The position numbers and the translations under genes are program-made. A DNA stretch of 64,000 nucleotides, from positions 1 to 64,000 of the forward strand of contig NZ_JABBGA010000024.1 of the NCBI RefSeq assembly GCF_012927165.1. The letters are read 5' to 3'. Position 1 is the stretch's first letter, and every line of letters begins with the position of its first letter. The notes beneath the pieces are model-generated. The model had not been told where the DNA came from. It was given only the letters and a program-made list of their open reading frames with translations, and searched no databases. Below are positions 1 through 64,000 of the stretch, in pieces. This stretch comes from Zoogloea dura (GTDB taxonomy: Bacteria > Pseudomonadota > Gammaproteobacteria > Burkholderiales > Rhodocyclaceae).

Positions 1-42
1 GAGTTCGTGAAGAGCGGCGCGGAGATCTACCGCAAGGTGTGA
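1..42 (+). CDS. C-terminal tail of an unidentified protein (truncated by window start)
   Basis: The window opens inside a reading frame of 13 codons ending in TGA; the tail reads EFVKSGAEIYRKV. High-GC codon choice and a good intrinsic terminator 55 bases downstream suggest that this is the real end of a gene. The fragment is too short to assign a family. Another frame could be the coding one, so this is only a moderate call. Confidence 0.45.
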   Translation, partial: EFVKSGAEIYRKV

Positions 43-96
43 GCCTGGGGGGATCTTCGTCCTTCGCCCTTTCGTCCCTTCCCTGCTCGATACAGA

Positions 97-137
97 AGAA
101 CCCCCGCCGGCTCAGGCCCGCGGGGGTTCTGCTTTTT
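97..137 (+). terminator. Rho-independent terminator
   Basis: A perfect 11-bp stem (AGAACCCCCGC at 97-107 paired with GCGGGGGTTCT at 120-130) closes a 12-nt loop and is followed by GCTTTTTG. It ends the transcript of the gene whose tail lies at 1-42. It separates that gene from the tandem array that begins at 174. Confidence 0.85.
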
Positions 138-173
138 GAGGTGCGCCTGTGCACACCCCGCTCAAGGGATGGC

Positions 174-530
174 GGATGTCACTGCCGGGCGCGCGGATCG
201 GGCTCACGTCCCGGCGGAATTGAGTTCCGCCATGCCGGAATTCAATTCCGTGACCCCGGATGTCAAATCCGCAGCGCGAGATGTCAAATCCGCGGGGCGA
301 TATCTCAAATCCGCAGCGCGAGATCTCAAATCCGCGGGGCGGGAACTGAGTTCCGCACCCGCGGATGTCAATCAAGCGGGGGCTGATGTCAGTTAAGCGG
401 CGGCTTAACTCACTTCCGCGCTCGCTTAACTCACTTCCGCACTCGCTTGACTGACATCCGTGGCCGCTTAACTCACTTCCGCACGGCCTGAAGTGACTTA
501 AGCGGGGGCGTGACTCAGTTCTGGCGGTGC
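174..530. repeat. 21-bp tandem array 1: 17 units of a variable imperfect-dyad repeat
   Basis: Seventeen consecutive 21-bp units start at 174, 195, 216 and so on to 510. Each has a 13-bp core of two 6-bp half-sites around a central C or G (NNRNNT-S-ANNYNN), then an 8-bp GC-rich linker. Units vary: GGATGTCAAATCC at 258, GGAACTGAGTTCC at 342, TTAACTCACTTCC at 405, 426 and 468, TTGACTGACATCC at 447. The second unit (195) is degenerate; all others keep the central T-S-A. Several cores are perfect or near-perfect palindromes (237, 342). Left half-sites come from a small set (GGATGT, AGATGT, AGATCT, GGAATT, GGAACT, TTAACT and a few variants). Because 21 is a multiple of 3, spurious open frames run through the first half on both strands. 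The array lies between converging genes and overlaps the 3' end of the leftward PEP-CTERM gene. The same grammar recurs at 61221-61472. Confidence 0.9.
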
Positions 531-1262
531 AGATCGGAGATCGGCCCGGGAAACCCTGCGTCGTCGCCCAAGGCCAGCGGCGGCGAGGCCTGCGCCGAGG
601 AGGGCCAGCAGCGGAGGTTCGGACACCACCGAGACCGGCATGTCGAGCGTGCCCCCTATCGAGAAGAAACGACCGGCCGCAGCGTTCAGGTCGGCAAGGG
701 CATCACCGTTCAGGCCGATTTCGTAGCCGCCGGACAATTGGCCGGTCACCACCTGTTCGGCGTAGCGCCTGCCGCTGCCGAGGTCGTCGTAGATCGATGA
801 GCTGGTGCCGGAGTTGGCATTGAGTGTCCGCGCATCGGTCGTGACATCGAACAAGGAATAGGTCATGGGAAAGGTGCTGGAGCCGATGCCTACGTCGTTG
901 ATGCGCAGCGCGGCACTGATGATGCTGCCCGGCGTGATGTTGGCCAGCGAGAAGGTGAAGAAGTTGCGGTGCAGCCAAATGGGGTCGAGGGGGTCGGGCT
1001 GCAGGGCGCCGACGTAGATGCTGTCGTTCGCGTCGAAGTTCGCGTTGTCGAACCCCCACCATCCCTGGTTGAGCGTGCCCGCCGTGAAGAGGCCCTGCCC
1101 CGTCGTCAAGGTGACGGTGCTGCCATTGCTCAGCCCGAGCACGAGATCCTGGCTGATGCCACTGGAGCCGGTCCCGGCGAAGAGGAAGCTCCCCGCTGCC
1201 GAGGCATGGGGGCTGGCGGCGAGCATGAGGGTCAATGCGGCGATGCGGAGAGTGGCTTTCAT
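498..1262 (-). CDS. PEP-CTERM-like exported protein
   Basis: A protein of about 254 residues of unknown function with an N-terminal signal peptide (MKATLRIAALTLMLAASPHASA). It has a Gly/Ser/Asn/Thr-rich beta-type body and a C-terminal sorting signal: SEPP, a hydrophobic stretch and then GRRRR. This is the PEP-CTERM layout (with SEPP for the usual PEP) recognised by exosortase; no exosortase is in the window. The start at 1262 is preferred over the ATG four codons upstream because GGAG lies five bases before it. The gene is odd at its 3' end. PEP-CTERM proteins normally stop soon after the basic cluster, but here about 18 residues follow it. The last ones are encoded by the 21-bp array, whose unit at 489 supplies the TAA stop. 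Confidence 0.75.
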   Translation of the reverse strand: MKATLRIAALTLMLAASPHASAAGSFLFAGTGSSGISQDLVLGLSNGSTVTLTTGQGLFTAGTLNQGWWGFDNANFDANDSIYVGALQPDPLDPIWLHRNFFTFSLANITPGSIISAALRINDVGIGSSTFPMTYSLFDVTTDARTLNANSGTSSSIYDDLGSGRRYAEQVVTGQLSGGYEIGLNGDALADLNAAAGRFFSIGGTLDMPVSVVSEPPLLALLGAGLAAAGLGRRRRVSRADLRSAPPELSHAPA

Positions 1263-1335
1263 GAAAACTCCCATGTTCAGGTTCGTTCCGCCTTTCCGGG
1301 GAAGGCGGCCTCGATTGTCGGAAAGGCAGCCTGGA

Positions 1336-2571
1336 TCAGAGTGGGCTGCGGATGCGGCACATCACGCTGCCGCTGCACTGGGTGGGCTTGCCATACAGGT
1401 TGCGGGCGACACCAGGCAGTGAGTTGCCGTTCGGAAAGAACATCATCGGGCCGGCGTAGAAGTAGCCGGACTGACCTTCTGCATTGGCCTGGCTCACCAA
1501 TGCGCTGGCGCCCGCAGGGGGGGTCAGCGCCTTGTAGTCGAAGGTGGCCGCCTGCGTGGTGTCCTTGACGTAGATATTCTTGAATGTGTCGCCACCGGGA
1601 TTGCCCGGGAAGACATATTCACCGGCGAAGCGATAGCCCTGCTGCCCTTGCGCGTTGGCCTGGGCCAGGAAGGTCTCCGGCGCAGCCTCGCTGCTCGTCG
1701 GCTGCTGCACATAGGCGTAGCGCGCATTGCTGCTGTCCCTGCCGTAGATCGCCACGGTCGTTCCGCCGATGATGAAATTCCCCACGAAGTGGAATCCCCT
1801 CGCCCCCTGCGCATTGGCCTGGGCCAGGAAGGCACTGCTGCTGTTCTGGCTGGGCAGCAACTCGTAGCTGAACGGGGCCAGCCCCTGGGCGTCCTTCACG
1901 TAGAAGACGCTGTTGGTGACACCGTCGGTCATGAAGCTGCCGTGCGCATAGCCTCGCGCGCCCTGGGCGTTCAACTGGGCCTGCAGGGCCGCAGCACTCG
2001 CGGGCAGATCCAGCACCTCACAGGTGTAGGCCGTCGCAAGGTCTTTCACGTAGAGGTTGATGTACTCCGTGGGCGTGGCCGCCAGGCCGAACAGGTAGGC
2101 GTAGCCATTGGCGCCCTGCACGTTGGCCTGCGTCAGCAGACCGCTGCGGTCTGCCCGGTAGGTATCCGCCAGGTAGACGGGTTTGATGAGCGCGGCCGAC
2201 GCATCCTGGCAGGTGACACTGATGTTGGAGACATTGGCCGTCACCGTGCCCGAGGCGCGGGCAAGCGCGCAGCGCTGTCCGGCGGGCTGGGTCCGGATCG
2301 TGACGGTGTATGCCGCGTCGGCCACCAGCCGCGTGGCAAAGGTGAAGCCACCATTGGTGCCGACGCTGAGATCGTCGCCACCACGGTTCTGCAGTACCAC
2401 CACCTTGCCCGCGGCCAGACCGGTGACCTGCCCGCCGACGGTGTAGGTGGCGCCGGGAGTGGCCCCGCCCCCGTTGCCAGCGCCATCACCGCCACCACCA
2501 CAGGCCGCCAGCAGGAGTGGCACGAAGCCGGCCAGCGCCCGGTGGAACCATCGTTGTTGTTGACTCGACAT
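1336..2571 (-). CDS. Repeat-containing lipoprotein of unknown function
   Basis: About 411 residues. The start at 2571 follows a strong AAGGAGG. The N-terminus is a lipoprotein signal peptide with lipobox LLAAC followed by a Gly-rich linker (GGGGDGAGNGGG), so the protein is probably anchored in a membrane on the periplasmic or outer face. Residues of about 35-120 resemble the short carboxypeptidase-like beta module often seen in such lipoproteins (TVGGQVTGLAAGKVVVLQN). The rest is five or six degenerate repeats of about 45-50 residues, each with a core like LxQANAQGARGYxFxG followed by IYVKD and an aromatic strand. No enzyme motif is seen. The body may be a repeated beta module; the function is unknown. 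Confidence 0.75.
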   Translation of the reverse strand: MSSQQQRWFHRALAGFVPLLLAACGGGGDGAGNGGGATPGATYTVGGQVTGLAAGKVVVLQNRGGDDLSVGTNGGFTFATRLVADAAYTVTIRTQPAGQRCALARASGTVTANVSNISVTCQDASAALIKPVYLADTYRADRSGLLTQANVQGANGYAYLFGLAATPTEYINLYVKDLATAYTCEVLDLPASAAALQAQLNAQGARGYAHGSFMTDGVTNSVFYVKDAQGLAPFSYELLPSQNSSSAFLAQANAQGARGFHFVGNFIIGGTTVAIYGRDSSNARYAYVQQPTSSEAAPETFLAQANAQGQQGYRFAGEYVFPGNPGGDTFKNIYVKDTTQAATFDYKALTPPAGASALVSQANAEGQSGYFYAGPMMFFPNGNSLPGVARNLYGKPTQCSGSVMCRIRSPL

Positions 2572-2690
2572 GAAACCTCCTTGAGACGGCACCTGCCAGG
2601 GCATGGGGTCCGGATGGGGTGATCGATGCAGGCTCGGGCGGAGCGCCCGGAACGCCTCGAACGGGAATCGGCGGCCGGAAGTGCCCGGCC

Positions 2691-3041
2691 TCAGCACTTG
2701 CCCGCCGACTTGAGCAGCGCATTGCAGTTGGCCGGCGCCACCGCCGGCCTGGTCGCGCCGTCACGGCCCACTTCCGTACAGATGGCCTCGGACACCGTGC
2801 GTCCCAACACCGAGATCGAGCCCCCCACGAAGCAGTTGTACTGCCGCCCTGCCCGGGTCTTGACCTGGTAGCGGCTGGTCGTACCGTCGTCGACCCGGTT
2901 GGAGATGGTGAGGTCCTTGCGGTCGACACCCAGTGCGAACGCCGTACGCTGCGTGATGGCGTCGTCGGTCACCGCGACCGATGCACAGCCGACGAGGCCG
3001 GCACAGGCCATCACCCCAAAGAAATAAGACTTCACCTGCAT
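2691..3041 (-). CDS. Small lipoprotein, hypothetical
   Basis: About 116 residues from the ATG at 3041, which has GAGGTGG upstream. The signal sequence MQVKSYFFGVMACAGLVGC ends in a lipobox cysteine. The mature part holds four further cysteines (YNCF, AICT, ANCN and the C-terminal KC) that could form two disulfides in the periplasm. No family was recognised. It is about 120 bases from the leftward repeat lipoprotein and could be cotranscribed with it. Confidence 0.65.
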   Translation of the reverse strand: MQVKSYFFGVMACAGLVGCASVAVTDDAITQRTAFALGVDRKDLTISNRVDDGTTSRYQVKTRAGRQYNCFVGGSISVLGRTVSEAICTEVGRDGATRPAVAPANCNALLKSAGKC

Positions 3042-3319
3042 CTGAGCCACCTCGAAAAAACGGAACTTCAGGAAAACCCAGCCTTCAAGGCTGCGATCCG
3101 GACAGCTTTTGATCCCGCCGGGAAAGCACTCCGGAAAGCCGCCGCCACGGGCGTCTCCGGCATGGGTCGAAATCAGTCTAATGTCCGGTGGCAGGCCCGC
3201 CACGCGCTTTTAGGCCAATGGTCTTTCGCCACCGCCAGACAGAAGGGACTTCTGTGAATGGCTGCTATCGGGGGTTGAACTGCACGGCATCGGGGCGGTG
3301 GCAGAGGGATAATGTGCGC

Positions 3320-4411
3320 ATGTCTGTCCTCCCCAGATCGAACGCGATGGCCGACGCGGCCTATCCGGGCGGCATCGTCCGCGCCACCCTGCGCCTGAGC
3401 CTGGTCTATTGGGCGGCGATGTTCTGCGCGGACAGCGTGCTGGGCTATTTCATCAACATCGACCCGATCGAATCCGCAGCGCTGAAGTTCGTGTTGTTCG
3501 GCGCGGCGGCGTTGATGACCTACGGCATGTCGCTGCTGCTGTTCCGCCTGCGACGCCTGTCCTTCACCCGCAAGGCCTTGCTGTGCTTCCTGCTGACGGC
3601 GGTCACGGCCCCGGTGTTCACGGCCATCGACTTCTTCAACTACATGCTCTGCCAGTACCCCAAGCCGGTGAGCTTCGACCCGGTGTATTCGGGCTACACG
3701 CTGATCGAGGGGGCCTCGATGCTGTTCGGCTGGTCGTGCCTGTTCGTCGCCCTGCTTTACCACTTCGAGGTGCGTGAGCGGGAGCGCCGGCTGGCGGCGA
3801 TCCGCGAGGAAGCCTTGACGACGCAGATGCGGGCGCTGCGCTACCAGGTCAATCCGCACTTCCTGTTCAACACCCTCAACTCGATCGCCGCCCTGATCGA
3901 GGAAGGTGCGGCCACGCGGGCCGAGCGCATGGTGCTGTCCCTGTCGAGCTTCATGCGCACCACGCTGTCCCTGGACCCGATGCACGATCTTCCCCTGGCC
4001 AGCGAGCTGGCCCTGCAGGAGGAATACCTCGAGATCGAACGCGAACGCTTCTCCGACCGCATGAGCTTCCGCATCGACGTACCGCCGGCGGTGCGCGGCG
4101 CCCTGGTCCCCAGCCTGATCCTCCAGCCGCTGATCGAGAACGCCATCAAGCATGGAGTGGGCGCCACCAGCGGGCCGGTGGACATCACACTCGAGGCCCG
4201 CCGCGACGGCGAGCGCCTGCACATCACCGTGGAGAACGACATGCCACCTGAAGGTGGCGGGCAACGCCCTCCCAGCGGCATGGGCATCGGCCTGCGCAAT
4301 GTTGCGGAACGCCTGCAGCTGAGATTCCAGGGGGACGGCCGCCTGACATCCGGGGCCGTCGCCCCCGGGCGCTACCGTGTCGCCCTCGACCTGCCGTGGA
4401 GGCCCTCATGA
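3320..4411 (+). CDS. LytS/AlgZ-type sensor histidine kinase
   Basis: About 363 residues. The N-terminal half has several predicted membrane helices (residues of about 20-140). The His_kinase motif QVNPHFLFNTLN follows with His180 as the likely phospho-acceptor, then an N-box LQPLIENAIKHG and a GIGLRNVAERL glycine box. This is the 5TM/YehU-AlgZ kinase family, which lacks a classical HisKA dimerisation domain. The start at 3320 is preferred because the frame upstream is weak and GAGGG precedes this ATG. The stop overlaps the start of the next gene by four bases (ATGA), so the two are translationally coupled. The signal is unknown. Confidence 0.88.
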   Translation: MSVLPRSNAMADAAYPGGIVRATLRLSLVYWAAMFCADSVLGYFINIDPIESAALKFVLFGAAALMTYGMSLLLFRLRRLSFTRKALLCFLLTAVTAPVFTAIDFFNYMLCQYPKPVSFDPVYSGYTLIEGASMLFGWSCLFVALLYHFEVRERERRLAAIREEALTTQMRALRYQVNPHFLFNTLNSIAALIEEGAATRAERMVLSLSSFMRTTLSLDPMHDLPLASELALQEEYLEIERERFSDRMSFRIDVPPAVRGALVPSLILQPLIENAIKHGVGATSGPVDITLEARRDGERLHITVENDMPPEGGGQRPPSGMGIGLRNVAERLQLRFQGDGRLTSGAVAPGRYRVALDLPWRPS

Positions 4412-5193
4412 ACGGGCTGAGTGTCCTGATCGCCGACGACGAGCCCCTGGCCCGGCGCAGGCTGGTACGTCTACTGGGCAAGCTGGACTGGATCGGACAG
4501 ATCCACGAAGCTGCCGACGTGGATGAAACCGGCCGCAAGCTCGCCGGGATGCAGCCGGACATCCTGCTGCTGGACATCCAGATGCCAGGGGGAAGCGGCT
4601 TCGATGTGCTGGAACGGCTGGGACGGGCGCCCCCCGTGGTGATCTTCGTGACCGCCTTCGATCATCACGCTTTGCGTGCCTTCGAAGCCAATGCGCTCGA
4701 CTACCTGACCAAACCGGTCGACACGGGACGCTTCCGCAGCGCCATGGAGCGGGCACGGACTGCCGTGGAATCCCGCCTCACGGCGGACCGGATCACCGAA
4801 CTGCAGGAGACCATCGCCGCACTCAAACGGGCCCTCGGCGAACGGAGCCGCAATGCACGGGATTTCTGGGTGAAGGTCCGCGACGAACACGTGCGCGTCG
4901 CGCAGGAGAACATCGTGCGCTTCCAGGCCGAAGGCGATTACGTGCGCATCCATGCCGCGGGTGCCCAATATCTGTACCAGGACAGCCTGAGCGCCCTGGA
5001 GCAACGCCTGGACCCGGAGGCGTTCATGCGCATCCACCGCGGCCACATCGTCCGCCGCGATGCCGTGCTGCGCATCCGGCCGGCGCCCTTCGCCGCGCTG
5101 CTCGTCACCCTCCGCGACGGCGCCGAGATCCGGGTGGGGCGCACCTATACCGCCTGGGTGCGCAGCCAGTTCAACCACAAGCCGGCGGTCTGA
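4408..5193 (+). CDS. LytTR-family response regulator
   Basis: About 261 residues. An N-terminal receiver domain (LSVLIADDEPLARRRL, phospho-acceptor Asp56 in DILLLDIQMPG, conserved Lys in YLTKPVD) is joined by a coiled linker to a C-terminal LytTR DNA-binding domain (residues of about 155-258, with EGDYVRIH and FMRIHRGHIV). This is the AlgR/YehT layout. It is the partner of the kinase at 3320-4411, with which it overlaps by ATGA. The last 23 bases overlap the 3' end of the converging HD-GYP gene. Confidence 0.9.
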   Translation: MNGLSVLIADDEPLARRRLVRLLGKLDWIGQIHEAADVDETGRKLAGMQPDILLLDIQMPGGSGFDVLERLGRAPPVVIFVTAFDHHALRAFEANALDYLTKPVDTGRFRSAMERARTAVESRLTADRITELQETIAALKRALGERSRNARDFWVKVRDEHVRVAQENIVRFQAEGDYVRIHAAGAQYLYQDSLSALEQRLDPEAFMRIHRGHIVRRDAVLRIRPAPFAALLVTLRDGAEIRVGRTYTAWVRSQFNHKPAV

Positions 5194-8089
5194 GCAAGGC
5201 CGCTTCGTCCACCTCGTCCACATATTCCGGGGCCATGAAGCGGCTGGCGTAATCGCGATAGACCTGCGACTTCACGAACAGCTCGAACAGCTCCGGATCG
5301 ATGTGCTTGTGGTCGCGCATGCGCGCCATCAGGCTCATCGCCTCCGACAGGCGTTTGCCGCGCTTGTAGGGGCGGTCGACGGCGGTGAGGGCCTCGAAGA
5401 TGTCGGCGATGGCCATCATGCGCGCCACCGGGCTCATCTCCTCGCGTGTCAGGCCGCGGGGGTAACCGCTGCCGTCCATCTTCTCGTGGTGGCCGCCGGC
5501 GATCTCGGGCACCGCCTTGAGGTGGCGCGGGAAGGGCAGCTCCGACAGCATGCGGATCGTCTGCACGATGTGCTCGTTGATCTTGTAGCGGTCCTCCTCG
5601 GTGAGCGTGCCGCGCCCCACCGACAGGTTGGCCAGCTCGCCCCGGTTGTAGAGCAGCTCCGGCACGGCCATGCGGAAGCCCCAGGGGTTGTCGGCCGGCA
5701 CCCGGTCCTTCTCCCCGCGCGGGATGAGGTGCTCCGGCCGGTCGGCCAGCAGCGCCTCAAGCACCGGCAGAGGCGCGGCCGGCCCCTTGCGGCGGGCTTC
5801 TTCCGGGGCGATGCCTAGGCGGTCGTCGAGGGTGCGCAGCCAGGTGCGCCGGGCGATCGCCTGCAGGCGTGTCACGGCTGCCGGGTCGATGGCTTCGCCG
5901 CCCAGGTTGCAGGCCGCCACGAAGGCGAAGTCTGCGTCGAGACGGGCCCACTCGGCCTCCAGCGCCTGCCGCGCAGCCGTGGGCTCCTCACCGGCGGCAA
6001 GGGCCTTGAGGCTGGCGATCTCGGCATCCCGCTTGAGCACCTCGAAGCGCATCCGGATCTCGTGGATGCGGTCGTGGATGGTCTCGAGCTTGGTGGCCTT
6101 GTCCACCACGAACTCCGGCGTGGTGACCTTGCCGCAGTCGTGCAGCCAGGCGGCGATATGCACCGCCTCCCAATCCTCGGCGCTGAGCCGGAAGTCCCGG
6201 AAGGGCCCGTCGCCAGCGTCGCAGGCGGCCTGGGCGAGCATCTTGGTGAGCACCGGCACACGGGCGCAATGGCCGCCGGTGTAGGGGCTCTTGGCGTCGA
6301 TGGCGCCGGCGATGAGCTGGATGAAGGCTTCGAACAACTGCTTCTGGGCCTGGATCAGCCCCCGCGTCTCGACCGACATGGCGGCCGAGCCGGACAGGGC
6401 CTCGACGAAATGCACCAGGTCGCTGTGCGGGGCCTCGTCGAACCACAGCACCATCAGGCCCAGGCGCGCGTGCTGACGGTCCAGCAGGGGCACCGCCAGG
6501 TAGGCCATGGTGCCGACGCCGAGCCGCTCGAAGAGACGGCCGCAGCCCGGCAGGCCGGGGCTGTCGGCGGCCAGCAGCCCGACGCCCGAGCTCGCCCCGG
6601 CCGGCACCAGGCCGGCCATGCCTTCACCGTCCGGCGCCCGCTCGAGGGGCAGGCTGTCGGCGGCGGCATCGCGCAGGGTCACCGGATCGAGCTGCTCGGC
6701 GCCATCCCGGACCAGGTAGAGCACCCCGGCCCGCGCACCGACCACCGCCACGGTTTCGTCCACCAGGCGGGCCAGCAGGCGGTCGAAGTCGGCCTCGCCG
6801 GCGGTGACCGAGGCGATGTCGAGAAAGCGCCGGATCGCCCCTTTCATCGAGGCCAGGTCGGCGGCCAGGTCGTCCACCTCGCGCACCACCGAGCGGGTGG
6901 CGACGGGATCGGCAAAGTCGAAGCGGCGGATCGCCGCGGTCTCTTCGGCCAGGCTGCGGATCGGCCGCGACACGAGCCGTGCCGCGAAGTAGGTGAAAGG
7001 CAGAGCCAGCAGCATCACCAGCAGGGTCACCAGCAGCGACTGATCCCGGATGCCACGGGCTTCGGTGAGCAGCTCGTCATCGGGGATGGCCACCCCGAGG
7101 AAGGCCTTGCGCCCACCTGGCAGTACGAGGCGGGCCACCGCCCCGTGCCAGTCCCGCCCACCGGCCTGGAAGTCGACCAGGGGCAGCACGTCCCCTCCGC
7201 GGGGCAGGCGGGCGGCCAACGCCGCCATTACGCCGCCCTGCAGATCGGCCAGGCGCGGCCTCCCGCCGCCCTGCCCGGCCGCGGCCAGCCAGTCGCCTTC
7301 ACTGAAGGCCACCACCTGGGTATCGGGCTCGAAGATGACCAGCTGCGAGGCCGGCGTCATGCGCTGGCGGCGCAGGCTGCCATCCAGGGTCTCGAGACGG
7401 ATGTCAGCGCCCATCACCACACCCTCCACGCTGCGCCGGGCCAGGGTGACGCCGGGTTTGCGGGTGGAGGCGAACAGGTAGGGCTCGGTCTGCACCAGCA
7501 GGTCGGTGCCCCGCGCCAGGGTGTACCAGATACGCCGGCGCGGGTCGTAGCTGGACGGGTAGTCGGGGCGCGGGTCGTCCCGCAGCACGCCGAGGCTCCG
7601 GTCGAGGAAGACATAGCGGCCCTGCCCGTCGTCGATGCTCTGGATCAGATAGGCGGCCCCCTCCGGTGCGTTCATCAGGCGCCGGTCGGCGGCGTCGGCG
7701 AGGCGCAGCAGCAGGAAGAACTCGCCGTCGCCATAGCCCGCATACACCGCCGCCAGCGAAGGCGAAGCGAGCAAGGCCTCGCGCAGGGCCGGCAGCGCGG
7801 CGAGCCGCTCGGCCAGGGTGCCGGCGCGGGCCAGGGGGTGCAGCACGAGCTGGCGCAGGGAGGCATCCACGGGTTCGAGCAGGGTACCGGTCTCGGCCGC
7901 GGTCTGGCGGGAGATGCGCTGCAGCATGTCGCCCGCCACGCCCTCGAGCATGCGCGCGCTGCGCGCATAGGAGGCCCAGGCGATGCTGCCGCCGGCCACC
8001 AGCACGAGCAGGAAGAACAAGGTGGAGATATGGACGTGCAGCGGAAAGCGGAAGCGCTGGCGGGCCGGCGGGGTGTGCATCGACGCCAT
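5171..8089 (-). CDS. Membrane HD-GYP c-di-GMP phosphodiesterase with Cache/HAMP/GAF sensor region
   Basis: About 972 residues. A TM helix at about 20-40 is followed by a large periplasmic Cache-type region, a second TM (LLVTLLVMLLALPFTYFAARLV) and a HAMP segment. A GAF-like cytoplasmic domain and a C-terminal HD-GYP domain follow. The catalytic HD pair is His650-Asp651 (HDCGK) and the GYP block is GGHHEKMDGSGYP near residue 870. HD-GYP enzymes hydrolyse c-di-GMP. The spacing is unusual: about 215 residues separate HD from HHE, roughly 150 more than in the compact domain, so a large insert is present. The start at 8089 lies 11 bases after the AraC-type gene stop. The open frame upstream is only an antisense-type extension through that gene. 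Probably cotranscribed with the AraC-type gene. Confidence 0.88.
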   Translation of the reverse strand: MASMHTPPARQRFRFPLHVHISTLFFLLVLVAGGSIAWASYARSARMLEGVAGDMLQRISRQTAAETGTLLEPVDASLRQLVLHPLARAGTLAERLAALPALREALLASPSLAAVYAGYGDGEFFLLLRLADAADRRLMNAPEGAAYLIQSIDDGQGRYVFLDRSLGVLRDDPRPDYPSSYDPRRRIWYTLARGTDLLVQTEPYLFASTRKPGVTLARRSVEGVVMGADIRLETLDGSLRRQRMTPASQLVIFEPDTQVVAFSEGDWLAAAGQGGGRPRLADLQGGVMAALAARLPRGGDVLPLVDFQAGGRDWHGAVARLVLPGGRKAFLGVAIPDDELLTEARGIRDQSLLVTLLVMLLALPFTYFAARLVSRPIRSLAEETAAIRRFDFADPVATRSVVREVDDLAADLASMKGAIRRFLDIASVTAGEADFDRLLARLVDETVAVVGARAGVLYLVRDGAEQLDPVTLRDAAADSLPLERAPDGEGMAGLVPAGASSGVGLLAADSPGLPGCGRLFERLGVGTMAYLAVPLLDRQHARLGLMVLWFDEAPHSDLVHFVEALSGSAAMSVETRGLIQAQKQLFEAFIQLIAGAIDAKSPYTGGHCARVPVLTKMLAQAACDAGDGPFRDFRLSAEDWEAVHIAAWLHDCGKVTTPEFVVDKATKLETIHDRIHEIRMRFEVLKRDAEIASLKALAAGEEPTAARQALEAEWARLDADFAFVAACNLGGEAIDPAAVTRLQAIARRTWLRTLDDRLGIAPEEARRKGPAAPLPVLEALLADRPEHLIPRGEKDRVPADNPWGFRMAVPELLYNRGELANLSVGRGTLTEEDRYKINEHIVQTIRMLSELPFPRHLKAVPEIAGGHHEKMDGSGYPRGLTREEMSPVARMMAIADIFEALTAVDRPYKRGKRLSEAMSLMARMRDHKHIDPELFELFVKSQVYRDYASRFMAPEYVDEVDEAALLRPPACG

Positions 8090-8100
8090 GCCCGCGCGCC

Positions 8101-9153
8101 CTACTGCCCGGCCAGGGCGCGGCGGTATTCGCCGGGGCGCGCCCCCGTCCATTTCTTGAACGCCCGGTGAAAGGCGCTGGCCTCGGCGAAGCCCAGGTCG
8201 AGGGCGATGTCGAGCACCGATTTGTCGGAATGGCAGAGCTGGCTGATGGCCAGGTCGCGGCGCAGGTCGTCCTTGATGGCCTGATAGGACGGGCCCTCTT
8301 CGAGCAGGTGGCGGCGCAGGGTGGACGGGGAGAAATGCATCTGCTGGGCCAGGGTCTCGAAATCCGGCCAGGCATCGGGCGGGATGTCCCGCAACAGGCG
8401 GCGGATGCGCGCCACCAGGCCGTCGCTGTTGCGGTACTTGACCAGGAAGTTGGCCGGCGCGCTGCGCAGGAAGACCTTCATGGTGCGCTCGTTCTGCACG
8501 TTGGGCAGGCCCAGGTAGTCGGCCGGAAAGACGATCTCGGTCTCGGCCTGGCCGAAGCGCAGGTCGGGCGAGAAGAGCACCCGCCACTCCCCGCTGTAGC
8601 TGGGCTCCAGGCACCGGAAGGCGGCATGGTCGAGGGGAATCCGGCGCCCCACCAGCCAGCAGGCCAGGCCGTGCAGGATGATCAGGAAGGTGCCGTAGGC
8701 AAAGGCCCGCCGCGGCTCGACACAGCGCTCCACCAGCACCACCCGGGCGGAATCGCCCTCCCGCAGCAGCACACCCTCGAAGTCATCCAGCACCAGGCGC
8801 AGGAAGCGCAGGGCCCGGCGCAGGGCGCGCTCCAGGGAGTCGCAGTGGATCACGCTGTGGCACAGCAGGGTGAAGCTGCCGGCCCGCATGCGGTGGCTGT
8901 CCATGCCGAAGAACTCGTCGTCCATGGCCTGGGCGATCGAATGCCACAAGGCCGCATAGTGGGATGAGGCGACCCGCGCCTGGGGCGCATTGAGCAGCTC
9001 GGGGGAAATGCCGGCATGTTCCAGCAGGGCATCGGCATCGATGCCCCGGGCCCGCAGCGCCACCAGCGCCTCTTCGACGAAGCTGATCGAGATGGTGCCC
9101 TTGTCGGCCCCGCGCTCGGCGGCTGACAAGGGGGACGGACCGGGACTGGACAT
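8101..9153 (-). CDS. AraC-family transcriptional regulator
   Basis: About 350 residues. The N-terminal part matches the arabinose-binding-domain type found in OruR-like regulators (residues of about 20-210). The C-terminal AraC double helix-turn-helix is clear (FSPSTLRRHL and then SVLDIALDLGFAEASAFHRAFKKWTG). The gene is divergent from the acyl-CoA degradation operon that starts at 9346 and may control it; this is inferred from position only. No strong ribosome-binding site marks the start; the ATG at 9153 is the best fit to domain length. The HD-GYP gene follows 11 bases downstream. Confidence 0.85.
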   Translation of the reverse strand: MSSPGPSPLSAAERGADKGTISISFVEEALVALRARGIDADALLEHAGISPELLNAPQARVASSHYAALWHSIAQAMDDEFFGMDSHRMRAGSFTLLCHSVIHCDSLERALRRALRFLRLVLDDFEGVLLREGDSARVVLVERCVEPRRAFAYGTFLIILHGLACWLVGRRIPLDHAAFRCLEPSYSGEWRVLFSPDLRFGQAETEIVFPADYLGLPNVQNERTMKVFLRSAPANFLVKYRNSDGLVARIRRLLRDIPPDAWPDFETLAQQMHFSPSTLRRHLLEEGPSYQAIKDDLRRDLAISQLCHSDKSVLDIALDLGFAEASAFHRAFKKWTGARPGEYRRALAGQ

Positions 9154-9345
9154 GGGCGGGGAGCGCACTGGGCAGAGCCTTTGGCTGCGGGACGCGGGAG
9201 CCCGTGGGAGGCCCCGTGCAAGTGGCAAATTCTACCATCCAGTTTGAGCGATTTTGGCATGGAGCCCGCCCCCGCTTATGCCTAGACTACGCCACGCTTC
9301 GCGCCCATCCGGGGTGCGTCTTCCAACAAGAAAGAGGAGAGAAAG

Positions 9346-10110
9346 ATGGAGATCCAGAACAACGTCTTCGTGGTCACCGGCGGCGGTTCCGGCCTGGGCG
9401 CGGCCACCGCGCGCCTGATCGTCGAAAAGGGCGGCAAGGTCGTCCTCGCCGACGTGAACAAGGAGGCCGGCGAGGCCCTGGCCGCCGAGCTGGGCGCCAA
9501 TGCCCGCTTCGTCGCCACCGACGTGACCAACGAGGAAAGCGCCCAGGCCGCCTTCGCCGCCGCCACCGCGCTGGGCACCCTGCGCGGCCTGGTGAACTGT
9601 GCCGGCGTGGCGCCGGCCGAAAAGGTGGTCGGCCGGGAAGGCCCGCACAAGCTGGAGTCCTTCGCCCGCACCATCAACATCAACCTGGTCGGCAGCTTCA
9701 ACATGATCCGCCTGGCCGCAGCCATCATGAGCCAGAACGAGCCGAACGCCGGTGGCGAGCGCGGCGTGATCGTCAGCACCGCCTCGGTGGCCGCCTTCGA
9801 CGGCCAGCTCGGCCAGGCCGGCTATGCCGCCTCCAAGGGCGGCGTGGTCGCCATGACCCTGCCCATCGCCCGTGAATTGAGCCGCTCCGGCATCCGCGTG
9901 ATGACCATCGCCCCGGGCATCATGGAAACCCCGATGCTGCTGGGCATGCCCGCCGAGGTGCAGGAAGCCCTCGGCAAGACCGTGCCCTTCCCCGCCCGCA
10001 TGGGCAAGCCGGCCGAGTTCGCCGCGCTGGTCGAGCACATCTTCGGTAACGCCTACCTGAACGGCGAGGTCATCCGCCTCGACGGTGCCATCCGCATGGC
10101 CGCAAAGTAA
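9346..10110 (+). CDS. SDR-family 3-hydroxyacyl-CoA dehydrogenase (HSD10-like)
   Basis: 254 residues. A Rossmann NAD-binding motif TGGGSGLG (11-18), an NCAG motif near 84-87, and the catalytic Ser147, Tyr160 and Lys164 (YAASK) define a classical short-chain dehydrogenase. Length and sequence style match type II 3-hydroxyacyl-CoA (2-methyl-3-hydroxybutyryl-CoA) dehydrogenases, which oxidise the hydroxyacyl-CoA with NAD+ in beta-oxidation of short or methyl-branched chains. A strong AAGAGGAGAG precedes the ATG. It is the first gene of the five-gene operon running to 14683. The branched-chain role is inferred from context. Confidence 0.85.
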
Positions 10111-10228
10111 ACCGAGCCCCCCGCCCACGAGTACGCGGGCGGCCTCAAGGGGGCAGGTCATTCCCGGGACGGCCCGGCGCATGACTTGCAAGCCCCCTCA
10201 CCCTCACAGAATTCTCGAAAGGCACACC

Positions 10229-11416
10229 ATGAGCTCCAACGATCCGATCGTCATCGTCTCCGCCGCCCGCACCCCGATGGGTGGTTTCCAGGGCGACTTC
10301 AACGGCCTCACCGCGGCCCAGCTGGGCGGTGTCGCCATCAAGGCCGCCGTCGAGCGCGCCGGCATCCCGGCCGAGGTGGTCGAGGAAGTCATCTTCGGCT
10401 GCGTGCTGCCCGCCGGCCAAGGCCAGGCCCCGGCCCGTCAGGCTGCCCTGGGTGGCGGCCTGCCCCTGTCCGCTGGCTGTACCACCGTCAACAAGATGTG
10501 CGGTTCCGGCATGAAGGCCACCATGCTGGCCAATGACCTGCTGCTGGCCGGCACCAACGACGTGATGATCGCCGGCGGCATGGAATCCATGTCCAACGCC
10601 CCCTACCTGCTGCCCAAGGCCCGTGGCGGCTACCGCCTCGGCCACGGCCAGGTCCTCGACCACATGTTCCTCGACGGCCTCGAGGACGCCTACGAGAAGG
10701 GCCGCCTGATGGGCACCTTCGCCGAAGACTGCGCTGGCAGCTACGGCTTCACCCGCGAACAGCAGGACGCCTACGCGATCGCCTCCCTGACCCGCGCCCA
10801 GGCGGCGATCAAGGACGGCTCCTTCGAGTGGGAGATCACCCCCGTCACGGTGGCCGGCCGCAAGGGCGACGTGACCATCACCAGCGACGAGCAGCCCCCC
10901 AAGGCCAACCTCGAGAAGATCCCCAGCCTCAAGCCTGCCTTCCGCAAGGACGGCACCGTGACCCCGGCCAACTCCAGCTCCATCTCCGACGGCGCCGCCG
11001 CCCTGGTGCTGATGCGCGCCTCCACCGCCGCCGCCAAGGGCCTCAAGCCGATCGCCAGGATCGTCGGCCACAGCACCCACGCCCACCAGCCCAACCTGTT
11101 CGCCACCGCCCCGGTCGGTGCCATGCAGAAGCTGCTGGCCAAGACCGGCTGGACCACCGCCGACGTGGACCTGTGGGAGATCAACGAAGCCTTCGCCGTG
11201 GTCACCATGGCCGCCATCCACGACCTCAAGCTGGACCACGCCAAGGTCAACATCCACGGCGGTGCCTGCGCCCTGGGCCACCCCATCGGCGCCTCCGGGG
11301 CCCGCATCATCGTCACCCTGCTCGGCGCCCTCCGGAAGACCGGCGGCAAGCGCGGGGTCGCCAGCCTGTGCATCGGCGGCGGCGAAGCCACGGCCCTGGC
11401 CGTCGAAATGCTCTAA
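10229..11416 (+). CDS. Acetyl-CoA C-acyltransferase (thiolase)
   Basis: 395 residues, full length for the thiolase family. The nucleophilic Cys91 lies in NKMCGSGMKA. The GHPIGASG block carries the catalytic histidine and the C-terminal CIGGGE carries the second cysteine. It cleaves 3-oxoacyl-CoA with CoA to give acetyl-CoA and a shortened acyl-CoA, the last step of the pathway encoded here. The ATG at 10229 has AAGG upstream. It follows the dehydrogenase by about 120 bases and is 11 bases ahead of the acyl-CoA dehydrogenase. Confidence 0.92.
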   Translation: MSSNDPIVIVSAARTPMGGFQGDFNGLTAAQLGGVAIKAAVERAGIPAEVVEEVIFGCVLPAGQGQAPARQAALGGGLPLSAGCTTVNKMCGSGMKATMLANDLLLAGTNDVMIAGGMESMSNAPYLLPKARGGYRLGHGQVLDHMFLDGLEDAYEKGRLMGTFAEDCAGSYGFTREQQDAYAIASLTRAQAAIKDGSFEWEITPVTVAGRKGDVTITSDEQPPKANLEKIPSLKPAFRKDGTVTPANSSSISDGAAALVLMRASTAAAKGLKPIARIVGHSTHAHQPNLFATAPVGAMQKLLAKTGWTTADVDLWEINEAFAVVTMAAIHDLKLDHAKVNIHGGACALGHPIGASGARIIVTLLGALRKTGGKRGVASLCIGGGEATALAVEML

Positions 11417-11427
11417 GGAGACGCACC

Positions 11428-12564
11428 ATGATCCTCACCCAAGAACAGGAAATGATCCGCGACTCCATGCGCGCCTTTGCGCAGGAGCGCCTGGCCCCCT
11501 TCGCCGCGGAATGGGACAAGAACCACACCTTCCCCGCCCAGGCCCTCAAGGAGCTCGGCGAACTGGGCGCCATGGGCATGTGCGTGCCCGAGGAGTGGGA
11601 CGGTGCCGGCATGGACTACATGAGCCTGGTGCTGACCCTCGAAGAGATCGCCGCCGGTGACGGCGCCACCTCCACCATCGTCTCGGTGCAGAACTCGCTG
11701 GCCTGCGGCATCACCATGAAGTACGGCACCGACCAGCAGAAGGAAGAATGGCTGAAGCCCCTGGCCCGCGGCGAGAAGCTCGGCTGCTTCTGCCTCACCG
11801 AGCCCCACACCGGCTCCGATGCCGGCGCCATCACCACCCGCGCCGACCGGGACGGCGACCACTTCGTGCTCAACGGCGTGAAGCAGTTCATCACCACCGG
11901 CAAGCATGCCCACATGGCCATCGTCTTCGCCGTGACCGACAAGGCTGCCGGCAAGAAGGGCATCTCCTGCTTCCTGGTGCCCACCGCCACGTCGGGCTTC
12001 ATCGTCGGTCGCACCGAAGAGAAGATGGGCCAGCACGCCTCCGACACCGTGCAGATCATCCTCGAGAACTGTCGCGTGCCCGCCTCGGCCCTGCTCGGCA
12101 AGGAAGGCGAAGGCTACAAGATCGCCCTGTCCAATCTGGAGGCCGGCCGCATCGGCATCGCCGCCCAGAGCATCGGCATGGCCCGCGCCGCCTTCGAGGC
12201 TGCCGTGCGCTACGCCAAGGAACGGGTGACCTTCGGCGTGCCCATCATCGAGCACCAGGCGGTCAACTTCAAACTGGCCGACATGAACACCCTGCTCGAC
12301 GCCGCCCGCCTGATGGTATGGCGCGCCGCCCAGCTCAAGGACGCCGGCAAGCCCTGCCTGAAGGAAGCCTCGATGGCCAAGATGTTCGCCTCCGAAGCTG
12401 CCGAGAAGATCGCCTCCGACGCCATCCAGATCCATGGCGGTGTGGGCTACACCAGCGACTTCCCGGTCGAACGCATCTACCGCGACGTGCGCATCTGCCA
12501 GATCTACGAAGGCGCCAACGACATCCAGCGCCTGGTGATCGGCCGCAGCATCGCCGCCGAGTAA
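11428..12564 (+). CDS. Acyl-CoA dehydrogenase
   Basis: 378 residues, the usual length. The FAD-binding signature (CFCLTEPHTGSDAG) is present. The C-terminal QIHGGVGYTSDFPVER segment and the catalytic-base position Glu361 in YEGANDIQRL are those of short- and branched-chain enzymes. It introduces the alpha-beta double bond in acyl-CoA and passes electrons to ETF. AAGGAG precedes the ATG. It is followed by an extragenic inverted-repeat element before the next gene of the operon. The exact substrate (2-methylbutyryl-CoA, butyryl-CoA or other) cannot be read from sequence. Confidence 0.92.
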   Translation: MILTQEQEMIRDSMRAFAQERLAPFAAEWDKNHTFPAQALKELGELGAMGMCVPEEWDGAGMDYMSLVLTLEEIAAGDGATSTIVSVQNSLACGITMKYGTDQQKEEWLKPLARGEKLGCFCLTEPHTGSDAGAITTRADRDGDHFVLNGVKQFITTGKHAHMAIVFAVTDKAAGKKGISCFLVPTATSGFIVGRTEEKMGQHASDTVQIILENCRVPASALLGKEGEGYKIALSNLEAGRIGIAAQSIGMARAAFEAAVRYAKERVTFGVPIIEHQAVNFKLADMNTLLDAARLMVWRAAQLKDAGKPCLKEASMAKMFASEAAEKIASDAIQIHGGVGYTSDFPVERIYRDVRICQIYEGANDIQRLVIGRSIAAE

Positions 12565-12683
12565 AGGGTACATCGGGCTACTGCGCGGGCCGATCTCGCA
12601 ATTGCGGTGCTCGCCGTACTCAAGTACGGCTGTGCTCCTCATCGCGACCTCGGCCCGCTCGCTACGCCCGCTGTCCCCTTTAC
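12561..12683. repeat. Extragenic inverted-repeat element within the acyl-CoA operon
   Basis: A nested dyad fills most of the gap between two operon genes. The outer arms are GTAAAGGG (12561-12568) and CCCTTTAC (12676-12683), the middle arms GCGGGCCGA (12585-12593) and TCGGCCCGC (12650-12658). The innermost hairpin is GCCGTACT-CA-AGTACGGC (12613-12630). The element begins in the stop codon of the upstream gene. It has the look of a dispersed REP/ERIC-like extragenic palindrome and would fold strongly in the mRNA. No T-tract follows, so it is not a standard terminator. Confidence 0.75.
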
Positions 12684-12736
12684 AGCTTCTTGGTGCATTT
12701 GCGGGACCGAAAACAACAGGCGTGAAAGGAGACACC

Positions 12737-13882
12737 GTGGGCCCCCTGCATGGAGTGAAAGTCATCGAATTCGCCGCCCTCGGCCCCTGCCCGATGGCGG
12801 CCATGATCCTGGCCGACCTGGGGGCGGAGGTGGTGCGCATCGAACGCAAGCCGGCCCCTGGCGCCAAACCGGCGTCGGACCTTTTCGATCCGAAGATCGA
12901 CATCCTCAACCGCAGCCGTCGGGTGGTCACCCTGGACCTGAAGAAACCCGAAGGCCTGGCTGCCGCCCGCGCGCTGGTCGCAAAGGCCGACATCCTGGTC
13001 GAAGGCTATCGCCCCGGCGTGATGGAGCGGCTTGGCGTGGGGCCTGACGAAAGCCTCGCCGCCAATCCGAAGCTGGTCTACGGCCGCATGACCGGCTGGG
13101 GGCAGAGCGGCCCGCTGGCTCACAGCGCCGGGCACGACATCAACTACCTGTCCCTGTCCGGTGCCCTGCATGCCATCGGCGAGCCAGGTGGCAAGCCGGT
13201 GGTGCCCCTGAACCTGGTAGCCGACTGCGGCGGCGGGGCCATGCTGCTGGTGGTGGGCGTACTGGCCGCCCTCACCGAGGCGCGGACGTCCGGCCAGGGC
13301 CAGGTGGTGGACGCCGCCATGACCGATGGATCGGCCCTGCTGATGACCATGATGTACACCCTCAAGGCGATGGGCCAGTGGTCTTCCGAACGGGGCAGCA
13401 ACCTGCTCGACGGCGGCGCCCCCTTCTATGACACCTACCGCTGCGCCGACGGCAAGTACATTTCCATCGGCCCTATCGAACCCCAGTTCTACGCCCTGTT
13501 CCTCGAGAAGACCGGCATCACCGACCCGGACTTCAAGCTGCAGTGGGATCGCACCCGCTGGCCGGAGCTGAAGACCCGCCTGGCCACGCACCTGGAGACC
13601 CGCACGCGGGCCGAGTGGTGCGAGCTGCTCGAAGGCAGCGACGCCTGCGTGGCGCCCGTTTTGAGTATGGACGAAGCGCCCGAACACCCGCACAATCGGG
13701 CGCGCGGCACTTTCATCGAACTTGACGGCGTCATTCAGCCAGCCCCGGCGCCCCGTTTCAGTCGCAGCGTGCCCGCACACCCCCACCCGCCCGTCGTCGG
13801 CAGTACCGGCGAAGACGTGCTCACCGACTGGGGATTCACCCCGGAAGCGATCGCCGACCTGCGCCAGGCGGGCGCAATCTAA
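12737..13882 (+). CDS. CaiB/BaiF family CoA-transferase, alpha-methylacyl-CoA racemase-like
   Basis: About 381 residues from a GTG preceded by AAAGGAG. The sequence is a full-length class III CoA-transferase fold: GVKVIEFAALGPCPMAAMILADLGAEVVRIE at the N-terminus, then SRRVVTLDLKKPEG, YGRMTGWGQSGPLA and GHDINYLSLSGAL. The GHDINY block matches alpha-methylacyl-CoA racemases, which invert the 2-methyl centre of acyl-CoA through conserved His and Asp. Placement among beta-oxidation genes supports a racemase acting on 2-methyl-branched acyl-CoA. A CoA-transferase role cannot be excluded. The long frame upstream of the GTG runs through the inverted-repeat element and is not used. Confidence 0.87.
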   Translation: MGPLHGVKVIEFAALGPCPMAAMILADLGAEVVRIERKPAPGAKPASDLFDPKIDILNRSRRVVTLDLKKPEGLAAARALVAKADILVEGYRPGVMERLGVGPDESLAANPKLVYGRMTGWGQSGPLAHSAGHDINYLSLSGALHAIGEPGGKPVVPLNLVADCGGGAMLLVVGVLAALTEARTSGQGQVVDAAMTDGSALLMTMMYTLKAMGQWSSERGSNLLDGGAPFYDTYRCADGKYISIGPIEPQFYALFLEKTGITDPDFKLQWDRTRWPELKTRLATHLETRTRAEWCELLEGSDACVAPVLSMDEAPEHPHNRARGTFIELDGVIQPAPAPRFSRSVPAHPHPPVVGSTGEDVLTDWGFTPEAIADLRQAGAI

Positions 13883-13906
13883 TAACAATTGCAACAGGAG
13901 AACGAA

Positions 13907-14683
13907 TTGGACTACCAGAACATCATCGTCGAAACCCGCGGCAAGGTCGGCCTCATCACCCTCAACCGTCCGAAAGCCCTCAACGCCCTCAACGACGCGC
14001 TGGTGGACGAGCTGGGCCTGGCCCTCAACGGCTTTGAAGCCGACGAGAACATCGGCTGCATCGTCATCACCGGCTCCGAGAAGGCCTTCGCCGCCGGCGC
14101 CGACATCACCATGATGGCCAACTTCAGCTACATGGACGCCTACAAGGGCGACTACATCACCCGCAACTGGGAACGCATCAAGACCTGTCGCAAGCCGGTT
14201 ATCGCCGCAGTGGCGGGCTTCGCCCTGGGTGGCGGCTGCGAACTGGCGATGAGCTGCGACATGATCTACGCCGCCGACAGCGCCAAATTCGGCCAGCCGG
14301 AAGTGAAGCTGGGCATCCTGCCGGGCGCCGGCGGCACCCAGCGCCTGCCCCGCGCCGTGGGCAAGGCCAAGGCCATGGACCTGTGCCTCACGGCCCGCAT
14401 GATGGACGCCACCGAAGCCGAGAAGTCCGGCCTGGTGGCCCGCGTGATCCCGGCCGAGCAACTGCTGGAAGAGACCCTGAAGGCCGCCGACACCATCGCC
14501 GGCTTCTCCCTGCCGGTGGTCATGATGATCAAGGAATCGGTGAACCGCGCCTACGAGAGCAGCCTCAACGAAGGCCTGCTGTTCGAGCGCCGTACCTTCC
14601 ACTCGGCCTTCGCCCTCGAAGACCAGAAGGAAGGCATGGCCGCCTTCGTCGAAAAGCGCAAGGCGGAGTTCAAAAACCGCTAA
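13907..14683 (+). CDS. Enoyl-CoA hydratase
   Basis: 258 residues from a TTG start preceded by AGGAG; the resulting N-terminus MDYQNIIVE is typical of the family. The crotonase fold is clear. The oxyanion-hole segment is AFAAGADI, and the two catalytic glutamates are Glu112 (GGGCELAM) and Glu132 ([15 protein letters not shown]). It hydrates trans-2-enoyl-CoA to 3-hydroxyacyl-CoA, the step between the acyl-CoA dehydrogenase and the SDR enzyme of this operon. It is the last gene of the unit and is followed within about 20 bases by a strong terminator. Confidence 0.92.
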
Positions 14684-14703
14684 GCATCAGCCGCTACGCA
14701 TCA

Positions 14704-14735
14704 ATGAAGAAAGGGGCCTCGGCCCCTTTCTTCAT
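14704..14735. terminator. Bidirectional intrinsic terminator between converging genes
   Basis: A perfect 15-bp inverted repeat (ATGAAGAAAGGGGCC and its complement) has a two-base centre. Its A-rich left side and T-rich right side give T-rich tails in both directions. It lies between the stop of the enoyl-CoA hydratase gene and the stop of the converging co-polymerase gene, and probably serves both. Confidence 0.8.
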
Positions 14736-14761
14736 GTGCGACTCGCCGGGGCCGCCCCGAC

Positions 14762-16828
14762 TCAGGCCCCCATCGCCCGCAAGGCCGGCATCAGGGGGTC
14801 GATCTCGGTGGCGGGCAGCTTGGCCCCTTCCGGCGCCAGGCTGGCATAGATCGCCAGCGCCTCCGGACTGGGGCGCCCCACCAGGCCGCCCAACTCGGCG
14901 AAGCGCAGCCCCTGGCGCACCAGCCAGGCGATGCAGGTGTGGCGCAACACTTCCGCGTCGATGCTGCCGGCGCTGCTCAACCCGGCGTCAAAGGCGGCGC
15001 AGGCCAGCATCGACTGGATATCCGCAGGCTGCAGGCGGGCTCCGGCGGCGTCCTGCAGCAGGGGCGCGTCACTGCCACCGATCGCCGAAGGACGGCAGCC
15101 CGCCATCCAGGCCGGGGTTTCCAGCCGTCGCTGCGCCGCGCCGCCCACCCGCAGCCAGCCATCCGCACCACTAAAATCGCCCTGGCTGAGCGCCACCGCC
15201 TCCTCGGCGGTCAGCCCCATCAGCAGCAGGCCAAGCACGAAGCGGCCTTCGCCTGACGACGCGGCCAGCAGGTCCACCACCTCTTCCTGGGACAGCTCCC
15301 GGGGTGGCCTGGCGTGGGCGGCGAGCAGGCCGGGCGCTGCGCCGGCCAGCACCGGCGCATCCTGCCCCGGCGCCGCCAGGCCGGCCATGCCGGGTGCCGC
15401 CGCAGGCCCGCCCCAGGGCTGGGGCATGATCACGGTGGTGCTGGCCTGGGCCGCGGCCTGGGGCGGGCGGTTGAACAGTTCGACGAACCAGATCGCCAGC
15501 AGACCAAGGCTGAAGGCCACGCCGAGCACGATCAACCCGTCCAGCATGTAGTCCGGACGGAAAGGCTTGAGCGGTACGCCGGCCGCCTCCACCAGGCTGA
15601 GGGCCGGCAGGCGGCTCTTCTCGCTGGCCTCCAGGCGAGCCAGGCGCTCCTGGGCCTCGCGGCTGGCGCGCTCAATCTGCGCGAGGTCGTCCTCCAACGT
15701 CTTGGCCTGGGTGAAGCGCTGCGAGAAGTCCTGCACGGCACCCCGCTGGCTGCGGATCTCGGCCTGCAGACGGTCGACGGTGGCGCGGGCGCCGGCGTAA
15801 TCGTCCTGGGCGGCCTGCAGGGTGTTCTCACGGCTGGTGACGCGCTGGGCCTCGATCTGCCGCTCCATCTCGGCAAAGCGGGTCTGCAGCTGCTTGGCAC
15901 GCGGATCCATGCGCATGAACTCCGGCGTGTAAGTCCGCTCCATCTGCCGGATCTCCTCGGCCAGCTGGGACGCCCGGGCCTCCATGTTGGCCAGGGTCGG
16001 ATCCTCTGCGCCGGTAGCCCCCTTGCCGCCGGCCTTCAGGGCCTTGAGGCGGGCCTCCGCCACCGCGGCCTTCTCGGTCGCGGCATTGAGGGACGCGGTG
16101 AGCCCCTTGACGCGGGCCACCGCCTCGTTCTCGTCACGCTCCGGCGAGAGGCCACCGGAAGCATTGCGGAAGGCCTCGACACGCTGACGGCGCGCCTGCA
16201 CGGTGGCCGCCAGACGTTCGGCCTCCTGGCGGGCCTGGGCCAGGCTTTCACCGGCCACCGCCCCGTAGGAGGCCTTCATGTCTTCCCGGTAGATGTCCAC
16301 CAGCTTGTTGAGCGCCGCCGCCAGTTGCTCCGGCTGCGTGCCGGTGGCCTGCAGCTCGACGACCTCGGTGCCCTCCACCGCCTCCGCACTGATCATCTCG
16401 CGCAGGCGCGCCGCCGCATCGGCGCCGGGCAAGGGCATGCCGGCAGTGCCCAGGGCAGCGGCCACCTTCTCGAGCAACGGGCGGCTGGTCAGCACCTGCA
16501 CCTGGGTCAGCAGCTCCGAGGCTGTCCGCGGCCGCTCCGCCTGGACCTGGACCGCGGGCGTCGCCGGACGGAGCTCGGTGCTCCCCGGGGAGATCTGCAC
16601 GCGGGTCGTCGCCCGGTACTCGGCCGGCCTCAGGAAGTTCCACAGCAGCCCCGGCAGCAGCACCAGCAGGAAGACCGTGGCGAAGACCCGGATCCGCCGC
16701 TGGTTGATGCGCCTGGCCTGCGACACCCCGTCCTGGTCGGGGGTGATGTCGAGCTCGAGGGAACGGCGCAGGGAGGAAAGGATGGGCATGGTCGGGTTGT
16801 CCGCAGTTGCGGTCATGTCCGGGGGCAT
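14762..16828 (-). CDS. Wzz-type polysaccharide co-polymerase fused to a degenerate tyrosine-recombinase-like domain
   Basis: 688 residues. The N-terminal Wzz/chain-length region has TM1 at about 48-65 and a long periplasmic coiled-coil region (about 195-405). A Pro-rich box GVPLKPFRPD is followed by TM2 (about 429-450). These are the features of co-polymerases that set exopolysaccharide chain length. A low-complexity Ala/Pro/Gly linker leads to a cytoplasmic domain at about 510-670 that follows the tyrosine-recombinase pattern. It reads SQEEVVDLLAAS, LLLMGLTAEEAVALSQGDF, LRVGG, VLRHTCIAWLVRQG and then IYASL. Arg629 (box II) and Tyr661 stand where the catalytic residues would be. The first catalytic Arg is Thr540, and the box II and III histidines appear to be Glu and Arg, so recombinase activity is unlikely. 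A tyrosine kinase usually occupies this tail. No other polysaccharide genes adjoin. The family assignment of the tail is from pattern only. Confidence 0.8.
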   Translation of the reverse strand: MPPDMTATADNPTMPILSSLRRSLELDITPDQDGVSQARRINQRRIRVFATVFLLVLLPGLLWNFLRPAEYRATTRVQISPGSTELRPATPAVQVQAERPRTASELLTQVQVLTSRPLLEKVAAALGTAGMPLPGADAAARLREMISAEAVEGTEVVELQATGTQPEQLAAALNKLVDIYREDMKASYGAVAGESLAQARQEAERLAATVQARRQRVEAFRNASGGLSPERDENEAVARVKGLTASLNAATEKAAVAEARLKALKAGGKGATGAEDPTLANMEARASQLAEEIRQMERTYTPEFMRMDPRAKQLQTRFAEMERQIEAQRVTSRENTLQAAQDDYAGARATVDRLQAEIRSQRGAVQDFSQRFTQAKTLEDDLAQIERASREAQERLARLEASEKSRLPALSLVEAAGVPLKPFRPDYMLDGLIVLGVAFSLGLLAIWFVELFNRPPQAAAQASTTVIMPQPWGGPAAAPGMAGLAAPGQDAPVLAGAAPGLLAAHARPPRELSQEEVVDLLAASSGEGRFVLGLLLMGLTAEEAVALSQGDFSGADGWLRVGGAAQRRLETPAWMAGCRPSAIGGSDAPLLQDAAGARLQPADIQSMLACAAFDAGLSSAGSIDAEVLRHTCIAWLVRQGLRFAELGGLVGRPSPEALAIYASLAPEGAKLPATEIDPLMPALRAMGA

Positions 16829-16910
16829 CCGGCATGCCGGGCCGATCGCCCGGCCCGCCCCGGTCAGGACCTGAGCGTCCGGCCGGCGGGGGCGCCAACC
16901 GGACAGGGCC

Positions 16911-18551
16911 TCACTTCACGTCGAGAACGCTGTCATCCCAGGCGGGGTGCTTGGCGTAGCCGAGCAGGTTGGCCGTGGTGGCGGCGATGGACGACAGACC
17001 TGCCACCGAATCAGCCTTGAGCCCCAGCCGGCCCCCCGAGACCTTGTCGAAGAGGATCAGCGGCACCGGGTTGAGGGTGTGGGCCGTCTTGGCCTTGAAG
17101 GAGCCGTCCTTGTTGGTGGCCGGTTGTTTGGTCTTCTTGTCCAGTTCGAACATCTCGTCCGCGTTGCCGTGGTCGGCGGTGATCAGCGCCACCCCGCCGG
17201 CGGCCTCGATGGCCGGCAGCAGGCGGGCCAGGGCCAGGTCCACCGCTTCCACGGCCATGGTCGCGGCGCGGAAGTTGCCGGTGTGGCCGACCATGTCGCC
17301 GTTGGCGAAATTGCAGCGCAACAGCTTGTACTGGCCCGACTTCAGGGCGGCGATCATGGCATCGGCGATCTCGGCGGCCTTCATCCAGGGACGCTGTTCG
17401 AAGGGCACCACGTCGCTCGGCACCTCCTGCCAGGTCTCGCCCTCGAACTTGCCGGAGCGGTTGCCGTTCCAGAAATAGGTGACATGGCCGAACTTCTGGG
17501 TCTCGGAGCAGGCGAACTGGGCCAGCCCCTGGCGGCTGAACCACTCGCCGGAGGTGTCCTTGATGGCCGGCGGGGCCACCAGGAAGCGCTTGGGCAACTG
17601 CAGGTCGCCGTCGTACTGGAGCATGCCGGCGTAGGTAACCTGCGGGTGGCGGACCCTGTCGAACTTGTCGAAGTCGGCCTCGACGAAGGCCCGGGTGATC
17701 TCGATGGCCCGGTCGCCGCGGAAGTTGAAGAACACCACCGCGTCGCCATCCTCGATGGTGCCGATGGGCTTGCCACCTTCGGCAATGACGAACTCCGGCA
17801 AATCCTGGTCGATGGTGCCCGGGTTGCGCTCGCGCAGCCCATTGACCGCCTCGGTGGCGTTGCCGAACTGCGGGCCTTCGCCCAGCACATGGGTGCGCCA
17901 ACCCTTTTCCACCATCGGCCAGTTGGCGTCATAACGGTCCATGGTGATGTACTGGCGGCCTCCCCCGGAGGCGATGCGGGCATCGAAGCCGCCGCTGCTG
18001 ACCTCGGCCAGGAAGGCCTCGAAGGGCACCACGTACTCCAGCGCGCTGGTCTCCGGCACATCACGGCCGTCGAGCAGGGCATGGATGCGCACGGTGGGCA
18101 CGCCTTCAGCCCTGGCCTGCACGACCATCGCCTTGAGGTGGTCGATATGGCTGTGCACGTTGCCGTCGGAGAACAGCCCGATGAAGTGGACGACCCCACG
18201 ACCCGCCTTGGCGCCAGCCACGATCTCGCGCCACGCCTGGCCCTGCCAGATGGCCCCGTCGGCGATGGCGTTGGCCACCAGGGCGGCCCCCTGGGCATAC
18301 ACCTGGCCGGCGCCAATGGCGTTGTGCCCCACTTCGGAATTGCCCATGTCCTCGTCGGACGGCATGCCCACCGCGGTGCCATGGGCGCGCAGGGTGATGC
18401 TGGGGCATTCGGCGAAGAGTCGGTCGAGGGTCGGCTTGCGCGCCGCGGCAATGGCGCTGCCCACGTCGGTCTTGGGCACCCCGTAGCCGTCCATCACGAT
18501 GACGACGACAGGGCCCGGAACGCCGGCGAAGGCGGAGAATTTCTGCAGCAT
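16911..18551 (-). CDS. gpmI: 2,3-bisphosphoglycerate-independent phosphoglycerate mutase
   Basis: About 546 residues. It interconverts 3- and 2-phosphoglycerate in glycolysis and gluconeogenesis, with Mn2+ in two metal sites. The N-terminal VVVIVMDGYG supplies a metal Asp (Asp21). The phospho-accepting Ser72 lies in DMGNSEVGHNAIGAG, and the C-terminal LITADHGNADEM supplies further metal ligands. The ATG at 18551 is preferred over the GTG two codons upstream because AGGAAG precedes it. The gene lies about 80 bases upstream of the co-polymerase gene on the same strand and may be cotranscribed. Confidence 0.95.
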   Translation of the reverse strand: MLQKFSAFAGVPGPVVVIVMDGYGVPKTDVGSAIAAARKPTLDRLFAECPSITLRAHGTAVGMPSDEDMGNSEVGHNAIGAGQVYAQGAALVANAIADGAIWQGQAWREIVAGAKAGRGVVHFIGLFSDGNVHSHIDHLKAMVVQARAEGVPTVRIHALLDGRDVPETSALEYVVPFEAFLAEVSSGGFDARIASGGGRQYITMDRYDANWPMVEKGWRTHVLGEGPQFGNATEAVNGLRERNPGTIDQDLPEFVIAEGGKPIGTIEDGDAVVFFNFRGDRAIEITRAFVEADFDKFDRVRHPQVTYAGMLQYDGDLQLPKRFLVAPPAIKDTSGEWFSRQGLAQFACSETQKFGHVTYFWNGNRSGKFEGETWQEVPSDVVPFEQRPWMKAAEIADAMIAALKSGQYKLLRCNFANGDMVGHTGNFRAATMAVEAVDLALARLLPAIEAAGGVALITADHGNADEMFELDKKTKQPATNKDGSFKAKTAHTLNPVPLILFDKVSGGRLGLKADSVAGLSSIAATTANLLGYAKHPAWDDSVLDVK

Positions 18552-18807
18552 GGTCACTTCCTGAAGAATGAATTCGGGGCCGGCGCGGCAGGCAACAACC
18601 GGCTGAGCCCGTATTTTCCTTCAAATCGGGGGGTTCATCACGGGATTGAGGAGCAGGAGGAGCACCTCCGACCCTCAGGACGGCCGAAAACAGGCAGCAA
18701 TCCGCCCATATCGGGCAATGCGAAACGCATAAACGGCATTTTGTCACTGAACATTGAAAGCACCGCCCGCTAGGCTAATGACATAGCCCGCCACGCCAGG
18801 AGTTGTG

Positions 18808-21800
18808 ATGACGATGGCCGATGACGCCGCTTCGCCGCGCGTCCCCCCAGGCCCAGCCTACCAGTTGCTGTTCGAATCAGCCCCCGGCCTGTACCTGGTC
18901 CTGAACCCCGCGCTGACCATCGTCGCGGTGAACGATGCCTATGCCCGGGCCACCCGGACGTCCCGCGCCGGGATCGTCGGCAAGCCTCTTTTCGAGGTCT
19001 TCCCGGACAACCCCGACGACCCCGGCAACGAAGGCGTGCGCAACCTTCGCGCCTCCCTGAACCGTGTACTGCAGACCGGCCAGCCGGACGCGATGCCGGT
19101 CCAGAAGTACGACATCCGGCTCCCCGCCGAAGAAGGCGGCGGTTTTGAAAGCCGCTACTGGAGCCCGCTCAACACCCCCGTCCTGGCCCCGGACGGGCAG
19201 CTTTGCTACATCATCCACCGGGTGGAGGACGTCACCGACTTCGTCCGCCTCAAGCAACAGGGCATCGAGGAAGGCCGGCTCACCGAAGCCCTGCGCGAGA
19301 AGGCCCTGCGCATGGAGACGGAGGTCTTTGCGCGGGCCCAGCAGGTGGCCGACGCCAGCGCCCAGCTCAAGCGGGCCAACGAAGAGCTCGACAGCCTGTA
19401 CCGCAAGGCCCGGGAGCTGGACGAGCTCAAGACCCGCTTCTTCGGCAATGTCAGCCATGAGCTGCGCACACCGCTGACCCTCATCCTGGGCCCCCTCGAC
19501 CGGCTGCTCGCCTCACCACGGATCGATGCGGACGAGCGACGGGCCCTGCAGGTCATGCAGCGCAACGCCCGCCTGCTGCACCGGCAGGTGGACAACCTGC
19601 TCGACCTCGCCCGCCTCGACGCCGGCCGCCTGATCCTGCGCTACACGGAATTCGATCTGGCCTGGCGCCTGCGGGTGCTCGCGTCGAATTTCGACACGGT
19701 CGCCCACGACCGCCGGATCACCTACCTCGTGGCCGCACCGGACCGGCTGGAGATCCAGGCCGATGCCGAGAAATGCGAGCGTGTCCTGCTCAACCTGGTG
19801 GCCAATGCCTTCAAGTTCGTGCCCGACGGCGGCACCATCGGCATCCGCCTGGCCCTGGACGGCAGCGACCTGCAGATCGAGGTGGAGGACAGCGGGCCGG
19901 GCATCCCGGAGCACCTGCGCGAAGCCGTGTTCGAGCGCTTCCGCCAGGTGGAGGACGCCAGCGGACGGACCACCAGCGGCACCGGTCTGGGCCTGGCCAT
20001 CGTCCGCGAATTCGTCCGCCTGCACCATGGCCAGGTCTCGGTCGGCGCCTCCCCCCTGGGCGGGGCCCGCTTCAACATCAGGCTGCCCACCCAGGCGCCG
20101 CCGGGCGGCATCCTGCACCCGGCCGACAACCGCACCGGCCTGCCCCTGCCCGCCGAGGCCAGCGTGACCGACAACGCCCCGGTCGACCCCGCTCCGCTTG
20201 CCGGGCCCGGTGAGCATGCCCCGCTGATCCTCGTCGTCGAAGACAACCCGGACATGAGTGCCTTCATCGCCAACGCCCTGGCCCCGGCCTACCGGGTGGC
20301 CACCGCCTTCGACGGCCAGACCGGCCTGCGGCGGGCGCTCGAACTGCGGCCGGCGCTGCTGCTCTCCGATGTGATGATGCCGCTCCTCAGCGGCGACCGG
20401 ATGGTGGAGGCCCTGCGCCAGTACCACGACCTGGACGACATGCCGATCGTGATGCTGACCGCAAAGGCCGACGACGCCCTGCGCACCGCCCTGCTCCAGC
20501 ACCGGGTGCAGGACTACATCCAGAAGCCCTTCTCCATCGACGATCTGCTGGCCCGCATCGCCGGGCTGCTGCAGGAGCGCTCGCGCACCCGGCGGCGCCT
20601 GCGCAGCCTCGAAGAGCGTTTTCGGGCCACCTTCGAGCAGGCCGCCGTCGGCCTCGCCCACGTAGCCCCGGACGGCCACTGGCTGCGGGTCAACCAGAAA
20701 CTTTGCGAGATTGTCGGCTATGGCCATGATGAACTGCTGAGCCTCACCTTCCAGGACATCACCCACCCCGACGACCTGGACTCCGACGTCGGGCAGGTCC
20801 GCCGCCTGCTCGCAGGGGAGATCGACAGCTACGCCCTCGACAAGCGCTATCTCGGCAAGACGGGCAAGGAGATCTGGATCCATCTCACCGTGGCCCTGAT
20901 CCGCGACGACGACGGCACGCCCGACTACTTCATCTCGGTGGTGGAGGACATCCGCCAGCGCAAGGAGGCCGAGCACGCCCTGCGCGACAGCGAGGAGCGC
21001 TTCCGGCTGATTGCCGCGACCATCCCGGAGGTCATCTGGCTGGTCGATGTCAGCGCGGCGCGGGTGGCCTACGTGAGCCCCGCCTATGAAACGCTGTGGC
21101 AGAGCCCGCTGGAGTCGCTCTACACCAACCCCCAGGCCTACCTGGAGGCTCTGGCCCCGGCCGACCGCCGCCGCGTGGATGGAGAGAAGCGCGGCGCCAT
21201 CCGGGCCGGGCGGGATTTCGAACTCGAGTACCGCATCCTGCGCCAGGACGGGAGCACCCGCTGGGTCCGCGAGCAAGGGCACCCGGTGCCCGCCCGCGAC
21301 GGGCTTCCCACCCACTACGTCGGCCTGCTCACCGACATCAGCCAGATGCGCAGCAGCGAGGAGCAGGTGGCCCGCCTGGCCCACTACGACCCGCTCACCG
21401 AGTTGCCCAACCGGTTGCTGCTCCAGTCCCGCCTCGAACATGCCCTGGACCGGGCCCGGCGGGCCGGCCAGCGGGTGGCCCTGCTGTTCATCAACCTGGA
21501 CCACTTCCAGACCATCAACGACAGCCTCGGCCACCAGGCCGGCGACCTGCTGCTGGTGGAGGTGGCCCGCCGGCTGAGGCAACGGGCGCGCCAGGAAGAC
21601 AGCCTGGGACGCCTCGGCGGCGACGAGTTCCTGTTCATCCTGGAGTCGGTACGCCACCCGGAGACCGCCATCGAAGCGGCCCAGGCCGTCCTCGGGTCGA
21701 TCGCCGCCCCTGCCAGCCTGCCCGACGGCACCGAGCTCTACCTGAGCGCCAGCATCGGCATCAGCCTTTACCCGGACGACGGCCATTCCGCCCACGAGCT

Positions 21801-22698
21801 CCTGCGCGACGCCGACGCGGCCCTCCACCAGGCCAAGGCCCAGGGGCGCAACCGCTTCTGCTTCTACACGGCGAGCATGAACGCCGATGCCCTGGCCCGC
21901 CTGGAGATGGGGGCGGCCCTGCGCAAGGCCCTCGAACGCCAGGAGTTCATCCTGTACTACCAGCCCAAGGTGGACCTGGCCAGCGGACGGATCTGCGGCG
22001 CCGAGGCCCTGATCCGCTGGCAGCGCCGCGATGGCAGGCTGGAATCCCCGGCCCGCTTCATTCCCCTCGCCGAATCCAGCGGCCTGATCGTGCACATCGG
22101 CGCCTGGGTGATCGAGGAGGCCTCCCGCCAGATCGCCGCGTGGCGTGGCGCCGGCCTGCCCGACAGCCGGATCGCCCTGAATGTCTCGGCGCGCCAGTTC
22201 CAGGCCGCCCACCTGCAGGGCACCATCGCCGAGGCCCTGACCCGCCACCAGGTTCCGCCCCACTGCATCGAACTTGAGTTGACCGAGAGCCTGCTGATGG
22301 AAGAACCCGAGCGGACCATCGGGATCCTGCGCGAGCTCAAGCAGCTGGCCATCAAGCTGTCCCTCGACGACTTCGGCACCGGCTACTCCAGCTTCGGCTA
22401 CCTCAGCCGCTTTCCCATCGACACCATAAAGATCGACCAGTCCTTCGTGCGGACCCTCGCCACCGAGCGCCAGTCGGCGCTGATCGCCGTCACCATCATC
22501 GACCTGGCCCACCGGCTGGGTCTGCGGGTCGTCGCCGAGGGGGTCGAGACCGAAGCGCAGCTGGCCTACCTGCGGCAACAGGGCTGCGACGAGATCCAGG
22601 GCTATTACTTCTCCAGGCCGGTGCCGGCGGAGGTCTTCGGTGAGATGCTGCGTACGGGACGCGGGCTGCCGCCAGGCGGCGCCACGACGACCGGCTAG
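18808..22698 (+). CDS. Hybrid signalling protein: PAS-HisKA-HATPase-REC-PAS-PAS-GGDEF-EAL
   Basis: About 1296 residues without evident membrane segments. Order: PAS (about 10-150), a coiled coil, HisKA with His217 in [16 protein letters not shown], and HATPase_c with the [13 protein letters not shown] box (to about 430). A receiver follows with Asp521 in [13 protein letters not shown] and Lys in YIQKPF, then two PAS/PAC units (about 600-850). GGDEF has an intact motif at 937-941, and EAL has its motif at 1066-1068 (GAEALIRW) and QPKVDL. Both c-di-GMP synthesis and hydrolysis motifs look intact. Fusing a full hybrid histidine kinase to a GGDEF-EAL pair in one chain is uncommon. The ATG at 18808 has AGGAG five bases upstream. 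The stop overlaps that of the converging DUF3025 gene (CTAG). Confidence 0.9.
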
Positions 22699-23603
22699 GA
22701 CGGCGCCGGGGCAGCCTTGCGCCGCAGGGGCCGGAACTGGCGGGTATCGGTGTAGTAGTCCGCCGCCTCGCTCTCCGGCGTGACGCCGGGAATGCCCAGC
22801 AGCGGCAGCGGAGACAGGTGCTCCCGCCCCAGCGGGCACTGCGCGTCGGCCAGGCGCCCGGCCAGCCAGGCATCCGCCTCGGCCTGGCACTGCGCAGCCG
22901 GCTGCTCGAACCACCCTGGCGGTACCACCCGGTACAAGGCCTTGGCGCACAGGCCGATGAAGGGCGCGCGCAGCTGATCCCAGCTGGCGTGGCCGAAGAC
23001 CAGGAAGCGGGTCGTCGCCACCAGCCGGGCGCGGCGCGTCCAGAACACCTCCAGCCACTCGTGGGCCGCCAGCAGGGCGGGAATCTGCGGGTCGCAGCTG
23101 ACCACCAGCACCCCGCATTCGTCGAACTGGGTCAGCACATCGCGCTGCGGGCCACGCCCGCCCAGGCCGGCCGCTTCGCGCTGGCGCAGGACCTCCAGGT
23201 GACGGGCATTGCAGGCGGCCTTGGCCTGCGGCCAGACGCACCAGGCCAGCGCGTTGAAGAAGTCGTGCCAGTCATCGGCGCGGGTGGGCACCTCGCCGGT
23301 GGCATGGATGTGCGCCTCATAGGCCGGCGCGACGGCAGGCGGCAGGACGAAGCGGAGCGGCAGCCCCGCCCCGCAGACGGCATCGGGCGCCACCTCGCGC
23401 AGCGTGGCGGTGAGCCGCGCGGCATCAGGCAGACCGTCGGGGAAGCGGGCCAGCAGACCGGCTATGGGCTCGAAGAGGGGGTGCGCCGCCCAATGAGCCC
23501 CCCCAGGGCCGGGCTGCGCCCCGCCCGCCCCCCGAGGGGGGCACGGAAACCTGGGGCGGCCCTGCGTTTCCTCTGGCGCTGGCGGCGCTGCAGGCGCAGG
23601 CAT
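22695..23603 (-). CDS. DUF3025 family protein
   Basis: About 302 residues. The block [21 protein letters not shown] with a following CNARH is the signature of DUF3025 proteins, which have no established function and are common in Betaproteobacteria and Gammaproteobacteria. The first 45 residues are Pro/Gly/Ala-rich and probably disordered. The ATG at 23603 has no clear ribosome-binding site and lies 16 bases after the DUF2322 gene, so coupled translation is plausible. A start further inside, before [11 protein letters not shown], is possible. Confidence 0.8.
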
Positions 23604-23619
23604 TACGCCGCGGGCAGGA

Positions 23620-23937
23620 TCAGGCTTCGAAGACGTGCTTGACGCGCAGGGTCTCACCGCGCTCGACCAGGCCAATCAGGCGGTCGATGTTGGGGTGCTT
23701 GCCCGGATTGAGGCGGGCGTCCTCGCTATGCTCGGCGTAGATCTCGATGCCCTGGGCTGCTGCCTCCGGGGTGATCGCCCCGTGGATCTGGGCCAGGTGG
23801 TTGTACACCGCCAGCGAGCCGGCCTGGCCGGGTTTGTTCTCGATGGTGGCCAGCACCTCGCCAGCGGTGTTGCTGAGCTGGATGGCAGCCAGGTGGGATA
23901 CGCCCGGCAGGGTCTTGAGCTTGTCGGCGAATGCCAT
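23620..23937 (-). CDS. DUF2322 family protein
   Basis: 105 residues starting MAFADKLKTLPGVSHL, with GGAG eight bases upstream. Sequence and length fit the small DUF2322 family of Betaproteobacteria, for which no function is established. It is soluble, with no signal peptide. It lies between purB (upstream) and the DUF3025 gene (downstream) on the same strand, separated from purB by a strong hairpin. Confidence 0.8.
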   Translation of the reverse strand: MAFADKLKTLPGVSHLAAIQLSNTAGEVLATIENKPGQAGSLAVYNHLAQIHGAITPEAAAQGIEIYAEHSEDARLNPGKHPNIDRLIGLVERGETLRVKHVFEA

Positions 23938-23991
23938 GGGTAATGCTCCGGAATCAGGTGACGAGTGAGGCGTGCGGGGCTTCTGCGGGGG

Positions 23992-24021
23992 CTGCAGGGG
24001 CGGCTGAAGCCGCCCCTGCAG
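23992..24021. other. Strong intergenic hairpin downstream of purB
   Basis: A perfect 14-bp inverted repeat (CTGCAGGGGCGGCT at 23992-24005 and its complement at 24008-24021) around GA lies between purB and the DUF2322 gene. There is no T-tract in either direction, so it is not a classic terminator. It may stabilise or process the purB transcript or attenuate read-through. Confidence 0.6.
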
Positions 24022-24051
24022 GCACAGGTACAGGTACAGGCCCCTTGTGCC

Positions 24052-25458
<1,407 letters not shown>

Positions 25459-25523
25459 TTACCGTCTTGGAGGGCCGTTCGCCGATGATAAAATCCGGGC
25501 TCCCCCAACTGCATCACCCCATC

Positions 25524-26054
25524 ATGAGCAAAGGTCCGCAACAACTCGAACGTTTCATCTTCTGGAGCCGCTGGCTGCAGGCGCCGCTTTACCTCGGTCT
25601 CGTCGTGGCCCAGGGCATCTATGTGTACCTGTTCATGGCCGAGCTGTTCCACCTGGTCAGCTCGGTCTTCGAGTCCGGTGGTCACATCAGCGAAACCGAG
25701 ACCATGCTGGTGGTCCTCGGCCTGATCGACGTGGTAATGATCGCCAACCTGCTGATCATGGTCATCATCGGCGGCTACGAGACCTTTGTGTCGCGCCTCG
25801 ACCTGGAGGGCCACCCGGACCAGCCGGAGTGGCTATCCCACGTGAACGCCGGCGTGCTCAAGATCAAGCTGTCCACCGCCATCATCGGCATCTCCTCGAT
25901 CCACCTGCTGAAGACCTTCATCAACGCCGCCAACCTGGCCGAGCACACGATCATGTGGCAGGTGATCATCCATGTCGTGTTCCTGCTGTCCGCCCTCGCC
26001 ATGGCCCTGGTGGACAAGATGATGAACCAGACCGTTTTGCTGTCAAAACACTAA
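25524..26054 (+). CDS. UPF0114 (YqhA-like) membrane protein
   Basis: About 176 residues with four hydrophobic helices (about 18-40, 60-85, 110-135 and 148-170). The pattern FIFWSRWLQAPLYLGLVVAQGIY and the GGYETFV segment match UPF0114, a conserved inner-membrane family of unknown function. The ATG at 25524 has only a weak ribosome-binding site. It lies 18 bases ahead of the fumarase gene and is probably cotranscribed with it. Confidence 0.82.
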   Translation: MSKGPQQLERFIFWSRWLQAPLYLGLVVAQGIYVYLFMAELFHLVSSVFESGGHISETETMLVVLGLIDVVMIANLLIMVIIGGYETFVSRLDLEGHPDQPEWLSHVNAGVLKIKLSTAIIGISSIHLLKTFINAANLAEHTIMWQVIIHVVFLLSALAMALVDKMMNQTVLLSKH

Positions 26055-26072
26055 AGAGAGGGAGCTTCACCC

Positions 26073-27608
26073 ATGACCGCCATCAAACAGGAAGACCTGA
26101 TCCAGTCCGTTGCGGACGCCTTCCAGTACATCAGCTACTACCACCCGCTGGACTACATCAAGGCCCTCGGCGAAGCCTATGAGCGCGAGGAATCCCCCGC
26201 CGCCAAGGATGCCATCGCCCAGATCCTGACCAACTCGCGCATGGCCGCCGAAGGCCACCGCCCGATCTGCCAGGACACCGGCATCGGCATGGTCTTCATC
26301 AAGGTCGGCATGCAGGTCACCTGGCCGGACGCCACCATGAGCGTCCAGCAGATGATCGACGAAGGCGTGCGCCGTGCCTACGCCAACCCGGACAATCCCC
26401 TGCGCGCCTCCGTGCTGGCCGACCCGGCCGGCACCCGCAAGAACACCAAGGACAACACCCCGGCGGTGGTCCACTTCGAGCTCGTCCCCGGCCACCATGT
26501 GGAGGTGATCTGCGCGGCCAAGGGCGGCGGCTCCGAAGCCAAGTCCAAGTTCGCCATGCTCAACCCCTCCGACGACCTGGTGGACTGGGTCCTCAAGAAG
26601 ATCCCCGAGATGGGTGCAGGCTGGTGTCCGCCGGGCATCATCGGCATCGGCATCGGCGGTACGCCCGAGAAGGCCATGCTGCTGGCCAAGGAGTCGATCA
26701 TGGCGCCCGTGGACATCCACGAGCTGAAGGCCAAGGCCGCCAGCGGTGCAAAACTGACCCGCCCGGAAGAGCTGCGCCTCGAGCTGATGGAGAAGATCAA
26801 CGCCCTCGGCGTCGGCGCCCAGGGCCTCGGCGGCCTGACCACCGTGCTCGACGTGAAGGTGCTGGACTACCCCTGCCACGCCGCCAACCTGCCGGTGGCC
26901 CTGGTGCCCAACTGCGCCGCCACCCGTCACTGCCACTTCCATCTCGACGGCTCCGGCCCGGCCAAGATCGAGCCGCCCAAGCTGGAAGACTGGCCTGCCG
27001 TCACCTGGACGCCGGATCTCAAGTCGGCCACCCAGGTGGACCTGAACACCCTGACCAAGGAACAGGTCGCCGCCTGGAAGCCGGGCCAGAAGCTGCTCCT
27101 CAACGGCAAGATGCTCACCGGCCGCGACGCCGCCCACAAGCGCATCGCCGACATGCTGGCCAAGGGCGAGAAGCTGCCCGTGGACTTCACCAACCGGGTG
27201 ATCTACTACGTCGGCCCGGTGGACCCGGTGCGTGACGAAGTGGTCGGCCCCGCCGGCCCCACCACCGCCACCCGCATGGACAAGTTCACCCGCATGATGC
27301 TCGAGCAGACCGGCCTGATCTCCATGGTCGGCAAGTCCGAGCGCGGCCCCACCGCCATCGAGGCCATCAAGGACAACCAGTCCGCCTACCTGATGGCCGT
27401 CGGCGGCGCCGCCTACCTGGTGGCCAAGGCCATCAAGTCGGCCAAGGTCGTCGGCTTCGCCGACCTGGGCATGGAGGCCATCTACGAGTTCGACGTGGTC
27501 AACATGCCCGTCACCGTGGCCGTGGACTCCTCCGGCACCAGCGTGCACAACACCGGCCCGAAGGAATGGCAGGCCCGGATCGGCAAGATCCCGGTCGCCG
27601 TGGCCTGA
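26073..27608 (+). CDS. Class I (iron-sulfur) fumarate hydratase
   Basis: 511 residues, with alpha and beta parts in one chain as in FumA/FumB. Three cysteines spaced as [4Fe-4S] ligands are Cys66 (HRPICQDTG), Cys185 (GWCPPGIIGIGIGG) and Cys281 (VPNCAATRH). It interconverts fumarate and malate in the TCA cycle. The cluster would make it oxygen-sensitive, in contrast to class II FumC. GAGAGGGAG lies upstream of the ATG, and a terminator follows about 20 bases after the stop. No helper or second fumarase is in the window. Confidence 0.93.
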   Translation: MTAIKQEDLIQSVADAFQYISYYHPLDYIKALGEAYEREESPAAKDAIAQILTNSRMAAEGHRPICQDTGIGMVFIKVGMQVTWPDATMSVQQMIDEGVRRAYANPDNPLRASVLADPAGTRKNTKDNTPAVVHFELVPGHHVEVICAAKGGGSEAKSKFAMLNPSDDLVDWVLKKIPEMGAGWCPPGIIGIGIGGTPEKAMLLAKESIMAPVDIHELKAKAASGAKLTRPEELRLELMEKINALGVGAQGLGGLTTVLDVKVLDYPCHAANLPVALVPNCAATRHCHFHLDGSGPAKIEPPKLEDWPAVTWTPDLKSATQVDLNTLTKEQVAAWKPGQKLLLNGKMLTGRDAAHKRIADMLAKGEKLPVDFTNRVIYYVGPVDPVRDEVVGPAGPTTATRMDKFTRMMLEQTGLISMVGKSERGPTAIEAIKDNQSAYLMAVGGAAYLVAKAIKSAKVVGFADLGMEAIYEFDVVNMPVTVAVDSSGTSVHNTGPKEWQARIGKIPVAVA

Positions 27609-27624
27609 GCCTCATCCGCTTCGT

Positions 27625-27653
27625 GAAAAGCCCGGCCTCGCGCCGGGTTTTTC
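27625..27653 (+). terminator. Rho-independent terminator after the fumarase gene
   Basis: GAAAAGCCCGGC pairs with GCCGGGTTTTTC around a five-base loop (12 bp with one G-T pair). The stem itself ends in a T5 tract. It ends the UPF0114-fumarase unit. Confidence 0.85.
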
Positions 27654-27704
27654 ATCTTTGCTCCGCCCTCCATCACCCTCTCCCGGCACCACGGCTCCAG
27701 CACC

Positions 27705-28478
27705 ATGTTCCGCACCCTGCGCATCGCCATCCTGCTGTTCATCCTCGCCACAGTGGCCGTCAGTGCCTGGCGAAGCCACGCCCAGGCCACCGACTGGAAG
27801 GACTCGATCCACGTGACGATCTACCCGATCGCCGCCGACGCGTCCCCGGCCAGCCGCCAGGCCGTTGCCCAGCTGCGCCCGGACGACTTCGCACCGGTTG
27901 GCGACTGGCTGCAGGACGAGGTTCAACGCCTCGGCCGCCCGGTGCTGCGCCCCGTGGCCCTCAACCTGGCACCGCCGGTGGAGGCGTTGCCGCCGCCCTA
28001 TCCACGCGGCGGCAACAGTCTGTCGATGGTCTGGTGGAGTCTGAGGCTGCGCCTGTGGGCCTGGCAGCACGATGCCGCCCCCGGCCCGCGCCCCCAGCTC
28101 CGCTTGTTCGTGCTCTATCACGACCCCGCCCTCAGCCCGGTACTGGAGCACTCCCTCGGCCTCGAAAAAGGCAAGATCGGCGTCATCAAGGTGTTTGCCA
28201 GCCGCAGCGAGCGCCAGCGCAATCTGGTGATCGTCGCCCACGAACTGCTCCACACCCTCGGCGCGACAGACAAGTACGACCTCGCCACCAACCAGCCGCT
28301 GTTTCCGGATGGCTATGCGGAGCCCGACCTCCGGCCCCGCCACCCCCAGCACCTCGCCGAGATCATGGCCGGGCGCATCCCCCTGAGCGACAGCCAGGCG
28401 CAGATCCCGGGCAGCCTGGCCGACACCCTGATCGGGCCGGCCACGGCCCGGGAGATCGGCCTGACCCCCGCCCGCTGA
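27705..28478 (+). CDS. Membrane-anchored putative zinc metallopeptidase
   Basis: 257 residues. One N-terminal hydrophobic helix (LRIAILLFILATVAVSAW) acts as signal or anchor, so the body is probably periplasmic. The motif HELLHTLGATDKYD near residues 186-199 resembles the zinc-binding HExxHxxGxxD/H pattern of metzincin-like peptidases, with His186, Glu187 and His190 and a third ligand further on. No family name was recognised, and the catalytic assignment is inferred from this motif. It stands alone between the fumarase terminator and the converging sbtB gene. Confidence 0.7.
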   Translation: MFRTLRIAILLFILATVAVSAWRSHAQATDWKDSIHVTIYPIAADASPASRQAVAQLRPDDFAPVGDWLQDEVQRLGRPVLRPVALNLAPPVEALPPPYPRGGNSLSMVWWSLRLRLWAWQHDAAPGPRPQLRLFVLYHDPALSPVLEHSLGLEKGKIGVIKVFASRSERQRNLVIVAHELLHTLGATDKYDLATNQPLFPDGYAEPDLRPRHPQHLAEIMAGRIPLSDSQAQIPGSLADTLIGPATAREIGLTPAR

Positions 28479-28506
28479 CCGCCAGCCTGACGGAGGCTTC
28501 CGCCAC

Positions 28507-28815
28507 CTAGAACTTGGCAGGCCGCAGCACTGCTGCATCCACCACGAACACCACCATGCCGTAGTCGGCGTAGTAGCGTGCCTGCAGCATGTCCACCAGG
28601 TCACCGGCCACCTGCGCATCGCACAGCACTTCGATACGGATGTTCGAGGACGCGCGCCAGGCGCCATCCCTGACGCCCCGCGCGCCCTGCCCGCGCGCCT
28701 CGGTGATGGTGTAACCCCGGGCGCCCACCCGGGCCAGCTCGGGCAGCAGGGTGCTTTCCATGTCGGCTTCGCAGACGATGGTGACAAGCTTCCTGAGGGC
28801 AACAGCGGGACTCAT
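28507..28815 (-). CDS. sbtB: PII-like signalling protein, SbtB-type
   Basis: 102 residues. A ferredoxin-like PII fold is suggested by KLVTIVCEADMESTLLPELARVGARGYTITEARGQGARGVRDG and the C-terminal ARYYADYGMVVFVVDA. SbtB proteins bind adenine nucleotides and gate the bicarbonate transporter SbtA. The start overlaps the sbtA stop by four bases (ATGA), the usual arrangement of a transporter and its PII-like partner. The symbol rests on this context as much as on the sequence. Confidence 0.82.
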   Translation of the reverse strand: MSPAVALRKLVTIVCEADMESTLLPELARVGARGYTITEARGQGARGVRDGAWRASSNIRIEVLCDAQVAGDLVDMLQARYYADYGMVVFVVDAAVLRPAKF

Positions 28816-29756
28816 GCGAAGACTCCTTTGAGGTGGGTGGCCAGCCAGTGGTAGAGCGGGATGCCGGCAATCAGGTTGAAGGGGAAGGTCACCCCCAGGG
28901 ACGCCCCGATGGACAGGGCGGGATTCGCCTCCGGCACTGCGATGCGCATCGCCGCAGGGGCCGCAATGTAGGACGAGCTGGCATACAGGGTCGCCAGCAG
29001 GACACTGTTACCGACCGAGAAATCCAGCAGCCGGGCAGTAAGCAGGCCCAGCAGGCCGGCGCAGATGGGCGTGCCGATGGCGAAAACCAGCAGGAAGGGC
29101 CCGGCCCGGCGCAGATCCGCCAGCCGCCCCGCCGCCACCAGCCCCATCTCCAGCAGGAAGAAGGCCAGCATGCCCTTGAACAGGTCAAAGAACACCCGGT
29201 CCAGGGGCTGGATGCCCTGGGGCCCGGCCAGCCAGCCGATCAGCAGGCCACCGGCCAGCAGGACGATGCTCTTGCCCGCCAGCACTTCGTGCAGCAAGGC
29301 CTTCCAACGCACGCCGCCCTGCCCCCGACGGGCCAGGAAGACGCCCACCAGCAGGGCCGGAAGCTCAAGCAGGGCCAGGAAGACAGTCATGTAGCCATCG
29401 GCGGGCAGGGCCCGGCTGGCCAGGTAGCTGCTCGCCACAGCGAAGGTGACGACACTCACCGATCCATAATGGGCCGCGATGGACGCCGCATCCGGCCTGG
29501 ACAGTCGCCCCACGACGCGCAGCACCTGGAAGGCCGCGAGGGGGATCAGCAGCGCCGTCCCCACCACCACCGCCGCCGGCAGGGCCAGATCCAGCACAGA
29601 GTGGCGGGCCAGCTCCACACCGCCCTTCATGCCGATGGCCAGCAACAGGAAGATGCTCAGCGCTTCATAGACCACCCCCGGGATCTTCAGATCCGAGCGC
29701 ACCACACCGGCCAGCAGGCCGAGCATGAAGAACAGGATGACGGGTTCAAAGGACAT
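28812..29756 (-). CDS. sbtA: SbtA-family sodium-dependent bicarbonate transporter
   Basis: 314 residues with about ten hydrophobic helices in two inverted halves. The segments FFMLGLLAGVVRSDLKIPGVVYEALSIFLLLAIGMKGG and AHYGSVSVVTFAVASSYL are typical of the SbtA family, as is the C-terminal LYASSSYIAAPAAMRIAVPEANPALSIGASLGVTFPFNLIAGIPLY. Such proteins import bicarbonate with Na+ across the inner membrane. It is translationally coupled to sbtB and divergent from a CbbR/CmpR-like LysR gene. No Rubisco or carboxysome genes are in the window, so the use may be autotrophic or anaplerotic. Confidence 0.87.
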   Translation of the reverse strand: MSFEPVILFFMLGLLAGVVRSDLKIPGVVYEALSIFLLLAIGMKGGVELARHSVLDLALPAAVVVGTALLIPLAAFQVLRVVGRLSRPDAASIAAHYGSVSVVTFAVASSYLASRALPADGYMTVFLALLELPALLVGVFLARRGQGGVRWKALLHEVLAGKSIVLLAGGLLIGWLAGPQGIQPLDRVFFDLFKGMLAFFLLEMGLVAAGRLADLRRAGPFLLVFAIGTPICAGLLGLLTARLLDFSVGNSVLLATLYASSSYIAAPAAMRIAVPEANPALSIGASLGVTFPFNLIAGIPLYHWLATHLKGVFA

Positions 29757-29894
29757 GGCGGCTCACTCCTTCCCTTCCACCGGCCACGCGGAAAGGCGCG
29801 GCGCAAAAGCGGGCTGATGCATGTGTGTTCTCCTGATGACCCGCTCCAGCGGGCGATGGCTGGCAGGATGAAGGCGCAGTGGCATAAAATCCAA

Positions 29895-29924
29895 TTAACA
29901 AATATCAAGATATTCATTAGTTAA
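29895..29924. promoter_or_regulatory. Candidate LysR-type operator between sbtA and the LysR gene
   Basis: This short AT-rich island in GC-rich DNA holds the perfect dyad AATATC-AA-GATATT (29901-29914), flanked by TTAAC (29895-29899) and GTTAA (29920-29924). LysR regulators bind dyads of T-N11-A type, and such sites usually sit in the divergent intergenic region. The start of the LysR gene is nine bases to the right. Confidence 0.5.
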
Positions 29925-29933
29925 AACTTATAC

Positions 29934-30848
29934 ATGTCCCGCCGCCGCATCACCCTCCGCCAGCTCGAGACCTTCGCCACCGTTGCCCGCCTGGGCAGCT
30001 TCAGCCGGGCCGCGGAAGCCCTGCACCTGACCCAGCCGGCCGTCTCCATCCAGGTCCGCCAGCTCACCGACACCGTCGGCATGCCCCTCTTCGACCAGGC
30101 CGGACGCAGCCTGCGCCTGACTCCCGCGGGGGAGGAGCTGCTGACCACCACGCGCAGCCTGGATGACGTATGGAACGGCTTCGAGTCGGCCATCGACGCG
30201 CTGCGGGGCCTCAAGCGGGGCACGCTGCGGGTGGCCCTGGTGACCACCGCCAAGTACTTCCTGCCGCGCATGCTGGGCGCCTTCTGCAAGCGCTACCCGG
30301 ACATCACCATCGAACTGGAGATCGCCAACCGCGACCGAGTGGTGGAGCGCCTGCGCCATAACGAGGACGACCTGTACGTGATGTCCTACCCCCCCGAGGA
30401 CCTGGACATCGTGGTGCACCCGTTTCTCGACAACGAAATGGTGATCCTTGCTCCGCGGGGGCATTGGGCGGCGGAGCGCCGTGTGAGCCTCGCCGAGCTC
30501 GCGGGCGAATCCTTCCTGCTACGCGAGCCCGGCTCCGGCTCACGGCGGGCCATCGACGATTTTGCCCGGCAGGCCGGGGTAACGCTGCGCGTGCGCCTGG
30601 CCCTGGGCAGCAACGAGGCGCTGCTGGAACTGGCCGGGACTGGCATGGGCCTGGCCGTGATCTCCCGCCACGCGCTGGGTGACCGGCTTGAAGGCGAGGG
30701 ACTGGTGATCCTCGATGTGGACGGCTTTCCCCTGCATCGCCCCTGGAATCTCGTGCATCTGCGCAACAAGATCCTGCCGGTGCCTGCCCGCGCCTTCCTC
30801 GATGAAATGCTGGCCGCCTCCCGCGCCACCCTGTCCGGGCAAGCCTGA
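29934..30848 (+). CDS. LysR-family regulator, CbbR/CmpR-like
   Basis: 304 residues. An N-terminal winged helix (ITLRQLETFATVARLGSFSRAAEALHLTQPAVSIQVRQL, about 5-65) is followed by a substrate-binding effector domain (about 93-300). The YFLPRMLGAFCKRYPDITIELEIANRD region and overall style match CbbR/RbcR/CmpR regulators of carbon fixation and bicarbonate uptake. It is divergent from sbtAB and probably activates it. The effector is unknown; CbbR-type proteins often sense metabolites of the fixation pathway. Confidence 0.87.
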   Translation: MSRRRITLRQLETFATVARLGSFSRAAEALHLTQPAVSIQVRQLTDTVGMPLFDQAGRSLRLTPAGEELLTTTRSLDDVWNGFESAIDALRGLKRGTLRVALVTTAKYFLPRMLGAFCKRYPDITIELEIANRDRVVERLRHNEDDLYVMSYPPEDLDIVVHPFLDNEMVILAPRGHWAAERRVSLAELAGESFLLREPGSGSRRAIDDFARQAGVTLRVRLALGSNEALLELAGTGMGLAVISRHALGDRLEGEGLVILDVDGFPLHRPWNLVHLRNKILPVPARAFLDEMLAASRATLSGQA

Positions 30849-30981
30849 TCAGGCGCGGCATTGCGGTAAGCACTCACTTCGGTAAAAGTCGCACTGCGCT
30901 ATGCTCAACGGCTGGCGCGGGAACGCAGCATCGTTCACGCCCCCCCGGACGCTTCACCATAACCAGAAGAGGCTGGACAGC

Positions 30982-32403
<1,422 letters not shown>

Positions 32404-32411
32404 TCGAAACC

Positions 32412-32429
32412 TGTCTGCCTCTCCGGACA
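32412..32429. promoter_or_regulatory. Candidate upstream activator site
   Basis: TGTC-N10-GACA forms an interrupted dyad right after the activator gene, about 90 bases upstream of the -24/-12 promoter at 32502. That is a typical place for a sigma-54 activator to bind. A further GTCA follows at 32434. Only one dyad is obvious, so the call is tentative. Confidence 0.3.
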
Positions 32430-32501
32430 CACTGTCAGCCGGGCTGAGCAGCAGCAGGCCTACCGAAAAGAAAAAACCTTATGAATCAATAAGAAAATCT
32501 T

Positions 32502-32517
32502 TGGCACAGAAACTGCA
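32502..32517 (+). promoter_or_regulatory. Sigma-54 (-24/-12) promoter of the permease/CoA-transferase operon
   Basis: TGGCACAGAAACTGCA matches the consensus TGGCACG-N4-TTGCA, with GG and GC exactly 12 bases apart. It lies about 40 bases before the permease ATG and 100 bases after a gene encoding a GAYTGA-type activator. Confidence 0.85.
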
Positions 32518-32556
32518 CTGGAGCCTCCGCAAACATTCACCGGAGGAGATAAAACC

Positions 32557-33957
32557 ATGTCGTTCCTGATCGTGCTCGCCTCGCTATGCTTCCTGATGTT
32601 CATCGCATACAGAGGCTACAGCGTCATCCTGTTCGCCCCCGTCGCCGCCCTCGGCGCCGTGCTGCTCACCGACCCCACCCTGGTCGCCCCCATGTTCACC
32701 GGCCTCTTCATGGACAAGATGGTCGGCTTCGTGAAGAACTACTTCCCGGTCTTCCTGCTCGGCGCCATCTTCGGCAAGGTCATCGAGCTGTCCGGCTTCT
32801 CCAAGGCCATCGTGTCCTCGGTGATCAAGCTGGTCGGCGCCGAACGGGCCATGCTCTCCATCGTGCTGGTGTGTGCCTTGCTCACCTACGGTGGCGTGTC
32901 CCTGTTCGTGGTGGTCTTCGCGGTGTATCCCTTCGCCGCCGAGATGTTCCGCCAGGGCGGCATCCCCAAGCGCCTGATCCCCGGCACCATCGCCCTGGGC
33001 GCCTTCTCGTTCACCATGGACTCCCTGCCGGGCACCCCGCAGATCCAGAACGTGATCCCCACCACTTTCTTCAAGACCAACATCTACGCCGCCCCCACCC
33101 TGGGCGTGCTGGGCTCGATCTTCATCTTCCTGGCCGGCATGGCCTACCTGGAATGGCGCCGCCGCGCCGCCGCCGCTGCGGGCGAAGGCTATGGCACCGA
33201 GCTGGTGAATGAACCGGAACCCTTCGACGACAAGGAAAAGTTGGCCAACCCGATCCTGGCCGTCCTGCCCCTGGTGCTGGTGGGCGTCACCAACAAGCTG
33301 TTCACCGACCTCATCCCGCAGATCTACGGCAAGAGCCACTCCTTCGTACCGGCAGTGATCGGCAAGGCCGCCCCCGTGGTCCAGGACGTCTCCAAGATCG
33401 CCGCCATCTGGGCCGTTGAAGGGGCGCTGCTGGTGGGCATCCTGACCGTCATGGCCTTCGCCTGGCGCACCGTCGCCGCGCGCTTCGCCGAAGGCACCAA
33501 GGCCGCGGTCGGCGGCGCCCTGCTGGCCTCCATGAACACCGCCTCCGAGTATGGCTTCGGCGCCGTGATCGCCGCCCTGCCCGGCTTCCTGGTGGTGGCC
33601 GACGCGCTCAAGGTGATCCCCAACCCGCTGGTGAATGAAGCCATCACCGTCACCACCCTGGCCGGCATCACCGGCTCGGCCTCCGGCGGCATGGGCATCG
33701 CCCTGGCAGCCATGTCCGAGACCTTCATCACCGCCGCCAACGCGGTGGGCATTCCCCTCGAGGTGCTGCACCGGGTCGCCTCCATGGCCTCCGGCGGCAT
33801 GGACACCCTGCCCCACAACGGCGCCGTGATCACCCTGCTGGCGGTCACCGGCCTGACCCACAAGGTCGCCTACAAGGACATCTTCGCGATCACCCTGATC
33901 AAGACCAGCGCGGTCTTCTTCGTGATCGCCACCTACTACCTCACCGGCCTCGTCTGA
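32557..33957 (+). CDS. GntP-family permease
   Basis: 466 residues with about 12 hydrophobic helices, characteristic of GntP/DsdX-type carboxylate:H+ symporters and related short-chain hydroxy- or keto-acid permeases. GGAGGAG lies ahead of the ATG. The next gene, 22 bases on, encodes a fused CoA-transferase, and the promoter is sigma-54 type. The transported acid is therefore probably one that is activated by CoA transfer, such as acetoacetate, 3-hydroxybutyrate or a short fatty acid. This substrate is inferred from context. Confidence 0.85.
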
Positions 33958-33979
33958 GACCTCCATGCAAGGAGCAGCC

Positions 33980-35611
33980 ATGAACAGCATGACTCACCGC
34001 GGCGCCGATCAGGGGAAGGTCGTCACCGCCCGGGAGGCCGTCGCCCTGATCCGCGCCGGCAGCACGGTCGCCACCGGCGGCTTCGTGGGCATCGGCTTTC
34101 CCGAGAACATCGCGGTGGCCCTCGAGAGCCTTTACCTGGAGAACCAGGCCAGCGAGGCGCCAGATCCGGCAGGCCCGGCCGGACTGACCCTGGTCTACGC
34201 GGCCGGCCAGGGCGATGGCCGGGAGCGCGGTCTCAACCATCTGGGCCACGACGGCCTGGTGGCCCGCGTCATCGGTGGCCACTGGGGCCTGGTGCCACGC
34301 CTGCAGGAACTGGCGGTGACCGACCGCATCGAGGCCTGGAACCTGCCCCAGGGCGTGATCTCCCACCTGTTCCGGGACATCGCCGCAGGCAAGCCCGGTA
34401 CCCTCACCCGGGTCGGCCTGGACACCTTCGTGGATCCGCGCTTCGGCGGCGGCAAGCTGAACGCCCGCACCACTACCGAGATCGTGCGGCTGATGGAGAT
34501 CGACGGGGAGGAATACCTGTTCTACAAGGCCTTCCCCATCCACGTGGGCATCATCCGCGGCACCACCGCCGACCCCGACGGAAACATCACCATGGAGAAG
34601 GAAGCCCTGACCCTGGAAGCCCTGGCCATCGCCATGGCCGCCCACAACAGCGGCGGCATCGTGATTGCCCAGGTGGAACGCATCGCCGAGCGGAACTCGC
34701 TGAACCCTCGGCAAGTGAAAATCCCTGGCGTGCTGGTGGATTGCGTGGTGGTGGCGGAGCGCCCCGAATACCACATGCAGACTTTCATCGAGACCTACAG
34801 CCCGGCCTTTTCCGGCGAGCTGCGGGTACCCATGTCAGCCATCGCCCCCATGGAGATGAGCGAACGCAAGATCATCGCCCGCCGCGCAGCCATGGAGCTC
34901 ACCCCGGGAGCCGTGGTGAACCTTGGCATCGGCATGCCCGAGGGCGTGGCGGCAGTGGCGGCGGAAGAGCGGGTCAGTGACCTCCTCACCATGACGGCCG
35001 AACCTGGCGTGATCGGCGGTGTGCCGGCCGGCGGCCTCAACTTCGGGGCGGCGGTGAACACCCAGGCCATCATCGACCAGCCCAGCCAGTTCGACTTCTA
35101 CGACGGTGGAGGGCTGGACATCGCGTTCCTGGGCCTGGCCCAGGCCGACCGCCAGGGCAACCTCAACGTGTCCCGCTTCGGCCCCCGTCTGGCCGGGGCC
35201 GGAGGCTTCATCAACATCAGCCAGAACGCCAAGAAGGTGGTCTTTGTGGGCACCTTCACCGCCGGCAGCCTGGAGGTTGCGGTGGCGGCCGGGCAATTGC
35301 TCATCACCCGCGAGGGGCAGGCCGCCAAGTTCGTTGAGGACGTGGAGCACCGCACCTTCAGCGGCCCCCAGGCCACCCGGCGCGGCACGCCGGTGCTCTA
35401 CATCACCGAGCGCTGCGTGTTCCGGCTGGGCCCGGACGGGCTGGAGCTGATCGAAGTGGCGCCAGGTATCGACATCGAGCGGGACATTCTCTCGCGCATG
35501 GATTTCCGCCCCCACATGCCTCACCCGCCACGCCTGATGGACCCTCGCATCTTCATCGACGGCCCGATGCAGCTGCGTCAGGACCTGCTGGCCACGACGC
35601 CTCCAGCCTGA
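33980..35611 (+). CDS. Acyl-CoA:carboxylate CoA-transferase, fused alpha/beta subunits
   Basis: About 543 residues. The alpha-like part ([30 protein letters not shown]) is followed by a beta-like part beginning near residue 300. This carries the catalytic Glu321 in [17 protein letters not shown], which forms the glutamyl-CoA thioester. The layout matches propionate/acetate CoA-transferases of the YdiF type. It exchanges CoA between acyl-CoA and a free carboxylate, activating the acid brought in by the upstream permease. AAGGAG precedes the ATG. It is the last gene of the sigma-54 operon. Confidence 0.9.
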
Positions 35612-35627
35612 CCCCGAGCAGCGGGTT

Positions 35628-35933
35628 TCAGCGGATGACTTCGAGGATCTCGACGCCCATTTCGTAGATGCAGGCCTGCTCCAGGCCATGGCAGCGGCGC
35701 ACCCTCACCCGGGCATGCAGGGGCATGAAGTGCCCCCCATGCTCGGGGGGCAGCACCGCGACCTCGAAGACCTCGTCCATGCGGGGAACGTGGCGGGAGT
35801 GGATGGTCATGCCGCCGACTCCCAGCTCGACACAGTCCCCGACTATGGGCGCGGCCCCACCGGCGAGCTTGATGCCCACCTTGCAGCCAAGGGGAATGCG
35901 GCGTTCCTTGCGACGTTCGGTCATGCGGTCCAT
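35628..35933 (-). CDS. PilZ-domain protein
   Basis: About 101 residues, a single PilZ domain. The N-terminal Arg cluster (TERRKERRIPLGCKV) and the downstream GDCVELGVGGM correspond to the RxxxR and (D/N)xSxxG c-di-GMP-binding motifs, although Ser is replaced by Glu-Leu in the second one. It may bind c-di-GMP and act on motility; the flagellar block starts within 600 bases. A start at the Met three codons in is also possible; neither has a clear ribosome-binding site. Confidence 0.8.
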   Translation of the reverse strand: MDRMTERRKERRIPLGCKVGIKLAGGAAPIVGDCVELGVGGMTIHSRHVPRMDEVFEVAVLPPEHGGHFMPLHARVRVRRCHGLEQACIYEMGVEILEVIR

Positions 35934-36038
35934 GTGCTCAAAATCCTGCTGTTCAAGCGGACACCTTACGAAAGTCGGCCGGACACGGCAAGGTTCAGAA
36001 ACGCTTGCAGGCAGGAGATATCACGGACGGATACGAAA

Positions 36039-36509
36039 TCAGGGCTGCTTCACCGCAACCGGGGGCAGGCTGCGCACCAGGCGGATCTCCCCGTAGGCCA
36101 CCCGCTGGGCAAATGGCCGGTTGCTCTCGATGCCTTGCTGCCAGCGCAGCACCTCGTAAGCCCCGAAGCCGGGCTGCCCGGCCAGCTGTTCAGCCCGACG
36201 GGCAAAGACCTGGTAAGCCTCTCCCGCGCCCCCCGAATGCACGGCCTTCATGCGCAGCACCAGGCGGTAGCGCTCTTCTCCGAGGCGGGCCTCCTGGAGG
36301 TTCCAGTTCGGCGCCAGCGGGTCCAGCACCGCATACGCCGCGATGCCGGCGGCCAGGCCGGGAATGGTGAGGTAGCCGTTGCTTACCGCCACGACCGCCG
36401 CGGTGGGCAACAGCAGCCAGTCGTGGGGCGGCTCACCGATGGTGCTGCAGCCTGCCAGCAAGGCTGCGGCCAGGGCCGTCAGCGACCGTGGGGACAACGC
36501 ACGGGGCAT
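36039..36509 (-). CDS. Lipoprotein, hypothetical
   Basis: 156 residues. A signal peptide ends in lipobox LLAGC. A short hydrophobic stretch (LPTAAVVAVSNGYLTIPGLAAGIAAYAVLDPLAPNW) follows, then a charged C-terminal half without a recognised domain. It begins six bases after the flgL stop on the same strand, so it is likely to be transcribed with flgKL. Whether it has a flagellar role is not known. Confidence 0.65.
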   Translation of the reverse strand: MPRALSPRSLTALAAALLAGCSTIGEPPHDWLLLPTAAVVAVSNGYLTIPGLAAGIAAYAVLDPLAPNWNLQEARLGEERYRLVLRMKAVHSGGAGEAYQVFARRAEQLAGQPGFGAYEVLRWQQGIESNRPFAQRVAYGEIRLVRSLPPVAVKQP

Positions 36510-36514
36510 CGGAA

Positions 36515-37705
36515 TCAGTTGAGGTAATTGAACAGCGACAGGTTGCTGACCCGCATGAAGCTCTGCTGCGCAGCCTGGAGATAGATCTGTTGCTGGCTGA
36601 GATTGCTCACCGTCTCCGCGTAGTCGGCATCCTGCAGGCGGGACAAGGTCTCTGAGTACTGCAGGTCCAGGTCACCATTGATGTTCTGCTGGGCCTCCAC
36701 CTCGACCATGCGCGCCCCCACGCCCGAACGCACTTCGTTGATGCTGTCCTGGCTGGCGTCCATGCCGGCGATTGTCTGGTTTGCATTGAAGCGGGTGACG
36801 GCCGCATTGCCGGAATTGAGGGCAGTGACGAAATTGCCAAGCACGTCGAAGCTGCTCGCCACGGAACTGAGGGAATAGCTGTCACCGGCCGCCGGCGTGC
36901 CCGTGAGGGTCATACTGACGCCCCCAAAGCTGAGGGTCGTGTCGTTGCCGCTGGCGCTGACCGTCGGCGTGATGGGGCTGCTGTGGCTCGGATCGGCCGT
37001 CGAATCGAAGACCTGGTAGGTGGGGCCGGCCGAGACGCTGATCGCATAGGCGTGGCCGTTATAGCCACCGAGGCTGGTCCCCGAGACCAGGGCCGAGCCG
37101 CTATTGGTGGCGGCCGACAGGGCAAAGGCCGAACCCACCGGTGCCCGGATGCTGTTGAAGATCTCGTCGCCGGAGCTGGTTATCGGCAGGTTCCGCGTCT
37201 CTGAGATCTGCAGGGTGCGCGTGCCCTGGTCCCCCTGGTAGCTGACCCCACCGGCGAGACTGCCGACAAAAGGCTGCGCATTGCTGCGATAGCCGGCAAA
37301 AACATAATCGCCCGCGGAGTCCCTGCTGTTGGCGATGGACTGCAGGGCGGCGAACTGCTGTTCCAGATCGTCGGCGATGGTCGCCTGGTCGGAGGCCGTG
37401 TAGGTGCCGTTGCCCGATTCCACCGCGCGGGTACGGACATAGGTGACCAGGTCGTTCGCCGCACCAAGCTTGCTGTCCACCAGGCGCAGTGCATCGTTGG
37501 CGTAGCCCTGGTTGCTGGCGTAAAGCTTGTTGACGCTCTGCGACTGGGACACCTCGAGGGCCCGGGCGGAGGCCACGGGGTCGTCGGAGGGCGTGAGGAT
37601 GCGCCGACCGGTGGCAACCTGCTGCTGGGTATCGAGCAACTGGCTGTTCTGGCGCTGCATCTGCTGCACGCCCTTGTCAAAGATCATGCCGGTGGTGATA
37701 CGCAT
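36515..37705 (-). CDS. flgL: Flagellar hook-filament junction protein FlgL (HAP3)
   Basis: 396 residues. The N-terminal MRITTGMIFDKGVQQMQRQNSQLLDTQQQVATGRRILTPSDDP and the C-terminal coiled coil LDLQYSETLSRLQDADYAETVSNLSQQQIYLQAAQQSFMRV are the flagellin-like D0 ends of FlgL. The middle is Ser/Thr/Gly-rich and variable. It joins the hook to the filament with FlgK. AAGGA lies upstream of the ATG. It follows flgK by 17 bases. Confidence 0.95.
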   Translation of the reverse strand: MRITTGMIFDKGVQQMQRQNSQLLDTQQQVATGRRILTPSDDPVASARALEVSQSQSVNKLYASNQGYANDALRLVDSKLGAANDLVTYVRTRAVESGNGTYTASDQATIADDLEQQFAALQSIANSRDSAGDYVFAGYRSNAQPFVGSLAGGVSYQGDQGTRTLQISETRNLPITSSGDEIFNSIRAPVGSAFALSAATNSGSALVSGTSLGGYNGHAYAISVSAGPTYQVFDSTADPSHSSPITPTVSASGNDTTLSFGGVSMTLTGTPAAGDSYSLSSVASSFDVLGNFVTALNSGNAAVTRFNANQTIAGMDASQDSINEVRSGVGARMVEVEAQQNINGDLDLQYSETLSRLQDADYAETVSNLSQQQIYLQAAQQSFMRVSNLSLFNYLN

Positions 37706-37722
37706 GATGGCTTTCCTTCAGT

Positions 37723-39672
37723 TTATTGGCCCAGGGCCAGCACTTGGTCGAACAGCTTGGAGGCAATGCTCATGACCTTGCCCGCCGCCTGGTATGCCTG
37801 CTGATAACGGATCAGATTGGCCGCTTCTTCATCAATATTCACCCCCGCCACCGATTGCTGGGCCTGGACGGCCTGATTGGCCAGGCTTTCCTGAGCATCC
37901 CGGTTGACCTCCACCTCGCGCGCCTTGTTGCCGACCGCGCTGACCAGCTGGGAGTAAACCGAGTTGAAGGTCGCCGACGGCTGGCCGTTGGCGGACAGCA
38001 GGGTCTTGGTCGTCTGCAGGCTGCCGAGCAGCACCGCGTTGCGGCTGTCGGACACCCCGCCGGCATTCGGACCGAGGGTGAAGCTGTCGTTGTCCTGCAT
38101 CGCGCCGGTCAGCGTGAAGCTGACGCCTCCCACGCTGACGCTCATGCCGCTGCTGTAGGGAATGGAGGCAGCCGGAGCGGCCACGGTGACCGGGCTGCCA
38201 TTGAGCGGCGTATAGGTCACCGGCAAGGTGGCCGGAAAGCCGCTGAGGCTTCCACCACTGTAGGTCAGCTTGAGTGGGGCCGCGGTGGTGCCAAAGCTCG
38301 CCAGGTTGGTTGTACTGGAGAGCACCGGCGCACTGATCGCGGCCGTCCCCAGGTTGCTGGCGGTAGCTGCTGCAGCGATCGGCGCCGCAGCGGCCACCAT
38401 GCGCGTATCGCTGATCGCCACGGAGATATTGGAGGCGGCGTAGCGGGTCGGCAGAATCTGAAAGCTGTCACCCACCTTCGAAACCGCCGGCGGAGTGACG
38501 GTGAGGCCCACCGAGGCCGCGGTCACCGAGGCTCCGTCGGATACCCGGCTAAGGGTGTAGCCGCCGGTGGTATCGGTGAAGGTGAGCTTGTAGTCATCGC
38601 CAGTGAGCTTGGTAATGTCGGAAAACTGCACATCGGGCGTAGCCGTAGTGGCGCTGTTATAACGCTGCACGGCCACCGTCGGGTTGCTGAAAAAGTTGGT
38701 GCCCAGGTTGCCGTTGAGGTCCTGGCCGAGGAGGTGCTGGCTATTGAAGGCCGAGCTGAGTCCGACGGCGATCAGGCCAAGCTGATTCTGGGCGGAATCC
38801 AGCGAGCCCGAGCGCATCGCCAGCAAGCCGCCCAGCTTGCCGCCGCCGAGCAGGTTCTCAGGGACGGTGATGGCTCCGCCCTGGGTGATGATGTTCACCA
38901 CGTTGCGGGTGGGGTCGGACGGAGAGGCCTGGGCTTCCAGCTTGGTCGCCACGGTGCCCACCACCAGCGGCTGGCCGGTGCCGATGAACACCGACATCGA
39001 GCCGCTGCTGTCGGTGGTGGTGGACACCCGGGTCAGCTGGTTAAGCTCGTTGATCAGGCGGTCGCGGGTATCCAGCAGATCGTTGGCAGGCTGGGCCGAG
39101 CCGGCCTGCTGGGCAACCGCGATCTTGTGGTTCATCTCGGCGATCTGGCTGGCGTAGGAGCTGATCTCGCTGACCGTGTTCTTGACCTGGGTCTCGACAC
39201 CGCTGCGCACGTCGTTGATGCGGCTGCTCAGGTTCTGGAAGCGGGCCACCAGGCTTTGCGCGGTGGACAGCATGGACTGGCGGGCCGGCACGCTGGCCGG
39301 GTTGGCTGCCACTTCCTGCACCCCTTCGAAGAAGGAGGCGACCGCCGGCGTCAGGCCGGTGGTGGGATCGGCCAGCATGTTGTCGATCTGGCTGATCTCG
39401 TTGCTGTAGGTGTCGTATTCGCTGAACTTGGTCTGGGCGGACAGCACCTGATTGGTCAGGTAGCTGTCGTAGGCACGCTTGACCGTATCAACCTTGGTAC
39501 CCTCGCCGAAGAAGCCAGCGCCGGTGAACAGGGCGGGGTTGGTGCTCTGGACGGTGCTCTGACGGCTGTAGCCCGTGGTGCCGGCGTTGGAGATGTTGTG
39601 GCTCGTGACCACCAGGCCTGCCTGAGCGGCGTTGAGGCCGGTGAGTCCGATGCTGAAGAGGCTGCTGCCCAT
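37723..39672 (-). CDS. flgK: Flagellar hook-associated protein FlgK (HAP1)
   Basis: 649 residues. The N-terminus SLFSIGLTGLNAAQAGLVVTSHNISNAGTTGYSRQ is the conserved rod/hook/HAP start. The C-terminus VNIDEEAANLIRYQQAYQAAGKVMSIASKLFDQVLAL is the matching HAP coiled end. The central region is longer and more variable than in enterics (about 547 residues in E. coli). It forms the first hook-filament junction layer. A sigma-54 promoter at 39712-39727 probably starts the flgKL unit. Confidence 0.95.
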   Translation of the reverse strand: MGSSLFSIGLTGLNAAQAGLVVTSHNISNAGTTGYSRQSTVQSTNPALFTGAGFFGEGTKVDTVKRAYDSYLTNQVLSAQTKFSEYDTYSNEISQIDNMLADPTTGLTPAVASFFEGVQEVAANPASVPARQSMLSTAQSLVARFQNLSSRINDVRSGVETQVKNTVSEISSYASQIAEMNHKIAVAQQAGSAQPANDLLDTRDRLINELNQLTRVSTTTDSSGSMSVFIGTGQPLVVGTVATKLEAQASPSDPTRNVVNIITQGGAITVPENLLGGGKLGGLLAMRSGSLDSAQNQLGLIAVGLSSAFNSQHLLGQDLNGNLGTNFFSNPTVAVQRYNSATTATPDVQFSDITKLTGDDYKLTFTDTTGGYTLSRVSDGASVTAASVGLTVTPPAVSKVGDSFQILPTRYAASNISVAISDTRMVAAAAPIAAAATASNLGTAAISAPVLSSTTNLASFGTTAAPLKLTYSGGSLSGFPATLPVTYTPLNGSPVTVAAPAASIPYSSGMSVSVGGVSFTLTGAMQDNDSFTLGPNAGGVSDSRNAVLLGSLQTTKTLLSANGQPSATFNSVYSQLVSAVGNKAREVEVNRDAQESLANQAVQAQQSVAGVNIDEEAANLIRYQQAYQAAGKVMSIASKLFDQVLALGQ

Positions 39673-39711
39673 GATCCACGTCCTTGGTTCGGGAGTATCT
39701 GCACCTCCTTC

Positions 39712-39727
39712 TGCAAGAACTCTGCCA
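39712..39727 (-). promoter_or_regulatory. Sigma-54 promoter upstream of flgK
   Basis: On the minus strand TGGCAGAGTTCTTGCA matches TGGCACG-N4-TTGCA, with GG-GC spacing of 12. It lies 40 bases before the flgK ATG, giving room for a leader with the AAGGAGGTG-like site. It would start flgKL separately from flgGHIJ. Confidence 0.75.
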
Positions 39728-39752
39728 GCTCATGGAGCCGGCCGGTAAAACC

Positions 39753-40805
39753 TCACGCCCGGGGCGTGGCGCTGGCCGCCAGGGCGGTACGCAGGGTGTT
39801 GCCGTTGATGATGCGGGCCAGCTTGTCGGCGTACATCGGGTCGGTGGCATAGCCTGCCGATTGCAGCCCTCGGGCAAAAGCCACCGCGTCGCCCTGCCCC
39901 GCCACGGCAGCATAGCGGGGATTGTTGCGGATCATCCGGGCATAGTCCTGGAATGATTCGGCATACGAGCCGTAGGCCCGGAAACGCGCATTCTCGCGGG
40001 TCGCCGCGCCGTCGCGGAATTCGGTGGTGGTGGTGGCCAGGGTTCCACCGGTCCAGTTGCGGCCGGCCTTGATGTTGAACAGGTTATGGCTGGGCGAGCC
40101 GTCGGCGTTCTTCAGCTCGTGCTTGCCCCAGCCGGTCTCAAGGGCAGCCTGGGCCACCAGAAAACGGGCGGGAATGCCCGTGACCCGGCTCGCCTCGACA
40201 GCCTGCGGCCAGATCTTTTCGACAAAGGCCCGCGGCCCGGCACCGGCAGGCAGGCCCGGAAAGGCGGCAAGGCCGGCAGAGGCCGCCGAAACGGCAGTTT
40301 TTGCCGGCGAACTTGCCGCTCCACCTGCCGTCCCGACTGCAACCCCACCTGCGGCGCCATTCACCCCCGCATAGCCTGACAGAGCGCTGCCGCCCGGCGA
40401 AGCAGCGGCATCAAAGCCGCGCTTGATGGCCGGATCGAGGGGAACCGCTTTGTCCGGACGACTCAGGGGCACCGGCCCGTCAGGCAGCACCACGGTTTCG
40501 CGGGCTGCCGAGAGCTGGCGCTCGATAACCTTGGCCAGGCCGATGCCGCCACTCCGGGTAGACAACTGCAGGGACAGCTGCTGGTCGAGCATGGACTGGT
40601 ACATGCGCGACTCTTCACTGTCGAACATGCCCCCCTTGGGGCTCGCGTCGCGCATGGACTTGAGGACCTGCTGCATGAACAAGGCCTCGAACTGCTTGGC
40701 CGCCTCCCGGGCTGCTTCGGGGGAATTCTCCTTCGACAGACGGCGCAGCCCCGACAGGCTGTTCGGATCGAGAGCATTGATCTGGCTGAGATCGCTGGCG
40801 GCCAT
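39753..40805 (-). CDS. flgJ: Flagellar rod cap and peptidoglycan hydrolase FlgJ
   Basis: 350 residues. The N-terminal rod-binding domain (about 10-110, with EAAKQFEALFMQQVLKSMRDASP) and the C-terminal glucosaminidase domain (about 195-345, with ARFLVAQAALETGWGKHE and NLFNIKAG) are joined by a long Ala/Gly-rich linker. It caps the growing rod and opens the peptidoglycan. The likely catalytic Glu is in LETGWG. The start overlaps the flgI stop by one base (TGATG). Confidence 0.95.
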   Translation of the reverse strand: MAASDLSQINALDPNSLSGLRRLSKENSPEAAREAAKQFEALFMQQVLKSMRDASPKGGMFDSEESRMYQSMLDQQLSLQLSTRSGGIGLAKVIERQLSAARETVVLPDGPVPLSRPDKAVPLDPAIKRGFDAAASPGGSALSGYAGVNGAAGGVAVGTAGGAASSPAKTAVSAASAGLAAFPGLPAGAGPRAFVEKIWPQAVEASRVTGIPARFLVAQAALETGWGKHELKNADGSPSHNLFNIKAGRNWTGGTLATTTTEFRDGAATRENARFRAYGSYAESFQDYARMIRNNPRYAAVAGQGDAVAFARGLQSAGYATDPMYADKLARIINGNTLRTALAASATPRA

Positions 40806-41914
40806 CAGATCACCTCGAGCTCGGCCCTGAGCGCACCGCTGGCCTTCATGGCCTGCAGGATGGAGATCAGCTCGAGCGGGTTGGCACCGACCGCGTTGAG
40901 CGCCTTGACCACGTCAGCCAGGTTGGTCCCGCCCTTGATGTTGAACAGGGTGCCACCTTCCTGCTTGATGTCCACCGCGCCCTTGTTGGTGACCACCGTT
41001 TGCCCGCCGGAGAGTGGGCCGGGCTGGCTGACCTGGGGATCGTTGCTGACCGTCACGGTCAGGCTGCCGTGAGCCACGGCGCAGTTCTGCAGGGCCACCT
41101 TCTGGTTCATCACCACCGAGCCCGTGCGGGAGTTGACGATGACCTTGGCCGCCTGCACCGCGGGGATCACATCCAGGTTCTCGAGCCGGCCGAGAAAGGC
41201 CACCCGTTGGTTAAGGTCATCGGGCGCGCGCACCTGGACCTGCCGGCCGTCGAGGGCCTGGGCACTGCCCGGGGCGATCCGGTTGATGGCGTCCACCACG
41301 CTTTGGGCGGTGCCGAAATCGGCCGTATTGAGCTCGACGAAGACCGAGTCCCCCTGCCCTACCTGGCTGGCAACAGCCCGCTCGACCGTGGCGCCGCCCG
41401 GGATGCGTCCGGCAGACAAGTGATTGACCGTGACCTTGGTGCCACCCGCCGCGCCACCGGCGCCACTGACCGCCAGGTTGCCCTGGGCCATGGCATAGAC
41501 CTGCCCGTCGGCCCCCTTCAGCGGGGTCATGACCAGGGTGCCGCCCTTCAGGGAGCGGGCATTGCCCATGGACGAGACGGTCACGTCGATCTGCTGACCG
41601 GGCCGGGCAAAGGGCGGCAGGCTGGCAGTGACCATCACCGCCGCCACGTTGCGCAACTGCAGGGACTGGCCGGGCGGCAGGGTCACACCCAGGTTGCCGA
41701 GCATGTTGATGATGCTCTGCACAGTGAAGGGGGTCTGGGTGGTCTGGTCGCCCGAGCCATCGAGGCCGACCACCAGGCCGTAGCCGACCAGCTGGTTCTG
41801 GCGCACCCCGCCGATGGAGGCAAGGTCCTTCAGGCGCTCGGCACTGGCCGGGGTGCCAAAGCCCAGGCATGCACCGGCCGCCAGGGCGAGGAGGATCCGC
41901 GGCAAGGACTTCAT
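40805..41914 (-). CDS. flgI: Flagellar P-ring protein FlgI
   Basis: 369 residues with a cleavable signal peptide ([22 protein letters not shown]). The conserved [29 protein letters not shown] and the C-terminal [35 protein letters not shown] are diagnostic. It polymerises around the rod in the peptidoglycan layer with the help of FlgA. It is part of the flgGHIJ run. Confidence 0.97.
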
Positions 41915-41925
41915 GATGACGACCC

Positions 41926-42603
41926 TCAGAAAGGCAGCACGTTCACGAAGAAGCGCTGCATCCAGCCCATGGTCTCCGTCTCGTCGATGTAACCGTTGGC
42001 CCGGTACTCGATGCGCGCATCGGCGACCTGGGTGGACTGGACGCTGTTGCCGCCGGTCACATAGACCGGATTGACCACCCCCGAGAACCGGATGAACTCG
42101 TTGCCCTGGTTGATCGCAATCTGCTTCTCGCCCGACACCAGCAGGTTGCCGTTGGACAGCACCTCGATGACGGTGGTGGTGATGGTGCCGGTGAAGGCGT
42201 TGTTGGCCGCCGCGTCCCCCTTGCCGCCGAACTTGCTGGCATCGGAAGCCGTGACACCCAGACCGCCCAGGGCGCCCGCCAGGGGCACCTTGGCCAGGGC
42301 CGAGATGGAGGCGGCCATGCTGGCATTGCGCTCGGCGTTGGCCGACGACTTCTTGCTGGCGGCGGTCTGCTCGACCAGGTTCACCGTGATCACATCGCCG
42401 ACGAAGCGGGCACGCCGGTCCTCGAAGAGCGGCCGGGAGAAGTTCGACTGGTAGATGGAGCCCGGCTGGGCCGCCTGCGCGGTGCGCGGCTCCGGCCGCA
42501 CGCTCATGGGCTGATGGACCGCCGTCGGCGGCGTGCCTTGCAGGGCCGCGCAGCCCCCCAGCAGGGCCAGCAGCGGCAGGAGGACGATTCGAAGCGCTTT
42601 CAT
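41926..42603 (-). CDS. flgH: Flagellar L-ring lipoprotein FlgH
   Basis: 225 residues. The signal peptide has lipobox LLGGC. Conserved segments include [39 protein letters not shown] and [27 protein letters not shown]. It forms the outer-membrane ring. GGAGATC lies upstream of the ATG. Confidence 0.97.
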
Positions 42604-42625
42604 GATGATCTCCGCCCGACGGGGC

Positions 42626-43408
42626 TTACAGCGAGGTGAGCTTGCCGAGCATGGTGTCGGAGGTGGAAATGGCGCGGGAGTTGAGCTCGTAGGCGCGCTG
42701 GGTCTGGATCATCAGCACCAGCTCTTCGGCCACGTTCACGTTGGACGTTTCCACGTAGGTCTGGTTGAGGGTGCCGACGCCATTGGTGCCCGGCGTATTG
42801 GGGTTGGCGGTGCCGCTGGCGGCAGTTTCCAGGTAGAGGTTTTCACCGACGCTCTGCAGGCCGCCCGGATTAACGAAGCCGGCGATCTGGATGTTGCCGA
42901 TCTGCGATGGAGCTGTCTGGTTGGGCAGGGTCACCGACACCACGCCGTCCTTGCCGATGGTCAGGGACAAGGCATTGGCGGGAATGGTGATGGCCGGCTG
43001 CAGCGGGTAGCCGCTGGAGGTGACGACCTGGCCGTTGGCGTCTTTCTGGAAAGCGCCATCGCGGGTGTAGGCGGTGGTGCCATCGGGCAGCAGGATCTGG
43101 AAGAAGCCCTCGCCCTGGACCGCCACGTCGAGGGCATTGCCGGTCTGGGTCAGGTTGCCCTGGGTGTGGATACGCTCGGTGGCGATGGGGCGCACACCGG
43201 TACCGATCTGCAGGCCGGAGGGGATGGTGGTCTGCTGGGTGGACTGGGCGCCGGCCTGGCGCAGGTTCTGGTAGAGCAGATCCTCGAACACCGCCCGGGC
43301 GCGCTTGAAGCCGTTGGTCGAGACGTTGGCGAGGTTGTTCGAGATGACGTCGAGCTGGGTCTGCTGAGCGTCAAGGCCGGTGCGGGCAATCCAGAGGGAG
43401 CGGATCAT
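42626..43408 (-). CDS. flgG: Flagellar distal rod protein FlgG
   Basis: 260 residues, canonical length. The N-terminus [43 protein letters not shown] and C-terminus [36 protein letters not shown] are diagnostic. GGAG lies upstream of the ATG. It is the first gene of a unit that appears to start from its own sigma-54 promoter in the 173-base gap after flgF. Confidence 0.97.
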
Positions 43409-43477
43409 GGGGAGCTCCAGAGATATCGGTTCGGGCCGCCGGTTCGGGCGGTTCGGCTAGGTTTTCATGCTAGCCGT

Positions 43478-43493
43478 TGCAAGAGCCGTTCCA
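43478..43493 (-). promoter_or_regulatory. Sigma-54 promoter upstream of flgG
   Basis: On the minus strand TGGAACGGCTCTTGCA differs from TGGCACG-N4-TTGCA at one key base, with exact GG-GC spacing of 12. It sits about 70 bases before the flgG ATG in a gap of 173 bases, whereas neighbouring flagellar genes are spaced by 23 bases or fewer. This suggests flgGHIJ is a separate unit from flgBCDEF. Confidence 0.7.
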
Positions 43494-43581
43494 GGGATGG
43501 ATGAAGCGGGGAAAGACCCATCAATTCGGGCCCCGTCGATCAGCGCCCGCCGGCCCCGGCGGGGTCTGGCGAGGGCGTGGC

Positions 43582-44322
43582 TCAGCCCTTGGCCACCAGT
43601 TGGGATGCAGCACGGTCCATTTCCTGCGCAACCGACAGGAGGCGAGTCTGGGTTTCGTAATGGCGGGCCAGGGAGATCATGCTGACCATCTGCTCGACCA
43701 CATTGACGTTGCTGCCTTCCAGATAGCCGGCGGCAACGCGGACGGCAGGATCTGCCGGCGCGGGATTGCCGTCGGCAAGGCGGAACAGCCCGTCGCCGCC
43801 ACGGCGCAGGTCCTGCTCAGGCGGGTTGACCAGCTTGAGCTGGTCGACGCTGGTGGTGTTGTTCTTGGCACCGGTACGCGGCACCGTGGAGATCGTGCCA
43901 TCGGCGCCGACCGCGACTTCCACATCCGGCGGCAGGGTGATCGGGCCGCCCGAACCAAGCACCGGCAAGCCACCGCGGGTCTGCAACACGCCGTTGGCGC
44001 TGACTTCGAAGCTGCCGTTGCGGGTGTAGGCCTCGGTGCCATCGGGCAGTTGCACGGCAAACCAGCCCTTGCCCTGCACGCTCATGTCCAGGGCCCGGTT
44101 GGTGTGCTGCAGCGGGCCGGGCGTAAAGTCGTCGGCCACGCTGGCATCGGCCACGAAGGCCCGGGTCTTCAGCTCGGTATTCTGCAGCGGGACGGCGCGA
44201 AGCCGGTGCAGTTCGGCCTTGAAGCCGGTGCTGGTGGCGTTGGCGAGGTTGTGCGCCACGGCCGCCTCCTGCCCCATCGTGGCAGAGGCGCCGGTCATTG
44301 CGGTGTAGATAAGGCGGTCCAT
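43582..44322 (-). CDS. flgF: Flagellar proximal rod protein FlgF
   Basis: 246 residues. The N-terminus MDRLIYTAMTGASATMGQEAAVAHNLANATSTGFKAE and the C-terminus GSNVNVVEQMVSMISLARHYETQTRLLSVAQEMDRAASQL identify FlgF. GAGGAAAG lies upstream of the ATG. It is the last gene of the flgBCDEF unit. Confidence 0.96.
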   Translation of the reverse strand: MDRLIYTAMTGASATMGQEAAVAHNLANATSTGFKAELHRLRAVPLQNTELKTRAFVADASVADDFTPGPLQHTNRALDMSVQGKGWFAVQLPDGTEAYTRNGSFEVSANGVLQTRGGLPVLGSGGPITLPPDVEVAVGADGTISTVPRTGAKNNTTSVDQLKLVNPPEQDLRRGGDGLFRLADGNPAPADPAVRVAAGYLEGSNVNVVEQMVSMISLARHYETQTRLLSVAQEMDRAASQLVAKG

Positions 44323-44341
44323 GGCGGGCTTTCCTCAGGCG

Positions 44342-45907
44342 TCAGCGCAGGTTGACCAGGGTCTGCAGGATCTGGTCCTGGGTCTTGATGGATTGGGCGT
44401 TGGCCTGGTAGGAGCGCTGCTGGGTGATCATGTTCACCAGCTCGGCGGTGAGGTCCACGTTGGAATCTTCCACCGCTGCCGACTGGACCACCCCGAGGCT
44501 ACCAGTGCCCGGCGCATTGGGCTGCTCCGGCCCGGAGGCGTTGGTGACGGCCCACTGGTTGCCGCCGAGGGACTGCAGGCCATTGGGGTTCTGGAAGGTG
44601 GCCAGCCAGACCTGCCCCATCACGCGGGACTGGCCGTTGCTGAAATTGCCCTGGATGGTGCCGTCGGCATCCACCGTGAGTCCGGACAGCTTGCCGGTGG
44701 TGTAGCCGTCCTGCGTGAGCTGGTTGACCCCGTAGCTGTTGCCGAACTGGGTGGTGCCGGCCAGCTCGACGGTGAAGTTGAGGGGCTGCACGGCCCCGGT
44801 GGACACCGTGTAGGACGACGAGAAGGAGGTCGGGGTCTGCAGCACACCATTGGAGTCGAAGCTGATCGTGGTCGGCGTATGGGTGCCGGTCAGCGGGTCG
44901 ATCTCCGGCGGGAAGCCACCGTCCAGGCTGGTATAGACGTCCCACACGTTGGACTGGGCGGTCTTCACGAAATACAGGGACTGGGTGTGGGCGTTACCCA
45001 GGGAGTCGTACACCGTCTGCGAGGTGGTGCTGGTGTAGCTGGTCGGATCGCTGGTGCTGAAGGCGTTGTTGGTGGCTGTGCCGGTGGTGCTGGGCACGTT
45101 CAGCGCGGCAGCGGCGGAGCCGGTCACGGTGATGTCGGAGAGGCGACCGCTGCGGGCAGAGGCGAAGTTGATCACGCCGGTGCTGTCGCTGGCGACATTG
45201 ACCCGCCCCTTGAGGGTGGTCTGGTCGACCGCCGTCTGGATCGCGGTGACCAGGGAGCCCACATCGGCGTAGGTGCCAGCCGGCACGGTAACGGTCACCG
45301 GCGTGGTGGAGCCATCCACCGCGATGGTCAGCACGTTGGCCGGCGCTGCGGCCACGGTCAGTGACGGCGCGGCGGAGCCGAACACCGCGGCCTTGCTCAT
45401 CGACACCGGGGTGGCCGAGCGGGAGTCAAGGTTGACGTTGTAGCCGGCACTGGTGGTGGCGGCGGGCTTTGCATCGCTGAAGTTGAGCTTGATGTCGCCC
45501 GTGGTGCCGGTCAGCACGCCGTTCGAATCCGCCAGCTTGCCGGTCAAGCGCAGGCCCTGGGCATTGACCACGTAACCGTTCTTGTCGGTCTGGAACTGGC
45601 CGTTGCGGCTGTAGGAGATCGAGCCGTTGTTGCTCATCCGGAAGAAGCCCTGGCCGTTGATCGCCAGGTCCAGCGCGTTGGCGGTGGTGGAGATGTTGCC
45701 CTGGGTGAACTGCTGGGACACCTTGTCGATGGATGCGCCGATACCGACCTGGGTACCGCCCCCGGCCAGGGATGCGGCAAAGACGTCGGAGAACTGTGCG
45801 GTCGACTGCTTGAAGCCGACCGTGTTCGAGTTGGAGACGTTGTTGCTGATCGCATCAAGCGCCTTGGAAGCGATGGAAAGACCGCTCAAACCTTGTTGGA
45901 ATGCCAT
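44342..45907 (-). CDS. flgE: Flagellar hook protein FlgE
   Basis: 521 residues, longer than the enteric protein (about 400) because of an enlarged central surface region rich in Thr, Ser and Ala. The N-terminal FQQGLSGLSIASKALDAISNNVSNSNTVGFKQS and the C-terminal SNVDLTAELVNMITQQRSYQANAQSIKTQDQILQTLVNLR are diagnostic hook ends. GGAGG lies upstream of the ATG. Confidence 0.97.
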   Translation of the reverse strand: MAFQQGLSGLSIASKALDAISNNVSNSNTVGFKQSTAQFSDVFAASLAGGGTQVGIGASIDKVSQQFTQGNISTTANALDLAINGQGFFRMSNNGSISYSRNGQFQTDKNGYVVNAQGLRLTGKLADSNGVLTGTTGDIKLNFSDAKPAATTSAGYNVNLDSRSATPVSMSKAAVFGSAAPSLTVAAAPANVLTIAVDGSTTPVTVTVPAGTYADVGSLVTAIQTAVDQTTLKGRVNVASDSTGVINFASARSGRLSDITVTGSAAAALNVPSTTGTATNNAFSTSDPTSYTSTTSQTVYDSLGNAHTQSLYFVKTAQSNVWDVYTSLDGGFPPEIDPLTGTHTPTTISFDSNGVLQTPTSFSSSYTVSTGAVQPLNFTVELAGTTQFGNSYGVNQLTQDGYTTGKLSGLTVDADGTIQGNFSNGQSRVMGQVWLATFQNPNGLQSLGGNQWAVTNASGPEQPNAPGTGSLGVVQSAAVEDSNVDLTAELVNMITQQRSYQANAQSIKTQDQILQTLVNLR

Positions 45908-45919
45908 TTTTTCCTCCGC

Positions 45920-46591
45920 TTACAGAATTTGCTTGATGTCGGTCAGGCTGACCAGATTGCCCGAGCCCACGTCCAGGGATACCTCGCCCTTGCTGGTGCG
46001 CAGCACGCTGTTGACCGTGGTGAGCTGAAGCGCGATGGGCTTCACGTCGTCCGATCCGCGGGTGGCGGCGATCGACATGGTGTACTTGCCATCGACCGCC
46101 TGGGTACCGTTGGTGGTCTTGCCATCCCAAGCAAAGTTGAAGACGCCGGCATCGAAGGACCCCAGCTCCATCTTGCGCACCTCGGTACCGGCCGAGTCCT
46201 TGATGGTGACTGTCACCTTGTCGGCCGCGCTGGTCAGCTCGAAACCGCCGTAGGCCTTGCTGCCAGAGAGTGTCAGCGCCTTGCCTTCGACCATCACGCC
46301 CTTGCCTACCAGCGCCGCAGCCTGCATGGCCTCGCTGGACTGGGAGTCCTGAAGGAGCGCCGTCAGGGTGGTATTGAGCTTGGAGATGCCATCCACCGTG
46401 CTGATCTGGGCCAGCTGGGAGGTCATCTGTGCATTGTCCATCGGGTTGAGCGGGTCCTGGTTCTTGAGTTGCTCGGTGAGCAGCTTCAGGAAACGGCTCT
46501 GGGCCTCGTCGGTCTTTGAGGTGGACGACGCGGACGATTTCTGCAGCGCCGCGATGACGTCGGCGGAGGTGGTGGAATTGACGGTGCTCAT
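45920..46591 (-). CDS. flgD: Flagellar hook cap FlgD
   Basis: 223 residues. The conserved N-terminal segment RFLKLLTEQLKNQDPLNPMDNAQMTSQLAQISTVDGI caps hook assembly. The C-terminal half is a FlgD Ig-like/Tudor region with FNFAWDGKTTNGTQ. It lies 12 bases ahead of flgE. Confidence 0.96.
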   Translation of the reverse strand: MSTVNSTTSADVIAALQKSSASSTSKTDEAQSRFLKLLTEQLKNQDPLNPMDNAQMTSQLAQISTVDGISKLNTTLTALLQDSQSSEAMQAAALVGKGVMVEGKALTLSGSKAYGGFELTSAADKVTVTIKDSAGTEVRKMELGSFDAGVFNFAWDGKTTNGTQAVDGKYTMSIAATRGSDDVKPIALQLTTVNSVLRTSKGEVSLDVGSGNLVSLTDIKQIL

Positions 46592-46607
46592 GATCGCTTT
46601 CCAGTGC

Positions 46608-47012
46608 TTACTGACCGATGGTCAGGGTTTTTTCCATCAGGGTCTTGGCCGTGCCCATCACTTCCGCGTTGGTCTGGTAGGCGCGGGAGGCGGAGATCAT
46701 GTTGGTCATTTCCTCGACCACATTGACGTTGGGCATCGTCACGTAACCTTCTCCGTTGGCGGCCGGGCTCTTGGGGTCGTACACCATGCGCATCGGCGCC
46801 GCGCTCTCCACCACCTGCTTGACCTGCACCCCCTGAGCTGCCGGCGAACCCATCGGGGTGGCGGCAAAGACGACCTGCTTGGCCTTGTAAGGCTGGCCGT
46901 TGCTGGAGGTGACGCTGTCGGCATTGGCCAGGTTGCTGGCGGTCGCGTTCAGCCGGGTGGATTGGGCATGCAGCGCACTGCCGGCCACGTGAAAGACGTT
47001 GAGCATGCTCAT
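46608..47012 (-). CDS. flgC: Flagellar proximal rod protein FlgC
   Basis: 134 residues. The N-terminus MLNVFHVAGSALHAQSTRLNATASNLANADS and the C-terminus MPNVNVVEEMTNMISASRAYQTNAEVMGTAKTLMEKTL identify FlgC. It lies nine bases after flgB. Confidence 0.97.
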   Translation of the reverse strand: MSMLNVFHVAGSALHAQSTRLNATASNLANADSVTSSNGQPYKAKQVVFAATPMGSPAAQGVQVKQVVESAAPMRMVYDPKSPAANGEGYVTMPNVNVVEEMTNMISASRAYQTNAEVMGTAKTLMEKTLTIGQ

Positions 47013-47021
47013 GATGTGTCC

Positions 47022-47426
47022 TTACTGCCCTTGGATGGCCCGCTGCATGGAGCTGAGCAGGCCGTTGATGAAGGTCACGCTGGCCTGGTACTGCACCGAA
47101 TTCTCGGCAAAGGCACTGCGCTCCACATCCATATTGACGGTATTGCCATCCACCGCGCCCTGCTCTTCCTTGCGGAACTTCAGGCTGCTCTCTACCGGGC
47201 TGGCGGCCACTCCGGGCAGATGCCTGCCGGAAGTGGCGGCCAGCGGCAGATTGGCCGGCTCGCCGCCCAGGGCGCCTTTCAGGGCTTGCTTGAAATCCAG
47301 GTCACGAGCCTTGAAGTTCGGCGTGTCGGCATTGGCGATGTTGGAGGCGATGACCTGCTGCCGATAGGCGCGGAGATTCAGCGCTGTCTGGTGAAAACGC
47401 ATCGTCTCGTCGAGTCGGCTGGTCAT
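47022..47426 (-). CDS. flgB: Flagellar proximal rod protein FlgB
   Basis: 134 residues starting MTSRLDETMRFHQTALNLRAYRQQVIASNIANADTPNFKARDLDF. The ATG at 47426 is preferred over the GTG three codons upstream because that GTG lies within the AGGGGTG ribosome-binding site. It is the first gene of the rod/hook unit, and a sigma-54 promoter lies about 80 bases upstream. Confidence 0.96.
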   Translation of the reverse strand: MTSRLDETMRFHQTALNLRAYRQQVIASNIANADTPNFKARDLDFKQALKGALGGEPANLPLAATSGRHLPGVAASPVESSLKFRKEEQGAVDGNTVNMDVERSAFAENSVQYQASVTFINGLLSSMQRAIQGQ

Positions 47427-47506
47427 TCTGGTCACCCCTAAAGTTCGTTTCCGCTAGCGCCGTAAAACTTGGAGAAGTCATTCGACGCGGGCCTTGCCCA
47501 CACCTT

Positions 47507-47522
47507 TGCACCTTCCATGCCA
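47507..47522 (-). promoter_or_regulatory. Sigma-54 promoter upstream of flgB
   Basis: On the minus strand TGGCATGGAAGGTGCA matches TGGCAYG-N4-NTGCA, with GG-GC spacing of 12. It lies 80 bases before the flgB ATG in the divergent flgB-flgA region. It is the probable start of flgBCDEF. Confidence 0.75.
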
Positions 47523-47697
47523 ACCATGCTAATGCCCGGCCACGCCCGGGAATGGCCTGAACAGGCGGCAATTAGCACGCCAATTTGGCCACGGCGGCAG
47601 CCACCCGCTGCCGCTCCGGCAGTTTTTGCCGCAGGGCACTGGATCGCAGCGGCAATTCCCCCCGGTCCACTGGCGTCCCGGCGTCAGGCATGATCGA

Positions 47698-48420
47698 ATG
47701 GCAGTTGCCACGCTTGCTCCAGCCCCCATGCCCCGTCTTCTCGCAATTGCCCTGCTCGGCACCCTTCTTCACCTCGCTCCGATCGCCGAGGCCCGCCAGG
47801 ACCCCGCGCCGGTGCGTGCCGAAGTGGCCCGCTTCCTCGACACCGAAACACGCAGCCTTCCGGGCGAGGTGCGCATCCAGGTCGGCGAATTCCGCGCCGA
47901 CAACCAGCTGGCGCCCTGCGTCCAGTTCGAATCCTTCCTGCCCGGCGGCGTGCGCCCCTGGGGCCGGATCTCGGTGGGCATCCGCTGCCTCGCCCCGTCG
48001 CCCTGGTCGGCTTACGTTCCGGCGGAGATCAAGGTCATGGGGCTCTACCTGGTCACCACAGCGCCGGTTACGGCGGGGCAGATCCTGGGGCCTGCCGACA
48101 TCCGGCGGGAGTCGGGCGAACTGACGGCCCAGGCCGTCGACGTGCTGACCGACCCCAGTCAGGCGGTCGGCCATGCCGCAAAGGTCTCCCTCGCCGGCGG
48201 GCGCCCGCTCGCCGCCAGCCACCTGCGCCTGCCACCCGCCGTGGTGCAGGGGCAGCCGGTCAAGGTGATCTCCCGCGGCCCGGGCTTCCAGGTCGCCAAC
48301 GACGGTACGGCCCTGAGCAGCGCCGCCGACGGCCAGGGCGCGCAAGTCCGCCTGGCGACCGGCCAGGTGGTCCGGGGAACGGCGCGCAGTGGAGGGATTG
48401 TGGAAATCACGCTGCCCTGA
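47698..48420 (+). CDS. flgA: Flagellar P-ring assembly chaperone FlgA
   Basis: About 240 residues. A signal peptide (MPRLLAIALLGTLLHLAPIAEA, after a ten-residue N-extension) leads to a periplasmic SAF-domain body. The C-terminal half (VTAGQILGPADIRRESGELTAQAVDVLTDPSQAVGHAAK and VQGQPVKVISRGPGFQVANDGTALS) is typical. It helps FlgI assemble. The start is uncertain between 47698 and 47728; neither has a strong ribosome-binding site. It is divergent from flgB and followed by flgM. Confidence 0.92.
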   Translation: MAVATLAPAPMPRLLAIALLGTLLHLAPIAEARQDPAPVRAEVARFLDTETRSLPGEVRIQVGEFRADNQLAPCVQFESFLPGGVRPWGRISVGIRCLAPSPWSAYVPAEIKVMGLYLVTTAPVTAGQILGPADIRRESGELTAQAVDVLTDPSQAVGHAAKVSLAGGRPLAASHLRLPPAVVQGQPVKVISRGPGFQVANDGTALSSAADGQGAQVRLATGQVVRGTARSGGIVEITLP

Positions 48421-48452
48421 ACGTCCGCCCGCCATCCCCGACTCAAATGGGT

Positions 48453-48479
48453 TAAAGTTTGGCTTCCGCGGGTCGTATA
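48453..48479 (+). promoter_or_regulatory. Sigma-28 (FliA) promoter of flgM
   Basis: TAAAGTTT (48453-48460), an 11-base spacer and GTCGTATA (48472-48479) match the FliA consensus TAAAGTTT-N11-GCCGATAA closely. It lies 33 bases before the flgM ATG and after flgA, so flgM and flgN would be boosted by FliA, whose activity FlgM limits. Confidence 0.8.
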
Positions 48480-48511
48480 CCTCTGCGACACAAGGAAGAA
48501 AGGGCTACGCC

Positions 48512-48835
48512 ATGAAGATCGATAACTCTGTGAAGTCGACCGGAGGCTTGCCGCCCAATGACGGGCGCACGCGCTCCGCCAAGGAATCTCCCAAATCCGA
48601 AGCGGCCGGTGGTGGCAGCGAAAAGGTCGAGATCTCGTCCCTCTCCGCTCGCCTGCAGCAAATGGAAGAAACCGTCGCCAACACCCCCGTGGTGGACAGC
48701 GCGAAGGTTGACGAAATCAAGCAGGCCATCACTGAAGGCCGCTTCAAGGTAGACACTGGCCGGGTCGCCGACGGCCTGATCGAAAGCGTCCGCCAGATGC
48801 TGTCAGCCCAGACCGGACAAACCGGGCAGGCCTAG
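48512..48835 (+). CDS. flgM: Anti-sigma-28 factor FlgM
   Basis: 107 residues, small and charged. The N-terminal half is disordered in character (Ser/Lys/Gly-rich) and is needed for export. The C-terminal half VDSAKVDEIKQAITEGRFKVDTGRVADGLIESVRQML is the conserved FliA-binding region. It holds FliA inactive until the hook is complete. AGGAAG lies upstream, and a FliA-type promoter precedes it. fliA itself lies 2.3 kb away on the opposite strand. Confidence 0.94.
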   Translation: MKIDNSVKSTGGLPPNDGRTRSAKESPKSEAAGGGSEKVEISSLSARLQQMEETVANTPVVDSAKVDEIKQAITEGRFKVDTGRVADGLIESVRQMLSAQTGQTGQA

Positions 48836-48909
48836 GATGAAACAGGCCCAGGCCCTGTCCGCCCACGCCTCTCCGGGGGCGTGCCGCCCTCTGCGCGGGC
48901 AACACTGAC

Positions 48910-49386
48910 ATGGCTGCCGATCCAGGCCTCTCCAACCGGCTCGCCCGTCTGATCCATGACGAGCGCACCGGCATGCGGACATTCCTGGAACTCCTGAAGC
49001 GCGAGGAAGCCCTGCTGATCGCGGGTCAGATCGACGCGCTCAGCACGATTGCAGAAGAAAAGACCCAGCTTTATCGCAGCCTCCAGCGCCTGTCCGACGA
49101 ACGCACCATGATGTTCGCCCGGGTTGGCGCAAAGGTCAGCAACGAGAACATCCGCATCGTCCTGGCCCAGGCGCCCGATGCGCTGACCGCATGGGAAGAG
49201 ATCGTGACCCTGGCCGAAGAGGCCAAAGAGCGCAACCGGGTCAACGGCCAGTTGATCGTGGAGCGCCTGCAGAACAACCAGCAGGCCCTCACCACCCTGC
49301 TCGCGGCGGCCGAACACCCCCAGATCTACGGACCCGACGGTCAATCCAGGCCCACCGCCTCCAGTCGCCACCTCGGCTCGGTCTGA
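48910..49386 (+). CDS. flgN: FlgN-family export chaperone
   Basis: 158 residues, almost wholly alpha-helical and coiled-coil (about 10-130), with RLARLIHDERTGMRTFLELLKREEALLIAGQIDAL typical of FlgN. It keeps FlgK and FlgL export-competent in the cytoplasm. It follows flgM by 74 bases and converges on motD. Confidence 0.88.
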   Translation: MAADPGLSNRLARLIHDERTGMRTFLELLKREEALLIAGQIDALSTIAEEKTQLYRSLQRLSDERTMMFARVGAKVSNENIRIVLAQAPDALTAWEEIVTLAEEAKERNRVNGQLIVERLQNNQQALTTLLAAAEHPQIYGPDGQSRPTASSRHLGSV

Positions 49387-49489
49387 GCCTCCACAACACC
49401 CGCCACATAGCGATCCGCCGCGCTCCCCTCGCCCTTGCGAGCGGAATGTCAGGTTCGTCCGGAAGATCCGCGTGCCCGGGCCGCGCGCC

Positions 49490-50374
49490 TCATGGCCTGG
49501 CGGTGGCAGGCGCTTGCGGCGCGGACGGTTGCGATGCGGGCGGCGCGACAGGCACCGGCGGGGCCGCATCGGCCGGCAGGATCGAATCCGTCACCCCCGA
49601 CGCCCTCACCGGCCGGGGCGGTGGCTCGGCCTCGACCACGCGCGACTCGATGAGGATCGTCACCCGGCGGTTGCGCGCCCGCCCATCGGCGTTGGCGTTG
49701 TCCGCCACCGGCCGCTGATCGCCATAGCCCGCGGCGGTCAGGCGCGAAGGACGCACACCGCCTTCGACAAACAGCCGCACCACGCTGGACGCACGCACGG
49801 CCGACAGCTCCCAGTTGGACGGGAACATGGCGGTGGCGATCGGCGTGATGTCGGTGTGCCCTTCCACCGTGATCGGAAACTCCGCCCCCGCCACCACGTC
49901 GGCCACCGCCCGCAGGGCGCGTTTGGCGTCCGGCCCCAGGTTGGCCTCTCCCGGTGCGAACAGCACGCTGGCGTTGATCTCCACGGTGATGCCGAAAGCC
50001 CCCTCGGTGACCCGCACCTGACCGTCCGCCACCAACGGCGCAAGCACCTTGCGGATCTCCTCGGCCATGTTCTTGACCCGCTCGGCGCGCGACTTGCGGG
50101 CCTCCTCCGCGGCCTCCGAGGGCGGCGACTGAGTGCTCGGGCGGATCGACGGAATGGGGCTGGAGACGATGCGCTGCCCGTCGCTGTTGGTGGCGATGTT
50201 GCGGAAGGCATTCACCACCGAGTCCGACATGATGCGGTACTTGCCCTCGTTGAGCGACGACAGGGAGTACATCACCACGAAGAAGGCGAACAGCAGGGTG
50301 ATGAAGTCGGCGTAGGAGACGAGCCAGCGCTCGTGGTTCTCGTGCTCCTCCTCACCCTTCCTGCGCCTGGCCAT
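49490..50374 (-). CDS. motD: Flagellar stator protein MotD (MotB-type)
   Basis: About 294 residues. The N-terminal RWLVSYADFITLLFAFFVVMYSLSSLNEGK is the MotB plug/TM segment, and its Asp (SYADF) is the proton-conducting residue. A linker leads to an OmpA-type peptidoglycan-binding domain (about 150-265, with ITVEGHTDITPI and LSAVRASSVVRLFVEGG). The C-terminal tail is Pro/Ala-rich. The ATG at 50374 is eight bases after the motC stop. Confidence 0.93.
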   Translation of the reverse strand: MARRRKGEEEHENHERWLVSYADFITLLFAFFVVMYSLSSLNEGKYRIMSDSVVNAFRNIATNSDGQRIVSSPIPSIRPSTQSPPSEAAEEARKSRAERVKNMAEEIRKVLAPLVADGQVRVTEGAFGITVEINASVLFAPGEANLGPDAKRALRAVADVVAGAEFPITVEGHTDITPIATAMFPSNWELSAVRASSVVRLFVEGGVRPSRLTAAGYGDQRPVADNANADGRARNRRVTILIESRVVEAEPPPRPVRASGVTDSILPADAAPPVPVAPPASQPSAPQAPATARP

Positions 50375-50381
50375 GGTCGGT

Positions 50382-51122
50382 CTAGCCCGCGTAACCCTGC
50401 AGGCGGCTCTCGATGATGCGCGGGTTGTCGCCGTTGGCGATGCCAACCAGCCCATCCACCAGCATCTCCCGCATGGAGGTGAGGGTTCCGATGACGCCGA
50501 GCAGCTTCTTCGATACCGGGAGGAAGATCAGGTTGGCGGAGCCCACCCCGTAGATGGTCGCCACGAAGGCCACCGCGATGCCGGAGCCCAGCTTGGACGG
50601 ATCGGAGAGGTTCTCCATCACGTGGATCAGGCCCATCACCGCCCCCAGGATGCCGATGGTCGGCGCATAGCCGCCCGCCGCCTCCCAGATCTTCGCGCCC
50701 TGCTTCATCTGGCCTTCCCAGGTATCGATCTCGACCTCCAGCACCTCCCGAAGGCGTTCCGGCTCGACCCCGTCGACCAGCAGCTGAAGGCCCTTCCGGA
50801 TGAAGGGATCATCGATCGACGGGATCTGGCTCTCCAGCGACAGCAGCCCCTCCTTGCGGGCCACATGGCTCCAGTTCACCACGTCGGCGATCAGCCCCGC
50901 GTGATCGAGGCGCGGCGGCATGAAGACCCAGCGGATCATCTGCATGCCGGCCTTGAAGACCCTCAGGGAACTCTGCAGCATCACCGCCCCCAGGGTGCCG
51001 CCGATGACGATGAGAAAGGCCGTGGGCTGGATCAGGGAGCCGACATGCCCCCCTTCCAGCACCTGCCCCACCAGGATGGCGGCCAGGGCAAGGGTGATGC
51101 CGATCAGGCTGATGCTGTCCAT
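50382..51122 (-). CDS. motC: Flagellar stator protein MotC (MotA-type)
   Basis: 246 residues with four membrane helices and a cytoplasmic loop that contacts FliG. Segments DSISLIGITLALAAILVGQVLEGG and YAPTIGILGAVMGLIHVMENLSDPSKLGSGIAVAFVATIYGVGSANLIFLPVSKKL are typical. With MotD it forms a second-type stator, as in pseudomonads. GAGG lies upstream of the ATG, and the gene follows fliA by 20 bases. Confidence 0.95.
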   Translation of the reverse strand: MDSISLIGITLALAAILVGQVLEGGHVGSLIQPTAFLIVIGGTLGAVMLQSSLRVFKAGMQMIRWVFMPPRLDHAGLIADVVNWSHVARKEGLLSLESQIPSIDDPFIRKGLQLLVDGVEPERLREVLEVEIDTWEGQMKQGAKIWEAAGGYAPTIGILGAVMGLIHVMENLSDPSKLGSGIAVAFVATIYGVGSANLIFLPVSKKLLGVIGTLTSMREMLVDGLVGIANGDNPRIIESRLQGYAG

Positions 51123-51142
51123 GGACGCAACCTCTATCCGGG

Positions 51143-51916
51143 TCAGGGTGCAGCCGGCCGGCGACCGCGGCCGCGGCCATCAGACTTGGTCTTGGCAGGA
51201 TTCTGGATGGCACCGGAAATGCGCGAGCGCAGGCGGGCGATGGCCTGGCTGTGGAGCTGGCAGACCCGCGACTCGGACACCCCGAGCACCTCGCCGATCT
51301 CCCTCAGGTTCATGTCCTGCTCGTAATAGAGGCCCATCACGGTCTTTTCCCGGTCGGGCAGGTCGTCGATCGCCTTGATCAGCACATCCCGCATGTTGCC
51401 CTCGAGCAAGAGGGTCAGCGGGTCGTTGCCTTCGAGGGTGATATGGCGTTCCAGGTAGTCTTCTTCGCCATCGCCGGCAAAGTCTTCGAAATAGACGAGC
51501 TGATAACCCCGCGCCTCCTGCAGCATGTGCTGGTAGTCGGCGAGCGGCAGGCCGAGGGAATCGGCCAGCTCCTTTTCGGTGGGATGGCGGCCATGCTGCT
51601 GCTCGAGCTGATGGACCGCCGCTTCGATGCGCCGCATGTCCCGCCGCAGGCTGCGGGGCAGCCAGTCGTTCTCACGCAGGCCGTCGAGCATGGCCCCGCG
51701 GATGCGCTGCACGGCATAGGTCTCGAATTGCGCCCCCAGGCCTTCCTCGTAGCGGTTGATCGCGTCGAGCAGGCCGAGCATGCCGTTCTGGATGATGTCC
51801 TCCACCTGCACGCTGGCCGGCAGTTTGGCCATCAGGTGGTAGGCGATGCGCTTGACCAATGGCGCGTACTGGACGACGAGCTGTTCTTTATCAAGGGTTC
51901 CGGAGGCGGTGTACAT
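51143..51916 (-). CDS. fliA: Flagellar sigma factor FliA (sigma-28)
   Basis: 257 residues. Region 2 (LVKRIAYHLMAKLPASVQVEDIIQNGMLGLLDAINRYEEGLGAQFETYAVQRIRGAMLDGLRENDWLPRSLRR), region 3 and region 4 (LPDREKTVMGLYYEQDMNLREIGEVLGVSESRVCQLHSQAIARLR) are all present. It directs late flagellar transcription and is held by FlgM. It is part of the flhF-fleN-fliA-motCD run. Confidence 0.97.
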   Translation of the reverse strand: MYTASGTLDKEQLVVQYAPLVKRIAYHLMAKLPASVQVEDIIQNGMLGLLDAINRYEEGLGAQFETYAVQRIRGAMLDGLRENDWLPRSLRRDMRRIEAAVHQLEQQHGRHPTEKELADSLGLPLADYQHMLQEARGYQLVYFEDFAGDGEEDYLERHITLEGNDPLTLLLEGNMRDVLIKAIDDLPDREKTVMGLYYEQDMNLREIGEVLGVSESRVCQLHSQAIARLRSRISGAIQNPAKTKSDGRGRGRRPAAP

Positions 51917-52036
51917 CAGGGCTCAGCTTTCTGGTCTGGGTTTCCGGGCGATGCGCTGCGTGATGGAAGACTCATCGGCAACGACAGGCTTCAACGCGAC
52001 CCACAAAACAATATCTCACAAAACGACTCGACTCAT

Positions 52037-52822
52037 TCAGCCCGTCACGCTCGCCGGGGATGAGCAGGCCCGCAGGCGCCGGATGAATGCGCTGGCCCCT
52101 TCGGCCGGGTGCCGCTCACCCAGCGGGGCCGTCATCGACTCGGCCAGTGCATCCCGTTCCACCTCCCCCCGCCAGACCAGGGGCAGGCCCACATGCCTTC
52201 CGGTGAAGTCGTTGAGGCTGGCAAACAGCGCGGTCGCATCGGCCCGGTCACGGGCGCCGCTGACCGCCACCTCCAGCGAACCGGCGCCGGCCGCCGCCAG
52301 ACCCTTGATCCACTGGCAGGCGCTGCGCGCGCCCACGCCACTGGCCTCAACCACCAGCAGGTGGCGGGCCGCCGCGCGGGCGAAGGGCGTCAGCTGGCGG
52401 GGATCGCCCACCGCGTGGATGGCCAGCAGATCGGCGCGCCGCTGGAGCTCGGTCAGGCCGGCCTCGAGGCGGGCATGGTGGGTGTCGTCGAGCAGGGAGG
52501 CGGCCTGCACGGTGGCCGCGGCCGGCACCACCCAGAGCCCGTCCGCCACCTCGCGCATGGTCTCGGTCACATCGTGGTGGCCCTCCAGCGCGCCCAGCAG
52601 ATCACCGTCTTCCGGCAGACCGGCAGTGCTCAGCAGGGAACCCTGCCCGGGGGCATGCTCATCGATCACCACGACCCGGTGCGCGCCTTCGGTCAAGGCC
52701 AGCAGGGTCTGCAGGGCCAGGGCATCCGGACGGCGCCCGCAGGCAAACACGGCCACCACTGCAGAATGGGTACGACGGAAAAGACGGCGCAGGCCGGCGG
52801 CCTGATCGGAGGCGTGCAGCAT
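52037..52822 (-). CDS. FleN/FlhG-like protein lacking the Walker A motif
   Basis: 261 residues. The N-terminal SDQAAGLRRLF matches the FleN/FlhG start, and the position between flhF and fliA is that of fleN. The following segment has the MinD-like layout of strands and helices (VVAVFACGRRPDALALQTLLAL and then VVVIDEHAPGQGSLLSTAGLP). Where KGGVGKT is expected, the sequence is ACGRRPDAL, so the ATP-binding lysines are missing. FleN/FlhG normally limits flagellar number through ATP-dependent dimerisation. This copy is probably unable to bind ATP in the usual way, and its action is unclear. It starts one base after the flhF stop. Confidence 0.75.
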   Translation of the reverse strand: MLHASDQAAGLRRLFRRTHSAVVAVFACGRRPDALALQTLLALTEGAHRVVVIDEHAPGQGSLLSTAGLPEDGDLLGALEGHHDVTETMREVADGLWVVPAAATVQAASLLDDTHHARLEAGLTELQRRADLLAIHAVGDPRQLTPFARAAARHLLVVEASGVGARSACQWIKGLAAAGAGSLEVAVSGARDRADATALFASLNDFTGRHVGLPLVWRGEVERDALAESMTAPLGERHPAEGASAFIRRLRACSSPASVTG

Positions 52823-52823
52823 C

Positions 52824-54413
52824 TCAAGCCCCTCCGTGCAGACCGTTGGTCGCCGCCTTGCCGGCGGAGGCCATCAGCAGGCCGGCTTCCAGGGACTCGA
52901 GCCGAAAGGGGGAACTGGCGGGCAGCTCGTGCAGTGCCTGAGTCAGCAGCTTGTCGCGATTGGGCAGGTGCAGGTCTTCCGGCACGCGCTGCCCGTTGGC
53001 CACGTAATAGACCTGCACGCGGTGGCGGATAGCCACATCCAGCACCGGCGCCAGGGACATGGCCTCGTCCATCTTGGTGAACACCACGCCGGCCAGGTCA
53101 TCGCCGGCATAGGCGCGGATCACGTCGTCGAGGGTGTCACCACGGCTGGTGGCATTGAGCAGCAGCAGGCGCGACACCTTGCCCGCGCCGGTCAGCATGG
53201 CGGCCTGTTCGGCCACCATCTTGTCGCGCTGGCTCATCCCCATGGTATCGATCAGCACCATGTGCTTGTCGCGCAGGCCGGCCAGGGTCTCGCGCAGGTC
53301 GGTAGCGTCGCGCACCACGAACACCGGCACGCCCAGGATGCGGCCATAGATGCGCAATTGCTCGTGGGCACCGATCCGGTAGCTGTCGGTGGTGATCAGG
53401 GCCAGCTTGTCGGCACCGTGGCGCACCACGCAACGGGCGGCCAGCTTGGCGGTGGTGGTGGTCTTGCCGACCCCGGTCGGCCCCACCAGGGCGAACACGC
53501 CGCCCCGGTCGATGATATCCGCGTCGCTGGCCATGGCCTGGAAGCGCGCATCCAGGGCCTCGTGGAGCAGGCGGTGGGCTTCTTCCGGGGCCTCGTCCTC
53601 GGGCACGCTCTCGGCCAGCTCACGGGCCAGCACCGCGGAGAAACCCGCCTCGAGCAGATCGCCGATCAGCCGGGTGCGGCCCGGGGCGCTACGCCCCATC
53701 TCGCCCCAGGCGAAGCCGGCGAGCTGCCGTTCGATCATGCCGCGGATGGTGGCCAGTTCGTTAGCCATCTGGGAGTTGGCCGACTCCAGGGCGCGGATGC
53801 GTGCCTCCTCTTCCACCCCGGTCGGGCGCGGACGGGGTGGCGCCTCGCGGGGCGCGGGCGGTGCATCGGAGCGCAAGGGCGAGCGGGGGGCCGGCTCGGC
53901 GGACGGGCGGCGCACCTGGGAGGTCGCCGCGTTGAATACTTCCCGCGACAACTCGACCCGCGGCGGGCTGAAGGGCTGCATGTCGGCCGGCCGCTGCGGC
54001 GCCGGAGCCGCCGGACGCGCCGCCTGGGGCTGTGCGGGGGCCGCCTGCGGAGCAGCAGGCTGCGCGGCCGGCGGTGCCGCCGGGCGTGGCCGGCTTTCTG
54101 CCGCGCGGGACAGGCTGACCCGGAAATCGTCGTCGAAGAACTCCTCGGCGGTCTTCGGCAAGGGAGGCGCCGGCACCGGCGCGGCGGGACGGGCCGGCGC
54201 GGCAGTTGCCGCCGCCGCGGCCGCCGCAGCCGCCTGATTGCGCGCACGCTGGGCCGACTGCAGCGCGGCCACATCATTGGCCGGCAGGGCGAGGATCTCG
54301 ACCCCGCCGTTCGCCGCCCGGTTGGAGAGCACGACCGCATCCGGCCCGAGGTCGTCCTTCAGCATGCGAAGGGCCTCGCGGGCGGTTTTGGCAAAGTAGC
54401 GCTTGACGTTCAT
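52824..54413 (-). CDS. flhF: Flagellar GTPase FlhF
   Basis: 529 residues. The N-terminal MNVKRYFAKTAREALRMLKDDLGPDAVVLSNR is diagnostic. A long Ala/Pro/Arg-rich middle (about 65-205) leads to an SRP-type GTPase: G1 GPTGVGKTTTTAKL (about 311), DTMGMSQRDK and TKMDEA. FlhF marks the site of the polar flagellum. The stop is one base from the fleN-like start. AGGAG lies at the ATG. The usual neighbours flhB and flhA are absent; the alanine racemase gene is next upstream. Confidence 0.95.
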   Translation of the reverse strand: MNVKRYFAKTAREALRMLKDDLGPDAVVLSNRAANGGVEILALPANDVAALQSAQRARNQAAAAAAAAATAAPARPAAPVPAPPLPKTAEEFFDDDFRVSLSRAAESRPRPAAPPAAQPAAPQAAPAQPQAARPAAPAPQRPADMQPFSPPRVELSREVFNAATSQVRRPSAEPAPRSPLRSDAPPAPREAPPRPRPTGVEEEARIRALESANSQMANELATIRGMIERQLAGFAWGEMGRSAPGRTRLIGDLLEAGFSAVLARELAESVPEDEAPEEAHRLLHEALDARFQAMASDADIIDRGGVFALVGPTGVGKTTTTAKLAARCVVRHGADKLALITTDSYRIGAHEQLRIYGRILGVPVFVVRDATDLRETLAGLRDKHMVLIDTMGMSQRDKMVAEQAAMLTGAGKVSRLLLLNATSRGDTLDDVIRAYAGDDLAGVVFTKMDEAMSLAPVLDVAIRHRVQVYYVANGQRVPEDLHLPNRDKLLTQALHELPASSPFRLESLEAGLLMASAGKAATNGLHGGA

Positions 54414-54441
54414 GCTCCTGTCTCCGGGGGTACGAAGGCTT

Positions 54442-54455
54442 TCATGGGCCCATGA
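54442..54455. promoter_or_regulatory. Perfect 14-bp palindrome upstream of flhF
   Basis: TCATGGGCCCATGA reads the same on both strands and lies 29 bases before the flhF ATG on the minus strand. It could be a regulator site. No -24/-12 or sigma-28-like element was found in the same gap. Confidence 0.25.
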
Positions 54456-54529
54456 TGGGCACTTCGGTAGCTTCGATTATCTCCACGAAAAAGAAAATCG
54501 ATCCCCCGGAAAAGACGGGTTTTAGGGCG

Positions 54530-55696
54530 CTATTCCCCCTTCTGCAACGTGCCTTCCTGCTGGCCGCCCTCCACCTCCGCGCCCACATAACTGCGCGCAT
54601 AGCGCCGCCCGAGGCTGGTCAGGACTTCATAGCCGATGGTCCCGGCCCGGCTGGCGATCGCATCCACGTCGCCCAGCGGGTCGGCGACGTCAACCAGGCC
54701 GCCCTCCTCCAGGTGGCCCTCCGGCACGTCCGTAACATCCACGGTGAGGGTGTCCATCGACACCTTGCCGATCACCGGCAGGCGCCGCCCCTCGAAGCCG
54801 ACCTCCCCCCGGTTGCCCAGGCTGCGCAGATAACCGTCGGCATAGCCCACCGCCAGCGTGGCGATGCGCGACGGACGCTGCGCCTGCCAGGCGTGGCCAT
54901 AGCCCACCCCGGCGCCGACCGGCACCCGGCGGGTCTGGATGACCCGCGCACGCAGCCGGATCACCGCACGCATCGGATTGGCCTGCCCCACCACCGGCGC
55001 CACCCCGTAGAGGGCCGCGCCGGGCCGGGCCAGGTCGAAGTGGTACTCCGGTCCGAGGAAGATCCCCGACGAATTGGCCAGGCTGGCCTTTACGCCGGGC
55101 AGCAGGCTGCGCGCCTGCCGGAAGCGTTCGAGCTGCAGCCGGTTGATCCCCTCGGCCGGATCCTCCGCGGCGACCAGGTGGCTCATCAGATGGCGCGGCA
55201 CGATGCCTTCCAGCCCACCCGGCGCCCCGACCAGGGCCGCCAGCTCGTCGGCGGCCAGCCCGAGCCGGGCCATCCCGGTATCCACCTGCAGGATGGCCGG
55301 CAGCGCGCGCCCCTGCCTGCCTGCCAGCTGCTGCCAGGCCCGCAGCTGGGCCACGCTGTTGAGCACCGGCACCAGCCCATGCGCCAGGCAGTCGGCTTCA
55401 CAGCCCGCCGGCACGCCGTGCAGCACATGGATCTGCGCATCGGACGGCAACACCAGCCGCAAGGCCATGCCCTCGCCGAGGTGGGCCACGAAGAAGCGCC
55501 GGCAGCCGACCCGGTACAAGGCCTCGGCCACCTGCCGGGCGCCCAGCCCGTAGGCGTCGGCCTTGACCACCGCGGCGCACTCGGCGCCCTCCAGGCGCGA
55601 CCTGAGCAGCCGCCAGTTGGCCTGGATGGCTCCCAGATCGACCTCCAGGAAGGCTCCGGCGTTGTCCGGCGAGAAGAAAGGTGAAGACAGAAACAT
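54530..55696 (-). CDS. Alanine racemase (probably catabolic DadX)
   Basis: About 388 residues. The PLP lysine is in VVKADAYGLG near residue 38, and the second catalytic base is Tyr in GVGYGHAW. These give the two-base fold-III racemase that interconverts L- and D-alanine. It lies directly downstream of dadA on the same strand, which fits the catabolic DadX role. A biosynthetic Alr role cannot be excluded. The ATG at 55696 has GGAGAG upstream. Confidence 0.92.
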   Translation of the reverse strand: MFLSSPFFSPDNAGAFLEVDLGAIQANWRLLRSRLEGAECAAVVKADAYGLGARQVAEALYRVGCRRFFVAHLGEGMALRLVLPSDAQIHVLHGVPAGCEADCLAHGLVPVLNSVAQLRAWQQLAGRQGRALPAILQVDTGMARLGLAADELAALVGAPGGLEGIVPRHLMSHLVAAEDPAEGINRLQLERFRQARSLLPGVKASLANSSGIFLGPEYHFDLARPGAALYGVAPVVGQANPMRAVIRLRARVIQTRRVPVGAGVGYGHAWQAQRPSRIATLAVGYADGYLRSLGNRGEVGFEGRRLPVIGKVSMDTLTVDVTDVPEGHLEEGGLVDVADPLGDVDAIASRAGTIGYEVLTSLGRRYARSYVGAEVEGGQQEGTLQKGE

Positions 55697-55715
55697 GGGA
55701 TCTCTCCAGGCAAGC

Positions 55716-56969
55716 TCAGGCGTAGCGGGAAACAGCCAGGTCATCGACGCGGATCTCCGGGGACCGGCCGCCGATGATGTCGGCCATCACCCGGCCGGTA
55801 CCCGCCGCCATGGTCCAGCCCAGGGTGCCGTGGCCGGTACTCAGATAAAGGTTCGGATAAGACGTTTCCCCGACGATGGGCGTCCCATCCGGCGTCATCG
55901 GTCGCAGTCCGGTCCAGAATTCAGCCCGTGCCACATCACCGCCATGCGGAAACAGATCGCCGACGACGAACTCCAGGGTGCTGCGCCGGGCCGCATCCAG
56001 GCTCAGGTCGAAGCCCGACAGCTGGGCTGTGCCGCCCACCCGGATCCGGTCGCCGAGACGCGTGACCGCCACCTTGTGGGTCTCGTCCATGAGGGTGGAC
56101 TCCGGCGCCTGTGCCGCATCGAGGATGGGCACGGTGATGGAATAGCCCTTCACCGGATAAACCGGCACCCGGATGCCCAATGGCGCCAGCATCGCCTTCG
56201 AGTAACTGCCGAGCGCCAGCACATAGGCGTCGGCCTTGATCTCGCCACGCGACGTGTGCACGCCGGCAATCCTCCCCCCCGCCCGCTGCAGCCCGTGGAT
56301 GTGCTCGCCAAAGCGGAAGTCCACGCCCATCTCCCGTGCCATGTCGGCCAACGCCCGGGTGAACAGGTAGCAATCCCCCGTCTCGTCACCTGGCAGGCGC
56401 AGCCCGCCGACAAACTTGTGCTGCACACCGGCCAGCGCCGGCTCGTGGGCCAGATAGCCCGGACGATCGAGCAGTTCGAAGGGCACGCCGAACGCTTTCA
56501 GGATCTCCACATCCTTACCCACCCCGTCGAGCTGCGCCTGGTTGCGGAAGAGCTGCAGCGTGCCCTGGGTCCGCTCGTCATAGCGGATGCCGGTGTCGGC
56601 CCGCAGCGCCTTGAGGCAGTCCCGGCTGTATTCAGCCAGGCGCACCATCCGGCCTTTGTTGATGCGATAGCGCGCTTCGGTGCAGTTGCGCAGCATGGAC
56701 GCGCACCAGCGCAGCATGGAAGGGTCGAGGAAGGGCTTGATCACCAGCGGGCTGTGATGCATCAGCAACCACTTGATCGCCTTCAGCGGCACCCCCGGCC
56801 CGGCCCAGGGTGCGGAGTAGCCGGGCGACACCTCCCCGGCGTTGGCAAAGCTCGTCTCCAGGGCGGGCCCTGGCTGACGCTCGACGACAGTGACCTCATG
56901 CCCGTCGCGGGCAAGGTAATAGGCAATGGTGGTTCCGATGACTCCACTCCCGAGCACGGCAACGCGCAT
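55716..56969 (-). CDS. dadA: D-amino acid dehydrogenase small subunit DadA
   Basis: 417 residues. The N-terminal FAD-binding [30 protein letters not shown] and the downstream [24 protein letters not shown] are diagnostic. The C-terminal [38 protein letters not shown] completes the match. It oxidises D-alanine and other D-amino acids to 2-oxo acids at the membrane. GGAG precedes the ATG. A sigma-54 promoter lies 64 bases upstream, and a TyrR-like sigma-54 activator is divergent. Confidence 0.96.
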
Positions 56970-57032
56970 GATCTTTTCTCCTGGACACTCTGCATGGGGA
57001 CGGGCCGCCTCGTGCAGCCCTCAAGCAGGCAT

Positions 57033-57048
57033 TGCAACGCTCATGCCA
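57033..57048 (-). promoter_or_regulatory. Sigma-54 promoter upstream of dadA
   Basis: On the minus strand TGGCATGAGCGTTGCA matches TGGCAYG-N4-TTGCA at every key base, with GG-GC spacing of 12. It lies 64 bases before the dadA ATG. The next 190 bases contain several short AT-rich dyads that could bind the divergent activator. Confidence 0.8.
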
Positions 57049-57237
57049 GAAAAATTAATCCATTAAAAACATGGACATAGAAAATACGCGCGAAAAACTG
57101 AAGCACAAATCGTATTGATATCGTTACAAGATGCCCGAACAATCTCCAGGGCCCGGAAAAATCACTTCTGATTCAGTGAATTGAAGATCCGTATCGATTT
57201 ACATACACTGCGCACAAATCAACACAGTTGAATCCCC

Positions 57238-58785
57238 ATGCGCATCGCTGTCTTCTTCACCGATCGGGTCGGCATGGCCCAGGAGATCCTCGCGGCCCTC
57301 GCCACCCGCGCCCTCAACGTGACGGCGGTCGAGGTGGACCCGCCTCACATCTATATAGAGGCCCCGGCCCTCGACCCGGATGGCCTGGCCGGCCTGCAGA
57401 CCCAGCTGCTGGCGATACGCGGCGTGTGCAGCGTCGAAGCGGTCGCCATATTGCCCGGCGCCCAGCGCCGCCTCTACCTGGATGCGCTGCTCACCGCCCA
57501 ACCGGACCCGGTGTTCGCCATCGACGCCGGCGGACGCATCGTGCTGGCCAATGCCGCCGCCACCCGCGCCAGCGGCCTCGATGAAAGCGCCCTGCGGGAG
57601 GCCTCCCTGCCGGCACTGCTGGGTCTGCCGGGCCTGCTCGGCACCCTCGCCGAGCAGGGCTTCCACCTCGCCCCGCGGGAGATCGAACTGGGCGGCGAAC
57701 CTTATCTGATGGAGGCCCTGCCCCTCCACGAGAGCGGCCGCATCGCCGGCGCCATGCTGACGCTTTACGCCCCCAGCCGCACCGGCGAGCGCCTCAGCGC
57801 CCTGCGCAACCTGGACGCTGGCGGCTTTGAACGCATCTTCGGGCAATCTCCCAGCCTGGAGCAGTTGAAGCAGCGCGCGGCGCGCATGGCCCTGGTGGAC
57901 GCGCCCCTGTTGATCACCGGCGAGACCGGCACCGGCAAGGAGCTCCTCGCCCACGCCTGCCACCAGGCCAGCACGCGTCGCGACCAGGCCTTCTTTGCCC
58001 TGAACTGCGCGGCACTGCCCGAGAGCCTGGCCGAGAGCGAACTCTTCGGCTACGCCGCCGGCGCCTTCACCGGCGCCCTGCGTGGCGGCAAGCCGGGCCT
58101 GCTGGAGCTGGCCGACGGTGGCACGGTGTTTCTGGATGAAGTGGGCGAGATGTCGCCCTACCTGCAGGCCAAGCTCCTGCGCTTCCTCAACGACGGACGC
58201 TTTCGCCGGGTGGGCGGCGACCGGGAGATACAAGTCGACGTGCGCCTGATCAGCGCCACCCACCGGCCCCTCGAAGCCATGGTGGAGAACGGCCAGTTCC
58301 GCCAGGATCTGCTGTTCCGCCTGAATGTGCTCAACCTGCAGGTGCCACCACTGAGAGCGCGGCCGGAAGACATCCTGCCGCTGGCCGAGCTCTTTCTCGA
58401 GCGGGCCTGCGCGCAGACCGGCCGCTCGCCGATGCGCCTGTCGCCGTCGGCCAACGCCGCCCTGCTGGCCAACCCCTGGGTCGGCAATGTGCGGGAGCTG
58501 CAGAACGTGATCTTCCGCGCCGTCACCATTGCCGAAAGGACGATCATCGACCGCGATGCCCTGGAGCTGGCCCGCAGCACCCGCAGCGACGCCGGCGAAC
58601 CCGCCCCCGGCGAGGCCACCACCCTCGACGCGGCGATGGCGGCCTACGAGAAGAAGCTGCTGCTCCACCTCTACCGTGAATTTCCTTCCACCCGGCGCCT
58701 CGCCCAGCGCCTCGGCACCTCCCACTCGGCCATCGCCCAGCGCCTGCGGCGCTATGGCATCGGCGGCGACGCGGGCGGCGGCTAG
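57238..58785 (+). CDS. TyrR-like activator with intact GAFTGA (ACT-PAS-AAA-HTH)
   Basis: 515 residues. An N-terminal ACT domain (1-75, RIAVFFTDRVGMAQEIL) and a PAS domain (about 80-180) lead to an AAA+ domain with Walker A GETGTGKE (228-235). The C-terminal helix-turn-helix is TRRLAQRLGTSHSAIAQRLRRYGI. This is the TyrR/PhhR layout. TyrR itself lacks GAFTGA and works with sigma-70, but here GAFTGA is intact at 275-280. The protein should therefore be able to activate sigma-54 polymerase. The divergent dadA gene has a sigma-54 promoter and is the likely target. ACT domains of this group bind amino acids. The stop overlaps that of the converging Lrp gene (CTAG). Confidence 0.88.
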   Translation: MRIAVFFTDRVGMAQEILAALATRALNVTAVEVDPPHIYIEAPALDPDGLAGLQTQLLAIRGVCSVEAVAILPGAQRRLYLDALLTAQPDPVFAIDAGGRIVLANAAATRASGLDESALREASLPALLGLPGLLGTLAEQGFHLAPREIELGGEPYLMEALPLHESGRIAGAMLTLYAPSRTGERLSALRNLDAGGFERIFGQSPSLEQLKQRAARMALVDAPLLITGETGTGKELLAHACHQASTRRDQAFFALNCAALPESLAESELFGYAAGAFTGALRGGKPGLLELADGGTVFLDEVGEMSPYLQAKLLRFLNDGRFRRVGGDREIQVDVRLISATHRPLEAMVENGQFRQDLLFRLNVLNLQVPPLRARPEDILPLAELFLERACAQTGRSPMRLSPSANAALLANPWVGNVRELQNVIFRAVTIAERTIIDRDALELARSTRSDAGEPAPGEATTLDAAMAAYEKKLLLHLYREFPSTRRLAQRLGTSHSAIAQRLRRYGIGGDAGGG

Positions 58786-59279
58786 AGGCCCGGCGGCGGC
58801 CGCACCAGCTGGCTGTCGTCGATGGGCAGGCGCAGCGTGGTGCTCTTGATGGTCTCCATCACGATGTAGGAGCAGATGTCACGCATGCCCGGGAGCTTGT
58901 TGAGCTTGTCGATGATGAAGCGCGAGAACTCGGCCAGCGTGCGGGTGCGCACGTGGAGCACGTAGTTGCACGGCCCGCTCACCACATAGGCGGTGGTGAC
59001 CTCATCGAAGACCCGGATCTGCTCGTTGAACTTGTTGTGCCAGTCCTCCTCCTCCCGGTCGAGGGTGACATGGACCACCGCCTCCAGCTCAAAACCCAGC
59101 TTACGGGCGTCCAGCAAGGCGTGATAGCCGCGGATCAGGCCGTGATCTTCGAGCGCCCGCACGCGCCTCAAACACGCCGACGGTGAAAGCGCGATCCGGT
59201 CGGCCAGATCCTGATTGCTGAGGCGCCCGTTGTGCTGCAGCGCAACCAAAATGCGCATATCGATCACATCCAGCTGCAT
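58782..59279 (-). CDS. Lrp/AsnC-family transcriptional regulator
   Basis: About 165 residues. The N-terminal helix-turn-helix (MRILVALQHNGRLSNQDLADRIALSPSACLRRVRALEDHGLIRGY) and the C-terminal RAM ligand-binding domain (VVHVTLDREEEDWHNKFNEQIRVFDEVTTAYVVSG) are clear. Lrp-type proteins control dad and kyn genes in several proteobacteria. Both dadA and kynU lie nearby, so either could be a target; this cannot be decided here. The ATG at 59279 is preferred over the TTG two codons upstream. An Lrp-like dyad lies about 35 bases upstream. Confidence 0.88.
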   Translation of the reverse strand: MQLDVIDMRILVALQHNGRLSNQDLADRIALSPSACLRRVRALEDHGLIRGYHALLDARKLGFELEAVVHVTLDREEEDWHNKFNEQIRVFDEVTTAYVVSGPCNYVLHVRTRTLAEFSRFIIDKLNKLPGMRDICSYIVMETIKSTTLRLPIDDSQLVRPPPGL

Positions 59280-59674
59280 TCGCAATTTCCATTCTTAAAG
59301 AAACAATAACGAGAATATTCTTCCAAAAATCGACAAACCACAATCCACTATTGCAATTTCTGCCGCCAAGCCCGGTGCTACCATAAATCTGTCCTGACCC
59401 CCTTGGAGCACCGCCCGATGGCAGCCCCCTCTCCCCTTGCCGCCCGCCCTGACGCGTGGGGGTCACCCAGCCGATCCGCCTTGAGCATGCCGAGCCGGCG
59501 CATCGCCCACGCCCCCATTCCACCGCCAGTCCCCTGAGCGCCTGCCGCCATAAACGGCGGCCTTAACCCGATTCTTCCGTCATGGCCTTCCCAACGGCCA
59601 GGGAGAAGTCTTGCCCGCATTCCCACGGGCCCATCCAAGCAAGAGAGCCTCAACACATACAACAAGGAGGAGTC
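59280..59674. other. Long intergenic region between the Lrp gene and the DcaP-like porin gene
   Basis: About 395 bases without a supportable gene. The left 90 bases are AT-richer and hold a palindrome upstream of lrp. The hairpin GCCGCC-N6-GGCGGC is at 59544-59561. No near-consensus sigma-54 or sigma-28 promoter was seen. The strong AAGGAGGAG site of the porin gene lies at its right end. Open frames through it are low in coding character. Confidence 0.6.
59312..59321. promoter_or_regulatory. Candidate Lrp-type operator
   Basis: The perfect 10-bp palindrome AGAATATTCT, flanked by further A/T bases, resembles the core of Lrp/AsnC sites. It lies 33 bases upstream of the lrp ATG, in a position suited to autoregulation. 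Confidence 0.4.
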
Positions 59675-61075
59675 ATGAAGGCCAAGCAGATTTTCACCGC
59701 CCTCGTCATCGCCGGTCTCGGCGGCACGGGCAGCCTCGCCCACGCCGCCGGCCCGGACCGCATGGCGGAGCTGGAAACGCAGTTGAAGCAGTTGCAGGAA
59801 CAACTCGAGGCCCTGAAACGCTCAACGCCGAGCGCCCAGGAAGTCGCCGCCCTGCGCGACAAGGTGGCCAGCCAGGACAAACAGGCCGTGGTGGCGGGGA
59901 GCATCCCCAACTCCTTCCGCCTGCCCGGGTCGGAGACCTCGCTGCGCATCTATGGCAGCGCCGAACTGAACATGGTGCACGAGAGCAAGGGCGACAACAG
60001 CGCCAATGACTATTCCACCTTCACCCCCTTCATGCCCCTCAACGGCAGCCCCGAAGCGCAGCGCAAGGGACAGACCTACATGCACGCCCGAACCTCCCGC
60101 ATCGGCCTGGAGGCGGCCACCCCCACGCCATTGGGCCCTGCCTCGATGAAGATCGAGGGTGACTTCAACAACGACCCGCGCACCGGCAACTCGGCGGTCT
60201 ATGGCGACCTGCGCAACATCTACACCCAGCTCAACACCAACAGCTACGACTTCCGGCTGCGCCATGCCTACGTGCGGATCGGCGGTCTGCTGGTCGGCCA
60301 GAGCTGGTCCACCTTCATGGACGTCAATAACGCCCCGGAAACCGTGGATTTCAACGGCCCGATCGGCTCCACCTTCATCCGCCAGCCGCAGATCCGCTAC
60401 ACCCACAGCACCCAGGACTGGGGCGACTTCAGCGGCGCCATCGAAAACTCGGTGAGCTATGTGCTGGACAGCAGCGGACGCGCCACCACCGACGGCTTCT
60501 CCAAGGTGCCCGACCTCATCGCCCGCTGGGACAAGCGTTTCGACTGGGGCGCCCTGAGCCTGCGCACGGTGTCCCACGAACATCGCATCGAAGGCGCCCT
60601 CGGCAGCCAGGCTCGACGCGGCAATGGCTTTGCTGCCAGCGGCCAGATCAAGTCGATCGGCGACGACTTCTTCACCTGGGGCATCACCGGCGGCACGGGC
60701 ATCGGCCGCTACTTCAACATGATCCAGGGCGCCGCCTACGACAGCGTGCAGCAACGCATCGAGATGGAAAAGGCGGTCGGGGTGGTGCTCGGCTACCAGC
60801 ACAAGATCAGCGACAGCCTGCGGCTCAACGCCGTTTACGGGGCGCAGCGCACCTCCGACAACGATTACACCGACCTGGCCATCCGCAACGGCTTCGGCGG
60901 CGGCCAGTACGGCGTCAACCGGCGCATCAGCCAGTTCCACTTTGGCGGTATCTGGAACCCGGTAAAGGCCATGGACGTGGGCCTGGAGTACATCTTCGGC
61001 CGCCGCGAGACCTTGCTCGGCGAGAAGGGCGACATGTCACGCATCAACATGATGGTGCGCTACAACCTCAACTGA
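59675..61075 (+). CDS. DcaP-like outer-membrane porin
   Basis: About 466 residues. A signal peptide (MKAKQIFTALVIAGLGGTGSLAHAA) precedes a coiled coil (ELETQLKQLQEQLEALKR, about 30-70). An amphipathic beta-barrel follows (SLRIYGSAELNMV onward) and ends in an aromatic terminal strand (MVRYNLN). The N-terminal coiled coil with barrel is the layout of DcaP-type trimeric porins for dicarboxylates and similar acids. AAGGAGGAG precedes the ATG. A terminator follows 25 bases after the stop. The substrate is not evident; neighbouring genes concern amino acids. Confidence 0.85.
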   Translation: MKAKQIFTALVIAGLGGTGSLAHAAGPDRMAELETQLKQLQEQLEALKRSTPSAQEVAALRDKVASQDKQAVVAGSIPNSFRLPGSETSLRIYGSAELNMVHESKGDNSANDYSTFTPFMPLNGSPEAQRKGQTYMHARTSRIGLEAATPTPLGPASMKIEGDFNNDPRTGNSAVYGDLRNIYTQLNTNSYDFRLRHAYVRIGGLLVGQSWSTFMDVNNAPETVDFNGPIGSTFIRQPQIRYTHSTQDWGDFSGAIENSVSYVLDSSGRATTDGFSKVPDLIARWDKRFDWGALSLRTVSHEHRIEGALGSQARRGNGFAASGQIKSIGDDFFTWGITGGTGIGRYFNMIQGAAYDSVQQRIEMEKAVGVVLGYQHKISDSLRLNAVYGAQRTSDNDYTDLAIRNGFGGGQYGVNRRISQFHFGGIWNPVKAMDVGLEYIFGRRETLLGEKGDMSRINMMVRYNLN

Positions 61076-61099
61076 AACGCCAAGCCGCCCGGAAGTATC

Positions 61100-61128
61100 A
61101 AGGCCATTCCTCCGGGGATGGCCTTTTT
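61100..61128 (+). terminator. Rho-independent terminator after the porin gene
   Basis: AAGGCCAT (61100-61107) pairs with ATGGCCTT (61118-61125) around a ten-base loop, followed by a T5 run. It marks the left edge of the non-coding interval that contains array 2. Confidence 0.82.
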
Positions 61129-61220
61129 GCTGGTGCGTGACGCAGAAAAGCCACGCCGTGATGCAGACCTCCGCCGTCCAGCTCGAGCACCGGAGGCGCG
61201 GAAAGCTGTGCGCGGAGGCG

Positions 61221-61472
61221 TTTACTCAATGTCGGTGGCGGCTAACTCAAATCCGCGGTGGCGGATGTCAGTTAACGGACTCCGGATGTCAGTTAACGAG
61301 TCGCGTAACTGAGTTAACGGATCGAAGATGTCAGTTAACGAACTGAAGATGTCACTTCCGCAGATCGTTAACTGAGTTATTCGATGCGTTAACTCAGTTA
61401 CGCGATCGGTTAACTGAGATCTGCGATGCGTTAACTGAGATACGCGACGCGTTAACTCAGTTAGCCGGCAGC
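61221..61472. repeat. 21-bp tandem array 2: 12 units of a variable imperfect-dyad repeat
   Basis: Twelve consecutive units start at 61221, 61242, 61263 and so on to 61452, with no indel in 252 bases. Cores (13 bp) follow NNRNNT-S-ANNYNN, for example GGATGTCAGTTAA (61263, 61284), GTAACTGAGTTAA (61305), AGATGTCACTTCC (61347) and TTAACTCAGTTAC (61389). The first unit deviates at position 3. Linkers (8 bp) are GC-rich and not conserved. TTAACT is the commonest half-site: it opens the last five units and, in reverse complement, closes several others. Stops occur in all frames through GTTAAC, so the array is non-coding. It lies between a plus-strand terminator (61100-61128) and a minus-strand terminator (61533-61566) of converging genes. 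The half-site set is shared with array 1 at 174-530. Confidence 0.92.
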
Positions 61473-61532
61473 GGGTGGGGAGTGTCAGTAATTTTGTGTT
61501 CGAGGCGGCTTTTCACCTGCCCTTCCACCATG

Positions 61533-61566
61533 GAAAAAGCCACCGTCCCGGAGGACGGTGACCTTT
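61533..61566 (-). terminator. Rho-independent terminator after the amino-acid permease gene
   Basis: On the minus strand an 8-bp stem CACCGTCC/GGACGGTG with a four-base loop is followed two bases later by TTTTT. AAAAGG on the other side gives a possible weak terminator in the opposite direction. It lies 30 bases after the permease stop at 61598. Confidence 0.78.
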
Positions 61567-61597
61567 TCGATGGTCGCGAGGCAGCCTGGGTGCGGCG

Positions 61598-62995
61598 CTA
61601 CGACTCCTGAGCGGCCGGCGTGGCGGCAGGTTTGCGGGTGAGGTGGAAGCTCAGCACCAGCAGGAGGATGAAGGGAATGCCGAAGGCCAGCGTCATCCGG
61701 AACACGTCGGTAAAGGCGGTGGTGACCAGTATCGCGAGCATCAGGCCAGCCCCCAGCAGGGTCGTCACCGGGAAGAACTTCATCTTGAAGGGCAGCTCCA
61801 GCCCGCCCCGCTTGTCGTGATGGCGGCGGAAGCAGTAATGGGTGACGAAGATCATCATCCAGGTGAACATGGCGCCGAACATGGACAAGGACATCATCAA
61901 GGTGAAGGCCTTTTCCGGGAACAGCACATAGATCACGGTGGCCAGGGCGATGCCGGCGGTGGACAACATGAGCGCATTGAAGGGAATGCCGTTCTTGTTG
62001 AGGACACCGAGGGCTGCCGGTGCATCGCCTCCGCGTGACAGGCTGAACATCATGCGGGTGGTGATGTAGAGCATGCTGTTCATGGCCGACAGGGCCGCCA
62101 CGATCACCACGAAGTTGAGGATGTCGGCCGCGTAGGGAATGCGCAGCACCTGCATCACGGTGACGAAGGGGCTGCTGCCTTCACCGATGCGGTCCCACGG
62201 CACGATGGCCAGGATGATCAGCAGGGACAGCAGGTAGAACAGCACGAGGCGGGCCATGGTCGCGCGGAATGCCTTCTTCACCGCGACGGCAGGGTTCTCC
62301 GCTTCGCCGGCGGCCACCGCGATCATCTCCACGCTGAGATAGCTGAAGATGGAGATGACCACGGCGATCCACATGCCCCACACGCCCTTGGGAAAGAAGC
62401 CTCCGTGCGCGGTGAGATGCTGCGTGCCGTATTCCGGGCTGCCGCTGCCCCACACCACGTAGGCGCCGAGCAGGACGAAGCCGACGATGGCGAAGATCTT
62501 GATCGTCGAGAACCAGTATTCCACCGATCCGAAGGCCTTTACGCTGGCCGCGTTGACGCCGATCAGCAGCCCCGAGAACAGGACGATCCAGATCCACGAT
62601 GGAACGCCCTTGAACCAGAACTGCATGTAGTCGGCCACCGCGGTCACCTCGGTGCCCACGGCCATGACGATGCAGGCCCAGTAGGCGTAGCGGACCAGGT
62701 AGCCGGCCAGCGGGCTGATGTAGTGCTCGGCATAGGCGCCGAAGGAGCCGGAGGTGGGGTGGGCGACCGTCATCTCGGCCAGGCAGCCCATCAACAGCAG
62801 GGTGATGAAGCCGCTGATGGTGTAGCTCAGCAGCACGCTGGGGCCGGCAAAGCCGATGGCGAACTTGCTGCCCATGAAGAGGCCTGTGCCGATGGCACCG
62901 CCGATGGCGATCATGCTCATTTGCCCGGCGGTGAGGCGGCGCTGCAGGCCCTCCTCCCGTTTTGAAATATGCTCGAAGTCTCTCGATGTGCTCAT
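61598..62995 (-). CDS. Amino-acid permease (APC superfamily, AAT type)
   Basis: 465 residues with 12 predicted membrane helices. The N-terminal LQRRLTAGQMSMIAIGGAIGTGLFMGSKFAIGFAGPSVLLSY is the signature of proton-driven amino-acid permeases (ProY, AroP, LysP, GabP group). AGAGGAG precedes the ATG. It follows kynU by 59 bases on the same strand, so tryptophan, kynurenine or another aromatic or related amino acid is the likely substrate. This is inferred from context. Confidence 0.9.
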   Translation of the reverse strand: MSTSRDFEHISKREEGLQRRLTAGQMSMIAIGGAIGTGLFMGSKFAIGFAGPSVLLSYTISGFITLLLMGCLAEMTVAHPTSGSFGAYAEHYISPLAGYLVRYAYWACIVMAVGTEVTAVADYMQFWFKGVPSWIWIVLFSGLLIGVNAASVKAFGSVEYWFSTIKIFAIVGFVLLGAYVVWGSGSPEYGTQHLTAHGGFFPKGVWGMWIAVVISIFSYLSVEMIAVAAGEAENPAVAVKKAFRATMARLVLFYLLSLLIILAIVPWDRIGEGSSPFVTVMQVLRIPYAADILNFVVIVAALSAMNSMLYITTRMMFSLSRGGDAPAALGVLNKNGIPFNALMLSTAGIALATVIYVLFPEKAFTLMMSLSMFGAMFTWMMIFVTHYCFRRHHDKRGGLELPFKMKFFPVTTLLGAGLMLAILVTTAFTDVFRMTLAFGIPFILLLVLSFHLTRKPAATPAAQES

Positions 62996-63054
62996 GGTTG
63001 TCTCCTCTTATAGTGTTTGGGTGCAGACGAGCGTGTCGGGGTGTGAGGGGCCTG

Positions 63055-64000
63055 TCAGGTCACGGCGGAGCGCCTCGCGTACTCGGGCCGGTCCCAGGCC
63101 CGGGTGTCCAGGATGTCGCGCAGGATCTCCACCGCATCCCACACGTCGGTCTGGCCGACGTACAGCGGGGTGATGCCGAAGCGCAGCACTTCCGGCTCGC
63201 GGTAGTCGCCGATCACGCCGCGGTCGATCAGCGCCTGCATCACGGCGTAGCCGTCGGGGTGCAGGAAGCTCACGTGGCTGCCACGCACGGCGTGATCACG
63301 GGGGGTGATGAGGGTCAGCGGATGGCTGGCGCAGCGCGCTTCGACCAGCTCGATGAAGAGGTCGGTGAGCACCAGCGACTTGGCCCGGACGGCAGCCATG
63401 TCGGCCTTGAGGGCCACGTCGAGGCCACATTCGACGAGGGACATCGAGAGCATCGGCTGCGTGCCGCAGAGAAAGCGCCGGATGCCCCGGTCCGGCGTGT
63501 AGTCCACCGCCATGTCGAAGGGCCGGTTGTGCCCCCACCAGCCCGACAGGGGCTGCCAGAAGCGCGCCTGATGCCGCGGCGAGACCCAGATGAAGGCCGG
63601 TGAGCCGGGGCCACCATTGAGGTACTTGTAGGTGCACCCCACCGCGAAGTCGGCGTCCGCGCCTTGCAGATCCACCGGCACCGCGCCCGCCGAATGGGCC
63701 AGATCCCAGATGAGCAGCGCGCCCGCCGCATGCGCCTGGGCGGTGGTGGCGGCCATGTCGTACATGGTGCCGGTGCGGTAATTGACGTGGGACAGGAGCA
63801 CCACCGCCACGTCGTCGCTCAGCGCCTCCTGCAGCGACAGGCTGTCATCGGTCAGGCGCAGCTCGTAGCCCTGCTGCAGCAGATCGATCATTCCCTGGAC
63901 CATGTAGAGGTCTGTCGGGAAGTTGTCGCGCTCCGACAGGATGATCCGCCGCCCCGGCCGCTCGACCTGCTGGATGCGCAGCGCGGCGGCGAGCGCCTTG
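63055..64000 (-). CDS. kynU: Kynureninase (5' end outside the window)
   Basis: About 315 C-terminal residues. The frame runs to the window edge, where it reads [17 protein letters not shown]. The PLP lysine is in [16 protein letters not shown], with the upstream Asp in [15 protein letters not shown]. Near the C-terminus, [19 protein letters not shown] is typical. It cleaves kynurenine to anthranilate and alanine in tryptophan breakdown. The released L-alanine could feed the dadX-dadA racemase/dehydrogenase pair 7 kb away. The first 90 or so residues are missing. Confidence 0.95.

Follow-up and report, generated by a model that had tools for sequence, protein, structure and literature searches.

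Genes for REP-associated tyrosine transposases (RAYTs) adjoin their own type of palindromic repeat, and in plasmid iterons and parS/stbS-like centromeres, sites spaced by some two turns of the helix precede the gene whose product binds them. REP and BIME repeats occur as copies dispersed between genes, with several types per genome, and the GTAG-1 repeats of Thauera sp. MZ1T, which were drawn from a tandem-repeat database, have 5-bp stems, are largely clustered and form arrays that flank EPS genes (available part of PMC3733652). Ends of the IS256-family element ISRm5 lie beside intergenic dyads according to a table of insertion sequences in REPs (PMC1525189). Our literature search, outside which most subscription papers lay, returned no account of 21-bp dyad arrays in Zoogloea.

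The array considered here lies in the window, that is, the whole stretch of 64,000 nucleotides of Zoogloea dura that was analysed (Table 1). Its core reads DKAWBT-S-AVWTMH and is followed by a G+C-rich 8-bp linker. A scan of the window recovered 11 consecutive cores NNRNNTSANNYNN at exact 21-bp steps (61242, 61263 ... 61452), all eleven of which carry the pattern NNRNNT-S-ANNYNN (61242-61472), and the register is intact across this interval with zero indels. The original prediction had counted twelve exact units; eleven of these stand, whereas the unit at 61221 (TTTACT C AATGTC) agrees with the pattern at just three of five positions, so that the twelve become eleven plus one degenerate unit. 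Runs of at least three were found in the window at period 21 only (periods 14-39 scanned), with lengths of 15 (from 216) and 11, and chance did not produce runs as long as the focal one, since the longest 21-bp run in 200 first-order Markov simulations of the window was three. A coding reading, under which 21 bp would equal seven codons, was rejected because ORFs 61118-61312 and 61137-61346 enter the array and both stop within it. The two terminator-like hairpins that flank the array are absent from the output of a consensus terminator scan. Using the permease flank, no ortholog of the focal locus was detected in the 22 other genus genomes, which gave weak partial matches only. Inside the permease gene, positions 61754-61825 match the Rfam model IRES_Bip with a score of 22.5 against a gathering value of 40, most likely by chance.

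Table 1 Features of the focal locus, of the second array in the window and of contig C26 from the same genome (G000).
Feature	Position	Strand	Remarks
Focal type-A array	61221..61472	.	11 exact 21-bp units, cores at 61242+21k, degenerate unit first
Focal array as imperfect palindrome	61236..61473	.	~238 bp, 77% identity to its own reverse complement; minus-strand self-match
Second type-A array of the window	174..543	.	15 exact consecutive units from 216; end units weaker
DcaP-type outer membrane porin gene (left neighbour)	59582..61075	+	PF19577, E 6.9e-26; ends 145 bp short of the array
Amino-acid permease gene (right neighbour)	61598..62995	-	PF00324, E 2.3e-101; converges on the array
Terminator-like hairpin and T run, after the porin gene	61102..61129 (about)	+	Read by eye
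Terminator-like hairpin, between the permease gene and the array	61534..61567 (about)	-	Read by eye
Solitary IS256-family terminal inverted repeat, 29 bp	61480..61508	+	Right-end type; tip faces the array; no element read behind it
Nudix-type gene	C26: 35209-35673
Repeat, next in order	C26
Type-A array	C26: 36478-36721
Histidine kinase ORF	C26: end at 40750
P gene	C26: at 40878

The family to which this array belongs, here called type A, is present at no fewer than 16 loci in the genome of the window (G000), both window arrays counted, as established by a DNA search of that genome and then by a sequence-only model (five cores; 56 rows from both strands of 28 segments). With 22 other genomes the genus set comprised 23 genomes, and the model searches scored at most 150 candidates per genome, so that all type-A counts are lower bounds. 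Confinement to the focal site and positions 174-530, which would have counted against the original prediction, is contradicted by the genomic copies and by those in two more Zoogloea genomes. One of these two, G011, has arrays of 10-16 units, compared with 11-18 in G000, where only L021 (on C29), a near-copy of window 174-543 minus eight units, is as short as four; the other, Zoogloea sp. SB3, has one type-A array in common with G000 (L178). A search at the level of the family with the type-A model, with stricter filters and nine genus genomes sampled, returned one of 249 genomes, namely the array's own, G011 not being among the matches listed, and plasmids and phages gave no array match at E<=1e-3. 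The predicted setting between converging genes holds for 8 of 16 type-A loci, but five others are tandem, two divergent and one undecided, with orientations taken from ORF heuristics (ORF length and codon-position G+C; Pfam for 33 neighbours). Two arrays show irregularities of their own: L007 has two extra units out of register at one end, the sole phase break seen, and L004 (G000:C1, about 19265-19571) shows a 42-bp higher-order repeat in which GGATGTC and GGATTTG units alternate.

The consensus core of 290 type-A units (column statistics without L007, L012-L014 and L021) is D-K-A-W-B-T-S-A-V-W-T-M-H, and the linker is rich in G+C. G or T occupies position 2 in 99% of units and A or T position 4 in 98%, the centre is always C or G, and A3, T6, A8 and T11 each reach 91-95%. 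Free exchange of A with T and of C with G at positions 4, 7 and 10 would fit a reading of DNA shape or of the minor groove. The two half-sites of a unit do not covary, with 3.445 of 6 positions matching compared with 3.515 after shuffling within arrays, and position 5 matches less often than when shuffled (0.248 vs 0.350). This lack of covariation argues for recognition of each half by one subunit and against a hairpin within each unit, a candidate that the same test does not support, position 5 even avoiding complementarity.

A different structural reading, in which the array would act single-stranded as one long RNA or DNA stem of mirrored units, draws on the focal array itself. Folded as a single stem, this array reaches -137.6 kcal/mol as RNA (z -13.6) and z -14.7 as DNA, and its units stand in mirror order (p 0.0005), unlike those of most other arrays. 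When each array is taken singly, mirror order reaches p<0.05 in just two of the 20 of type A, counting the focal one, and in two of 23 others; pooling leaves a slight excess, with a Fisher chi-square of 59.8 (40 df) for type A, again with the focal array, and of 66.6 (46 df) for the others. A long mirrored hairpin was thus rejected as a general feature, being clear in the focal array and at most a slight excess elsewhere, and the absence of covariation between halves, with complementarity avoided at position 5, also counts against it. We consider an active single-stranded form very unlikely; it seems possible that the focal palindrome arose by inverted duplication.

Comparison of orthologous arrays provides a view of how the units change. 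In G011, type-A arrays occur on at least six contigs, and all six that were fetched are orthologous to G000 arrays, with flanks 81-94% identical. Four ortholog pairs were aligned unit by unit, giving 48 unit pairs with gaps taken as whole units; the units follow one another plainly in L006/L023 and L019/L024, less so in L018/L022 and L003/L025, and the mostly identical pair L008/L026 was left out. Core positions 2, 4, 7, 10 and 12 had 41 changes, comprising 40 transversions and a single transition, and 38 of the 41 stay inside two-letter alphabets (G/T 6/6, A/T 15/17, C/G 10/10, A/C 7/8), although this test is not independent, since the five positions were chosen by their two-letter alphabets in largely the same arrays. 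The eight linker columns of the same unit pairs had 145 changes, of which 55 were transitions, and transitions are common at core positions 1, 5 and 13. The disparity between core (1/41) and linker (55/145) suggests that the unit grammar is probably under selection, and an exchange of G with T that leaves out G with A does not look like unconstrained change. Between L018 and L022, 266 array bases align gap-free at 68% identity, and the flanks require gaps. The comparison of orthologs therefore supports the predicted constraint on both spacing and dyad grammar.

Weak hits of the type-A model (L012-L014, in congeners) and the outer flanks of IS256 ends led to 21-bp arrays with other units. The genus has many families of 21-bp dyad arrays whose units are unrelated, type A being one of them, and the phenomenon is wider than originally predicted, being a class present in many Zoogloea genomes with differing unit sequences. 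In a 799-kb sample of G000, chosen by place, 21 is the commonest tandem period together with its double, 42: a strict threshold gave seven stretches at 21, six at 42, two at 12 and one each at 18 and 41, and a looser one gave nine at 21. We take these nine to be six non-coding dyad arrays of other types and three coding heptads. The hits of other periods that were inspected all lie in stop-free frames of at least 197 codons; among them, the period-41 stretch L134:12079-12574 (G000:C11), which has an open frame, is the sole strong hit whose period is not a multiple of three. Some of the six arrays are open in a frame and L115 and L123 are closed; several arrays of other types have at least one open frame, and we take them as non-coding from their dyads and context. 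Dyad symmetry is 0.41-0.62 in most of 27 stretches, compared with medians of about 0.19-0.31 for other centres, and is lowest in type B (0.31-0.38), L049 (0.32), L071 (0.38) and L044 (0.40 vs 0.31, the array being poorly caught). In three congeners (709 kb) two such arrays were counted, G013 having both and the G006 part none, and 380 kb sampled from other genera of the family, an amount too small to rule them out, contained no 21-bp dyad array at threshold 0.5 (one N-reading locus omitted). A model of the K/M type matched 5 of 23 genus genomes at E<=1e-6 (G000, G003, G007, G011 and G017), at several places in most of them.

These observations bear on whether the arrays could be neutral minisatellites that grew by slippage, their grammar reflecting no more than the shared descent of the units. 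Units are indeed lost or exchanged in multiples of 21 bp, as between window 174-543 and L021 (eight units) and between L008 and L026. Such a process would leave unaccounted for the prominence of period 21 across unrelated, dyad-symmetric unit families, the restricted substitution between orthologs and the persistence of arrays at orthologous places whose flanks have fallen to 81-94% identity; the neutral reading is already disfavoured, and we hold it to be highly improbable.

Comparison of the flanks of K/M arrays led to the recognition of a gene, P, that recurs next to arrays of differing types. The predicted product is basic, has about 120 residues and carries the conserved basic end YGxDSDQVAALGLKKKSERK. 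Searches returned nothing convincing in Pfam (40 members; two families with one member each, E 0.005-0.007), NCBIfam (3 members) or PHROGs (3), the best PDB match by single sequence and profile was unconvincing (E 0.17), and plasmids, phages and viral contigs gave no match. A single query sequence yielded 61 P matches; the 15 genus genomes (of 23) with any match have two to eight each, which is of the same order as the roughly eight array families distinguished in G000. Fifty-two of the 61 loci were read and nine left unread. A 21-bp dyad array lies within 1 kb upstream of P at 35 of the 50 loci with at least 400 bp readable (detector 0.5), and downstream at 0 of 51; the background in one-kb tiles is about 1% (8/799, 3/707 and 0/380). 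The upstream count depends on the detector, with 37/52 (loose), 34/52 (the set used for P and array similarity), 35/50 (strict) and 41/50 (loose), the loose detector having a background of 23/799 tiles. Periods other than 21 occur upstream of P at no more than 2 of 52 loci, and when kin are counted once (clusters at 75% identity), 23 of 29 P clusters have an upstream array. Unlike the converging setting of the focal array, those upstream of P genes are not flanked by two gene ends.

Similarity between P proteins follows similarity between their arrays (Mantel r 0.47, p 0.0005, n=34 loci), near relatives having similar arrays and distant paralogs unrelated ones; for P pairs below 75% identity, r is only 0.18. 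The P family is a concrete candidate for the array-binding protein family that had been postulated from the focal dyads. Two further observations concern individual P loci. At L434 (G000:C32:28047), close to a contig end, the 5' part of the P gene is replaced by short repeats GGCTCCATTRYGCCGATC, probably the end of another insertion sequence. A promoter-like stretch, ATGGRATYCTAGTATC, is common to L425, L027 and L017, where it immediately precedes P genes as well as the peptidase gene that neighbours a type-A array.

The explanation that we favour, with a probability of roughly 0.5, is that each array is a platform for dimer binding by a family-specific trans-acting factor, for which P is the best candidate. 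The evidence comprises exact phasing, dyads, restricted substitution, persistence at orthologous places, dispersed copies and the position of an array on the promoter side of P. One dimer would bind each 21-bp unit, all on the same face of the helix, and 11-16 dimers could join along the array DNA. The genus would then possess a set of array families, each with its own trans-acting factor. The own-type array present upstream of most of the P genes that were read may serve autoregulation of P, and at the same-type copies scattered among other genes, as seen for A and K/M, the bound protein could make the array, the focal one included, an insulator, silencer or chromosome-organising site. We regard it as likely that some sequence-specific protein binds the arrays, and that P, or a complex with P, is the putative binder has about even odds. 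More tentatively, and with the odds somewhat against so full a picture, Zoogloea might harbour several parallel pairs of array and protein that diversify selfishly or functionally, with dyad recognition specific to each P paralog and based on a fast-changing reading of half-sites, centromere-like or insulating complexes at scattered arrays and a replaceable unit family at a fixed place, as 3' of the Nudix-type gene described below.

The binder might instead be a protein other than P, such as a nucleoid protein or a set of regulators, with P merely a target or passenger whose promoter the array controls. We consider this rather unlikely. It would accord with the lack of a known DNA-binding domain among the matches of P, with arrays in some genomes that have no P match, and with the placing of the array, if present, on the promoter side, yet the similarity of arrays kept among close P relatives speaks for P itself, and a single regulator would not fit paralogs that have different unit sequences.

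The unit family at a given chromosomal place can differ between genomes. One such place is beside a gene (L003:1610-2074) that we take, from its motif, to be of the Nudix type, and which has matches in 11 of 23 genus genomes. Seven genomes have an array 3' of this gene, from three unit families. In G000 and G011 the array is of type A, preceded in G000 by a ~650-bp repeat; in G003 and G017 it is of type M, with an IS256 end and a palindrome before it in G003; and in G001, G002 and G021 it is of type T, whose units contain GTAG/CTAC. No array is seen there in G006, G004 and G008, and the contig of G022 stops at this point. The gene on the far side is not the same across the A, M and T groups of genomes. 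Units of L012 in G022 are hybrid, one half being T-like (GTAGT) and the other A-like (ACATC), which suggests that units change one half at a time. The type-A array at a second place, L018, is present in G000, G011 and SB3; G003, G004 and G008 showed no upstream array.

In G000, the Nudix-type place is followed by a P gene (Table 1), the intervening histidine kinase ORF having PAS and HisKA domains by Pfam and a receiver at its end read by eye. In G001, G002 and G021 the order is Nudix-type gene, type-T array and then a P gene whose product is 67-72% identical to that at G000:C26:40878. P genes that are counterparts at one place thus accompany different families of units, which is what a joint change of protein and array would lead one to expect. 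On C194 of G011, a type-A array is followed by a peptidase gene and another P of the C26:40878 cluster. The cognate of type A is most likely the P encoded at G000:C26:40878, judging from this gene order; the weakest point of the assignment is that type-A P genes have no array directly upstream, one gene lying between array and P.

Several arrays adjoin ends of an IS256-family element, which raises the question of whether mobile DNA made them. Complete elements with a Transposase_mut transposase are present in congeners, and G000 contains no transposase copy at E<=1e-30, though solitary ends persist (61480-61508, L030:1507-1535, L002:2890-2918 and others). A model of the end gave at least 66 hits in 17 of 23 genus genomes, from which 50 distinct ends were kept by a stricter pattern and at least 100 bp outside (ten shorter rows dropped). 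Several other ends adjoin terminator-like hairpins or GTAG-type palindromes, by eye. The tips of the inverted repeats face the arrays from outside, and the array is not situated between the two ends of the element. In addition, a palindromic repeat of ~650 bp (starting TTGGATTGGCCGGGATTTCGCCCCGGCGGGCGAC; for example L006:3290-3900) follows many arrays in G000, with copies next to no fewer than 11 of type A; the orthologous array L024 of G011 lacks it.

Such associations would be expected if the arrays were REP-like repeats with no role in binding, maintained and moved by recombination and serving as landing sites for the element and other repeats. A 21-bp array stands outside 24 of the 50 ends, or 17 of 43 once the seven to which arrays had led are set aside (arrays called above the 99% quantile of 400 window segments), and ISRm5 is listed as 5/7 in the table of insertion sequences in REPs (PMC1525189). 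Insertion in register with the dyads is possible: in 6 of 8 type-A arrays (window, L002, L004, L005, L006 and L178) the tip is 1-3 bp (mod 21) beyond the centre of a core, and in the other two (L023 and L025) it is at 12 (Rayleigh p 0.16), with no clustering among 17 ends of all types in an automatic analysis in which dyad centres are ambiguous (p 0.86). Nevertheless, arrays exist without IS ends and IS ends without arrays, and when 148 distinct flanks from named relatives of the element were scanned, three exceeded the threshold at period 21, namely a 7-base repeat and two dyad arrays, both in Zoogloea. The REP-like reading also leaves the restricted substitutions and the association with P unexplained, and we judge it quite unlikely. 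As the origin of the arrays, the element was rejected: with copies that lack arrays, arrays that lack ends and named relatives outside Zoogloea free of arrays, it looks like a passenger. The IS256 ends and the 650-bp repeat seem to use the arrays as landing places. In L101 (G010:C38), the left flank of a type-B array is joined to a gene that in G000 comes after a type-A array, and flank comparison suggests a rearrangement across an IS256 copy.

Returning to arrays as platforms for a dimeric, family-specific protein, the findings point to a so far undescribed system that pairs DNA arrays with small proteins. If this is correct, these bacterial chromosomal arrays would combine satellite-like fast evolution with a strict helical grammar, each accompanied by a co-diverging small protein, and would offer a bacterial model for a joint change of specificity in a DNA-binding protein and its many sites. 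P would represent a new protein family, and the pairs of array and protein could possibly be orthogonal tools for tagging or organising DNA.

Among described systems, the plan of CRISPR, a conserved repeat with unique spacers, does not apply, since the repeat here is variable and the linkers are 8 bp, and a Pfam scan found no Cas protein among the nearest neighbours of type-A arrays. The likeness to ISRm5 concerns the solitary inverted repeat at 61480-61508 and not the array. Type T can be set beside GTAG-1 by description, its units containing the same tetranucleotide, but the available part of the GTAG-1 description (PMC3733652) includes no 21-bp period, partner gene or switching of unit families. 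With REP/BIME and RAYT the P genes and arrays have in common a gene family beside its own repeat type, scattered copies and several types per genome. They differ in that P is a 120-residue protein with no convincing similarity to any model searched, and in that the repeats form strict tandems of 21-bp dyads whose half-sites vary; neither the GTAG nor the CGTC tag of REPs appears in the column frequencies of the 290 type-A units, and type-A halves, being no more complementary than shuffled ones, give no support for the stem-loop of REPs. Iteron and operator arrays are similar in having the array upstream of the gene for the binder, which in the case of P is putative. Unlike iterons, the Zoogloea arrays have dispersed chromosomal copies, many paralogous types per genome and units that are highly variable within an array, together with a protein family that has no match in the libraries searched.
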